Source: Coffea arabica (taxonomy: Eukaryota > Streptophyta > Magnoliopsida > Gentianales > Rubiaceae). From it: DNA of 64,000 nucleotides. Position 1 is the stretch's first letter; the number at the start of each line of letters is the position of its first letter. The stretch covers positions 4,526,001 through 4,590,000 of the forward strand of contig NC_092326.1 of the NCBI RefSeq assembly GCF_036785885.1, in the 5' to 3' direction. Both the position numbers and the translations under genes were made by a program. The notes beneath the pieces were generated by a model. The model was not told the DNA's origin. It was given only the letters and a program-made list of their open reading frames with translations, and searched no databases. Shown here one piece after another: positions 1 through 64,000 of this stretch.

Positions 1-159
1 TAATTCACTCAGCAGAATAACAAAAAAGTGATAGGCATACCTAAAAGTGAAAGGCAATGGAGAGCGGAGAGGTAGAGATACAGAAATAGGTACAAAGAGA
101 GGATAGAAATAGAAAGATAAGGAAGAGAGAAGAATTTCTAAAAAATGAGGATGGTCCGA

Positions 160-290
160 GTGGATCATCAAATGGCGAGCCATTTATAGAACTTTTTGGG
201 TCATTCAACACCTATAAAGTTGTTGATCTAATGGTTCTAATTTTTTTTACGGGTCCTGTCGACCAAGGCTAGCCGTTGATGGAGTAATCA
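160..290. repeat. 130-bp tandem duplication, left copy
   Basis: This segment begins with GTGGATCATC and ends with GGAGTAATCA. A second diverged copy starts at 299, runs to 376, and resumes at 7830-7877 with the same order of blocks (TTTATAGAACTTTT, CTATAAAG, TTCTAATTTTTT, CGACCAAGGCTAG, GATGGAGTAATCA). The gap in the second copy is exactly the Mutator-like element at 377-7820. The two copies therefore show the site as it was before the insertion. Confidence 0.8.
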
Positions 291-548
291 TTGTGCAAGT
301 GGATCATCGAACAGGGAGCTATTTATAGAACTTTTAGGTCATCCAATAGCTATAAAGCCTCAGTTCTAATTTTTTTGGATACGGGGCAGGGACGGTCATT
401 CTGATGGGTGCTTCAAAAAAAAAATTTGCACTAGCCCAAACGGTAACAGACGGAGCAAACGGAAGAGTTGAAATTTTGAAAGTTGAAAATTTGAAATAGC
501 CGCACAAAACAAAATCAACCGAAAAGGGTGCTCTCTGAATCTCTAATA

Positions 549-784
549 GCAGAAGCAAACGACTGAACCAAGGAAGCAAACGACTGGAGAGTGGTTGCCC
601 AACTGAACTGTTTGCTAACAGAGGAAGCAAAGAGAAAGGAAACCGAAGCAAACTTGGTTGAAAGTGAAGGTCGTGAAGCAAACAATTATGGAGCAATCTG
701 AAGGTCGTGAAGCAAATTATTATGAAGCAAACTGAAGCAAACTATTAGAAGCAAATAGGAAGCAAAGTGAAGGTAGAAGCAAAC
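549..784 (+). repeat. Subterminal GAAGCAAA repeat cluster of the MULE
   Basis: About eleven copies of GAAGCAAA, often followed by C, lie in one orientation at irregular spacing of 10-50 bp between about 549 and 784. Examples lie near 551, 572, 645, 675, 710, 723, 733, 748 and 775. Subterminal arrays of a short motif are typical transposase-binding regions in some DNA transposons, but here that role is inference only. Confidence 0.6.
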
Positions 785-1874
785 AGAGAAAATTCATCAT
801 CTGACGAACTTGGTTCAGTCATGCAACTTAATAGCATAAGTAACTGCGCTCTCCGAATTCGGTGAAACATAAAGCGTATTAGCATACCAAGGTAACGTGA
901 CTGAACCATTGTCTTCAATTGTGGCCAATCATTTGTCACCCAATGCACATCGGTTTAGGGTTTAGGGATGAAATTAGAATCACTAAAAGCATAATATTGG
1001 TTGTGAAGAATAGTGAATTTGTACCATATGTGTGTGCATGTGAGCATTCAGCTTTTCAGTGATGAACTATAATGAAATAGTAGTTATCCGAAAATCTAGG
1101 GGTATGTATTGAAGTAAAACATCAAGCGAAATTGGGGAAAGATGAGAGAAATAAAGTCACATGTAACAAGTGAATGAATGTACATCTTGTTGTAAATAAG
1201 TTACAGGTTATAGCCACCATATTACAATTGGTATGAATCATTATACATCTAACAGTTGGTCCATGCTCATTATACAATTTTAGTTTGCCCTTCTCCGGAC
1301 CATGCAGTGTGTATAAAATAGAGGTATAGAGTTGAATGAGGTGAAACAAAGAAAAAGAGGCAAATAGATGTGAATAACAAATGGGTGTACCTAGTGTTGT
1401 AAATAAACTACATGATGTAAGAAATATATTACAATGAGTAGAAATTACTTGTTTGGCTCTCAAAATGTAGAAATAGTATAAAATGCGGAGTTGGCTTAGA
1501 CTTATATAATTAACGAATGACATAAGGTTTAGTGAGTTAAGGAACCTAGAATCTAAATATAATCACCAGAGTGGATGTACATACAGTTAAAAAAGACTTA
1601 CATCGTGTGACCAATATATTACAGTCCGTATAACTTAGTGTACATGGAGTTGTATTTGTACATAAATAATGCCGTTGTCTTAGAGTCAAAGTAAAGTGAT
1701 GTTAATCATTAATCATATTCATAAGCATAATAATAGGATTTGGTATACGAGTAATGTGTGATTTATAGCACATTATGAATGGTAATATACATTTATATTG
1801 TTGTTTATGTACATACTATTCATGAAGTATTGCAAATTAGGGTATTTGATGCATAATTAGTAAGAGCAGAAGTA

Positions 1875-2252
1875 ATGGATTGCAGCAAATTGACAGAAGA
1901 TAGGATCCTTGAGTTAGGAATAGAGTTCAACGGTGAAGAGGATGCGTACAAGTTTTACAACAAATATGCCTCTAAAATGGATTTTAGTGTACGCAAAGAC
2001 TATTTAAATAAAGACAAAGACGGAGTGACCACGTCTAGGAGATATAGTTGCTGCAAGAAAGGTATGAAGCGCAAGTACGAAAGTGATGTGACGCCAAAGA
2101 GGGCACGAGCGCCGATGAAAACAAGGCGTGGAGCTAAAATGGTTATCGTATTATTTAGAGGGACAATGAAGTACCATGTGCATGACCTTGTCTTAGAGCA
2201 TAACCATGAGTTGCACATTGAAACTGGATCACGACCTTGTGTAGTTGTTTAA
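1875..2252 (+). pseudogene. FAR1-type DNA-binding domain fragment of the MULE
   Basis: An open frame of 125 codons starts at ATG 1875 and ends at TAA 2250-2252. It matches the N-terminal FAR1 (WRKY-GCM1 superfamily) DNA-binding domain of FHY3/FAR1 proteins and related Mutator-like transposases. Residues 12-35 carry the GIEFNGEEDAYKFYNKYA block, then RRYSCCKKG near residue 55, and the closing EHNHEL zinc-binding histidines near residue 110. In the family this domain is followed by a ~200-aa MULE transposase domain and a SWIM finger. Here the frame stops soon after the FAR1 domain and SWIM-proximal sequence starts within about 100 bp, so the catalytic part is deleted. It could encode a small DNA-binding peptide if expressed, but most likely it is a remnant. 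Confidence 0.85.
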
Positions 2253-2265
2253 ACATTTCAATTGA

Positions 2266-2652
2266 GTGGTTGATGATAAGAGACATAATAAACTCATCGC
2301 AAAATATGAAATAAGGCAAAAACTGTCCATGATTGGGTTGAGGCAAACACATATACTTGTGCATGCAGCAGAGACGTATTCACTAACAGTATTTGATGCA
2401 TTCCAAAATGAATACGGCGAGTCAACAACTATGATTATATTAAGACAACAAGATGCAGGGATGTTTGAGGAGTTTGCGGTCATGAGGTATGATGGAGGAC
2501 CTAAAAGAATAGTGGTATTCAATCGGAATGATCTAAATGTACGCTGTAGTTGCAAAAAAATATGAGAATGAAGGAATTTTGTATAGGCACGCATTGAAGG
2601 TGTTTGATACCGTGGGTATAAAGACAATTCCTTCTGAATATGTTAAGAGGTG
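2266..2652 (+). pseudogene. SWIM zinc-finger region of FAR1/MULE protein, frameshifted
   Basis: The frame from 2266 encodes the stretch that precedes the SWIM finger in FAR1-related proteins (AAETYSLTVFDAFQNEY near residue 35, then a VVFNRNDLNVRCSC block). At the A7 run near 2555 the frame ends in TGA. Reading one base shorter continues as CKKYENEGILYRHALKVFD and then a short tail ending in KR before TGA near 2650. The SWIM pattern CxC-Cx-H is present except that the third ligand Cys is Tyr (ILYRH instead of ILCRH). The missing piece between this part and the upstream FAR1 domain is the DDE transposase core. The homopolymer frameshift and the lost ligand mark a decayed copy. Confidence 0.8.
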
Positions 2653-2659
2653 ATGGCCA

Positions 2660-4680
2660 TGGCTTTAGCTTTTATTTAAATGTTTCTAACGGTATAATTA
2701 GTTACATGGATGTTACATTATGTGATAATTTTGTTAAGCCTGACATACCTATTTGGTCTGTCTTATACAATGTAGGAGCCATTCAAAACTTGTAGACGCA
2801 TTCAAGGAGCCAATCAGTGAATGATCCTCCAAATGCCGTTGCTCCCGAAGTCAAAAAAAGTGAAATGGTATGCATACATTTAGTTGAAAAAATAAAGATG
2901 TTGTTCGTATCGTAAAACTACTTTTCTGATTATTGTAATGGTGGACACCTGAACGCTTCAACGCATGTATATTATGTATTTAACGTATAGTCGCTTCTAT
3001 GACATATTATTTTGTATTATCCGAAGGTCCACCGTTTGGTTAATCAGGAGCCTCCTGCAACAGTCCCTACAGAATAGATGCACCCAAATTTTCTATTTTT
3101 TTCAAACATAACTCCGTCAAAGATATCTTAATGGTTTGATATATAATTTTTTTTATAATGTCTAGTCCAATTTAGCTTTTGAAGTGAGCAATATAGGCAC
3201 TGGTAATGATTTATTGACAGTTGAATAGTTATATTATATAATGTAGGAGGAGCGTGCGACAATTTCAACACGCTATGATATTGATGCATATCATGTATTT
3301 TCACCATCACCGCAGGTGACAAACTTTTATCGTTACATCACATATTTATGTAGTATTGTTAATTGGATGTTTTGGACATCGTATATTATTAACCGTATGT
3401 TCCATTACGTGTATTTAGTTTTGATTATCCATTCACCAAGTTGACCTCATTTATTGATGTTAGTACTTCTCTGTTGAAGATATTATTCAGTTTCAACCGC
3501 TTCCCTATTATCAGTTTCTTTTAATCTATAATGTTGAAATGAATTAGTGCATGTTGATTGTAACTGACTAGATTTTTTTTATTTTCATATATTAGTTATC
3601 TTGAACGAGATTTGCGGTGTTTTTCGAAGAACATTTGTTATTGGACCTCTATGTCGGCCTGATTGGGAATGCTGCATATCTACGTTACAAGCAGTTAATA
3701 AGCTATTACAAGTTATTCATGTGCCTGGACAGGCACCTTCAATGTTTCACTCTATTCAAACTTAGACAAGCGGGTTACAATTGTAATCATATCCAGTATT
3801 AGTAGTCATCAATTGTTCTGTAATGGGTTGTATAAAGTTGTTAAAAAATTATAAAGTTGACTAAAAATTAACATTTTTACAATACCATTGAACGTGCATT
3901 TTTATGATTATGGTATTTTTCATAGAATACCACAACAAATGACTATCGTGATATATGCGTTCGTGATATATGCGCTCGTGATATACCACAAAATGGTCCT
4001 GCTTGCTTCAACAAAAAAAGGGTATGCGTTCATAATAAAAGTAATATTTAGAAGCAAATATTATGTAAAGAAAGTTGTTGTATTAAAAGAGTAGGTGTCC
4101 TAAAATCTAAAGTTAAATTTTGGACGGAGTTACCACGTAATTGTAAATATTCACCAAACATTCAACTTAATTGGCTTCAACGTTTGGGGTAATGGTCATG
4201 GTAAAAGATCAATTTAGAAACAAATAACAACTATAATTACTCAGTTTGCATTAAAAAGTAGTCATGGACTTTTTTATAACAAATCATGGCCATTCATTCA
4301 TGGCCACTCTATTTTCTCGAATGGTAATATGCGGCGTTAGAAGATGTAAACTAGCAACTAATATTCCCTGTGAAAATGAGTACGTATGAAATCCCAGTCG
4401 ATTTTGTTGTTAAAGATATAGAAATGCCAGCGTAACTAAGGCTGCATTTGTTTTGATCTCTACTATGATAATAATGCAAACAAATTTTATAGAGCTATGT
4501 TTGTTAGTCGACATATTCGGATCGATGTTGTATAACAATGCACGTGTACTAACTTTATATGTGCTCTGAGTAACAAATTTTGAACTACGAAAGCTATTCT
4601 TGGGTCCAAACGTGACATGTATGGACCCCATACTGGGTCCAAATTTATATGTGGTCTGCTTGTGTTCTGTTGTATGGATC
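2660..4680. other. MULE interior, no gene recognised
   Basis: AT-rich sequence downstream of the FAR1/SWIM remnant. Possible leftover exons of the transposon gene lie near 2770-2870, with a donor-like GTATGC at 2868, but I cannot assign them. A threefold microrepeat TCGTGATATATGCG lies at about 3946-3985. Confidence 0.4.
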
Positions 4681-5215
4681 ACACTGTAACTGCTAACATT
4701 ACTATTTTGTAACAGTTTTCAAACACACTGTGATTTTTTAATAACTATTTTGTAACAACCTACAAACACACTGTAACATGCAATCATCAAATATGGAGTT
4801 TTGTATTAATTTTCAATCTCTAACTTCCCAATTAAGTATTTTGTGACAGTCTTCAATAACATTCAACTTTTCAATAACTATTTTGTAACAACTTACAAGC
4901 ATTTCGTAACTAACAGTTTTCCAATATGGAGTTTTGTATTAATTTTCAAACTGTAACATTCCAGATAACTATTTTGTAATAGTTTTCGAACACATTGTAT
5001 CTTTCTAATAACTATTTTGTAACAACCTACAAACATACTGTCAACAAATAGTCAAATACGGAGTTTTGTATTAATTTTTAATCTGTAACTTCCCAAATAA
5101 TTTTTTTGGTAACAGTTTTCAAAAATACTGTAACTTTTCAATAACTATTTTGTAATAGTTTTTAACCACAGTGTAACTAACAATTTTTCAAACACACTGT
5201 AACTTTCCAATTGGC
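4680..5215. repeat. ~130-bp tandem repeat array, about four diverged copies
   Basis: The blocks ATAACTATTTTGTAACAACC, CAAACACACTGTAAC and GGAGTTTTGTATTAATTTT recur in the same order. The last block occurs at about 4796, 4928 and 5060, a period of about 132 bp. The copies are diverged and lie inside the MULE. Confidence 0.75.
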
Positions 5216-6089
5216 TTAACATGACATTAGGCTTATCTGGATGTAACTTGAATAAAGTCACACTTAATTATTATATTCAATTCAGTTTGTCGGGTCTGCT
5301 TCACATGCAGCTGACATTGGTGTATTATGACAGTATGCCTACTAACAACAATGTTATACAACTCATTTAGCTCAGCCTGCAGTTACATGACGACATTACC
5401 AATCCATAAATGAGCCACATACTCTCCAGAATGGAATATAATACACGCATATACAATAATACATCTAAGTGAAAGTTATAAATTTAACATTTGTACTGTT
5501 GGTATAGGTTCTATAACTGTAAGTTCTATGGCAATAAATAAAATGGTCACCGCGAAAACTGAATGTTCATTTATTTATAATATGATTATCCAAAAGATCA
5601 CTACATTTATGTATTTACATGCGTGTGATTTAATTCAAGATAACTTATTTGTTCAATGTAATATTGGGATTGGTTTCATATATTAACTATAACTGTATGG
5701 AGTTACAAGTTGATAAACCTATCAATGACCCATAATGTTGACAATAATATGTAGTAATTACGTCAAACCAAACAATAAATTTCATTAACCATGGAACAGG
5801 CTCATTTACACCGATATCGGCATGCTCGCTGTTCATCATCATCCCTACCAAATCAGGGGGTAGTTCAGTACGCCACGCACCATATTATTCTCGTCCGGAT
5901 CATGTCGTCCAACCTTTAACATCAAATTAAACCAACAATTTCAATAGCAAAGCCACGTAATACATACACCAATACTTTTTATATGAAATGAGGTAAACAA
6001 TAAATAACATGTTACCAACTTTCCTTTTCCATAAGTCTCAAGATTCTTAATCTCCAATGCATCCCTTTCAGAGATTAGAGCATCTGTCT

Positions 6090-6870
6090 ATTTAAACTGG
6101 AGTTTTACACAGACAATTGCACTTCAGTTCCATTATGCTTTTCCCATTTATTCTTAATGCATTACAAAGTACTAAGATAAATAATATATCACTTTCAAAT
6201 CTTAGTAACAATAGTTATGAAAACTTGTAACTTATTTTTCACACTCTGTTTGTCAAAATTAACAGTAGGTTAATTATGCTGCCTCATCAATTCCACTTAC
6301 AATCTACTCTCACTCATTTATCAAGTTTGATGGGATTAACTTCTTCTTTTATTTCTTGTCCTACTCTATAAATATGAGTTAATGTAACAATCAGGAGGTA
6401 CCAATTTCATAGTTATATTCACGAAATTTTACAAAGCAGTTCTTATATTGTAATTGCTAACTCACTGTATGTTACAGTTATTCAACTTCATGTCCACGCA
6501 CACTAGCAAAGTAAAACTTGTAACCTTTTTCCGCATTGAGTGTGCCAAGTTAAAAACTATGTTATTCATTTTGCCTACCCTGTTCAGATTGTCGTTTGCT
6601 GCCCTAACTATCAAGTTTCAAACAATTAACCTCTTCTTCTATTTATCCTGTGATTATGCAAATACGAGTTAACTAACAAATAATAGGTAGCAATTTTACA
6701 GTATGCTCATGCAATATTACATATTAGTTCTTCTACTGTAACTGTTGACTAACTGCATGTAACAGTTATTCAACATGGTGTCCAACCCCACTAGCTAAAA
6801 AAACTTATAACTTTTTTCTCTGCAATGCGTCTACCAATCTGAGTGTCATGTTATTTTATTCCGCATAATA
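6090..6870. repeat. ~290-bp tandem repeats, two clear copies and one weak
   Basis: The stretch 6370-6580 (blocks AGTTCTTATATTGTAA, TGTTACAGTTATTCAAC, CACACTAGC, AACTTGTAACC) is repeated at 6660-6870 with the same order and about 75-80% identity by eye. An upstream weaker copy ends near 6370 with the shared AGTTTGATGG/ATTAACTTCTTCTTTTAT block. It lies in the 3' half of the MULE. Confidence 0.65.
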
Positions 6871-7913
6871 ATTTTACTCCGCGTCATTATTTATTCATGT
6901 GAAATGTCTCTTATATAACATGCTGTAAGAGGCATTTTTAAGGAAATTATCTTTGTGATGCATTTTCTTTCGCTTTGTATGTTGCCATGAATAGTATGTA
7001 CAAACCACATAAAGTATAATCTGTATGCAGGTACTACTAATCAACAAAATCTATAAGAAATTCATAAAAACAATCAGTACCCTTGTTATATTATTACCCA
7101 AGCAATTTTCCATCCCATTCACACGATTTTACAAACACTTGGCGCACTAAATTTTCCTCACCTATCCTCCCCTCTGTTGGCCACCAAAATACCTACGTTC
7201 TTCTACTCGAGACTAGTGAACAGTCTGTTCCACCAAAACCATTAAAAATCAATTGACATATTCATTCACAACATTGTCCAACAATGACAACTACTCACAT
7301 CGCTCCATGATCTTGTCAAATTTTGAAAGTTATGTGATACCATTATTGTTTTGTTACCTGGATGTTTTCTGCTTTATCTCTTCTTCGGATGCGAAACTCT
7401 ACTCTTCTGTCGCTACTTCTTCCTTTTTCTTGCTGTAATATACCTTAGTGCAATTGTATTTTCCTTGCTTTCCCTTATACCTAGTCTGCCTTCAACCACT
7501 TTCTTATTTTGCCTCCAGCCACTTTCTTGTATTCTCTGTTTGCTTCTATTTTTTGGTGTTATGGATGATGAAAAGTGGCAATTATTGTGGAGGGAAAGCA
7601 AATGAACTTTTTGTTTGATGATTCATTTGAGCGGGATTTTGTGGAACGGAGCTAATGCTTCATGACGAGGTCCGTCAGAAGCGTCAAAGTTTTTTTCCAT
7701 TACTAATTTATGTGACATCATTTTTTCACCTTCCCAAAACTAGTTGACGTGGTTATTTCTAGTCCTCACGGTTGTGTTTGTGAGAGGACCGTTCAGGGAC
7801 GGTCATTCTACCCCGTATCCAATTTTTTTTAAGGGTCCTATCGACCAAGGCTAGGCTAGCCATTGATGGAGTAATCAGTGGCTACCCATGATGTTTTTTT
7901 TTTGGACAAACAA

Positions 7914-8943
7914 GGGCCCCGTTTGGAAGGTGAGTTTTTGAATGTTTGTATAAAATTTTACTGTAGATCACTGCAAAAGTTGCAGAAAAACTTGTGAGAT
8001 GAAAAAACTTTTTTTCCTTTTCCTTTTCTTTCTTTCTTTTTCTTTTTTCTTTTTTTTTTTCTTTCTTTTTTCTTTTCCTTCCCCCCTTCCTCGCTTCTTC
8101 TCCCTTCCCCTTCCCCCTCCCCTGTTCCTTCTGCTGAAATTGCCAATGAAGTAGCAACTTTCTACAATTTTTTTTTTGCTTTTTTTTCTCTGCCCCTCTC
8201 CTGCCCGCCACTCCTCCTTCTCCCTCCCTTGCCACCCCTCTTTTCCCTCCCTTGTCACCCATTTCCTTCTCTCTCCCCAACTACCCCTCTGCCTGTCATC
8301 CCTCCCTCTCCCTCCCCTACCACCCCTTTTCTCCCTTTCCCCTTCCCCTTCCTTCCACTGCCACCTCTCTTCACCCTCCCCCGCCACACCTTTCCTCCCC
8401 TCTCCCCATCCCCCTTCCCTCACCCGCCTCTGCAAAAGAAGACCGGCACCTGAAATTTTTTTTTTTTTTTTTTTTGCAATTTTCCTTCTCCCCCCTCTAC
8501 TCCCCTTCCCCCGCCACCTCACCCTCCCGCGGTACGATCTGGTCTCGTGACCAGATCGATTAGAGGGGAAGGGGAAGGGTGGTGGGGGAGGAGTGGGGGA
8601 GAGGGAGAAAAAAAAAGAGAGATGATCAAAATCAGGTAAAGGGGGAGGATGGCAGGGGAGGAAGAGGGGGAGAGGGAGAAAGGGGAAAAAAAAAAGATCG
8701 GCATCGGAAGAGGTGATCGGCGCCGGAGGTGGTGGGCGGCAGCGGAGGTGGTGGTGGGTTGGGGTGGGGGAGGAAGAAGAAGGAAAAGGGAAGGGAATTT
8801 TTTTTTTTTTTTTTTGTATTTTGGATATTTTAAAGTGTGTAAGTTAAAAACTTTGATAAGTTTTTGGAGTTTCTGTAGCAAAAGTTGTTAAAAAACTAGT
8901 ATCATACAAACTTGGCTAAAAACCAAAGTTTCAAACAGGCCCA
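7914..8943. mobile_element. Fold-back element with polypyrimidine and polypurine arms
   Basis: The left end GGGCCCCGTTTGGAAGG pairs imperfectly with the right end TTTCAAACAGGCCC, and the next ~60 bp on each side are also related in inverted orientation (TGTAGATCACTGCAAAAGTTG against CTTTTGCTACAGAAACTCC). The arms meet at a perfect 10-bp hairpin CGATCTGGTC / GACCAGATCG (8535-8544 and 8549-8558, 4-nt loop). The left arm (8004-8525) is almost pure C/T and the right arm (8565-8810) is almost pure G/A. GTTTGG-type termini are common in plant hAT and Harbinger MITEs, but no clear target duplication is visible, so the superfamily stays open. The left arm is longer, apparently by an internal duplication. 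Confidence 0.65.
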
Positions 8944-9680
8944 AGATTTGTCGCTACACAATCTTGTGTGACGACAGACACAATTTTAAAATATGTCTTA
9001 AATTATTATTTTTATAAAATGCGTTTAACAACATTTGTTAAATAAATTTTTCTATCGCTGCATAAGCTTGTGCAGTGACAGATATATTAAATTTTTTTTA
9101 AAAAAAATTGAGTTTGATAGACACATTGTATTAAAAAAATTTGTGTCAAATACCATGTTGACACATGAAAAAAATCAAAAATAAAATGGTCACTGCATTT
9201 GAATGTTTCGACGATGTTAATATTAGAAAAACATTCCAAATACCCCCATTTTTAAGCAAATTTAATTTCTGGGATTATTTTGAGAAATAAGCCGACCTCA
9301 TACACATTCAATTTTTTTCTTTTCTTTTTTTTTTGAAATCCTTTTGTGTATAAAAATACATAAAAGCAATTGATCCATTTGAACTTTAATTTAAACATTC
9401 CCATGATAGAAATAAAATGGAAAAGATTTATTTCCAAAATAAAGCCTTTTTTTTTGAAAAAATAAAATTGGAAAATATTCATTTCCAAACTAAAACTTCT
9501 TTTTTTTTTAAAAAAAATTTATTTATTAATTTGACAAAAATAAAATTGATAGAGGTGCACATTACTTGGCCTTTACATGCTTGTACCTCACTTTTTACCC
9601 AGCAACAATTACAAAATGACAAAATATATTCAAAAAGCAAAACGGGGAGAAAGCATTCTTGACTCGCACTCATAAACAAT
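8944..9680. other. Intergenic, short hairpins, no gene
   Basis: AT-rich sequence with two small imperfect palindromes of related design, TGTCGCTACACAATCTTGTG (8950-8979) and CTATCGCTGCATAAGCTTGT (9052-9081), each followed by its near-complement. This is probably an eroded transposon. No coding region is supported. Confidence 0.4.
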
Positions 9681-11675
9681 ACGTGTGTGTGTGTGTTTCG
9701 GCTCTTTCAATCTTTTTCTAGAATTATGCTCACTGCCTTTCTGCTCTTCCGTCCATCTTCAGGCCTCTAATTCTCTGGTAATTAATTCCTTTTCTACGGA
9801 ATTTTGTTAACTTGGGAAATTTCCTTCAAATATGTATGTAACATCACACACAGACACACACTTGTCCGCGTGTATCTGCGTGCGGCGTCGTTTATTCTGT
9901 CGTTTTTTTTTCCTGCCTAATTCATTGAAAGGGATTGATCTGAGGTTTTGATTAATTTGGGGTTCTGTTTGTTCACGATATTTTAGGTTTTATGAAGTAA
10001 ATAAATAGCAATATGATTGTTTTTAAATTTATATTGTTATTCTTTTTTTTTTGCCCCCTTCTTTTTATCATTCAATAGGATATGTAGCTATGGAAACTGA
10101 ATGAAAGCTGCTGAAGTTAACGAAATTCGAATGATTGAATAAACAGAAATGTGGGTTTTAAATTTTTTTTTTGGGTGGAATCTGTTTACTGGTATAAAAT
10201 TAAAGAGCTAATTCATGAAGCAAAGAAATCCTGGGGAAGAAAAGGAGACATTTGGGGATAATTTGAAGAGGGGGAATGATGGACAAACCGAGCAACTTTC
10301 TTCGAGTTGTGGAGGCTTTACCTGTGCTGTTTCATGGCCAAATAACAACAAAGAGAAGAAAATTACTAGACAGTGTATATTATTTAAATAAATATTTACC
10401 TCAACAAGTAACTGAATAGAGATTGCCCTAGATAACGAGACAATGGTTGATTAATAGAAAATTGTTGAGTCGAATGTTTACTAGTTGGACATTGTTAATG
10501 TAGCTGATAGGGGTGGTGTTGCATATGGTCGAAACAAAAGGTAAAACAAGAAATCAACTTTTTGATAAAGTAGGATTTGGTAAGAAAATTACGTTGAGTA
10601 GCTTTTAGTTGTGTGATAGATGTCCTTTGGGTTTCATTTTTCGCTCTAGTTTAGAGTAAATATGATAATTCGGTGCATTTGGATTTCGTTCTGTCACTGA
10701 GGAAGTCTCAACTGGAATTTTCTTTTTGTTTTCTTTGAGTACAAGCATAGAGATTTGTTTTCATGAGAACTGCATGCACAAGCTGAGATGAAAGGTATTT
10801 CTTCAAATTTTGGATTATCTTAGAGGGTTTATGCCTTTGGAGAGTGATGATCCCAATGCATGATACCTGTAGGGGAAAATTTTGGGCGTGCAGTACCTCT
10901 TGCTTCTGATTAGCAATGAGTGGATTGATATTAGCTTACTAGGTTCAAGTCCTTGGCTTTTTTTTGGTTTACAGAACCAGTGAATTATCTATCTGTGGAT
11001 GCTACATCTCATTTGGTAGCTTGTAAAAAGCATTTATTCCCTGGGCTTGATTGTGATTACCTGTTAAGTTTGCACCCTTGAGAATGTTTTGCAACTGTCG
11101 ATATGGTTGACTCAACTGAGCCATGATAAGCGTGGAGCTTGAGAGTTTGATCTCCTGTATGTTTCATTAAAGTCAGATAATAAACAAAGATAAAATGCTT
11201 GAATTTGTAGAGGATTGAATGTACAGCATTGAATCCGATGCTGGGCAATTATTCGACATCAAAACAAACAAAACGACCTAGATGTTAGCAGCACTCATTG
11301 CCTACTTCATGGTCCTGTCTCTGGGCATCCCATTACTTTGTCTGTTGTTTGTGCTCTTTATTGTGAACTCCTGGAAAACTGATAAACGAAGTTAAAATTC
11401 CATTGATGATTTTCAAGGCTGTTAATGCATAATTTTTTTTTTTGTTTTTTACCTTTTTCTATAGGCTATGGTGAAATGCCATTATCCTGCCAAGTTTCAC
11501 TATAAGTCGTTCTCACAAGTGTCCTTTATGTGGCTGTTTTTAAATTACTTGCCCACATTTTAGAGCTTGTCTCCATATAGGCTGGGTGATGGCTCTTTTG
11601 CATCTTCTGATCCCTCACCATCCCAGTGCTGGCAGTTTTGTGGAGTTTCTCGCTTAAACTCGATATCTGATTTCT
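9681..11675 (+). other. Probable promoter, 5' UTR exon and leader intron of the CorA-like gene
   Basis: A (GT)n tract at 9681-9698 and a C/T-rich stretch precede a possible 5' UTR exon ending at CTCTG|GTAATTAATT (donor at 9778). The next ~1.9 kb has no supported coding region and ends with an acceptor-like TGGAATACAG just before the coding exon. This matches a leader intron, but transcript data would be needed to fix the first exon. Confidence 0.45.
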
Positions 11676-14600
11676 ATGGAATACAGTATGAATGGAATGA
11701 GTGAAGACCATTCCTCCCTGGGCAGCTCAACAAAGAGGCCAGAAGGCCACAAAACCCGCTACAATAAGGATGTCATGCCAGGGAGTGAGCTTTGGACGGA
11801 TGGACTTATTTGTGCTTTTGAATTTGTACGGGGGCGTAGGAGATCAGTACGGTCAAAATCTTATTCCAAGATCTTGTCAATCCCTCAAGTAGACACTGGG
11901 AATGTCACTACACCCATGCCTACTCATGGAGGGGTTGAACCTCCTGCTCAGAGAAAAAGCATGATAAATTCCAAAGATCCAGCAACTCTTCATGAGATTG
12001 GTGCTTCCGGGAATGGTGCTTTGGATAGTGATGCAGATAGACCAAACATGCAATCAGACTGTTTGCATTCTGTGGAAAGGTTTGAAGGTAGTCATTGGAT
12101 TCCAATTGGATGGGCTAGAATTTCTGAACTTGTTCAAACTGTGCAAATTGATGCTGGATGGTCTGAACAGCAAGTTGATTTGATGGATGATGAAGAGGAC
12201 CTCACAGTTGCTGATTTAGCTGCTCCTTACTGGGAGCGTCAAGCTGGGCCCACATGGTGGTGTCATGTTGCTGCAGGGCATCCATGTGTAGATGCATGGC
12301 TCAACAGTGCCCAGTGGCTGCATCCTGCAATTTCTGTTGCATTAAGAGATGAAAATCGACTAATAAGTGACAGGATGAAGCATCTCCTTTATGAGGTGGA
12401 TAAATTATTTAGCATGCAAGTTATTTTACTTCTTAATGATCCTGCTTTTCTGCCTGATTGCATACTTTATCCAATATCTATGGGGAAATGAACTGATATC
12501 AACAAAACACAACTTGTATGCTGTCATATGAAGTTTTGTGATTTGGACAATATTTTTGAGCACTATAAGTAACTGGTAATGATTGTATGGTTAATATAAA
12601 TTACCATATGTCAGACATGCTGTTTTGGTTGTTTAACTAATTGACTGTGAAACTTATTTATCAAACCATGCCAGTAAAATATAAACTGTTGAATAGGGTC
12701 CTCTAACTCATTTTCTCAATTTAAGACACGTAATCCATGAAAATTTAGTGCATTTAATCCATGAAAATTTAGTGCGACCAAGTTTTTAGTGCTCCACTAG
12801 GAATTTGACTGCTACTCTATTCTTCTCCTTTTTTCAGTTTCTCTGCAGACTACAATCTTGGATGATTTTGACATGATACTTTTATTTGCTGATGTTAGAT
12901 ACTTTTATTTGCTGATGTTATAGGGAGGAATATATTTGTAATAGTAACTAGGAACATGGAAATACAACTGATGGTGATGGTAAGTAGATGAGTACATGAG
13001 TTGATGCTGAACTAGCATAAGATGTTGTAGTTGAAATTTATTGATGTTATCTTGATAAAGCTTGATCAATTGGCCTAATGATCTGTAGTTAGGGAATGCA
13101 CGATATTTGGTAACAAAGAGACGGAAAGGGGGGGGGGGAGGAAAAACTCTGCACATATTAGTCTGGGGCTGGAAGACTATTAAGCTACTTGACCAGCACA
13201 CTCGATTGCAATGGTCACACTTTGGAATCACGGTGCACTGCCTTATTTCCCTTCAATGGGCTTGTTCATGTATGAAGATGTTGTGGTGTTTTTGGATAGG
13301 CTACTGATTTGCTACATAAGCTAATAGCTGAAGCATTCCATTATTGAATCCACACAAGGAAAAATGCAGATTCTTTAGAAAAAACGTTTTTGTCTCTAGT
13401 GAGTTGAGTTTCTAGTCATCATCAGTATACTGCCCATGTCTGACGCAGACAAGTTAGATCACAAGATCGTTTGGTACATAGAAAGGAGGCAGTTTATGGA
13501 AAAGACTGCTCTAGCAGCACAAGATGAGAATCTTCCTATTCTAAAGAAAATATTATCAGCAGCTGCAATCCATTCCCTTTGCTAATATGTCAAGATTACA
13601 CCTGGAAGCTAATTTAAAAGTATAAAGTCCATGACGATGGAAAATATCTCAATAATGAAGTACTCATGGATGTTGTATCCCATTTACAAGAAAGTCTTAT
13701 TATGTGTTGCAGTACCTAGGTACAAAAAACAAAATATGATGCCACAAGTGCTTTCCCTTGCCTAATCTACAACATTTCCTTCATTAACTTGATTTAATAT
13801 TTTGACAGACCTACTTGTTACCAAGCATATCAACTACCTCTTATTCTTACCTGTTGTCAAGACATGACTATTAGCCATAAAATTTGTAGCTTTGCACATA
13901 AGCAAAATTTCTCATCCTTCATGTCTCATGACGCATGTCATCTTGTATTGTCTAGACAGGAGTCTTACTTATTCAATTCGCAGCTTTGCTCTTGAAGCAA
14001 ACTTTGTCATCCTTCTTGTCTCATTGAGAAGAAAAATACTCACCAACAAAAGCTCTGAGTGGTGGCTATTGGGAGAGCTTTTACTGTTTAAATTTGAGAA
14101 TAGGTATTTTGGAAGGAATACATCTAGTCACAGTATTATGAGTGACCAACTAGTATTTATAGGAGTACAAATCTAAAAAACTATTTACAAGAATATTTAT
14201 ATTTTCTTAACACTACCTCTCAAGTTGGAGCATATATATTATAAGCACCCAACTTATTACAAATGTATTTCACCCTAGAGCCCCTTAAACTGTTGGTAAA
14301 CAAATCAGCCAATTGATCTACAGACGGTACATGAGATGTTTTGATGACTCTGTCAAGCAATTTCTTTCGAATGAAATGACAATCAACTTCAATATGTTTT
14401 GTTCTTTCATGAAACACTGGATTAGATGCAATATGAACGGCCGCCTGATTATCACACACTAAATTCATAGGCTGTTTATGCTCAAACCCAAGTTCAAGTA
14501 ACATGCTCTTCAACCAAACCAACTCACACACAGTGTGAGTCAGAGCGCAGTATTCAGATTCTGCACTTGATCTGGAGACAACTGTTTGCTTCTTACTCTT

Positions 14601-17600
14601 CCACGATACTAAATTATCACCAACAAACACACAATATCCTGTGGTCGATCTTCGATCTGAGGCAGAACCAGCCCAATCTGCATCACTATATCCTTCAATA
14701 TCAATGTGTCCATGATTTTGATACAATAACCCTTTTCCAGAAGCACTCTTAAGATATCTGAGAATTCGTATAACAGCATCCCAATGACTAGTACGAGGGG
14801 TATTAAGAAATTGACTCACAACACTCACTGCAAACGAAATGTGAAGTCTCATTACAGTGAGATAATTTAATTTACCCACAAGTCTTCGATATTGTCTAGG
14901 ATCATCTAATAATGCAAGTTGATCTCCTACTAATTTCACATTAGAATTCATAGGAGTATCCAAAAGTCGACAACCTAACATTCCAACTTCACTCAGCATA
15001 TCGAGTACATATTTCCTTTGGCATAAATAAATTTCATATTTAGACCAAGCTATTTCAATACCCAGAAAATACTGTAGATGACCTAAATCCTTTGTCTGAA
15101 AGTTTGCCTGCAGATTGGATTTAAGTTTCTGGATCCCCACAACATCATCACTTGTAATCACAATATCATCCACATAAACAACTAATCAAATTTTACCAAC
15201 ATTAGAATGTCGATAAAATACAGAGTGATCTACTCTACATCTTGTCAGGCCGAACTCCATGACAACACTACTAAACCGACCGAACCAAGCCCTCGGAGAC
15301 TGTTTTAATCCATATAAGGATTTTTTCAAACGACAAACCAATCGCGAATTCTCTCCCTGAAAAACAAAGCCAGGAGGTTGCTTCATATATACCTCTTCTT
15401 CCAAATCTCCATGTAGAAATGCATTTTTCACATCCAACTGATGCAATGGCCAATTATAAGTTGCTGCCAAAGAGATAAGAAGACGAACCGAGGTAATCTT
15501 TGCAATAGGAGAATGTTTCTAAGTAGTCTATTCCATACACCTGAGTAAATCTTCTAGCTATCAGACGAGCCTTCAATCTATCAATAGAACCATTAGACTG
15601 CACTTTTATAGTGTACATCCATTTACAACCAACAACAGGCTTACCAGAAGGAAGAGGAACAAAATCCCAAGTACCATTTTGTTCCAAAGCAGACATCTCT
15701 TCTTGCATAGTTAATCTCCAACTAGGATGATTAAGAGCATGGAAAATAGACTTGGGAATGGAGACAGAATCAAGGGAAGCAACAAAAGAAAAATACGACA
15801 TAGAGAGACGAGAATAAGAAACAAAATTAGAAATAGAATGAGAAGTACAATGCCTCTTACCTTTGTGTAAAGTAATAGGAAGATCTAACTTAGAGGAGGG
15901 CATCAAACCTGGATTTGAAAATTGAGAGTTAATTGGTGAAGTGCATGGCATATCAGGAACTATCTCAACCATGGAACGATGAGAATAAACTTGAAGATTA
16001 TGATGAGATAATCGAGTTATGGAATCTGGTGGACCAGATAACTCAAGTAATAAAGAGGAAGGGACTGGTAAAATAGGAGAGAAAAAAGAGGGACACTGGT
16101 CTAACTTACAAGGTATACCGTGTTTCATAAAATATGGAGTGGATTCAAAGAAAGTAACATCAACACAAGTAAAAAATTGATTTAAAATTGGACTGTAATA
16201 TCTATACCCTTTTTGCGCTCGTGCGTATCCCAAGAAAATAAACTTAATAGCACAAGGATCTAATTTATCCATCCCGAGAGCAAGTTGATGAACAAAACAC
16301 ACGCATCCAAAAATACGAAGAGGTAATTTAAACACAGGTTCATGTGAAAAAAGAATGGAGTGAGGTAATTGGCCTCCAAGGATATTAGATGGCATGCGAT
16401 TAATTAAACAACATGCAGTTAGAATTGCATCGCTCCAAAATTGTTTGGGCACATTCATGTGCAACAAAAGTGTCTAAGCAATTTCGATTAAATGTCCAAT
16501 TATTTTTTTAGCAATTCTATTCTGTTGTGGAGTGTGAGGACAAGAGAACTGATGAATAATACCGGACTTAGTCATAAAGGTATTAAAAGGAGTGGAAAAA
16601 TATTCTTTCGCATTATCACTGCATGTACAGGCACACCAAATTGATTTTTTATTTCTATAACAAATGCACAAAAAATGAAATATAATTTTGAACGATCTTT
16701 CATTAAATAAAGCCATGTAACTCTTAAAAAATCATCAACAAAGATTGCAAAATATGTAAAACCTAACTTTGAAGTGACTCGACTAGGACCCCAAACATCA
16801 TAATGAACTAACAAAAAGAGTTTAAAAACCCGTTTATTAACTGTAGGAGCAAAAGAAACACGATGATGCTTTCCTGACTGACAAGACTCATATTCTAACG
16901 AAAACAACTAACTCAAAGTAGGAACGAACTTTTTCAAATTTTGTAAAGATGGATGATCTAAATGACAGTGAATTTCAAGAGGAGAAACAGTAGCAGGACA
17001 TGCAATCGGACCATTGGAGTTGAAAAAATAAAAACTATTATGCTCATGCCTTTCACCAATCGTCCTCTTTGTCTTCAAATCCTGAATAGCAACAAAATCA
17101 GGAAAAAAGTAACTGAACACTGTAGAAATTTGGTGAGTTTACTAACAGACATTAGATTAAAAAGTAAATTAGGTACGCAAAGAACAGAAGACAGCAGAAG
17201 AGATGGGTTAATTTCTACAGTGCCTAGTCCTTTAACTTTAGTGGTAAATCTGTCAGCTAAAGTAATATGAGGGAAGGAAATACTCTTGAAAATTAGAAAA
17301 ATTTTTAGAGGTACCTGACATATGATCAGTAGCTCCGGAGTTAATAATCCATGAGTCATTACTTTTTTGTGCTAAAGAAACAGAGGGAAGAGATGCGTGA
17401 TTTGTAACTTGGTACTGTAGGAATTTAATATAATCTTCCTCGGATATAGTAAAAGTCTTCTAGGACCCATGTGTTGAAGAATTTGATTTAACTTGGTCAG
17501 TGGTAACCGCATTGGCAAAACTTTCAACCATATCGAATAGCACTTCAAACAAAAAAGTAGTCAAAATTCGTGATGAACAGTAACGCGTGAACAATACTTT

Positions 17601-20600
17601 TTGAACAGTATGCATGAACAGTCGATGAACAGTATCACGTGAACAACACGCGATGACCAATATCGCGTGAACAGGACTTTTGCTAGATGTTTAACCCTAA
17701 TCCTGGGACTTTTGCTCTAATACCATGAGAACAGGTATTTTGGAAGGAAAACATCTAGTCACAGTATTATTAGTGACCAACTAGTATTTATAGGAATACA
17801 AACCTAACAAACTATTTACAAGAATACCCTTACTAATTTATTATTCACAAAAATACTTATATTCTCTTAACAAAATTATTTAACAAAACAATGATGATGC
17901 TTCATGTTCAACACACAGGACAAAAGACTTGCTAGACAAGGTGCAAGATTTACCTTCATACCATCAAGAATTAGTCCAGGGGCATACTATGAAAAAAGTA
18001 ATATGATTGGTCAAACATGTTAATTCCTTGAATTCTGTTGGTGTTAAGTGAAAGGAATTTTGATTCTTCAGCTTTTACTTTGAGCTGTTTCCTTTCCCAT
18101 GTCCAACAATGGAAAAAAGGCCAAGTTTAGATAAGTGTTGGATGATTTTTGTATGATGGAAAAGATCAAGAAGTTTAATAAGAATAACTTTTTTCCCAGA
18201 ATGCATGGAAACCTAATTAAATTTTAAACTTCTATAGGTACCAGTTAGGGTGGCTGGGGGCCTATTGTTTGAGCTCTTGGGGCAATCTGCAGGAGATCCA
18301 TATGCTGATGAAGATGATATACCCATAGTTCTTCGTTCTTGGCAAACACATAACTTTCTGATTTCTGCTCTGCACGTGAAAGGTTCTGCATCAAGAATCA
18401 ATGTTTTGGGCATCGCAGAAGTTCAGGTATACTTGTTTTACCTCAAGAGTCTTTTAAGTGATCTTTCTATCCTAATATTAGTTGATTTTGATTATAAATC
18501 CACTACAACACTATGCCAAATATTCTTTAGTTTTTTTGGTACAGAAAATCCATAAACTCCTAAATGATTGAGATGTTCGAGTCCTCTTATTCAAGGTTTG
18601 GTTGCATATCTATGTTCTTTACAACAATTCAAACACACTTGGAGGGACCCTAACATTTGACCCGACATAGTATAGGTGTCTTCCGCTATAATGTCCCCTG
18701 TCAGGAGGTGTGGGGGTATAACTTGCTTCCCATTTCTTGCAGGAAAGGTATCATGATTGGCTTAAATTGGATTTTCCACAAGCTTCTGGCCTATGTTATT
18801 CGGACCATTATAACCCCCACCAAACCCTTGTCGACACTTCACGGCACTGGTACTAGCGTGGAATATGTTCTTGACACTTCACAGCACTGCCTATGTTACT
18901 CAAGTCTCTTCATTTACCTGCACTGAACACCCATATCACCATTGCCCTTAAATTGGGTGCTAGACTTATGGAGTATGCCTTGCTGCACTAGTGTATTTTT
19001 ACTTTACAATGATGATAAGCGACAAAACGATAATTCGGTGGATTTGCTAGTGTTCTATGGCTTCGGAAATCAATTAAGTTCTCCAATCGTCAGCTACCAG
19101 CAACTGTGGATTGATTAAAGTACTGTTGTTTGTCTGCTAAATGGTTGAAGTGTAATATTATTCTCATATTTACTAGAATGTCCGCTGAACCCATGTATCT
19201 GTATCCGATTCTTTAGAATTGTCCCGTATCCATTTTAGATGGTTGATGAATTAGACACCTAGAGACATACCGGAATTCAATATCAGCATGCGAGACCCAG
19301 AAATATAGCTTTAGGATGCACCCTATGAACTACTTGTAGGTCCTAGTTGAACTCACTTATGAACCTTCGTGGTACAATATTTGCTTTACAACTGTTAGTG
19401 TCTTTGCCACTTTTTGGGACATTTTGGTAGTTCAGCATCTTTTATCTTGAACGGGATTATACTTTTCCATTTATAGGAGCTACTTGTAGCTGGTGGTTAC
19501 AATGCTCCAAAAACAGTACATGAAGTTATTGCACATTTAGCTTGCCGTCTTGCTCGATGGGATGACAGGTTAGTTGATCTTTTCATAGTTTACTATCCTG
19601 TTAGAGCTGCTACTCTGAGTGGATTTCTAGATGACATTCTGTAGATGCATGATTATAAAGGGAATTCTAGATGTCAGTCTTTATTCCTTCTTTTTCCTGA
19701 ACATGAAGTTGGACACATGAGTGCGCATAAGAGAGGATTCAATCAACCAGGAAAGTAGTTTAAGTGGGCAAATCGCCCCTGATAATTGCATCATTGTGCC
19801 TGGGCTGTGAGGGCTCTCAGCCACATAAGTTTAAATTAATGAAATTTATAAATACACTTGCAAGCTTCTAGTTGATGGTTTTATTTCTGCAGTTTTGCTT
19901 TGTGGTATAATGGAACTCTTGGTACATTGAGTTGCTTCAATAATAAGGGACGTAATAAGAGTCTAGAACCCCAAGCATCCTTATCTTGTCATGTGATGAA
20001 ATCTAGGAGAAAAAGATGAAAAGACAATAAAGTGGCAGCAGTTTAAGTCAAATCCGATCTCCTTCTTGAAGCACGCGATATATATATATATATATATAAA
20101 TATATATATATTGTTTTTCATCTTATCAAGGTTGGTGATCACTTTTTTAATTTAAGAGAAAAAGGGGTATTTGGCTGATAGATTCAATACAAAGTGCTGA
20201 TGAGTGATGAAGACAAGGTTTTACAGTTGCTATTTTGAGTTTGCAGGGTAGAGGAGTGAGAAAGTGCTATATAATGTCTAGAATGTCTAGTAGTTTAAAT
20301 ATTTGGTCCTGACATAGTTATAGCTGCAGGAAGCAGGAAAGCTAGATCTTTAACTCCCCAATCAGGCTTTACAGTGGCCCCTTTACCATGCATGCAGTAA
20401 ACTGACCATTAAATTGACGGTGCCAAGATTGATGGTGAATTTCTAAGATTCTGAAGCTAAAAAATATACATACACACACACACAGAGATACAGTTGCAAC
20501 CATACTGGTGTGATGAGTAATTACAACAGAATAATTACCATCTAGCTGCTTAATTTAAATATTGCTTTTCCTACTCGCTCTCACAAATTTCTGCCAGGTT

Positions 20601-23600
20601 CTTATGTTAGAGCCTGATGGTTTAAATAACTAAAAATGCTGTTAGCTGATGATTCCACTGAGTACCTATTTGCTTGATGGTGATTTCATGATTTCATGAG
20701 TTAAATAACACACCAATTTGGTAAAAGTAAGTAGTTAACTACTGTCCTTTGACCAGCTACCAACAAGTGCAATTGTGAAGTAATTAGCATTTCTGTTAAA
20801 TTATTCTTGCCAAGCCTTTCATTCTCTGTCGTTGTTAATCTTTAATTCTTGTTGATTTTGGTGCTGCTGCTTTTCTTTCCTGCTGGAAATCATCCCCTGT
20901 AATTCTAGGCAAAAGAAGTAATAGAATTTTGTGAGCTTTAGCAGCTACCTTCTTTCAAAGACCTCCACTTGTCCATCTTCATACCACTGAAATTAATCTT
21001 CAACTCTTGAGAAAAGTAGCCATCTATGTTTTAGCATGATGCACAACCACATAACTCTTACCCAATTAGTTTTTGGAAATGTTAATATGGAATATTTGTT
21101 TGTCTATTGTTAGATTGTTCCGAAAATCGATATTTGGTGTGGCTGATGAAGTGGAATTGAAATTTATGAACAGGTATTAATTTCTTGCTCTTGAATATTT
21201 TTGGTACTCTTTTGCTTGCTTTTTTTCTAAGAAAAACAATTGTCCTGTAATCAGGAGGAACCATGAGGATTTGAATCTTTTCGGCATAATTCTGAACCAA
21301 GAAATCAGAAAGTTATCAACACAGGTATACCAGTAAATCTGCTAAAGGTATAGAGTGCTATTTCTTTTGGTCATATGCTGGGTGGGGAAACAAATGGCAT
21401 ATCATATTTGAGCACTGAAAAATGAAGCAGAAGAATCCTGTTTAACAGCCAGATTAAACTGTAAGAGCTAGGAAAGAAGATGCCTTATTATGCAGTTCAA
21501 AAAGTTATCAGACTTGTATTGCCATGTGCATATGTGCATGTCTCTATCTATGTGTAAAGATGTTTTTCTGTTAAAATAAAAGGTGGCAAGTGATATTGGC
21601 ACTCCAACATTGCCTTTTAAATTTTTTAAGACAAATTTGCCCCTAGAACTCCACCTTCAAATGACCGCATCAGGAGTCCTCGCCATCAATGGCTCCAGAC
21701 ACTTCCAATTGCACCATCTTCCTCTCACCTACAAACTAGCATATCTTTTACCCTCCGTCTCCCATCATCTTTTCCCAACTAAAGCCACACCAAACTTTAC
21801 CTAGACACTTATGTTCCTATGCAAAGCACATCTCAATCATGGAGAGTTAATCCAAATTAGAGGTGACAATTTGTCCCAAATTCCAATGGGTTACCCATGC
21901 TCATGGGGACTTTGGGCGGGATGGGTACTGGAATTTGATATTAGGTTTAAAATGGGACAAATCCCAATGGTACCCATTAATTGATGGGAAATTTTGGAAA
22001 ATACTTGGGTACCCATTAAGCTCAAATAGCAAGGGCTCCGTTTGGATTACCTATTTTTGGGGGATGTTTTTGAAATATTTTATTGTATCAGTGTCTATGA
22101 AATTTTTTTTTGAAATATTTGATATACTAATATGGATGGGATGTTTTTTGAGTTATTGCATATTACTGTAACATTGTATTTGAAAAACTTATTTTTTGCA
22201 AAAATAGCCAATCCAAACGGAGTCTAGATTCAAAAATTATCTTTAACAATTTTTATAATCATACCAGCGAATATAATCTAGTAGTCTTCCTAGTCATTAT
22301 CCACAAGAATTTCCAGCATTTCAGTCAGTTTAGACCTGTCATCCTTGGACAATGATGAGGATAAATATTCAACACCCTAAGTACCTTAGCCATTTTGATA
22401 TATGTTGGAATATGGCTGTATATCTATCTTTTCTTTTATTTGTTAATCCAATTTTTGGTGGAAATCTTAAGTATAAAGCACTTGCATGTTTATTTAATAA
22501 AACTAAAAGAAATTTAATAAATCGAAATATTAAAATTATATAAAAAAATAAAAAATGAATTAAAGGAAAAAAATATGTAGAAAATAGATTTGGGTATTGG
22601 GCAGGATCAATCTAAACCCATCCCAAAGTGATCCCGCCCAAGTTAGTCCCAAAACACATATAGGTATGGTTGGACCCAAACCCATATGATTCGGTTCCAT
22701 CTCAAATCCAAGCAAATCTCGCCCATCCCGCCCATTTTGCCACCTCTAATCCAAATCATTGACATTGATATTGGTGTAGTATAGATTACCGTGTCTTTCT
22801 TCCCTGCCCCATGAATTTCCAAGGCCTACAAGATGATAGAAAAACTGCTACTACTCATTAGCCAAACCCATTGCATAATTGAAAAAAACGAAAAAAAAGA
22901 CCCTGAGCTATACTCATAAAAAATGAGCTAGTTTGTCCAATTCAATGGAGTGGGTGAAATTAATTTATTTCCTACTGGTGGATTTGATTTGGGCAATGAA
23001 CATCGAGATTCTTTTGGCTAAATATTGGATGGGGCCACTGAAATGTTTTGGTTTAGGGAATTTGAAATTTTCTGGATTGGGATGTGGGTTTTGCGTAAAT
23101 TCTGTTAATCAGAAGAAGATATTACAACAGAGAAGAATTCAAGGAGGTTTGGGTACTTGAAGAAGTGACGAGGCAAAAGAATTCATTTTAGGACTGGGTG
23201 CAGGGAAGCAATGGATCAAAGAAGTAGAAGAAAAAGGATAAAAATGTTTTTTCAACTTATAAAAGTCAAAGATGGAGTGCCAGAGGCTATGCTTGGAGTG
23301 CTAATATCATTTCCCTAAAAAGGGTTCTATATATATATCTATGTACTATAAAAATTGTATGCATTTTTGTTATCATTATTGACTGCAATACAGCAAACCC
23401 TGTAGCGTATATGTATCTCTTGAATTACTTGTATTTCTGGAGAAGGGCATTGAGAGGAATGAGCAGCATGAGAGGAATGAGCGTCCTTGCCTTCTGGCTC
23501 TAGTTCTTATCTAAAAGTGATGAATGATCTAATTTGAAATTTATTATTCTGATTGTAACTACTAACTTAAGAGGGAAAGCATCTGTGACATACTTTATAG

Positions 23601-25264
23601 ACTCTAGGGGGGAGGCACAGGCTATGCGTGTACAAATTAAATAAAGAGATTGATAAGAAAAAGATACTAGTTATGGCTTTGAAAAAGAGACGACGGCGGT
23701 ACCATTTTACCTATAGTTGTGAGGTTTAAAAGTTTGAAAATTGATGGGAAAATTGATACTTAACCTCCTTCTCTGGCTTTCTATATATTGTAGATGTTAT
23801 TGTCATGAACTCATGACTGTATTAAAACAGTTGTTTTGTCTTTATGTATATATCTTCATCTTTGTTGGTTCGGTTCGTGTCTTTGAACTTTCTTTGGTGT
23901 TTGGTCTTATTGTTGGAACAGTAAAGCTCCATGCTGTAGCTCAAAAAGGGTCATTTTTTTCTGCTTATTACTTTTTCTCCCCCACGCCCAGGTCTGAAAG
24001 GCAACAAGCTTGTCATATTAGAATTAGCTTAGCAGCGACATATTATTTTTTCTGTCATTGGTTACATCTTCCAGAATTCCAGGTCATCAGGGTGAAATGG
24101 TCACTTCATGCAAGAGAGGAGATTGTGTTTGAACTTCTCCAGCATTTGAGAGGAAATACAGCTAGAAGTCTGCTAGAAGGAATTAGAAAGAGTACAAGAG
24201 AGATGATTGAAGAGCAAGAAGCAGTTCGAGGCCGCTTGTTTACCATCCAAGATGTCATGCAGAGCACTATTCGTGCATGGTTGCAGGTATGTTCATGGCT
24301 TGTGCACTGGTTTCTAGTACAAGATATTGTGAATACAACTAGCCTATGACGTCGTATCTAACAGTGGATTTTAAGTGTTCCTTGAAATCTTTACATACCT
24401 TTAGTTCCTTTTAGAAGTGATGGATTTCAAACTTAGTCTTCATCTAAATTCCTTTCCATGGCTTCGTCTGCTTGAAGACCATCCTCCGAAAAATAAATGT
24501 ATTTTTTGACATAACAATGGTTAAGTCAATTGCTCTTTTAATGGAACATTCTACATTAGATCAACAAAGAAAACTGTTAGGCTCTCTAAGCTATCTCATG
24601 TTCTTTTTTGTTTTTGTTTTTCCTTTTTTTTTCCGTTCTTAGTAAGTTCCAAATGACCAAATTTTCAGTTATAGCTCTTAGACTTGACATATTTTATTTG
24701 GATAGCTAATATTGATAATAGATATTTGAAACAACTCTTCTATTTTAACTGTTTCATAGGAACGATATAATACTCAATCACCTGCCATTTTTCTATCCTT
24801 TTCATTTATTTCCCTAACATGGGAAATAGTTTTAGAAATTTTGACATGGGAACTTCGTCTTTTTCATTGACCGTCAGGATAGAAGCCTTAGAGTCACGCA
24901 TAATTTGACTGTTTTTGGTGGATGTGGCCTTGTGCTTACCATTATCACTGGCTTGTTTGGAATCAATGTTGATGGGATTCCTGGAGCTGCGAACACGCCA
25001 TATGCATTTGGGCTGTTTTCGGGCGTACTTGTTTTCTTAGGTATTGTGCTAATAGTGATTGGATTGCTCTATTTTGGGTTAAAAAATCCCATCAGCGAGG
25101 AGAAGGTTGAGATTAAGAAATTGGAATTGCAAGAGATGGTAAAGATGTTCCAGCATGCAGCAGAGACTCATGCCCAGGTCCATAAACCAGTATCTCGACA
25201 TAATCTGCCCCCAACAGCAGCTGACAAGTTCTTACAGGAAGCAGATTATCTTCTCATCAGCTAA
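11676..25264 (+). CDS. CorA-like Mg2+ transporter family protein (seven coding exons)
   Basis: Exons 11676-12395, 18238-18426, 19477-19568, 21114-21173, 21255-21324, 24083-24286 and 24878-25264 join in frame with GT-AG borders into 573 aa. The protein resembles the plant CorA-like family (Arabidopsis At1g29820/At2g42950 type), predicted to move divalent cations across a membrane. Residues 1-445 form the soluble part (ELWTDGLICAFEFVRG near 38-53). Two hydrophobic helices follow at about 455-474 and 485-510, then a charged tail. At the end of helix 1, where CorA/MRS2 channels have Gly-Met-Asn, this protein has Gly-Ile-Asn (473-475, GLFGINVDG). The start is either ATG 11676 or ATG 11688; the latter follows an acceptor-like TACAG, and a TAA lies in frame at 11655. 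The introns are loaded with transposons, yet every exon is open. Transport activity is not proven by sequence. Confidence 0.92.
12396..14089. other. CorA-like gene, first large intron (5' part), no gene
   Basis: Begins at donor GTGGATAAAT. AT-rich intronic sequence with a short G run at 13130-13139. No coding region is supported; the following part is the copia insertion. Confidence 0.6.
14095..14212 (-). repeat. 3' LTR of the copia element
   Basis: 118 bp from TGAGAATAGG to TTCTTAACA. It lacks the ~29-bp ACCCTTACTAATTTATTATT-type segment present in the partner LTR. Confidence 0.9.
14220..15470 (-). pseudogene. copia reverse transcriptase (C-terminal part) and RNase H
   Basis: Read on the minus strand, 15470-15186 encodes the middle of reverse transcriptase (LDVKNAFLHGDLEEEVYMKQ, KSLYGLKQSPRAW). 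An in-frame TGA lies just before the catalytic YVDDIVIT block, which begins the next open frame (317 codons to 14220). That frame carries the SSAESEYCAL, CDNQAAVHIA and HIEVDCHFIRKKL blocks of copia RNase H and the usual ADLFT ending. Apart from the single TGA the region is well preserved, so the insertion is not very old. Confidence 0.93.
15454..17360 (-). pseudogene. copia protease and integrase remnants and start of reverse transcriptase
   Basis: On the minus strand the protease region near 17340 reads WIINSGATDHM, so the catalytic Asp of the DSGA motif has become Asn; frameshifts follow. The GAG-pre-integrase region (HCHLDHPSLQNLKKF) lies near 16950. The integrase core has VHYDVWGPS and SDNAKEY, but the third catalytic residue in the QQNxxAE motif is Lys (QQNRIAKK). 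The frame 16467-15454 carries the end of integrase and the first reverse transcriptase block (GCKWMYTIKVQSNGSIDRLK). Two independent catalytic losses plus frame breaks mean no function remains. Confidence 0.9.
17565..17680 (-). repeat. TGTTCA microrepeats in the copia leader
   Basis: Seven copies of TGAACA (TGTTCA on the element's sense strand) and one variant TGACCA occur in about 110 bp, several inside the near-palindrome GCGTGAACA. They lie between the primer site and the protease remnant, where leader and gag should be. Confidence 0.7.
17726..17872 (-). repeat. 5' LTR of the copia element
   Basis: 147 bp from TGAGAACAGG to CTCTTAACA, followed inside by the tRNA-iMet primer site on the minus strand (17714-17725). 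Confidence 0.9.
17878..21113. other. Intronic sequence of the CorA-like gene with microsatellites
   Basis: Contains the end of the first large intron, then the introns around the exons at 18238, 19477 and 21114. A (TA)n tract lies at 20077-20112 and an (AC)n tract at 20470-20483. No additional gene is supported. Confidence 0.6.
21858..22748. mobile_element. hAT-superfamily non-autonomous element
   Basis: Termini TAGAGGTGACAA and TTGCCACCTCTA are inverted repeats with one mismatch, of the type common to plant hAT elements. A perfect 8-bp target duplication ATCCAAAT flanks it (21850-21857, 22749-22756), the length diagnostic for hAT. No transposase frame is seen in 891 bp. It contains the MITE at 22033-22224. 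Confidence 0.88.
22033..22224. mobile_element. GTTTGGATT-type MITE nested in the hAT element
   Basis: Left end GGGCTCCGTTTGGATT and right end AATCCAAACGGAGTC are inverted repeats with one mismatch; the interior is AT-rich and partly self-complementary. TAG occurs at 22027-22029 and 22225-22227, a possible 3-bp target duplication if the left end includes CAA. Confidence 0.75.
23316..24082. other. 3' part of CorA-like intron 5
   Basis: Ordinary intronic sequence ending in the acceptor ATTCCAG at 24082. An open frame reading through the exon start reflects intron sequence, not an extra exon. Confidence 0.6.
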
Positions 25265-25918
25265 CGGGAAATCAGATGTATCAACTATCATTAATTTGAA
25301 GTGTAGAGTAGAACTTGCCTTATTTCTCTTTTGTACGAATCGAATTGTTGGACTTAAAATGAAAGAAACGATTTGAGCTGATAAAAATCAGGCATATTTC
25401 TGACATCGTGTAATTAACCTGCATGGTCAAATCCTCTTTTAGAGAGTCCCATTAAAAATCCCCTTACTGATTGACGTCAAGAATTATGGACTATGCCATC
25501 ATTTACTTAATGTTTTCCCCTTTTTGTTGTTTTCACTTCTGTGATGCCATTACGCGTGGATATTGTTATGGTAAACTAGGAGTAGATCTACTCCATCGAT
25601 CCCGGAAGCTTTTGAGAGTTTGGGTCTGGAATTATTTGGAGTGCATTATAGGCTGAACCTCGATTGGAAAGACTTCAAATGTTGCTTTATCTGTCTTCTG
25701 TTTTATGTATGTAATATATTTCGACGTAATGGTTAAGTACTCATTTTCGCATTTTAGGAGATCAACGCATGCTAATCAAGGGGGAAAAAAATCCGAGTGG
25801 CTTCCAATTAGTAGTCAAGTGAACTTTTGATTTATCAACAATTAAGAATAAATTTTTTATTTCCGATCTATCAAAGTGCAAAATATTGGATCTTTTGTTA
25901 AGTTCAGCAGTTAATATA
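25265..25918 (+). other. 3' UTR and downstream flank of the CorA-like gene
   Basis: The sequence after TAA 25262-25264 is AT-rich. A polyadenylation site probably lies before about 25740 (TTTTATGTATGTAATATATT region), but I cannot fix it. Confidence 0.4.
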
Positions 25919-26252
25919 CTCATTCTGTTCCACTTTGATAGTCCTATTTTCTTTTTTCGTCTATTTCAAATTGTAGTTCACTTTTTAATTAAAGAATGTA
26001 GTTATATTTTAATTTTTCTAAAATATCCTTATTCAATATAGGTTGTTGTTACTATAAACCTATCCCATTTAATTAGAGTTGATTTTTTTTTTACTATCAA
26101 TTCAAGTTCTCGTAAAGTTGTACTCTAATTAATGTGAGGGTATTTTAGAAAAATAGCTACCTAAGTTGATTGTTCCAACAAAATTAATTAATTTTTCTTA
26201 AATTGTGTAAAAAAAAAAAAATCAGGACTATCAAAGTGAGACGAAGGAGGGG
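25919..26252. mobile_element. Stowaway-type (Tc1/mariner) MITE
   Basis: The left end CTCATTCTGTTCCACTTTGA and the complement of the right end CCCCTCCTTCGTCTCACTTT share the CTCNTTC...TTTGATAGTCCT pattern of Stowaway MITEs. TA dinucleotides flank it at 25917-25918 and 26253-26254. It is 334 bp, AT-rich and largely self-complementary (TATTTTAATTTTTCTAAAAT against GGGTATTTTAGAAAAATAGC). Confidence 0.85.
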
Positions 26253-26254
26253 TA

Positions 26255-27828
26255 TTACGGGCATAAGCATTTTTAAGTCGGTTAAAATATTTTTTCCATT
26301 CCAATATCTAGCTTCTATTCTATAATTTGTTGTTGATTTGCTAAGTGTCCTTTTTCTTTACAAAAATAACATTGGCAATCTGTTATATTTCTTCTTCTTT
26401 TATTTCTCCTATACATCTTTTTCTTTTTCGGAAATTTTTCTCTACTTTTGTAGTATTTTGCCTTTCTTTTCTTCATATATTTTCTTTTAATTTTCTCTTA
26501 ATTTCTTTTGTTAATAAGAAATTGTTAAGTTTTGATATAGCTTGCACTCTATTATCTTATCAAAAAATTTTATGGAAAATACGTCTAATCCTTTTAGTAG
26601 TTTATCAATAAATATTATGCATGCTGAATACAATTTAAAAATAAAAATATCTTTTGAATCAAGAACAGTAAATATAAATATTGTGTTAGCCAACCCAAAC
26701 TTAAATTATGTTTTCTCAAATTTGGGCACCGAAATGGTATCAGAGCCCAATGATCTCATAAATATTCCCCTAATCCCCAATGATTTCATGAATAATCTCA
26801 CTATTGTCATAAATGATCCCCTAATCCCCATAAATAATCCAACAAAGACCATAAACTATAGACAAAATAATGACGATGATTATATTTCAGACGAAAACTT
26901 TGAGACAAATCCAGTACCCATTAGATACTTTAATAATGACGTAGAATATAACGATTCTAATTGGCACTATCCATCTCCTTAAAATAGAAGAATGTCAAAT
27001 ATGTGACTCTATGTTATTCCTTATTAAAGAATACGCATATTAGTTGCAACAATTAGACAACAGAATTTCATATTATCACGAGGAATGGCTTCACGTCACT
27101 TTATACAATTGTAACCCAGAGACAAATGGCAGACGTTGGCTCATTCGAAGACAAATGGGAAAAAAAAAAGTAGAGAAGTCGCTGACATGGACTCACTTCA
27201 AGATCTACGGCGCATGTTGGACATTGGTTACACTGTAAAAACTATTTTAAGCATCGTGGCAAAGTCCGGAGAGGGATGAGACAACAAGCATGGGTAAAAC
27301 CTAAATCAAAATAAAGAATTATACAACATGGATACATAAATAGTACAAGAACCACGAGCTTGAGATATCAATACACACGTCTATTTGTTAACTATTATTT
27401 GAAGATATCGGTAACTTACAATACACACTATTAGTTTTTTAATATAGTTCCATATTAAAATTTTCAAGTAGATTCACAAGAACGGACATTTATTTTTTCA
27501 AAAATATCTGAGTTTAGTCTAGATATCTTTAGTGACTTTACAATATCTCATTGTACTATTGAAAAAAAATTCGTTGCCTATACATGATAGTAGTAACCGG
27601 ATTCCGATAATAATTGGCAGAAATTAGTGGATGGGAGTAAATATGATAAATATTGAAACTTTAGGGGTTGGAATTGCTAATGTACTAAATGTTTGGAACC
27701 AAAACTGCAAGTCTTTCTAATAAGTACCTCTTTTAAAGGATAACGAGGACGAAAGAAAAATGGAGATCGAAATGGTTGAGAATTGCCCATGATTTAAGAC
27801 CTTAAACAAAGACCTTATTCATAATCAA
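26255..27828. other. Retroelement-like stretch with orphan primer-binding site
   Basis: AT-rich sequence containing TGGTATCAGAGCCC at 26735-26748. Short repeats of ATCCCCTAATCCCC follow. An open frame of 146 codons spans the site (26542-26982) but resembles no protein I recognise and is Asn-rich, so I do not call it a gene. No reverse transcriptase is visible within reach. Confidence 0.45.
26735..26748 (+). promoter_or_regulatory. tRNA-iMet primer-binding site (orphan)
   Basis: TGGTATCAGAGCCC is complementary to the 3' end of plant initiator tRNA-Met. Such a site follows the 5' LTR in copia elements and also marks the minus-strand origin in plant pararetroviruses integrated in genomes. No LTR ending in CA lies directly before it (the preceding bases are CACCGAAA), and no pol is seen after it, so the parent element is unresolved. 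Confidence 0.7.
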
Positions 27829-27833
27829 GTATT

Positions 27834-29592
27834 TGTTAGTATATGTGCCCTAAAGACGATCACTTATAGGGAAATTCACATGTACTTGAACTATTTGTAC
27901 TCTAATAAATGATTTTTTATCATATTGATTGCTTGTATATTCATACTTGTATGATAAAGTTCTTAGAATAAATTTAATCAATGGAATCATAAGTGTTATG
28001 ATGATGAGATTCATTAGATTTAATAAGTTTATTCTTAAATATCTCTAGTCACAGTATTAATCATAATGGGACATTGTTAATACAGTTAGATTGTCATATA
28101 CTAAACCACTTCCATTGAGAAGTAGTAAATCTCATCTACTATGGTGTAGTGACACCTAAGTTAGTATATGGGTGCTTGATAACATGATCAAATTCACTAA
28201 ATTGACCTACATAAAGATTACCTTTTGTGCCAAAAAGGATATATCTCTAAATGGTGTTTTATGCAAGTGATCCTTGGACTTGAAGTTATCATGGTGCCTT
28301 GAGTATGGATGGATATATTTCATTTGTTCTATGATTGTTCCCGTAAAAGGGAATGCTCATATCATTAATATGTTGGGTATATTCTTGAAGTATGGATAGA
28401 TTGTGAATAAGTTTCAACGATTTACCACCTTTTATGGAAGAGGAATTATCTCTTTAATGGCCACTTGTAGAAGTACAACTCATAAAATCTTAGTACTAAG
28501 AGAGTGAATTTTAGAAAGGTATTTCTAAGTAGTTGTTCTTTTGAAATTATATTTTAATACAAGAAATATGTATTAATCATATTATAGAATTGGCACAATA
28601 AATATATATATTATATATTCCATGATTAATGTTGAGATAAAATTGGTAAAAGGATATTAATTGCATGGTAAACGTCCATTGAAAGCTGAAGTCATCCACT
28701 TGACTTTTCTTAAGAACTCGGGTGGTCAAGACTCATTGTTAGATGCTAAATTTGATCTACAAGAATGAGTTGATTGATTAGATAAATGAATGATAAATTA
28801 AAAGAGTTTTAATTTATCTATAGCAAATTCTTATTGCCAATGTACTTGAGGACCTAATGGGTCACACACATTAAGGACTCTTTTCTTGCTAGACTAAATG
28901 AATTTCAAGTAAGGTCTTGTAAAAGATAAGGTTAATAACTTATAGTTGAATTTGAGAGACAAATTAAACTTAAAAGACTAATAATGCAATTATGGTTGAG
29001 TCCTCCAATACAATAGTTCTATTAGAAAAAGGAAATTTGTTACCTTAAGAAAAAGGAAATTCGTTTTCTTTATGAAATATGACTTCTATCTCCACATAGA
29101 TTTATTCAACCTATTGTCTATAAAAGACTTTTATTCTCTCATAAAGAATAGACACATTTTTAGAGTGTTTTAGCAGAAAAATGAAAGAAAAAATGTTTTT
29201 AAAATTCGGGAAAAATTGGAAGGGAAAAATGTTTTTCCTATTTTGGCCAAAAACCCTAGTTTTGAATTTGAGTTTATTTTCTCTACTCTATTACGTGTGG
29301 GTTCATCATAAAACTAGCTAGCACTAGTTCTAATGAGAAAAATTCAGCCTTGGAGGTTTTTGGCAAGAGGAGTTCGTGTGGATCACCGTTAGAGGCCGGA
29401 CGCTTGAACAGCTTCATGGACGTCTCACCTTCCTCTACTTCAGATTTGTCAGACTGTTCGCGTGCATTACCTTGATTGAGGTAATTCACTTGAACACCTT
29501 CTTATGTTATATGTAATTGTCAAGGTTATAAGGTTCTTTGAGAAATCAAAAATTTTAAATTTTCGCTGCGTATACTTATTTGATTCCTTACA
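27834..29592 (+). mobile_element. Solo LTR, 1.76 kb
   Basis: Starts TGTTAGTATATGTG and ends TTCCTTACA, with perfect 5-bp target duplication GTATT (27829-27833, 29593-29597). A TATA-like CTATAAAAG lies at about 29120-29128, at the position expected of an LTR promoter, supporting plus orientation. The TGTG-CCCTAAA start and the TTTTCGCTGCGT block near the end resemble long plant LTRs. No internal domain adjoins it, so it probably arose by LTR-LTR recombination that removed the rest of the element. Confidence 0.8.
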
Positions 29593-29597
29593 GTATT

Positions 29598-30243
29598 TAC
29601 GTCTATGTTTTTCTTGCTCGAACGTCGAATTGTTCCAAAGCCAAACCAAATTGGTTTTCTCCTTCTAAATGAATTGATTCCCGTCAAAATAAGTTCGCTT
29701 CCATTGATATTTTCTACTTGTTTTTTTGACACGCTTGTTTTTAAATAAAAATTTTGTTCTTAAAGAAGAAATATAAAAATTGAGACACTCCTGTTAAGAA
29801 TTGATTGTTGTAAAAGATGAATCTTATAAAAGGTTAGAGGTGAAAAAAGTAAACATGAAACCAAAATCACTTGAACTGATCATGGCTAATAGTAGTAGTC
29901 TGATATCGCTGCTTCAATTCAAAAAGAGAAAAACGAAAACAGAAGGTATCATTACCAACTGGTTTCCCCAAAGCATGACATCCAGCAAAGTTTGAGTAGG
30001 AGAGAACCCATAACTTTGATAGGATTGCAGACAATTTCACCTTGCTGCATCAATGGAACTTTTCCCCACTATCCAAAGTCCAGTGTCACAATATTTAGCA
30101 GCTAGAAGTATGTGATGCAGGCATGGTGAGGGAAAATTGCCTATACAAAATTGTTATATACAAAATTCTACTCTATTCCACCATATGGCAACTACAACTA
30201 TCTGATGCACGCCATGTCAGGAAATCATTGTTTTGCGTTTAGG
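29598..30243. other. Intergenic, nothing recognised
   Basis: AT-rich spacer between the solo LTR and the CDC20 pseudogene. Small open frames here have no recognisable features. Confidence 0.5.
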
Positions 30244-32050
30244 CTAAGCCACTTCAGCAGATCCAAATACTTTCCAGAATCTCAGAGCTTCATCTGCAGC
30301 TGCACTTGCAACAGTGTATACATATGGACTCTGATTCATGTATAACAAGCAAGAATCAGTAAGATGCAGAAAATGACAAGAAGGATAATGTAATTTAATT
30401 GCATGGAAAACATTGTTCAGTACAGATAACAGTAACTAGTACAAGGAATGTATTTTCAATTTTTTCGGCAAAACCATAGACACCTAAGCCACAGAGAGCA
30501 CTCTAGATGTATGACCCTCGAGCTCAGCAATCCTAGTCATGAAAGGGTGAGTTGGTTATCATTCATCCCATGAGAGCTCTAAATCTCGCGTTCATATCTG
30601 TTCCAAAGCAAACAAGTGACCTGTGAACCTTCACTGAGTTCAAGCATGCCCCAGTGTTGAAATTCCAGGACATTGTGGAGTATCACTAATGCTGCCACCA
30701 GATGCTTTGAAATGCCGCCACCAGATGCTATGGAGTATCACCATAGCAGGTTACTTTGAAATGGATGCCAGGTACTGCAGCTGTATGGTCTTCAAAGCAG
30801 TGGATCCATGGATTTCGAGAACCAGAAGATGAAGAAGAAGGAGAAGCTATTGATATGCTCCACATATAGAGCAAATTATTGTTCCCCCAACTTGCTAATT
30901 GCTGCCCTGAAGAAGACCATTTCAACCCACAAGCCTATTGACTATGCCCTCTGTAAGTAACAGTAATAAGGGATCTAACTCTGACATCATTGCTTATGAT
31001 TATAATGTCCATTCCTCCTGTTGTCAAAACATAATTATTCCGATCGGCTCTGTGTCCTTCACGCAATAGCCTCACCTGTACCCAAGAGGAAACACAGAAT
31101 AATACACATGAAGAATCAAATATGAAGAAAAACTACAAAAAAAAAAGGCATTCAGCCTAATAATTCAGCAAAGGAAGCTTAATGCAAGAGAATTTGACTC
31201 AAAGGACCAAGAAAGAACTTGACCTTCTGATGATTTTGCTTTTCATGTTTAGAAGCATGACTACCTAATTCAGCTGTAATATTAACTAGTACTGCCACAA
31301 AATGCTTCCATAGAATCACACAGATTACATTATTTCGTTATTTTCTTTTTTCTTCTTACTGGCGAGTGCAAAGTAAATCCAGGACAAAGAAACTAAGCAA
31401 AATCGATCAACACAAAGCATACAAAAAACTTGGATATATACAGCTGCACAAACTATATGAGCCTATATAGACCTGCAAATACCAGCTAAATGTACCATAT
31501 GAAGTTTACATCTAAAGGTTGAATCAAGAAAAAAGTAAGGAATACAGCTTCTGTGCGACAGGAATGCACCTGCTTAGTCCAAGTCAAACCATCAATCAAA
31601 AGCTTAAACCCTGAATATATTCAAGGCCAAAGGTTGGAAAACTATACTCAGCCTGAAAGTATTATCATATATATACTTGTGCAAACAAAAATCTTAAGTT
31701 GAACACTTTGCTTAGCAGTTCAGCCAAATACAGAAAGTTAAAGATTGCAGCAAAAATTGCTGCAGAAAAGAGACTTACCAACTGGCCAGACTCAGAGTCC
31801 CATATTTTAATATGTGAATTGTTCAAGCCAACAGCAAGATGCTTCCCATCTGGTGCCCAGCTAACACTTGTCACCGGTCCCAAGTCATCCACATTCTCCC
31901 ACAAGATGAATAGCAGATCCAGGATCTACATCCCATAAATAGATAGAATCCCCAAGGCCAATAGCAATCACGTTGCTGGTGCTCCAGTCCAACAAATTCA
32001 GATAACAATCATCAGTAATCTTAGGAGCATCCAAGGTCCTTTCTGCTACC

Positions 32051-32052
<2 letters not shown>
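30244..32052 (-). pseudogene. CDC20/Fizzy-type WD40 pseudogene
   Basis: CDC20 activates the anaphase-promoting complex. Read on the minus strand, 32052-31779 holds [20 protein letters not shown] and IYLWDVD, then [20 protein letters not shown], split by a frameshift near 31905. After a donor GTAAGT (31778), 31075-30480 gives [14 protein letters not shown]-stop-ACGLKWSSSGQQLAS, a degraded central part and IAELEGHTSRVLS. The last piece, about 30330-30244, reads [18 protein letters not shown] with a terminal TAG. Exon borders at 31075 and 31779 remain, so it is a decayed duplicate, not a processed copy. The N-terminal half with C-box and D-box is absent: upstream of 32052 lies an A/T homopolymer and unrelated sequence. 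At least three in-frame stops and two frameshifts are present. Confidence 0.9.
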
Positions 32053-32082
<30 letters not shown>

Positions 32083-32137
32083 GTCCATTGCAAATTAGAT
32101 AATGTTTTAAATAACCAAGCAGTCAAATCCACCATTT

Positions 32138-32173
<36 letters not shown>
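32053..32173. repeat. Two long A-tracts around 60 bp
   Basis: A-runs of about 26 and 34 bp lie at 32053-32079 and 32140-32173. They sit exactly where homology of the CDC20 pseudogene stops, so a retroposition or slippage event may have removed its 5' half. Confidence 0.6.
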
Positions 32174-32177
<4 letters not shown>

Positions 32178-32317
32178 CCTCACTTGAGGGATCCTCCTCC
32201 CCTTGACAGGTTTTGTGTGTAAAAGACGTGGTTCTTGAAAGCTTTTCTCCACTTCATTATTTTTTTCCCTTTTCCCTGTTGCACTGCTTTTTCAATTTTT
32301 TTCATTTACTTCTTATT

Positions 32318-32510
32318 TCCATTTCATCCTAACGAAACAGAAAAATGCTTACACAGGCTTTTGAACATTGGCGACCTAAATGCAAATACCTTCACAGGGT
32401 CTTGTTTTCACACACTTTTATTTGCTTTTCATCCTAACAAAGCAGAAAAAGGCTTAGTCAGGCTTTGGAAAACTCGAGGTCCTAACTGCAAATTGAGACA
32501 AAAAAACCAT
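32318..32510. repeat. ~105-bp tandem duplication
   Basis: TTTCATCCTAACGAAACAGA at about 32321 recurs as TTTCATCCTAACAAAGCAGA at about 32426. Both are followed by AAAAxGCTTA, CAGGCTTT and CCTAAxTGCAAAT blocks in the same order. Confidence 0.7.
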
Positions 32511-32932
32511 TAACAGATTGACTCTGCTATAAATCTTAATTATGAAGAGAGAATAGGATTCCACTTCCAATCGCACAAAACATCGATTTGAGAAGGCTGT
32601 AGGAAAAGAAATGTCAAAATCTTTCTTTCAGACATATGCTAAGTATGTTCAAATCGCACGAAACAGGCTGCTTCAACTTTTTACACAATCTTGTAGTTCA
32701 TGAAAGTCAACACTATTCTAGTTGCACCTACAAACACCTAGATCTAATTTCATCTTAATCTAAACCTGAATACAATCAACTAATGCTTGCTGAACAGATT
32801 CGTAATCCTTTCAAGCAATAATGAAGATCAGAACTGTTAACGGTATATATCTCTCTCTGTGTCTCCTTGTGGGACAGAAGTCTGGAAAAATAGAGTAGAA
32901 TACAAAATTGATTTACAATTTGAAAGCCCATC

Positions 32933-35600
32933 TTATCCATCCTCCAGTGTTTGTGAACTCCTAAGCTCAGTGTGACCATTTGCTGAGTATGCAAAATAAT
33001 ATGCTCCTACAGTGGCAGCTAGAACTCCTAGAACTTGAGAAAATAGCTGGAAGTTAGCAAGCAGCTCGCCCCGGATCTCACTTTCCTTTGAATGGCATGC
33101 AATCTTGTCTTCCTTGAGCCAGCAGCCGTTTGGCATCATTGGACCATACAGAGTGAATGCTGTTTGGTAGAACCAGAGGCCTTGAAGAGTAATGACAATG
33201 CCACTAAACAAATCAACGGGAAAGCTGTTTGGCATGAGGGCTCCAGCAATCATAGAGAAAATGCACAGGCCTATGAGGATAACGAGGATTAGGTGGTAAT
33301 ATCCCTCAAGTCCCTGATGGGTAGTTGAGTGAAAGTAGAACAAGAAGTACTCAGCACAAAATGCAGAGGAAGCAATCAAGCTCAAAGCTCCATCTGGCAA
33401 CGGGAGATAGCTGAAGGAATAGACGATACATTAAGCTATTTCAACATGAAAAAAAGAAAAAAAAAAAAAACTAGAAAAAAGATCTCAACACCATAATAAC
33501 AAGGATTAGGTCGTAGCACAGGGCATTTGGTTTGCTAAATTCATGTTCACAACGACCATATAGCAAATAAAACTGAACTTTCTTTACATACAAGTAGCTT
33601 TTAGTACCAATATGGATTAAACTGATGACCCAACTCATCAGTTAAAAGTACCCGAAGGAAGAAAATCAGCAACTATACAGCTTCTACCCATGATTCTATA
33701 AAACTAACAGCAACATGTGTAACAATCAGCCAAAACAGACAAGCACCAGAGCAATCCTTGGTCTACATTCTCAAATAGGCATTCAAGTTTACAAACTGGA
33801 AAACAAAATTTCAAGGTACGTTATAATGAAGAATTCAGTAGCAAAGAGTACAGTCAACTCTTTGAACATCAATACTTTAGCAGCAAATGAAGTATTCTCA
33901 ATTTGAATATCTTGTTGCCTATAAAGGACAAGAAAAAAAGACATACCATCACAAATAGAAGACCAGAATATAAAGCAATCATTCTTTAAGTTATAACCTA
34001 GCTATAAGTGCTCAAAAAATTCAATGACCATGTGTATACAACTTAAATGTTCTTTAGCAAATTAAAGCCTCAAGAAGTTGCCAGAACACATTCTCTATAA
34101 GTCACACTGTCAAACTCCATAAGGTAGCTACTCAAAACATACGAATCTATCAGACACATGATATGCTTTCCCAAAAATACCAATAAGAATAAAAGGAACA
34201 CCCCTAACACAAAGGTATGTTCTGGATAAGTAAAAATAATAAGAATAAAAGACATGTAGTAATAGGTTGAACATCTTTATAATTTGACAATTATATAGCA
34301 ACGAGATCTAAAATTGTAGACTCATCATCCTTAGCTTTCTGGATGAGTAAAGGATCCTTTTCTATGTACAAGATAATTTCAACCAGATGGCCTATGTTAA
34401 ATGGTAGCAATATCCTTTAGAATAGCATATTGTAACTTCTATTCTAATTAAGTGCGTGCTAATAATTTGTAGAACTCGCAGTTCACATTTCTCATACAAA
34501 AATAACTTTTAAGGAAACCAAAAAAATTCCAAAGACAAAAGATATCAGCTATTATGGACCTCTATGTAAGTTAGTTAAACAGTTATAAGAAGTTAATCAG
34601 CACACTAAACATAGCAATCAGCAAATTTCGAAAAATAAAGCAGTGATTACTATCCTGGAATAAAATTAACAATTTGATGTGGCAATGTAAACATGTGATA
34701 TGTTCTATCGGTTTTCGATGGGTTGCATCTTATCTAAACAAGAAGGCAAGTTTTTCATAATTTGAAAGCCACACGAGCGTTGAAGAGAGCACATGTGAAA
34801 GCAAAAGTATTGCATAAAATATCATACTCTGAAACATTCAATAGAATGGGTCAGGCTATAGGCTATTCAGTTTCATCTCCTTTCAGCATATATCCTCCAC
34901 TTCACCACACAGAGCATATCATTATGGAAAGTTTACTTTCCCTACTTATTGGCCACCCTAAAAAATTGTCCTGAATTGCTTTTGTAAATTCCACATCCCT
35001 CAGAAAATAAAAGTATATATTAAAAGACCAAAAAACTTCAAATCCTAAGTTCTCCTTAAATTGGCTGATGAAAGTCAATAATTCACGATAGCATACCATA
35101 GCGCATTTGATCCAGGCACCCAGCAAGATGGAGCTTCTTTACGTCAAAATGAAAAAGAAAAGAAACAACGAATATAAATACTAAAACATAAAAGACATGC
35201 TGATAAAAAAAATCTATGACTAAAGGTGGAAGATGCTGCAAAGAATGACTTACCTTGTTTTCTCAGAAAGAAATGCAATCAAGCCGAAGACAAAAAACAT
35301 GAGAAGCATTCCACCATGCTCAAAATTATTCATGTGACTGGGGTTCAGCATTCCATTAACAAACCACTTGAGGTGGGGAGAATAAAGCAGCTCTATACAC
35401 ATATCAATGAAAGATCCAATCGTTATGACATATAGTTCCAAATATTTGAGTTTCCCATCACATCCCGGAACGGGATTCCATGCCCTGACTCGGAAAGATT
35501 TGGGGCTCAATGCGTATCGTACAATAGAACACCATGTATGCCATATCCCTACAACAAGAAATAGTGTTCCTGGAAGAACATGCCCAGGAAATGAACCCAT
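32933..35600 (-). CDS. DUF716/TMEM45-family membrane protein (two coding exons)
   Basis: Coding exon 1 is 35600-35254 and exon 2 is 33410-32933, joined by a GT-AG intron into 274 aa. The start [12 protein letters not shown] is the usual N-terminus of plant DUF716 proteins, a multi-pass membrane family related to animal TMEM45 and without a settled biochemical role. Family hallmarks are [17 protein letters not shown] (about residues 41-57), [18 protein letters not shown] (about 86-103) and [13 protein letters not shown] (about 144-156). Six or seven hydrophobic segments are evident. Both splice sites agree with the reading frame (exon 1 ends EKT plus AG, exon 2 starts with C TAT CTC). The frame has no breaks, so it is probably functional. 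The tail after residue 220 is variable in the family. Confidence 0.93.
33411..35253 (-). other. Intron of the DUF716 gene
   Basis: 1843-bp AT-rich intron, donor GTAAGT (at 35253), acceptor TTCAG (at 33411). No nested gene or mobile element is recognised. Confidence 0.7.
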
Positions 35601-37260
35601 CTTTCCAATGACACAACCAAATGATGAAGGATCACTTCTTTTTTATGCCAAACAGAAAATTACCCTTTTCTGATAACTATTCTCAACCCTGAACAGAGAC
35701 TGCAAGTTGCCAAAAATCAAGAAAGAACTTCTCAAATAGCTGCGCTATTTCTTAACTCATACTAACTCCCACATTGACCCTTCTTGATGAACGTTTAATT
35801 ACCTTGAAGCAGAATCTTGACAGTCCAGAATCAATATCTTTTTCTAATGACAACTACATCCTCTCCTTCCTTCTATATGAGAACAGTATAACTATCCAAT
35901 AATTCCCCTCAGAATCAGAGACAGCTAATAACAACTCAAACGGGACTTTCCCACATCTTCTTTTCTGTAAAGACAATCAAAAGAAACTGCAAGGGATGCT
36001 TCTGGATGCAATACTTCACTTAATCTCTTTCCTCTACTTGGAAACAGCAAATCATCTATTCCAACAAAAAAAAATCCGTTATTTTCATTAAGTACTTCTT
36101 GAAAATAATTGCTGTGCTCAAGCAACTTTTCCAAAGGCCTAATAGAGAAAATCTACAATAAATAGTCAGTAATGGTTCTCATCAAACTCCTCCTATTGCA
36201 GTCTTAAAAGTCTCTCGTTCCATTCTACAGTAATATTCTACTTGTACAATCAATAATGGATGCTTAAAAACAACTAAAGAACCACATTCCACCATTAAAA
36301 AAGTGGTCAAGACTACGACATTAACGCACCCGAGATCCATTTTTTTCATCAAAGGCTGAAACAAATCATAAAAACACCAAAAGCCCATTAAACCAAGCAC
36401 AGAATAACCAATAAAAGAAAAGAAAATGAACAGAAAGGTTAAATTCTGTCTGTTAAAAGAAAGAATTTAAAATAATAAATTTAAATTCTTGTTAAGAGAA
36501 TCTTTCACTGTAGCCAATTGCATTAGGAAGGCTATCATAATCATCCACTACACGATCCTTTCGAAATCCTGGGACCATCACTATTCCACCTATACAAATA
36601 CATGCAAAAAGCATTTTGTGTATTTTCAGTCAACTTATAGACATGCTTTCAAGACTTTCCAAATACAGTTTCTCTTAAACCGCTGCTTCAGCTCTTCTTA
36701 AACATTCACCGCTCAAACCACCAAATTAAGATACATTATTTATGCAAAAGCATTTTATATCGAAATAGAGTTACATTATTTAATTAGTTTGTTCAGCTCT
36801 TCTCCATCATTCACAGCTGAAACAGCCTAATCAAGAAACTTTTACATCTTCTAGATACCAATTCCTGATAGTACAACGTAAATGCACTGTCATCGATCAA
36901 AATGCATAAAACCCAGAATAATATTACTCAAAAACCATCTCAAGAAATTCAAAAAAATCCCATATCAATAGATCTGAAAATCAAGAATCACACACCAAAA
37001 ACACACACAAGAAAACACGTGATGATCAATTTTGAAGCAAAAACATTTCAAAGTAAATTGATCATAAAAAAGGGAAATTTATGCACGTCTTTTCGTGCTT
37101 ACCTGCAAAGGCCGAAGAGACTCATGGCTCGGAAATCAAGGGTAAAACGTGAAAAAGAAAGAAAAAGAGGGAAACCAAAAAAAAAAAAAGAAGAAAGATT
37201 TTCTGGTTTGACTGTTTAAGGAAAAGCGAAGGAAAGGGGCGGGCAGCAAGAAAGAACTGA
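35601..37260 (-). other. 5' leader region of the DUF716 gene with probable leader intron
   Basis: A likely 5' UTR exon on the minus strand runs from about 37255 to 37104 and ends CTTTGCAG|GTAAGCACG. The coding exon begins after AG at 35601. An upstream ATG (ATGAGTCTCTTC, about 37125) in that exon would be out of frame with the main start if spliced directly. The rest is AT-rich intron. Confidence 0.55.
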
Positions 37261-37280
37261 CCGGAAATGGAGGAGGATGG

Positions 37281-37293
37281 TATTTATATGTTA
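37281..37293 (-). promoter_or_regulatory. TATA box of the DUF716 gene
   Basis: ATATAAATACC on the minus strand at about 37281-37291, about 30-40 bp before the pyrimidine-rich start of the putative 5' UTR. Confidence 0.6.
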
Positions 37294-37732
37294 TAGTGTT
37301 GAAACTTGAAAGGAAAATAAGACCGGGCAGGACCGGGGCAGGGGAACACGGGTCTGCGATGATGCAGTAATTATTACTGTTCGTGTTAAAGTACAACATA
37401 AAAACGGAGTCAGAAAAAGCTGGCATGCACTCACTTTAGGACTAGGAGCCACCATAAGAATTTTCGGCAAAACTTTTGCGAAAAAACTTTTACGAAAATG
37501 ATTGTCTACCATCACTCTTTTATAACGTACACATGGATGATGGAACAGAGATTACAGTCTGTGGGCTACTATCTTTTCTTTTCTTTTTTTGACAAATTCA
37601 GCTCACACTTAATTGAAAGAAAATTCTAAATTAAGCGACATATGATTTAAACTACAGAGAATCAAACTCAAAGATGAACGGAATATTTGATTTTAGAGAT
37701 TTTTATGTTTGAATGGATTGGGGCTCGAACAT

Positions 37733-37923
37733 TCGAAACGGTGTAGAGATTTTTGAACGGATTGTAATTTATATTAAACAGATTATACATTTTTACATCA
37801 GAGATGTAATATTTTACTACTATTTATGTGAGTCTTATATATAATAATTGTGTATTTATTGTAAGAATGTACAACCAATTCAATTTTAATTACAATTCGT
37901 TCAAAATCCTTACATCATTTCGG
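37733..37923. mobile_element. Small fold-back MITE
   Basis: GAAACGGTGTAGAGATTTTT followed by GAACGGATTGTAATT on the left pairs with AATTACAATTCGTTC and AAAATCCTTACATCATTTC on the right, about 36 bp of inverted repeat with several mismatches around an AT-rich loop. The target duplication is unclear. Confidence 0.6.
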
Positions 37924-37966
37924 ACGGTTATTACTGACAGTTGATGCCCCTGCTCCTGTTGTATCT

Positions 37967-38133
37967 TTTTTTTTCTGACTAAAAGCCCAAAGGACTTTTC
38001 GGCATTTTTACTAACCCTGAATCCCGTGAGAACCCCAAAAGCCGGTATCTCTTGAGGTCTCACAGGGAACTAATAAACCTACCCCAAACCCCCCTGAACC
38101 CCGATGTGGGACAAAGCCTCGACAATCGGAGGA
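37967..38133 (-). mobile_element. SINE-like retroposon with 15-bp target duplication
   Basis: A 167-bp segment is flanked by the perfect 15-bp repeat GCTCCTGTTGTATCT (37952-37966, 38134-38148). On the minus strand it begins TCCTCCGATTGTCGAGGC, contains TTTGTCCCACATCGGGG and ends in an A-run (T8 on the plus strand at 37967). A long target duplication, small size and A-tail are the marks of a SINE. I cannot clearly place RNA polymerase III A and B boxes, so the family is open. Confidence 0.78.
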
Positions 38134-38204
38134 GCTCCTGTTGTATCTAGGATTTAGAAATGTGATAATTTTCAATCTTCTTTTGTAGTTGGGCTTTTAC
38201 TTAA

Positions 38205-39596
38205 GGGAAAATCGTTCACGTCCCTCACATTTTACAAAATAACTTTTTTCATCCCTTACTTTTAAAAATGTAATTTTACGTCCTTTACAAATTCACATTT
38301 GTCAAATTTGATACCTACTTAGCTTTTTGACTAGTTTTTTGTCGGAATTCACCACATGCCTTGCACGTGATCATATTTTAAGGGCAAAATTATCAAATCA
38401 GATTTTATATAATTCGATTCATAATTCCTCACATTTCATAAAATAAATTTTTTCGACCCTTACATTTCATAAAATAAATTTTTGCATCCTTTATTGATCA
38501 TGTATGTGAGAATAATTTTTTTTAAATCCATGTATATATCTATTTGGTTTCACCTAAACAGTACGAACAGCATGTGAAATCAAATGGAGACATATTACAT
38601 ACTATTCGTACTGCTCAAGTGAAATCAAATAAATATATATATATGAATTTAAAAAAATTGCTAGTTTTTCACTTATATTTATTTTCTTTTAATCGAAATT
38701 TGAAAATAAAGAAGACATTTAATCCTAAATATTATCGAGTGTTTATATCGAATTAAATTTGGATAGAAAAAGTAAACAAAAGGAAAGTATGACAAAAAGA
38801 AATGAGTGATTGGCACTTTTAAATTTTAAAACAATCACAAGGCAAGTAATTCAACTGTTTGTCTTAAAAGTATCGAATAGAAATTTCATATTTAAACTGA
38901 AATTTGTTAGCACAATTATAGAATTCGAGTTAGGCCCCATTAATTAGATGACCTTATTATACAACTCAATAAAAAAATTATTACTAAAAGAGAAATGTCA
39001 CAAATATTGAATAGGTTCAAATGGTGAAATATTATAAATATATACATGGGTTTCAAACAAAATCATTAGCTTTAAACACCTATATATATATATCTATTGA
39101 ATAGCATGTGTATAATTACGATTAGCATGTTTGGATTAAATCCAATAGAGATAAATTACATGTTATTCATACTCTTCAGATAAAATCAAATAGACATATA
39201 TGCGGATTTATAGAAAAAAAAACTATTCGTATACATGATCAATGAGGGATGAAAAAATTCATTTTGAAAAATGTGAGGGATAGAAACATTCATTTTTTGA
39301 AATGTGAGGAATGAAACAATTCATTTTGTAAAATGTTAGGGACGACAAAATTCATTTTGTGAAATGTGAGGGACTATGAATCAGATTATGTAAAAATTTG
39401 ATTTGACAATGTTACCCTTAAAAAATGATCACATGCAAGTCACATGGTGAATTCCGGCAAAAAACTAGTCGGAAACCTAGGTAGGGACCAAATTTGATCA
39501 ATGTGAATTTGTAAGGGACGTAAAATTATACTTTTAAAAATAAGGGACAAAAAAATCATTTTGTAAAATATAGGGGACGTTTTGAACAATTTTCCC
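38205..39596. mobile_element. Long-TIR Mutator-like fold-back element, copy 1
   Basis: Termini GGGAAAATCGTTCACGTCCC and GGGACGTTTTGAACAATTTTCCC are inverted, and the inverted arms extend about 350-400 bp (CTCACATTTTACAAAATAA, CAAATTCACATTTGTCAAA, GCACGTGATCAT and their complements on the right). A perfect 9-bp target duplication TTTACTTAA (38196-38204, 39597-39605) indicates a Mutator-like mechanism. There is no coding potential. A related copy lies at 47295-48427. Confidence 0.9.
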
Positions 39597-39605
39597 TTTA
39601 CTTAA

Positions 39606-40172
39606 ATAAGTATTATAAGGCCACAAAAGCAAATGATGAAATTTTGCAACAACCAAAATAAGTCTAAAAAGGTTTCAAGTTTATAGAATCACTGCAAATC
39701 CTATTAAATTTACTATCAAACCTATTTATTTAAGAATTAATATTCTATTTACTGACAGTTTATACACTTACATCATTGGATGCATAATACATAATCCAAT
39801 TTTGAATTTAAAACTCAAATTTTGTATATGTGTCATGCATCCAACCGTGAAAATATATACATTGTCAGTGTATATAAATTTTATTCTTTATTTAAAGCAT
39901 AGAACTTCAATAAATAATTATCATTCCAATTAATTTGCAACTTAGACCTTTCAATTCTTGTATTAAAATTGCCAATACTAATTAGTTCTAAAATTGGTTG
40001 TCACCTTATGCCCTTTTTTTTTTTAATTTGATTGATTATCAATCCTTGTTATGATGAAAATTGATTGTCCCCTTAGCCTTTATTAATTATTTGACTGATA
40101 TTACTAATACTAATAAGCATCAAAATTAAGTGCCACATTAGATATTTCTAATAGTTTGATTAATGTTGTCAT
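39606..40172. other. Intergenic, start of a diverged repeat field
   Basis: AT-rich; the end overlaps the ~100-bp repeat field at 39955-40830. No gene. Confidence 0.5.
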
Positions 40173-40830
40173 CTTGTTTGATAACTCAATTCAGCACTTA
40201 AACTTAATAGATTCAGATCTTAACTTATTCAAACCATTTAATAACAAAAAATTGAACATCTGAATTAATTAAATGGCATTGAATATTCTAGGCAAAATTT
40301 ACTCCCAAAATTAAGTGATAAGTTACTTACTTATTACTGAATGCGATATACACTTAAATGTATTAGATTTAATACTTAATAATTCAATAATTTGATAGAT
40401 TCAAACTTCAAATTTCAGATTTCACACTTCAATTATATCAAACGCACCCAAATGTGCTTAAAATTTATTTTGCCCTAGGTTTTCCTAATTGTTTGACTAA
40501 TACGCTAATACAAAATAATTACCCATGAAATTTATTGTCACTTTAGACCTTGGTAATTGTTTTACTAATATCGCCAATAGTAGTCATCCTTAAAATTGAT
40601 TGTCACCTTGGGACTTAGTAAGCACGAAGCACTTGCTAAATTTGTCAATACTATTTTGGCACAAAAATAATTGCCACGTTTGGCCTTTATATCAATTACT
40701 AAACCTGCCAAAACTAATTAGTGTTACACATGATTGTCACCTCAAGCTTTGTACTTGTTTAATAAACTTAATCTTTTATTAAATGTTCGCTTAGACCTTT
40801 TGGATTCTTTTACTAAAATTGCCATAAAAT
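39955..40830. repeat. Diverged ~100-bp tandem repeats, interrupted by a MITE-like insert
   Basis: A unit of the form ATTGTCACCTTAGACC, then TTGTTTTACTAATAT, then GCCAATACTAATTAG recurs about six to seven times at 39955-40170 and 40450-40830. The copies differ strongly but keep block order. Confidence 0.6.
40173..40449. mobile_element. Possible MITE inside the repeat field
   Basis: Left end CTTGTTTGATAAC and right end TATATCAAACGCACCC are roughly inverted (TGTTTGATA). The insert breaks the ~100-bp repeat field. No target duplication can be fixed. Confidence 0.45.
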
Positions 40831-42492
40831 CTAATTGAAAATTTTAAAACTAAAACTTCTCCTTATATAAATTATCCTCTTTAATCAACAGAGTTCTCAG
40901 ATTTATACCTAGGGCGACAATGTTAAGTGTAGGTTTGAGCAGTATGGTGGCTGACGTTCAAATTACTTCGTCAATCATAAATCACCTAAATAGCCGAGGA
41001 ATCAGTAGTCTCAGGCAAAGAGGTAGACGAGGTGAAACGCCCCTTCAGTGTAATCTCGTCAATCACCTTGTCTGGAAATGTTCAAGACGAGATGCCTGTT
41101 GTTGAAAGAGAGTGAACGGAACTAATAGAGGCTGGGCACACCGAGGCGGCCACAAGCATAATGAAAGGGGATAATTTTGGAAACCTCTCCTAAGGCTTTG
41201 CCTAATAGCACTTAGCACCTTTGAATTTTGAAAAATAATCCTTGACCTCTTTTAGATCCATATTTTTTGTAACAAACTCACCTCTACATCATAAAAATAT
41301 TCTTAAAATAATCATTTAAAGAGAGAGAGAGAGAGAGAGATGTAGCTTTTTTCCAACTTTACCCTTTTGTATTGTCATATCTTGAAAATTTTACCAAATC
41401 GATTTCTCACATGTATTTGCATAAGAGAACTAAAAAAATTGTTGAAATGCAGTGTTAAGTACAACAATAATTGGTAGAATGGTATTATTTTCTATTTTTG
41501 GCATCTTCTAGATGTGTTCTTTTCCTTACATAATTGTTAGAATAACAAAAGAAATTTAATTAAAAGTTGGTATATGAAGATTAAAAATGTGCCCAAGAAG
41601 GCGTTTGAATGCAAAACAATTATTAGATTAGCCATTCTTTTTATAGATTTTGATTTATTATCTTCTTTTTTTTTTTTTTGGGGACATATAAGGTTTAAAA
41701 TAATGAGGATAATTTGATATATGGTCGACATAGGAAGACTAAAAGTACAGGGAAGGGGTGTTTAGGGAAAAAAATAATAATTAGGATCGCCGAATCTTAT
41801 AAATTTTAATTATTATTATAAGATTGGCGATTTGACGATTATTATTGCAATCTTATAGATTGGCGATTTGGCATAAAATCTTAATAGCAATAGCAAAGTC
41901 AATATAAGACTGGCATAAAACGACAAAAGTCGGGGACGATTTTTTCCTTTGCAAGAGAGGATATACTATCAAGGGGGGCTAAAAAAAGACCCGTCAAAGG
42001 TAAATTAGAGGCTCCCAAGCCAGATATATAGACTGAAGATAAACTAAGCGTGCCATAAGAAATTGGCTACCTGCAGGCTGCAGCGGTTATACCATAAGAT
42101 ATCGGACAAGCGGCAAGAAGAGCGAAAAAACTATGAACCCAAAAAAAAAAAAGACACAAGCTAAGACAAATAAATAGTAGTATATGTATCAGGCTACAGC
42201 CAAAAATGAATCACACAAAAAACATGAAAGACAAGACGAAAATTTCTTTTGCCATTGCACAAATAACAGGTTAACAAAGTCTCCTGGCACCATTTTACCC
42301 CAGATGTCACCTAAGAGCCAAGAGTAATTGTTCACAATGTCATGTAATTTTCAAACTTAAATTCCCCATATACTGCAGATAAATCAGCAGCTGACAGATA
42401 CATTGACCGAAACAGACAACATGCCTACTACTAAATAAAGACGAGAACAGCATAAATGTCTCCTTTTCCTCCAAAACTTAAGCTCAAGGCAT
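40830..42492. other. Spacer and 3' flank of the COPI zeta gene
   Basis: Holds a (GA)n tract at 41319-41340, a hairpin at 41786-41838 and the 3' UTR of the minus-strand COPI gene from about 42492 down to about 42270. No further gene is supported. Confidence 0.5.
41786..41838. other. Stem-loop and repeated TTGGCGATTTG motif
   Basis: GATCGCCGAATCTTATAA pairs with TTATAAGATTGGCGATT across a short AT loop. The arm is repeated at about 41850-41872 (ATCTTATAGATTGGCGATTT). Confidence 0.6.
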
Positions 42493-45400
42493 TCACTTCA
42501 GAAGGGATCTTGTCAAATGTTCCCGAGCAGTAGCCAATGCTTGACCTATCGTCTGTGAAGGAATATGTTCACAAATTAAGTACACAGCAGTAATAGATTG
42601 TCCGCACAACAACTTAGGTGATAGCAAAACCAGTAATCCGAAACTACCTGCTCAGATAAAGGTGCTCCCGCATCAATACTGTTGCTTGCAACTTTCCCGG
42701 CAATAACATTTGCATCCGTTTCAAGAATTATACTACAATATTCATACAAACAATTAGGAGGGCAAGAAGTGGATGAAATTACCTTTTAACTCAGTTCCTG
42801 CATATTTTAATGCATTTTATGCCTCATAGCAGGTACATACTCCTACAGTGAATCAACATTCCAACCACTACCATTTACATTTTCAATCCCGCTCAACCTT
42901 CAATATTAAAACTCTACAAGACTTTTACACAAGTAGCAGACCATTGGGGTGTGGGAAGCCAGGATTCGAGTAAGAGTTCTCTGTCCAGTGTCATCGATAA
43001 TTTGAGTGTTTCCAAACGAGGCATTTCACTATCTGCAGGAACTTATGAGTACTATACATAAACGCTATTCTGATGAATTGACTACTAAAAGGTATTCTTC
43101 TAACCATAATCATGATGAGGACAACATGTAGAATCAGTCAGACAAGTCCGACTTCATTCAACAAATCCACACTAAAAGAACAACAGTAAATCACAATCAA
43201 TTGCAACTGATCACTCAAACTGCCAAGACCAGCTGTACAAGGTAGAATCAGCCAGATAACTCCAACTACATGCAACAAATGCATAATAAAAGAACAAAAT
43301 CAATCTGAACTGATCATTCAAACTGTCAACACCATTTCAGTGCTCATTTAAAAGTCCTTTCAGTTTCAAAGAGATTATGCTCTGCTAAAAAACTTACTAA
43401 GAACTATAGGCCTTATTGATTTTAACTTAGTTGAGTTTAAGCGAGAAAATAAAGACTTATAAATTCCAACACGCAGAAGCTGTATGCCTAAGGTTTCAGT
43501 CGAATGAAAGAATAACTACACCAAATTTCAACTATACCCATCCCCAACCAAAACAAATGGGAAAAAAAATCAAATTTACACGTACAAATAACTCAGTAAA
43601 TTCACAGTGCACAGACTGCAATTAAGATAGCATAAATTGAAGAAGTTCCAAAAGAAAAAGATCTTTTGCATACCCGCCATCTACAATTTCATCCAGACAT
43701 AGAAGAATGAGATCCAAATTTTCAAGAGCCTCCTTCTTATCCACATTGCCTCTAAAACCAGAAGGAAATCAAACTAGGTTAGGAAATACAATTGAAGGGC
43801 GAAAAAAGGAATAAGAGAGATAAGTTTATAGATAAAACATTGTGGGGAAAAAAGAATAAAAGAGATAAGTTTATAGATGAAACATTGCTTCCACATACTA
43901 CCTGAGTAGAAGACCCACAGCATCAAAGAAACCTTGAAGAGCAGAAGCTAAGATGAGCTCATTTTCATCTTCACCCCCAGTAACGTAGAAGTGAAGATCT
44001 TGTACAAATTTGTAAACGGCAATGTAATTTTCAAACATTGTTACCTCAGCTGCAGATTAAAACCACAGAATCAGCTATAAAGTATTATTAGTTTTCAATC
44101 CTCCATACAACAACTTATTACCAGTCTAAAGTATATTGTTTTTTCTGGACATACACTGCAAAATAGAAAAATTTATGAAGACCTAATAGAATTATACACA
44201 GGATGGACCATATTGGTACACAGGTTAGAAGGGACAAAATATCATCCTTAGCAGATAAAGGAACTATGAAAGATCCCAGTAAAATCAGGAGCTTCGTCTA
44301 GCTGAATACACAAAATTACATCCATAAGCTAGATACCAAGAAGCCAAGATATGCAATACCACACAGACTTAACAGATTTATTTTGTATATTCAGTTATAA
44401 TTACCATGGATCTCAAATTGATAACTGACTAGCATGCTGTGAACATATTCAAAAGTTAGCAGGAACATTACCTTCTGTCCGGGCATTTGTCTTTTGAGTC
44501 TTGTTAAATATGGCTTTCTCAAAAGCTTCCTTTGCAGAATTTGTAGGCCAATCATCTGAACAGTACTTAACAGCCACACGTTTCCCTTCAGAATCCAATA
44601 GCAGAATGTTCTTAACCAAAGGGCAGGTTTCCTACAAATAAGAACCTCTCAGATAGTTAATCAACTAAAATCACCAGTATCACCCAGAATCCAGAAACCT
44701 AATATCAGGTATTGCATGAACATTAATAGCTTTCCATCAATTCTAGACTTGTGCAAATTATTTAAACACAACAGGTAGTTATAAACACATATTTTCCGAT
44801 TTAAGCCATTAAAAAAGGTCATCCCTTGAATGGCAGCTATAAAGAATACATTCTTATTCAAGTGACAATTAAAAAAAAGTTCATTCCTCGACAGTGGGAT
44901 TCCTATATAGATTGCTTCTGATAAATTTACTTCCATCCAATACCATCATTGTATTTATTGACCCAACATACTTTTCAATGACACTTAGGCAACTTGAATA
45001 TGACATATGCATTACATAAGCACCCCACCCCAAAATTCATTCTCGTCTAACAAATGAGGTAAAAATTTATCATGATTGACCTAGAGGTAAAAAGCTTTTA
45101 GGTCCAAGGACAAGACAAGGTCAGCAGCAGTTATAGCTGCCTTTCTTCATTAATCATGGTATGGTAAGCATTCTTAGTGCAAATTGTTTAATTAGTTAAA
45201 TTCATGAACCTAATTTCTCCAACTGATAATTGCAGTCTTTTGAAGCTGAAACTTCTCTAGAATTTTGGATTTATATATGTACAATATTTCTTTCTCTAGG
45301 AGTTAAAAGAAATCGTTATGAAAACAGATTTAAGATGGTAAACACTGAATCCTTATTATCTGCAGATAGTATTACTGACGCAAATAAATCTTCTTTATGT

Positions 45401-46527
45401 TCTGTAATCCTAACTAACACCGTCTGATTATTAGTTGTAATTTACCACAAGCACATACATAATTATCCTGATTTCACATATTAGAGATCATTGTGCTAAC
45501 CAATTTTTGGGGCTTGGGTCAGCATTATGAACAACTTCCTCAACCAAGAAGCACCGAATTCACCACATGCAAAATGTAAGTTGCAGATGAATTTAATGAA
45601 ATACATGTCTATAGAGTACATATAATACACATGGACCTCCTTCAGCTTATGTTCTGAGCATAAAGATCTTTTCTTGTTTGCCAAATCCATGTTTTTTGTA
45701 TCGCTTCAGACTATAAAATCTGTAATGCGTATGCATCCCCTTCACATAATCTACTTCAAGGTTCAAATTAGTGCACCATTGTCCTAAACATTTCATAAGT
45801 ACTTCCCTACATAATTTTATAAATTAGTGCACCGCCTTCCCGTAATTTGCTTCGAGACTAAAATATGTGTGGCGTTGTCCTACACATTTCATAAATATTA
45901 CCCAATAACATTTGTAGAACCGATCTTCGTTACAATATGTTCGACAGGACAAAACCACCATACATATTGCAAACATTTAGACGTAGTATATCGGTTGTTC
46001 AATCAGACCACAAAATTTTGTCAAATTTCAGTTCAAATAAGTGTAAATTTTCACCAGGAAACTTCCAAAAATATATCATAATAGATCATGTAACAAATAT
46101 GCAGTGGCAAGAAAACAAGCGCCTGCTCTGAAAGCTTGTAACTATAACTTCAAGAAACCTAAGCTCCAGAATAAAATCAAGATCAAATTGAATCTATCTT
46201 TTTCCCCCACATTGCATTCACTTTCTTTTTTTTCAGGGCAGCAAAAAATTCCCCTATTTTTGTTCCCTTTTTCATCCTTTAGACTAGCAAGAGTTTTGAT
46301 GGGCGAAAGACCGTTAGATCTGACAAATGGGTCATCAAAAATCATAATAAGAAATGTCACTAAACTCCGATAATTCATATTCCTTGTCTGCAGTGCAAAA
46401 TTAAGAAAAGTGTGCTTAATCTAATACAACTGAATCAGAAATTAAGGGCACCAATATCTGCAAAGTTAGTTACTCTTATGCTACTGTGTGAGTCAGTGAG
46501 AGAGAAAGAGTTGTGGGTTCTAACCAT
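42493..46527 (-). CDS. Coatomer subunit zeta (COPI coat)
   Basis: The zeta subunit is part of the COPI coat that drives Golgi-to-ER vesicle traffic in the cytosol. Exons on the minus strand are 46527-46525 (the ATG alone), 44631-44472, 44049-43902, 43751-43674, 42732-42648 and 42552-42493 (stop TGA 42495-42493), giving 177 aa. The start reads [20 protein letters not shown] and is typical of plant zeta proteins. [20 protein letters not shown] follows, then [20 protein letters not shown] and [17 protein letters not shown], ending [15 protein letters not shown]. All exon junctions agree in phase. No ATG exists in the second exon, so a distant first exon ending exactly at ATG|GTTAGA (46525) is my best model. 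The 1.9-kb first intron is ordinary. Confidence 0.93.
44632..46524 (-). other. First intron of the COPI zeta gene
   Basis: 1893 bp, AT-rich, acceptor TTGTAG at 44632. Nothing else recognised; small open frames are chance. Confidence 0.6.
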
Positions 46528-46861
46528 TTCAAGCGATCGGTCTTCGCCGGTAGAAACTGCCTTCGAAGATTGCGGGAGGGAAGGGTTAATGATGTTTGGG
46601 TTTCAGAACAGGGTTCGACGGTGAGCATATGCTCAGCATAGTATATGTTCTGCATCCGTTTCCTTTTAGCCCTTTAAAAGTTAGTCTTGTATCAATTTAA
46701 CCCACTAATAAATTGACTTTCTCATTTTCGGCACCCATATTTTTAGTATGTAGATTTTGGAAACAACCAAAGTTAAGGTTGCTTGAAAAGAGGATTTCGA
46801 TTGTAATTTCAAAATTGTAATTGTAAGTTACTATTTCTTTCGTCATATTAGTACTTGTCAT
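46528..46861 (-). promoter_or_regulatory. 5' UTR and promoter region of the COPI zeta gene
   Basis: The minus-strand sequence before the ATG (46528 to about 46625) is less AT-rich, as in a 5' UTR. Upstream ACATATACTATG near 46640 could serve as a TATA-like element. Confidence 0.4.
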
Positions 46862-47294
46862 CAGTGATGGAACTAGAACCCTAGAGTCAGGGGTTCAATT
46901 TCAACACCACATCAAATATACTTGTTGTAAACTTACAATCAAAAAACACTTATGTTAAACATATTTTTTTTTGTTATGTCAATTATACTTTGGCATCTAA
47001 GTTGTGCTATAATCTAGTGGTAGTTTTGAAACATCAAACAAGTTTGTTCTTGGATTTACCAAATAACTAACTTTAATTAGATCCAACACTGTTGTGAAAC
47101 ATAAGAATTAAAAATTTTTAATTTATTGAGGGAGGCTAATATAAATAAGGAATTGATATTAAAAAATTTTAGAGGGCACAATAAATATAAGAAAGAGAAT
47201 TTCAAAAATATTGGAGGGCAAAGTTGATAAAAATATGAATTTCAAATATTTTATGGGGTGCAAATGAAGGAAAAACTTAAAAGTTTTTAAAAAT

Positions 47295-48427
47295 AGAAAA
47301 TCATTCAAAACGTACCTCACATTCTGCAAAATAATATATTTCGTCCCTCACTTTTAAAATTCACATTGATCAATTTTGGTCCCTACCTAAATTTCCCATT
47401 AGTTTTAGCCTCACATTCTGCAAAATAATATTTTTCGTCTCTCATTTTTTAAAATATAATTTTAAATCCCTTACAAATTCACATTAATCAAATTTGGTAT
47501 CTACCTAGATTTTCGATTAGTTTTAGGCCGGAATACAGCATGTGTCTTGCACATGATCATTTTTAAGGGGTAAAATTGTCAAATCAAATTTCATATAATT
47601 CAATTTTTTCGTCCCTCATATTTTACAAAATAATTTTTTTCGTTCCTCACATTTCAAAAATGAATTTTTTCATCTCTCATATTTCACAAAATAAATTTTT
47701 CATCTCTCACTAATCATGTGAATGAATAGTTTCTTTTTTTTAAACCAATGTATATATCTATTTGAATTTATTTGAATAATACGAATATCAAGTAATATAT
47801 CTGTATTTGATTTCATCTACAACTACAATTAGTTTATTTATGTGAAATTAAATAGAGATATATTACATGTTATTTGTACTATTTAGGTGAAATCAAATAT
47901 ATATATATATATATATGAGTTTTCAAAAATAAGAAAAGACTATCATATACATGATCAATAAGAGATGAAAATTTTCCTTTTGCAAAATGTGAATAATGAA
48001 AAAAATTATTTTGCGAAATGTGAGGGACAAAAAAATTCGGCATTGTTTGGATTGCATTTTTCTGAATTTTTTGTGAAAAAATTGCTGTAGCCATTTGATA
48101 TATGTGATGTAAAAAAGTGATTGAAAAATGTATCCACGGAAAACGTGGCAATTTTCTTTAGAAATCTACAATCCAAACACACCTTCATTTTGTGAAATGT
48201 GATGAGTTATAGATCAGATTATGTGAAATGTGTTTGACAATTTTACCCCTCAAAATGATCATGTGTACGGCACGTGCTAAATTCTGGCAAAAAACTAGTC
48301 AAAAACCTAGATAGGGACCAAATTTAATCAATGTGAATTTGTAAGGGACTTAAAATTACACTTTTAAAAGTAAGGAATGAAAAAATTATTTTACAAAATA
48401 TAAGGGACGTTTTGAACGATTTTTTCT
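47295..48427. mobile_element. Long-TIR Mutator-like fold-back element, copy 2
   Basis: The sequence is related along both arms to the copy at 38205-39596 (CAAAATAATATTTTTCGTC, CAAATTCACATTAATCAAAT, GCACATGATCATTTTTAAGG and inverted partners). A 9-bp target duplication TTTAAAAAT lies at 47286-47294 and 48428-48436. The left arm carries a partial internal duplication (CCTCACATTCTGCAAAATAA appears twice). It hosts a MITE in the right arm. Confidence 0.85.
48039..48183. mobile_element. 145-bp MITE nested in the Mutator-like element
   Basis: Termini GGCATTGTTTGGATTGCA and CTACAATCCAAACACACC are inverted. TTC flanks both sides (48036-48038, 48184-48186). The sister copy shows the uninterrupted site (AAATTCATTTTGTGAAATG), which proves the borders and the 3-bp duplication. 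A 3-bp duplication fits a Harbinger-like MITE, though TTC is not the usual target. Confidence 0.85.
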
Positions 48428-48533
48428 TTTAAAAATTCGATACATAAGATAAAATTTTCTCATAGTTGAGGAGGGATGCAATTGCCCCCCTCCCCTCCCC
48501 TTAACTGTATTTGGCTCCGTCATTGCTTGCCAT

Positions 48534-48938
48534 ACAATCTAGATGGGTCGTGTTGTTATTGTTACCCTTTAAACAAAAAGAAAAAAAATCAATTCGCGCA
48601 CACACAAATCTATCTTGCTTTTGTAATTAGAGTATAATTGTTCTATATTTCCTATTGTTGGACTTGATTCTAATATAGATTCAATAAATGCTAAAAAAGT
48701 TGATACACATATACATCCTAAAAAATCTCTAATTCTTTTGTTTTTTGAAATTTGAATTATTAAAAACGACGAGAATGCAATAAAACAAAGGGGAACATTG
48801 CAATAGAGAATGATTAATATATAGTTATGCATGTAGGTAAAATTTTCAAAATGGCAAAAGGAAAAATGATATCTTATCAAGAGGATGCAAGTTGTACCAA
48901 ATTCACAATTAGTGAATACTGTTATAAAACTAATAAAA
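48534..48938. other. Spacer before the array, no gene
   Basis: AT-rich sequence. A minus-strand open frame of 144 codons covers part of it and runs into the LTR; it shows no recognisable domain and is Phe/Ile-rich, so I leave it uncalled. Confidence 0.45.
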
Positions 48939-49245
48939 TGAAATACTACAATAGGAATTGAAGAAATAGAGAAATGGAAAATGATATTCTTATATTTCAA
49001 CAAATACCAAAGTCATCTCAAAGGATGTCAATGTACCTCTATATATAGGTACTACAAGATCAAAGGTACATAAATTCTATTAAACACCCACTACTACAGG
49101 AATATGAAGAAATCTATGAAACGATTTTTCATTACATGAATAGATTTATGAATTGTAACTTCTATACATAATGTAGCCATAAAATCATGAATTAATCCTC
49201 TTGGGAAAACAAAGAGACATTAACATTTTTAGTTATTTCATAACA
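48939..49245 (-). repeat. LTR of array unit A1
   Basis: On the minus strand it starts TGTTATGAAATAACT, has TATA-like CCTATATATAGAG, and ends near CTTCAATTCC. A polypurine tract CAAGGGGAAG directly precedes its minus-strand start. Homology to the other three LTR copies stops at about 48950, which marks the left edge of the array. Confidence 0.85.
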
Positions 49246-49384
49246 CTTCCCCTTGAATGTCCATTACATAAAAAATATGTCTCGTTAAAACCTTACTAGG
49301 AAAAAATCCATCAGGACAAAAACCTTAGTGAAGGAAAAGGAGTACACTATTCTTTTGTATTAATTTCTCCCCCTGATGCAAACA

Positions 49385-51470
49385 TCATTTGAGATCTTTT
49401 AATCGTCGCATTCCAATACTCTACACCAATTTCTCAAATGTCGCAGTTGGTAATGGCTTGGTAAATAAATCTGCTAGATTATTATCTGATCGGATTTGTT
49501 GCACATCAGTTTCACCACTCTTTTGCAAATCATGAGTAAAAAAGAATTTTAGTAAAATGTGTTTCGTCCTATCCCTTTAATATATCCACCTTTCAATTGA
49601 GCTATACAAGCTGCATTGTATTCATATAATATAGTTCGAGGATTTTTTTTTTTCAGAGGATAACCCACAACTTTTTCGGATATAGTGGGTCATTGATCTC
49701 AATCAAACACATTCTCGACTGGTTTCATGAATTGCTATTATTTCAACATGATTCGATGAAGTGGCGGCTAGTAATTGCTTTGTAGATTATCAAGAAATGG
49801 CTGTGCCTCCATATGTAAATAAATAACCAGTCTGAGATCTTGCTTTATGCGAGTCGGATAAATACCCAGCATCAGCATAACCAACCAATTCAGATTTGGA
49901 TTTATTTGAATAAAATAAAACAAGATCAATTGTTCCTTGGAGATAGCGAAGAATATGTTTAATTCCATTCCAATGTCGTCTTGTGGGCGAGGAACTAAAT
50001 CTTACTAATAAATTTACTGCAAATGATATATCAGGTCTTGTACAATTAGCAAGATACATTAGTGCACCAATTGCACTGAGATATGGTACTTCAGAACCAA
50101 GTATCTTTTCATTTTCCTCTTGTGGTCTAAAAGGATCCTTATTAGGATCTAATGATCTGACAACCATTGGAGTACTTAATGTATGTGATTTATCCATATA
50201 AAATCGCTTTAATACCTTCTGGGTATATGCAGTTTGGTGTACAAAAATTTCACCTTTCAAATGCTCAATCTATAAACCAAGGCAGAATTTTGTCTTTTCA
50301 AAATCTTTAATTTCAAATTCTTTTTTCAAATATTCAACACTATTTTGAATCTCTACAGAAGTTCCAATTAAATTTAGATCAACTTATACCGCAATTATCA
50401 CAAAATTTGATCCATTTTTTTTAATAAAAACACATGGACATATTGGATCATTGGTATAACCATCTTTAGTTAGACATTCATTGAGGCAGTTATACCACAA
50501 TAGTCCAGATTGTTTGAACCCATACAAAGACTTTTGTAATTTAATAGAATAAATATCTTTAGGAGTTGATTTGCATGCTTCAGGCATGTTAAATCCTTCG
50601 GGGATTCTCATAAAAATATTATTTTTAAGATTTCTATATAAATATGCAGTAACAATGTCCATTAGACGCATATCTAATTTTTCATGTACTGCAAAATTTA
50701 TAAGATATCTAAATGTGATAGCATCCATTACAGGTGAATACGTTTCATCATAATCAAATCCAGGCTTTTGTGAAAATCCTTGGGCTACATGTCTTGATTT
50801 ATACATCACAATTTCATTTTTCTCAAAAAATCCATTTATATCCTACTGGCTTTACACCTTCAGGTGTTTAGACTACAGGTCCAAAAATTTTTCTTTTAGC
50901 CAGTGAATTCAATTTAGATTGGATCGCATCATTCCATTTTGGCCAATAATTTCTACGTCGATATTCATCAACCGATCTAGGCTTCTGATCCTCAACCCTC
51001 TGCCATAATATCAAGTGTTACGTTATATGCAAAAATATTATCAATAATTATTTCTTTTCGATTCCAACTTTTTATTAGAATGGCAAAATTTATTGAATTT
51101 TCTATAATTTCATTCTATTCAAGAATTGGCTCTTTAGGAGCGACCACTTCAGGAGCTTGAATTTTGTCACTAATTATTGATTCATCTACTACTCTTTTTT
51201 TTGGAGAATTTTTATCTTTAGAACCAAGAGGTCTCCCACGCTTCAGGCGTGCTTTAGACTCATTAGCACTTGTAATTTGTTCTTCAGGGACATCGATTTT
51301 AATCGGAGCATTTTCAGCAAGAATATGTGATTTAGTAACTCTTTTGGAGTCATTAAATGCATCCGGTAATTGATTTACAAGTTTTTCCAAATGTATAATC
51401 CTTTGAACTTCTAATTCACATTCTTTTGTACAAGAATCAAGGAAATTCAATGATATTTTTCAAGTGATTT
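49385..51470 (-). pseudogene. Unit A1 copia pol remnant (integrase tail, reverse transcriptase, RNase H)
   Basis: Going 5' to 3' on the minus strand, 51450-51115 encodes the integrase/RT linker with KRGRPLGSKDKNSPKK. Then 50809-50384 carries reverse transcriptase blocks (YKSRHVAQGFSQKPGFDYDE, KLQKSLYGFKQSG), and 50260-49790 carries the C-terminal RT and RNase H start (LSAIGALMYLANCTRPDISF, SQTGYLFTYGG). The end near 49385 matches RNase H (SIGMRRLKDLK-stop in the sister unit). At least four frame breaks separate the pieces, and protease and the integrase core are absent. Confidence 0.9.
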
Positions 51471-52245
51471 CCTTTGTCGGTTGATTTTTGCAAAAAGTCT
51501 TGTATTATTTGCCGATAGTTATCGAGCGTGTCCGCATCCTCAATGTGAGCACTAAAATTTCTTAGATAATCTACATAAGACCAGAAGTCATTAGTGTAAT
51601 CTTGTGGGTAATACACCACTGGTTCAGTAACCAAACCTAGTTGCGTTTTTAGTTCCGCTGCTTTTTTTTGCCGCTGAATGGAAGGATAATAAAAGACAGC
51701 AGTACAGATGCTAGGTTGATTAGCATGTTGAATCCGATATGTCCAATTTTCGACATTGATTGTTAAAGTCGGTATTCTCGTTTTCATCTTTTGATGAGCA
51801 CGAATGACAATTTCCTAACGCTCTTCAGACGTCAAGAGGAAAGGATGGTACTTCAGTTTTGGCCGCAGAAAATCCCTCACACTACAAAAATAATCATACT
51901 CCGCTTGTAAAAGGCTCGGATGAGGTTGTGGAAGCGTGTCTTTGAACATTTGATAGAGAGAGTTCATATCAAGCACATTGCGCCTTTTTCACTATTTTTT
52001 CTCCTTTCTACAATCAAATTTAATCAAGAACAGCTTTACTTTTCCTCCAACCACAAAAATTTTGTTCCCCGTTATGTCGCCGTGGCAAATTTTCATCTTC
52101 GAAATATCTCCAAAACACGAGATGATGCCCCTCCATTAAGAGAAATCCTTTACCATCATGGGATGCATGATGCTGCTCCCAGAAATATGCACTGAAGGTA
52201 CTGTCAATCCTCTAAGTGATGAAATAGTAGCGATACGGACACTCT
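51437..52245 (-). pseudogene. Unit A1 captured kinase-KEN (IRE1/RNase L-like) fragment
   Basis: On the minus strand the fragment starts near CHGDITGN (kinase HxDxxxxN catalytic-loop pattern, about 52090). It passes through a broken middle, then reads in one frame from 51787 to 51437: RIQHANQPSICTAVFYY, YYPQDYTNDFWSYVDYLRNF, then SAHIEDADTLDNYRQIIQ. LRNFSAH matches the R-N-x3-H active-site spacing of the KEN ribonuclease domain that follows the kinase in IRE1 and RNase L. The HPFLW signature that opens KEN is clear in the B units. It is not part of any copia protein I know, so I infer capture of a host gene piece. In A1 the kinase part has stops; only the KEN part is open. Confidence 0.6.
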
Positions 52246-52975
52246 CTCTTTGCAGTGCCGTATATCTAAAAATTTTAAATCTGTCAATGAATATAATTCA
52301 GCCATATTCAGAATGACTTCTAAATTATCATTATGTGGCAAAAAAATCACTGATGAAGATATGATAGAGAAGACAGTTTCTACTTTTCATGTTTCTAACA
52401 TGCTCCTGCAGCAGCAATATCGAGAGAAGGGATTTAAAAAATATTCTGAACTTTTCGCATGTCTTCTTTTAGTTGAACAAAATAATTAATTATTGCTGAA
52501 AAATCATGAGTCCCGACCAACTGGTGCAAGTCCATTCCCCGACGTGAAAGCGACCCAATTTCAAAATTCTGGTCGAGGTCGTGGATGTGGCCGTAGAGGT
52601 AGGCGTGGACGTGGCCGTGGACACGATCGTAGTAGATTTGTGCCCCGTAAAAATGATAACCGTAGCAAACAATAAAATATTTTTCAAAAAAGGAAAAATA
52701 ACTACGATCAAAAAAATGGAGAAAAGAAAGTTTATGAAGAAAAATGCTACCGGTGTGGTATGGAAGGTCATTAGTCTCGTACCTGTCGTACGGCCGAAAA
52801 TCTTGTTGATCTCTATCAAGCATCATTGAAAAAGAAAGACAAAGGCGTTGAGACAAATTTCATTGATCAAACGAATAACTATGATGATGATGGTGATGCT
52901 GATATGACACACCACAATGTAGCTGATTTTTTTGAGTATCCTGAAGATGTAAACGAATATCCCATGATTATTTAG
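52245..52975 (+). pseudogene. Unit A1 copia gag, inverted relative to pol
   Basis: The plus-strand frame from 52250 reads FKSVNEYNSAIFRMTSKL and QQQYREKGFKKYSEL, typical of copia gag, to a TAA at 52486 (EQNN-stop). It continues with an Arg/Gly-rich stretch (GRGRGCGRRGRRGRGRGH) and a zinc knuckle CYRCGMEGH-stop-SRTC in which TAG replaces the expected Trp codon. It ends DVNEYPMII-stop at 52973. The N-terminal part of gag is missing. Both stops are shared with unit A2, so they predate the dimer duplication. Confidence 0.88.
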
Positions 52976-53076
52976 ATATTTTTATGATGTTTTATATCTT
53001 TTATGTAATTTTCTTTCCATTGAATATTTATTTTCGCATCTTTATTAATATTTATTTTTGTTTGAAATTTTCTTTC

Positions 53077-53376
53077 TGAAAAAGAAATTGAAGAAGTAGA
53101 TAAATGGAAAATGATATTCTTATGTTTCAACAAATACCAAAGTCATCTCAAATGGTGTCAATGTATCTCTATATATAGGTACTACAAGATCAAAGATACA
53201 TAAATTCTATTAAATACCCACTACTACCAGAATATGAAAAAACCTATGAAACGGTTTCTCCACTACATGAATAGATTTATGGATTGTAACTTCTATACAT
53301 AATGTAGCCATAAAATCATCAATTAATCCTCTAGTAAATACAAAGGGACATTAACATTTTTAGTTATTTCATAACA
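53077..53376 (-). repeat. LTR of array unit B1
   Basis: 300 bp, same termini as the A1 LTR (minus-strand TGTTATGAAATAAC to TTCTTTTTCA). It sits between the A1 gag end and the B1 pol end. Next to its outer edge no tRNA primer-binding site is visible. Confidence 0.85.
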
Positions 53377-53514
53377 CCCCCCTGGGATGTCCATTACACA
53401 AAGAATATGCTTTGTTAAAACCTTACTAGGGAAAAATTCATCGGGACAGAAACTTTAGTGAAGGAAAAAGAGTACACTATTCTTGTGTATTAATTTCTCC
53501 CCCTGATGCAAATA

Positions 53515-55590
53515 TCATTTGAGATCTTTTAATCGTCGCATTCCAATACTCTTTACCAATTTTTCAAATGTCGCAGTTGGTAATGGCTTGGTAAATAAAT
53601 CTGTCAGATTATTATCTGATCGGATTGTTGCACATCAATTTCATCATTCTTTTGCAAATCATGAGTAAAAAAGAATTTTGGTGAAATGTGTTTCGTCCTA
53701 TCTCCTTTAATATATCCTCCTTTCAATTGAGCTATACAAGCTGCATTGTCTTCATATAATATAGTTCGAGGATTTTCTTTTTCAGAGGATAACCCACAAC
53801 ATTTTCGGATATAATGGGTCATTGATTTTAACCAAACACATTCTCGACTGGCTTCATGAATTGCTATTATTTCAACATGATTCGATGAAGTGGCGGCTAG
53901 TGATTGCTTTGTAGATCGCCAGGAAATGGTTGTGCCTCCATATGTAAATAAATAACCAGTCTAAGATCTTATTTTATGCGAGTTGGAAAAATATCCGGCA
54001 TCAGCATAACCAACCAATTCAGATTTGAATTCATTTGAATAAAATAAACCAAGATCAATTGTTTCTTGGAGATAGCGAAAAAAATGTTTAATACCATTCC
54101 AATGTCGTCTTGTAGGCGAGAAACTAAATCTTACTAATAAATTTACTGCAAATGATATACCAGGTCTTGTACAATTAGTAAGATACATTAGTGCACCAAT
54201 TGCACTGAGATATGATACTTCAGAACCAATTATTTTTTTATTTTTCACTCGTGCTCTGAAAGGATCCTTATTAGGATCTAATGATCTGACAACCATTGGA
54301 GTACTCAATGTATGTGATTTATCTATGTAAAATCACTTTAATATCTTCTGGGTATATGCAGTTTGGTGTACAAAAATTTCACCTTTCAAATGCTCAATCT
54401 GTAAATCAAGGCAGAATTTTGTCTTTCCAAAATCTTTAATTTCAAATTCTTTTTTCTAATATTCAACACTATTTTGAATATCTTCAAGAGTTCCAATTAA
54501 ATTTAGATCAATTTATACCGCAATCATCATAAAATTTGATCCATTTTTTTAATAAAAACACATGGACATATTGGATCATTTGTATAACCATCTTTAGTTA
54601 GACATTCATTGAGCCGATTATACCACATTAGTCCAGATTGTTTGAACCTATACAAAGACTTTTGTAATTTAATAGAATATATATCTTTATGAGTTGATTT
54701 GCATGCTTCAGGCATGTTAAATCCTTCGGCGATTCTCATATAAATATAATTTTCAAGATTTTCATATAAATATGCAGTAACATTGTCCATTAGACGCATA
54801 TCTAATTTTCATGTACTGCAAAACTCATAAGATATCTAAATATGATAGCATCCATTACAGGTGAATACGTTTCATCATAATGAAATCCAGGCTTTTGTGA
54901 AAATCCTTGGGCTACATGTCATGTTTTATACCTCACAATTTCATTTTTCTCATTTTTTTTCTCAAAAAACCCATTTATATCCTACTGGTTTTACATCTTC
55001 AGATGTTTGGACTACAGGTCCAAAAATTTTTCTTTTAACTAGTGAGTCCAATTCAGATTGGATCGCATCTTTCTATTTTGACCAATCATTTCTACGTCGA
55101 CATTCATCAACCAATCTAGGCTCCTGATTCTCGTCCTCTGCCATAATATCAAGTGCTACGTTATATGCAAAAATATTATCAATAATTATTTCTTTTCGAT
55201 TCCAACTTTTTCTTGGAGTGACAAAATTTATTGAATTTTCTATAATTTCATTCTATTCAAGAATTGGCACTTTAGGAGCGACCTCTTCACGAGTTTGAAT
55301 TTTGTCACTAATTATAGATTCATCTACTTCTCTTTTCTTTTGAGAATTTTAATTATTCGAACCAAGAGGTTTCCCACGTTTCAGGCGTATTTTAGACTCA
55401 TTAGCATTTGTAATTTATTCTTCAGGGTTATCGATTTTAATTGGAGCATTTTCAGCAAGAATATGTGATTTAGTAACTGTTTTGGAGTCATTAAATGCAT
55501 CCGGTAATTAATTTGCAATTTTTTACAAATGTATAATCCTTTGAACTTCTAATTCACATTCTTTAGTACGAGAATCAAGGAAATTCAATG
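53515..55590 (-). pseudogene. Unit B1 copia pol remnant
   Basis: Same order as A1. Pieces are 54799-54527 (reverse transcriptase, RLMDNVTAYLYENLENYIYM, KLQKSLYRFKQSGLMWYN), 54308-53961 (SYLSAIGALMYLTNCTRPGI) and 53822-53604 (RNase H, ILYEDNAACIAQLKGGYIKG, KHISPKFFFTHDLQ). A one-base deletion near 54810 (CTAATTTTCATG where A units have an extra T) and a stop in the integrase-tail linker are shared with unit B2 and are type-B marks. Confidence 0.9.
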
Positions 55591-56335
55591 ATTTTTTCCA
55601 AGCGATTTTCTTTTTTGGTTGATTTTTGCAAAAGCCTTGTATTATTTGCCGATAGTTATCGAGCGTGTCCGCATCCTCAATGTGAGTACTAAATTTCTTA
55701 GATAATCTACATAAGACCAGAAGTCATTAGTGTAATCTTTTGGGTAATACACCACTGGTTCAGTAACCAACCTAGTTGCGTTTTTAGTTCCGCTGCTTTT
55801 TTTTGTTGCTGAATGGAAGGATAATAAAAGACAGCAGTACAGATGCTAGGTTGGTTAGCATGTTGAATCCGAGATGTCCAATTTCCGACATTGATTGTTA
55901 AAGTCCGCATTCTTCTTTTCATCCTTCGATGAGCACGAATGACAATTTTCACACGCCCTTCATGCGTCCAGAGGAAAGGATGGTACTTCAGTTTTGGCCG
56001 CAGAAAATCTCTCACATTACAAAAATAATCATACTCCGCTTGTAAAAGGCTCGGATGAGGTTGTGGAAGCGTGTCTTTGAACATTTGATAGAGAGAGTTC
56101 ATATCAAGCACATTACGCCTTTTCCACTCTTTTTCCTCCTTTCTACAATCAAATTTAATCAAGAACAGCTTTACTTTTCCTCCAGCCACAAAAATTTTGT
56201 TCCCCGTTATGTCGCCGTGGCAAATTTTCATTTTCGAAATATCTCCAAAACACGAGATGATGCCCCTCCGTTAAGAGAATTACTTTATCATCATGGGATG
56301 CATGATGTTGCTCCCAGAAATATGCGCTGAAGGAA
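55590..56335 (-). pseudogene. Unit B1 captured kinase-KEN (IRE1/RNase L-like) fragment
   Basis: The best-preserved copy: 174 codons open from 56231 to 55707 on the minus strand. Residues 3-10 read ICHGDITG followed by NKIF, the kinase catalytic loop with Asp and Asn in place, then GGKVKLFLIKFD where a DFG-like segment would be. Near residues 75-90 DFLRPKLKYHPFLW resembles the LRP-x-HPxFW junction between kinase and KEN domains in IRE1. After residue 158 a one-base deletion (AACCAACC for AACCAAACC) shifts the frame. A second, one-base shorter A run near 55693 breaks the RN-x3-H segment that is open in A1. The kinase N-lobe is missing. The assignment rests on motif spacing read by eye. Confidence 0.62.
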
Positions 56336-56339
56336 CTGT

Positions 56340-57131
56340 CAATCCTCTAAGTGATGAAGTAGTAGCGATCCGGACACTCTCTCTTTGCAGTACCATATAT
56401 CTGAAGATATTAAATCTTTCAATGAATATAATTCAGCCATATTCAGAATCACTTCTTAATTATTATTATTATGTGGCGAAAAAGTCACTGATGAAGACAT
56501 GTTAGAGAAGACATTTTCTACTTTTCATGTTTCTAATATGCTCCTGCAGCAGCAATATCGAGAGAAGGGATTTAAAAAATATTTTGAACTTATCGCATGT
56601 CTTCTTTTGGCTGAACAAAATAATGAATTATTGCTGAAAAATCATGAATCCCGACCAACTGGTGCAAGTCCATTCCCCGACGTGAATGCGACTCAATTTC
56701 AAAATTCTGGTCGAGGTCGTGGACGTGGCCGTAGAGGTGATCGTTGTGGAGGCCGTGGACATGGCCGTGCCCGTGGACGCGATCGTAGCAGATTTGTGCC
56801 ACGTGAAAATTATAATCGTAGCAAACAATAACATATTTTTCAAAAGAGAAGAAATAACTACTATCAGAAAAATAGAGAAAAGAAATTTTATGAAGAAAAA
56901 TGCTACCGGTGTGGTATGGAAGGTCATTGGTCCCTTACCTGTTGTTCGGCCGGGCATCTTGTTGATCTCATTCAAGTATCATTGAAAAAGAAAGACAAAG
57001 GCGTTGAGACAAATTTCATTGATCAAACGAATGACTATGATAATGGTGATGACGCTGATATGACACACGTCGATGTAGCTAATTTTTTTGAGCATCCTGA
57101 AGATGTAAACAAATATCCCATAATTATTTAG
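56340..57131 (+). pseudogene. Unit B1 copia gag, inverted relative to pol
   Basis: The plus strand reads NEYNSAIFRITS then a stop. A frame from 56499 follows (LEKTFSTFHVSNMLLQQQYR to an RG-rich run with GRGRGRGRRGDRCGGRGHGR and a stop at 56829). After a frameshift comes an intact zinc knuckle CYRCGMEGHWSLTC (CX2CX4HX4C) and an end at 57129-57131. It lacks the two nonsense marks of the A units. The N-terminus is truncated at the same place as in A1. Confidence 0.88.
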
Positions 57132-57232
57132 ATATTTTTATGATGTTTTATATCTTTCATATAATATTCTTTTCATTGAATATTTATTTTCGCATCTTTA
57201 TTAATATTTATTTTTGTTTGAAATTTTCTTCC

Positions 57233-57535
57233 TGAAGAAGAAATTGAAGAAGTAGAAAAAAGGAAAATGATATTCTTATATTTCAACAAATACCAAAGTC
57301 ATCTCAAAGGGTGTCAATTTACCTCTATATATAGGTACTACAAGATCAAATATACATAAATTCTATTAAACACCCACTACTACATGAATATGAAGAAAAA
57401 ACCTATCAAACGGTTTCTCCACTACATGAATAGATTTACGGATTGTAACTTCTATACATAATGTAGCCATAAAATCATGAATTAATCCTCTTGGAAATAC
57501 AAAGGGACATCAACATTTTTTGTTATTTCATAACA
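57233..57535 (-). repeat. LTR of array unit A2
   Basis: 303 bp; polypurine CAAGGGGGAG precedes its minus-strand start, as in A1. Confidence 0.85.
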
Positions 57536-57674
57536 CTCCCCCTTGAATGCCTATTACACAAAAAATACGTCTCGTTAAAACTTTACTAGGGAAAAATCCA
57601 TCGGGACAAAAATCTTTGTGAAGGAAAAAGAGTACACTATTCTTGTGTATTAATTTCTCCCCCTGATGCAAATA

Positions 57675-58950
57675 TCATTTGAGATCTTTTAATCGTCGCA
57701 TTCCAATACTCTTTACCAATTTTTCAAATGTCGCAGTTGGTAATGGCTTGGTAAATAAATCTGCCAGATTATAAATCAAAGCAGAATTTTGTCTTTCCAA
57801 AATCTTTAATTTCAAATTCTTTTTTGAAATATTCAACACTATTTTGAATCTCTTAAGGAGTTCCAATTAAATTTAGATCAACTTATACCGTAATTATCAC
57901 AAAATTTGATCCATTTTTTTAATAAAACACATGGACATATTGGATCATTGGTATAACCATCTTTAGTCAGACATTCATTGAAGCAGTTATACCACATTAG
58001 TCCAAATTGTTTGAACTCATACAAAACCTTTTGTAATTTAATAGAATAAATATCTTTAAGAGTTGATTTGCATGCTTCAGGCATGTTAAATTCTTCGGGG
58101 ATTCTCATAGAAATATTATTTTTAAGATTTCCATATAAATATGCAGTAATAATGTCCATTAGACGCATATCTAATTTTTCATGTACTGCAAAATTCATAA
58201 GATATCTAAATGTGATAGCATCCATTACAGGTGAATACGTTTCATCATAATCAAATCCAGGATTTTGTGAAATTTCTTGGGCTACATGTCTTGATTTATA
58301 CCTCACAATTTCATTTTTCTCATTTCTTTTTCTCAAAAAATCCATTTATATCCTACTAGCTTTACACCTTCAGGTGTTTAGACTACAAGTCCAAAAATTT
58401 TTCTTTTAGCCAGTGAGTTCAATTTAGATTGGATCGCATCATTCCATTTTGGCCAATAATTTCTACGTCGATATTCATCAACCGATCTAGGTTTCTGACC
58501 CTCGTCCTCTGCCATAATATCAAGTGCTACGTTATATGTAAAAATATTATCAATAATTATTTCTTTTCGATTCCAACTTTTTATTGGAGTGACAAAATTT
58601 ATTGAATTTTCAATAATTTCATTCTATTCAAGAATTGGCTCTTTAGGAGCGACCTCTTCACGAGGTTGAATTTTATCACTAATTATTGATTCATCTACGA
58701 CTCTTTTCTTTCGAGAATTTTTATCTTTAGAACCAAGAGGTCTCCCACGCTTCAGGCGTGCTTTAGACTCATTAGCACTTGTAATTTGTTCTTCAGGATT
58801 ATCGATTTTAATCGGAGCATTTTCAGCAATAATATGTGATTTAATAACTCTTTTGGAGTCATTAAATGCATCTGGTAATTGATTTGTAATTTTTTACTAA
58901 TGTATAATCCTTTGAATTTCTAATTCACATTCTTTAGTACCAGAATCAAG
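57675..58950 (-). pseudogene. Unit A2 copia pol remnant with ~0.8-kb deletion
   Basis: The RNase H tail (NLADLFTKPLPTATFEKLVK, SIGMRRLKDLK-stop at 57675) joins at about 57772 directly to sequence that in A1 and B1 lies ~0.8 kb further along. The RNase H core and the RT C-terminus are lost. The reverse transcriptase block 58345-57878 (VRYKSRHVAQEISQNPGFDY, ITFRYLMNFAVHEKLDMRLM) is open for 155 codons. Confidence 0.9.
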
Positions 58951-59745
58951 GAAATTCAATGATATTTTCCAAGCGATTTCCTTTTTCGGTTGATTTTTGC
59001 AAAAGCCTTGTATTATTTCCCGATAGTTATCGAGCGTGTCCGCATCCTCAATGTGAGCACTAAATTTCTTAGATAATCTACATAAGACCAGAAGTCATTA
59101 GTGTAATCTTTTGGGTAATACACCACTGGTTCAGTAACCAAACCTAGTTGCACTTTTAGTTCCGCTACTTTTTTTTTTGCCGCTGAATAGAAGGATAATA
59201 AAAGACAGCATTACAAATGCTAGGTTGGTTAGCATGTTGAATCCGAGATGTCCAAGTTCCGACATTGATTGTTAAAGTTCGTATTCTCCTTTTCATCTTT
59301 CGATGAGCACGAATGACAATTTCCTAACGCTCTTCAGGCGTCAAGAGGAAAGGATGGTACTTCAGTTTTGGCCGCAGAAAATCCCTCACACTACAAAAAT
59401 AATCATACTCCGCTTGTAAAAGGCTCGGATGAGGTTGTGGAAGCGTGTCTTTGAACATTTGATAGAGAGAGTTCATATCAAGCACATTGCGCCTTTTTCA
59501 CTATTTTTTCTCCTTTCTACAATCAAATTTAATCAAGAACAGCTTTACTTTTCCTCCAACCACAAAAATTTTGTTCCCCGTTATGTCGCCGTGGCAAATT
59601 TTCATCTTTGAAATATCTCCAACACACGAGATGATGCCCCTCCATTAAGAGAAATACTTTATCATCATGGGATGCATGATGCAGCTCCCAGAAATATGCG
59701 CTGAAGGAACTGTCAATCCTCTAAGTGATGAAGTAGTAGCGATCC
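58950..59745 (-). pseudogene. Unit A2 captured kinase-KEN fragment
   Basis: Closely similar to the A1 copy and at the same relative place (offset 7509 bp), with stops and frameshifts. The junction with pol reads QGFCKNQPKKEIAWKI then SLNFLDSGTKECELEIQRII on the minus strand, so the captured segment seems to end within a few codons of the LNFLDS stretch. Confidence 0.6.
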
Positions 59746-60484
59746 GAACACTCTCTCTTTGCAGTACCATATATCTGAAGATATTAAATCTATCAATGAA
59801 TATAATTCAGCCATATTCAGAATCACTTCTTAATTATTATTATGTGACGAAAAAGTCACTGATGAAGACATGTTAGAGAAGACATTTTCTACTTTTCATG
59901 TTTCTAACATGCTCCTGCGGCAGCAATATCGAGAAAAGGGATTTAAAAAATATTCTGAACTTTTCGCATGTCTTCTTTTAGTTGAACAAAATAATTAATT
60001 ATTGCTGAAAAATCATGAGTCCCGACCAACTGGTGCAAGTCCATTCCCCGACGTGAAAGCGACTCAATTTCAAAATTCTGGTCGAGGTCGTGGATGTGGC
60101 CGTAGAGGTAGGCGTGGACGTGGACGTGGACACGATCATAGTAGATTTGTGCCCCGTAAAAATTATAACCGTAGCAAATAATAAAATATTTTTCAAAAAA
60201 GGAAAAATAACTACGATAAAAAAAATGGAGAAAAGAAAGTTTATGAAGAAAAATGCTACCGGTGTGGTATGGAAGGTCATTAGTCTCGTACCTGTCGTAC
60301 GGCCGAGAATCTTGTTGATCTCTATCAAGCATCATTGAAAAAGAAAGACAAAGGCGTTGAGACAAATTTCATTGATCAAACGAATAACTATGATGATGGT
60401 GGTGATGCTGATATGACACACCACAATGTAGCTGATTTTTTTGAGTATCCTGAAGATGTAAACGAATATCCCATGATTATTTAG
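59745..60484 (+). pseudogene. Unit A2 copia gag, inverted relative to pol
   Basis: Shares with A1 the TAA after EQNN (59995-59997) and the TAG in the zinc knuckle (GGTCATTAGTCT). It differs from A1 at scattered bases, which argues against an assembly duplicate. Confidence 0.88.
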
Positions 60485-60584
60485 ATATTTTTATGATTTT
60501 TTATATCTTTTATGTAATTTTCTTTCCATTGAATATTTATTTTCGCATCTTTATTAATATATATTTTTGTTTGAAATTTTCTTT

Positions 60585-60885
60585 CTGAAAAAGAAATTGA
60601 AGAAGTAGAGAAATGGAAAATGATATTCTTATGTTTCAACAAATACCAAAGTCATCTCAAATGGTGTCAATGTATCTCTATATATAGGTACTACAAGATC
60701 AAAGATACATATATTCTATTAAATACCCACTACTACAAGAATATGAAAAAACCTATGAAACAGTTTCTCCACTACATGAATAGATTTATGGATTGTAACT
60801 TCTATACATAATGTAGCCATAAAATCATCAATTAATCCTCTAGGAAATACAAAGGGACATTAACATTTTTAGTTATTTCATAACA
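60585..60885 (-). repeat. LTR of array unit B2
   Basis: 301 bp, most like the B1 LTR (CATCTCAAATGGTGTCAATG, TAAATACCCACTACTAC). Confidence 0.85.
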
Positions 60886-61024
60886 CCCCTCCTGGGATGT
60901 CCATTACACAAAGAATATGCCTTGTTAAAACCTTACTAGGAAAAAATTCATCGGGACAGAAACTTTAGTGAAGGAAAAAGAGTACACTATTCTTGTGTAT
61001 TAATTTCTCCCCCTGATGCAAATA

Positions 61025-63100
61025 TCATTTGAGATCTTTTAATCGTCGCATTCCAATACTCTTTACCAATTTTTCAAATGTCGCAGTTGGTAATGGCTTG
61101 GCAAATAAATCTGTCAGATTATTATCTGATCGGATTGTTGAACATCAATTTCATCATTCTTTTGCAAATCATGAGTAAAAAAGAATTTTGGTGAAATCTG
61201 TTTCGTCCTATCTCCTTTAATATATCCTCCTTTCAATTGAGCTATACAAGTTGCATTGTCTTCATATAATATAGTTCGAGAATTTTCTTTTTCAGAGGAT
61301 AACCCACAACATTTTCGGATATAGTGGGTCATTGATTTTAACCAAATACATTCTCGACTGGCTTCATGAATTGCTATTATTTCAACATGATTCGATGAAG
61401 TGGCGGCTAGTGATTGCTTTGTAGATCGCCAAGAAATGGCTGTGCCTCCATATGTAAATAAATAACCAGTCTAAGATCTTACTTTATGCGAGTTGGATAA
61501 ATATCCGGCATCAGCATAACCAACCAATTCAGGTTTGGATTCATTTGAATAAAATAAACCAAGATCAATTGTTTCTTGGAGATAGCGAAAAAAATGTTTA
61601 ATACCATTCCAATGTCGTCTTGTAGGCGAGAAACTAAATCTTACTAATAAATTTACTACAAATGATATACCAGGTCTTGTACAATTAGTAAGATACATTA
61701 GTGCACCAATTGCACTGAGATATGATACTTCAGAACCAATTATTTTTTTATTTTCCACTCGTGCTCTAAAAGGATCCTTATTAGGATGTAATGATCTGAC
61801 AACCATTGGAGTACTCAATGTATGTGATTTATCTATGTAAAATCACTTTAATATCCTCTGGGTATATGCAGTTTGGTGTACAAAAATTTCACCTTTCAAA
61901 TGCTCAATCTGTAAATCAAGACAGAATTTTGTCTTTTCAAAATCTTTAATTTCAAATTCTTTTTTCTAATATTCAACACTATTTTGAATATCTTCAAGAG
62001 TTCCAATTAAATTTAAATCAATTTATACCGCAATCATCACAAAATTTGATCCATTTTTTTAATAAAAACACATGGACATATTGGATCATTAGTATAACCA
62101 TCTTTAGTTAGACATTCATTGAGGCGGTTATACCACATTAGTCCAAATTGTTTGAACATATACAAAGACTTTTGTAATTTAATAGAATAAATATCTTTAT
62201 GAGTTGATTTGCATGCTTCAAGCATGTTAAATCCTTCGGCGATTCTCATATAAATATAATTTTCAAGATTTTCATATAAATATGCAGTAACATTGTCCAT
62301 TAGACGCATATCTAATTTTCATGTACTGCAAAACTCATAAGATATCTAAATATGATAGCATCCATTACAGGTGAATACGTTTCATCATAATGAAATCCAG
62401 GCTTTTGTGAAAATCCTTGGGCTACATGTCATGCTTTATACCTCACAATTTCATTTTTCTCATTTTTTTTCTCAAAAAATCCATTTATATCCTACTGGTT
62501 TTACACCTTCAGGTGTTTGGACTACAGGTCCAAAAACTTTTCTTTTAACTAGTGAGTCCAATTCAGATTGGATCGCATCTTTCTATTTTGGCCAATCATT
62601 TCTACGTCGACATTCATCAACCAATCTATGCTCCTGATTCTCGTCCTCTGCCATAATATCAAGTGCTACGTTATATGCAAAAATATTATCAATAATTATT
62701 TCTTTTCGATTCCAGCTTTTTCTTGGAGTGACAAAATTTATTGAATTTTCTATAATTTCATTCTATTCAAGAATTGGCACTTTAGGAGCGATCTCTTCAC
62801 GAGGTTGAATTTTGTCACTAATTATAGATTCATCTACTTCTCTTTTCTTTTGAGAATTTTAATTATTCAAACAAAGAGGTTTCCCACGCTTCAGGCGTAT
62901 TTTAGACTCATTAGCACTTGTAATTTATTTTTCAAGGTTATCGATTTTAATCGGAGCATTTTCAGAAAGAATATGTGATTTAGTAAATCTTTTGGAGTTA
63001 TTAAATGCATCCGGTAATTGATTTGCAATTTTTTACAAATGTATAATCCTTTGAACTTCTAATTCACATTCTTTAGTACGAGAATCAAGGAAATTCAATG
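61025..63100 (-). pseudogene. Unit B2 copia pol remnant
   Basis: Each open piece repeats that of B1 at +7510 bp: 62309-62037, 61818-61471 and 61332-61114. It keeps the B-type one-base deletion and the RNase H segment that A2 has lost. Confidence 0.9.
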
Positions 63101-63845
63101 ATTTTTTTCAAGCGATTTCCTTTTTTGGTTGATTTTTGTAAAAGTCTTGTATTATTTCCCGATAGTTATCGAGCATGTCCGCATCCTCAATGTGAGCACT
63201 AAATTTCTTAGATAATCTACATAAGACCAGATGTCATTAGTGTAATCTTTTGCGTAATACACCACTGGTTCAGTAACCAACCTAGTTGCGTTTTTAGTTC
63301 CGCTGCTTTTTTTTCTTGCTGAATGGAAGGATAATAAAAGACAGCGGTACAGATGCTAGGTTGGTTAGCATGTTGAATCCGAGATGTCCAATTTCCGACA
63401 TTGATTGTTAAAGTCCGCATTCTCCTTTTCATCCTTCGATGAGCACGAATGACAATTTTCACACGCCCTTCATGCGTCCAGAGGAAAGGATGGTACTTCA
63501 GTTTTGGCCGCAGAAAATCTCTCACATTACAAAAATAATCATACTCCGCTTGTAAAAGGCTCGGATGAGGTTGTGGAAGCGTGTCTTTGAACATTTGATA
63601 GAGAGAGTTCATATCAAGCACATTGCGCCTTTTCCACTCTTTTTCCTCATTTCTACAATCAAATTTAATCAAGAACAGCTTTACTTTTCCTCCAGCCACA
63701 AAAATTTTGTTCCCCGTTATGTCGCCGTGGCAAATTTTCATTTTCGAAATATCTCCAAAACACGAGATTATGCCCCTCCATTAAGAGAAATACTTTGTCA
63801 TCATGGGATGCATGATGCTCCCAGAAATATGCGCTGAAGGTACTG
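63100..63845 (-). pseudogene. Unit B2 captured kinase-KEN fragment
   Basis: 174 codons open from 63741 to 63217, nearly identical to B1 (same ICHGDITG loop and YHPFLW block, same downstream frameshift AACCAACC). That the same 174-codon frame stays open in both B units while pol and gag nearby are broken is of note, though recent duplication alone can explain it. Confidence 0.62.
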
Positions 63846-63884
63846 TCATCCTCTGAGTGATGAAGTAGTAGCGATCCGGACACT

Positions 63885-64000
63885 CTCTTTTTGCAGTATC
63901 ATATATCTGAAGATATTAAATCTTTCAACGAATATAATTCAGCCATATTCAGAATCACTTCTCAATTATCATTATGTGGCGAAAAAGTCACTGATGAAAA
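63885..64000 (+). pseudogene. Unit B2 copia gag, truncated by the window end
   Basis: Plus-strand start of the gag homology (NEYNSAIFRI), then an open stretch to the window edge. It continues outside. Confidence 0.8.

Follow-up and report, generated by a model that had tools for sequence, protein, structure and literature searches.

We analysed a window of 64,000 nucleotides from Coffea arabica and found, between positions 48,920 and 64,000, a tandem array of copia-derived units that each carry a segment matching the joined exons of an intron-bearing host locus. The most likely origin of this array, to which we give a probability of about 0.8, is retroposition mediated by an LTR retrotransposon, with tandem DNA duplication afterwards. 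Four units lie inside the window, with a repeat spacing of 4135, 3374 and 4136 bases, and the array (on C17) continues past the window end with a fifth unit (L017). In the array units, gag is on the plus strand while pol and the captured segment are on the minus strand, so that every unit is a head-to-head composite. The pol parts of units 1 and 3 matched RVT_2 at E 9.8e-32 and 1.8e-23. The gag pieces had no match to a gag family in Pfam; we take them to be gag, and they are continuous with the gag of an ordinary copia element (L018). The sequence that flanks the array beyond 48,920 is common to C17 and C18, where a single composite (L010) was found. The parts of the array, including the comparison with the closest host relative (L009, on C22), are as follows.

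48920–49245, minus: complete outermost LTR of the array (TGTTAT...ATAACA), downstream of unit 1 pol; both LTRs of the C18 composite match it at 92–94%
49246–51489, minus: unit 1 copia integrase C-terminal part, reverse transcriptase and RNase H region (RVT_2 E 9.8e-32; 92.5% to L010 2725–4985)
51490–52268, minus: unit 1 captured host segment (91.2% to L009 spliced exons 1–2; breakpoints from junction probes)
51865–51866, minus: exon-exon junction, where the 179-nt GT-AG intron of L009 is absent (alignment to L009)
51482–51492, minus: 3' chimeric junction from host exon 2 to copia integrase, with short AAA(A/T)ATC similarity
52266–52270, no strand: 5' chimeric junction between the captured segment and the oppositely facing copia gag (40 scored genomic matches)
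52269–53088, plus: unit 1 copia gag without its N-terminal part (continues the ordinary copia gag of L018 8200–8760; 90.5% to L010 5771–6588)
53086–53376, minus: internal LTR, outer end 36 bp short, which is the tandem-duplication junction (3-nt AAT overlap)
53377–55627, minus: unit 2 pol part
55628–56403, minus: unit 2 captured segment, containing the 174-aa frame 55707–56231
56404–57244, plus: unit 2 gag part
57242–57535, minus: unit 3 LTR, outer end truncated
57536–58998, minus: unit 3 pol part, lacking about 0.8 kb internally at 57772
58999–59777, minus: unit 3 captured segment
59778–60597, plus: unit 3 gag part
60595–60885, minus: unit 4 LTR, outer end truncated
60886–63137, minus: unit 4 pol part
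63138–63909, minus: unit 4 captured segment
63910–64000, plus: unit 4 gag part, ending at the window edge (the array goes on in L017)

The initial annotation had placed a minus-strand segment without any known copia domain between pol and gag, and this holds for all four array units, with no copia-domain match in the scanned frames. In unit 1 the segment measures 779 bp and forms a single frame with few stops. The motif CHGDITGN was recovered in all four units, as was the LRPKLKYHPFL block, although the W described directly after that block is present in units 2 and 4 only. LRNFSAH, with the R-N-x3-H spacing, is indeed in frame with the rest of the segment in unit 1, and there only, because the frames are shifted in units 2–4. 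The segment is not a chance reading, since a locus on a different chromosome has exons about 91% identical to it.

That locus, L009, was the closest relative found in the 1.2-Gb genome. Its bases 5653–5878 and 6059–6441 align to the contiguous window bases 52091–51866 and 51864–51483, and the gap between the two aligned blocks corresponds to the 179-nt GT-AG intron (5881–6059). The next-closest paralogue, L011 on C12, has the same intron sequence. In the alignment the intron is absent exactly from all six composite copies, an absence that points to a spliced mRNA as the source. In the tree, the composites formed one group (ultrafast bootstrap 95), followed by L009, with L011 outside both (95), so the intron predates the origin of the copy. 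These spliced exons support the earlier suggestion that a piece of a host gene was captured; of the proposed donor with introns in the same genome, the intron-bearing relative was recovered, but L009 is truncated at its 5' end and thus no full-length intact donor gene was found. L009 is the nearest relative found and a candidate parent. All 90 candidates of a protein search were scored, and none was a further close copy outside C17, C18, C22 and C12; no relatives were found among viral contigs and plasmids, and the protein database contained three relatives only (P0001–P0003). We rejected L009 and L011 as a subgenome pair, since C22 and C12 do not correspond in the way that C17 and C18 do.

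Both ends of the captured copy are fused to LTR-retrotransposon sequence (at about 51489 and at 52269). We scored 40 genomic places for each of two junction probes (251 bp and 241 bp, from 211 and 305 first-look candidates), and the same 6 of the 40 spanned the junction with both probes, five of them on C17 and one on C18. The remaining 34 matches per junction were ordinary copia sequences that stop at the breakpoint or at most 5 bases from it; at the 5' junction, 32 start exactly at 52269 and 2 start 4–5 bases later. The 3' end of the segment stops inside the coding sequence, with no host flank remaining, at a short similarity between host and copia (AAA.ATC), and host sequence beyond the 5' junction was not found in L009 or L011. 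The opposite orientation at the 5' junction is not accounted for by simple template switching, and end joining or a later rearrangement is assumed there.

The C18 composite consists of two head-to-head copia halves in the order LTR, pol and captured segment (leftward), then gag, Pol_BBD/gag_pre-integrs/rve/SH3, RVT_2 and LTR (rightward), where the rve match (E 7.5e-6) does not reach its own cut-off. The two LTRs face opposite ways and are thus not directly repeated, the right one running on into what we presume to be a primer-binding site, and no target-site duplication was seen in the displayed ends of the composite. The inverted pol of the two copia halves is 92% identical over 1.44 kb. Since C17 and C18 share their left flank (2.4 kb; 96.4% identical over 2350 aligned columns, 94.3% by BLAST), we attribute the composite to one event at one locus pair, which probably predates the split of the coffee subgenomes. 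The protease and integrase core, previously thought to have been replaced by the capture, are both present in the C18 copy, where they follow gag in the usual order in the half that faces the other way.

On C17, a 4.15-kb piece is repeated in tandem in five units. The internal LTRs are 36 bp short, and the units join within gag on one side and 36 bp inside the LTR on the other, which indicates segmental duplication and not LTR sharing; units sharing their LTRs were dropped from consideration for the same reason. The amplification that had been ascribed to the retrotransposon is thus not borne out: the chimera was not found dispersed at unrelated sites among the 40 places scored per probe, the six spanning copies all lie at a single pair of loci that have the left flank in common, and a local tandem duplication accounts for the array.

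From the missing intron, the two junctions and the head-to-head layout, all of them shown, we infer the following course. Copia reverse transcriptase would have started at the 3' end of a copia RNA, proceeded through RNase H, reverse transcriptase and the C-terminal part of integrase, and then switched, where the two are briefly similar, to a spliced host mRNA packaged with it, near the end of exon 2. The mRNA would have been copied up to the apparent kinase hinge, and the end of the cDNA fused, head-to-head, to mid-gag of a second, oppositely facing copia copy. Later, on C17, the piece comprising LTR, pol, captured segment and gag would have been tandemly duplicated, giving five units.

Two other origins were considered. 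Two head-to-head copia insertions in or beside an intronless host paralogue, multiplied by tandem duplication, could have given a genomic mosaic with no capture by reverse transcription. The opposite facing of gag and pol would fit such a mosaic, as would the single locus pair (among 90 protein candidates and 40 scored places per junction). The more distant paralogues L013 and L014 also lack this intron, so that capture from a lost intronless paralogue is conceivable, and the paralogue array in L014 adjoins a hAT-type piece. We nevertheless regard this origin as unlikely, because the segment is nearest to L009, which has the intron like the next relative L011, and because its 3' end lies inside coding sequence, without host flank and within a short copia similarity. 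A mobile non-autonomous copia element, with a kinase-KEN piece in place of protease and integrase and multiplied by transposition, would explain several copies in one array with LTR sequence between the units. It is most improbable given the inverted gag, the truncated internal LTRs with unit junctions inside gag and LTR, the protease and integrase core in the other half, and the six junction copies per probe at one locus pair.

The best known analogue is LTR-mediated retroposition of the maize Bs1 type (PMC5408686, PMC13317346), a partial intronless mRNA copy within an LTR-retrotransposon with short similarity at one junction. The coffee composite shares the intronless partial copy and the short similarity at one junction but differs in that one flank is copia in opposite orientation, its LTRs point in opposite directions, no dispersed copies were found and most copies have lost the captured frame. 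In tandem arrays of LTR retrotransposons (PMC11899658), head-to-tail units share internal LTRs; the coffee units are likewise head-to-tail with single LTR sequences between them, but these are 36 bp short and the units join in gag.

What the captured piece encodes is probably a portion of a divergent pseudokinase-KEN protein of the RNase L/IRE1 type, probably nearer to RNase L than to IRE1, judging from sequence comparison. In unit 1 it would comprise the hinge and C-lobe of the pseudokinase and the first part of a KEN-like domain. This makes the proposed kinase-KEN assignment probable, although the likeness is to RNase L more than to IRE1 and no curated threshold is reached. Our assignment is based on pairwise shuffles with controls, the profile tests being mixed. 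Against pig RNase L, four of five sequences gave z values of 5–8: the L009 translation, P0001 and P0002 reached 5.4, 7.9 and 5.4 in semi-global alignment (0 of 1000 shuffles each), while the fifth, L002, reached 2.0 (15 of 400 shuffles). Four unrelated ORFs gave at most 1.7 against pig and human RNase L (300 shuffles) and coffee IRE1, as positive control, 14.3. Comparisons with IRE1 gave no more than chance for the L009 translation and P0002, and a weak signal for P0001. In the profile tests, one alignment was equalled by 0 (global) and 3 (local) of 300 shuffles, two others by 23 and 34 (global) and 12 and 7 (local) of 200, one of them with a wrong-frame row; a C-terminal paralogue profile with human RNase L as template master gave 0 of 150, with only a single residue in the L002 row.

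RNase L and IRE1 are kinase-KEN endoribonucleases (PF06479; HEPN survey, PMC3710099). As in these, the captured family has the order kinase loop, HPF block and R-N-x3-H block, and the HGD..N, FD, HPF..T.E.R, W-T-x2-I and R-N-x3-H blocks are colinear with RNase L; the C-terminal FGGSYLLKLY of L009 resembles the last KEN helix. In contrast to these, the family has KFD instead of the kinase DFG, an extra segment ahead of R-N-x3-H and no PF06479 match at an E limit of 10 (HMMER filters drop most matches above 0.1). RNFSAH is found in unit 1, L002, P0002 and L009, and other paralogues have RHFQVH or RHFQFH (C1) or KNIGSH (L012) at this position. The genome search with PF06479 gave six matches, read as four IRE1-type genes, none of which belongs to the captured family. 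Weak and inconsistent Pfam matches of the captured-segment frames (Otospiralin, SET_TTL, FKRP_N, Kdo kinase and others) were taken as chance, and no sensor or ankyrin part was seen in the recovered pieces. One public gene model of this probably RNase L-like coffee family carries the name HARBI1 nuclease.

It is doubtful that the segment encodes an unrelated fast-evolving plant protein with KEN-like motifs by chance, a reading that concerns the protein only and is compatible with capture. The segment had no Pfam match, phmmer against PDB gave nothing credible or no match at all, and the AlphaFold models (mean pLDDT 38.0 and 40.6) were unusable for the fold; together with the IRE1 comparisons and the weak L002 score, these results speak for an unrelated protein. 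The colinear blocks, the z values of 5–8 with no shuffle of 1000 reaching them and the C-terminal profile argue against it.

The captured frame is broken in five of the six composite copies, and the C18 copy retains a 203-aa open stretch. No selection was seen among the six copies, with Ka/Ks near 1 (0.63–3.34 in 15 pairs, 13 of them within 0.76–1.83, at just 2–8 synonymous differences per pair). The captured piece most likely does nothing as a protein and seems to have largely decayed since capture.

A decayed piece multiplied by ordinary tandem duplication makes this a well-documented case of a type of event already known. In maize, Mu killer forms a hairpin that yields small RNAs against Mutator. 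Coffee may have an undescribed fast-evolving RNase L-like pseudokinase-KEN family (tandem clusters on C1 and C2; repeat arrays on C7, C8 and C14), and a transcribed C17/C18 composite with its antisense piece of this family could, by analogy with Mu killer, form a hairpin and give rise to small RNAs against both copia and KEN-like genes, which we consider very unlikely. The capture is unusually traceable, as a single genome contains the intron-bearing relative, the copies that lack the intron, the two breakpoints and the ordinary element. An apparent transposon-amplified captured domain can thus be one capture followed by ordinary tandem duplication, to which the opposite-strand gag is a clue. 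Finally, the segment leads to a coffee gene family, divergent and probably RNase L-like, that is missed by the domain models tried.

We found four units of the composite from position 48920 to the end of the window on C17, and a fifth unit beyond it (genome searched, 1.198 Gb in 131 contigs; window at G000:C17:4526001-4590000). On the minus strand each unit has, in this order, the captured segment, the C-terminal part of a copia integrase, a reverse transcriptase, an RNase H region and an LTR; on its other side the captured segment borders on copia gag, which is encoded on the plus strand. The features of the array, its surroundings and the single C18 copy (L010) are as follows.

Window 48920 to window end: four composite units
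Window 51490-52268, minus strand: captured segment of unit 1
Window 57772: internal deletion in unit 3
Window 4701-5191: tandem repeat of 133 bp, 3.4 copies
Window 47400-48430 and 38195-39606: related MITE-like inverted-repeat elements containing 30-31-bp tandem repeats
C17:4594368-4602062 (L017/L018, the continuation of C17): about 7.7 kb interrupting the gag of the fifth unit relative to C18
C18 (L010), leftward: LTR, pol, captured segment; then rightward: gag, Pol_BBD, gag_pre-integrs, rve (match below its own cut-off), SH3, RVT_2, LTR

The piece tandemly repeated on C17 is equivalent to L010 2437-6588, and the unit junction, with a 3-nt overlap (AAT), is located 36 bp inside the LTR. Thus, the C17 array is a segmental duplication, and neither transposition nor LTR sharing between units explains it; the amplification of the captured piece by the element, as proposed in the initial annotation, is not upheld.

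Both breakpoints of the captured segment were mapped with probes. With a 251-bp probe on the gag side, 6 out of 40 scored matches (211 candidates) spanned the junction, five on C17 and one on C18, while 32 began exactly at window 52269 and 2 began 4-5 bases later. With a 241-bp probe on the integrase side, 6 out of 40 scored matches (305 candidates) spanned, 33 stopped at 51489 and one stopped one base earlier; here a short AAA(A/T)ATC stretch is common to host and copia. The same six units spanned the junction with either probe. A protein search of the genome gave 61 matches (90/90 candidates scored), with no further close copies outside C17, C18, C22 and C12.

The composite consists of two head-to-head copia halves. 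In L010 the half behind gag has its Pol_BBD, gag_pre-integrs, rve, SH3 and RVT_2 domains in normal order, so the protease and integrase core, previously considered to have been replaced by the capture, belong to the opposite-facing half. Within L010 the two pol arms (left and right) share 92.4% identity and the two LTRs 95.4%. The right LTR continues into a PBS-like site, behind which L018 has the beginning of an ordinary gag. The left flanks of the C17 and C18 loci align at 96.4% over 2350 columns (MAFFT; 94.3% by BLAST), so that both probably represent one site in the two subgenomes; the right-side comparison comprised copia sequence only.

The nearest relative found was L009 on C22 (90.1-91.3% to the six composite copies), followed by L011 on C12 (84.3-85.3%) and by L013 and L014 on C7 and C14 (71.5-73.9%). 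L009 and L011 have in common an intron of about 179 nt, near-identical in sequence and starting with GT (3' end AG in L009, AT in L011), which is missing from all six composite copies, where the flanking exon bases are joined directly. The captured segment thus seems to have been copied from a host mRNA after splicing, in agreement with the host-gene capture proposed before. L013 and L014 also lack the intron at that position, which speaks against an mRNA origin, so that the argument hangs on the branching order. The composites grouped together, with L009 next and L011 outside, in both IQ-TREE (95 for the composites and for the exclusion of L011) and FastTree (0.96 for both groupings), and this order makes the intron older than the captured copy. 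Near 52131 the composites lack 17 nt relative to other paralogues, and L011 has an AG acceptor there, only suggestive of a second exon junction. L009, the nearest intron-bearing relative found in the genome, is truncated upstream and may for that reason not be the donor itself but one of its relatives.

Tandem arrays of the kinase-KEN-like family, with units of about 0.93 kb, were found at three further loci (L013; L014; L016 on C8), and in L014 an N-terminal unit adjoins a fragment of hAT type, whose DUF659 match (E 0.00027) does not reach its cut-off. Clusters of divergent members are located at C1:7719001-7723000 (L058, with an R-H-x3-H instead of an R-N-x3-H motif), C1:7719475-7733787 and C2:8200736-8222822. 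The public Coffea arabica model at L009 764-6700 (P0003), which bears the name 'putative nuclease HARBI1', joins the last two L009 exons to a Harbinger transposase and skips part of exon 2. Two further close relatives of the captured segment, P0001 and P0002, come from ENA contigs (954 and 926 nt; genomic or transcript).

P0003 was the only named relative of the captured segment. The family had no match to the KEN profile PF06479 at an E limit of 10 and no credible match among PDB sequences; searching the genome with PF06479 gave six matches, read as four IRE1-type genes (C19, C20, C13, C14), none of them family members. Similarity to pig RNase L was above chance: the L009 translation, P0001 and P0002 had semi-global z values of 5.4, 7.9 and 5.4 (0/1000 shuffles each) and local values of 3.5, 6.8 and 3.5 (4, 0 and 9 of 1000). 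Unit 1, with X at stops, reached 5.7, and the composite copy L002 only 2.0 against pig RNase L (15/400 shuffles). Human RNase L was weaker (semi-global z 1.6-6.6). Four unrelated ORFs against both RNase L proteins remained at z ≤1.7, and coffee IRE1, a true KEN protein, gave 14.3 as positive control; coffee IRE1 against the same three sequences gave semi-global z of 0.6-1.7. Out of 3000 HMM shuffles, those counted for P0001, L009, P0002, L002 and L013 were 0, 11, 24, 164 and 433 with the RNase L profile, and 28, 484, 665, 670 and 851 with the IRE1 profile. The C-terminal paralogue profile was compared with a single four-sequence KEN template. When human RNase L was the master row, this gave 0/150 shuffles in local and in global mode; when yeast IRE1 took that place, the counts were 5 and 8 of 150. 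The P values of hhalign itself were only 0.014-0.076. An earlier alignment gave 0/300 (global) and 3/300 (local), and two further ones 23 and 34 (global) and 12 and 7 (local) of 200. As to the proposed IRE1/RNase L-like kinase-KEN assignment, we consider a divergent pseudokinase-KEN domain, nearer RNase L, likely, with a probability of about 0.8.

Partial-mRNA capture by LTR retrotransposons via template switching is described as established, as in maize Bs1 (PMC5408686, PMC13317346), where PMC13317346 cites about 1,235 such genes for rice and, for sorghum, 1,343 transduced sequences, and tandem LTR-retrotransposon arrays are reported in PMC11899658. According to a HEPN survey, KEN has expanded in monocots, rice among them, in passages that do not name coffee (PMC3710099), and in the literature searched, of partial coverage, no paper linked KEN or RNase L to either Coffea or retrocopies. 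What is new is the gene family concerned and the head-to-head arrangement.

For the six composite copies, pairwise Ka/Ks ranged from 0.63 to 3.34 (15 pairs, with little power, as each had only 2-8 synonymous differences), so that selection on the captured frame is not apparent. Comparisons with L013/L014 gave 0.46-0.70, which points to older constraint on the family. Of the six composite copies, five are frameshifted or have stops, and the C18 copy keeps an open stretch of 203 aa. A protein role of the captured segment is unlikely; a role as RNA, by way of the inverted arms, is conceivable.
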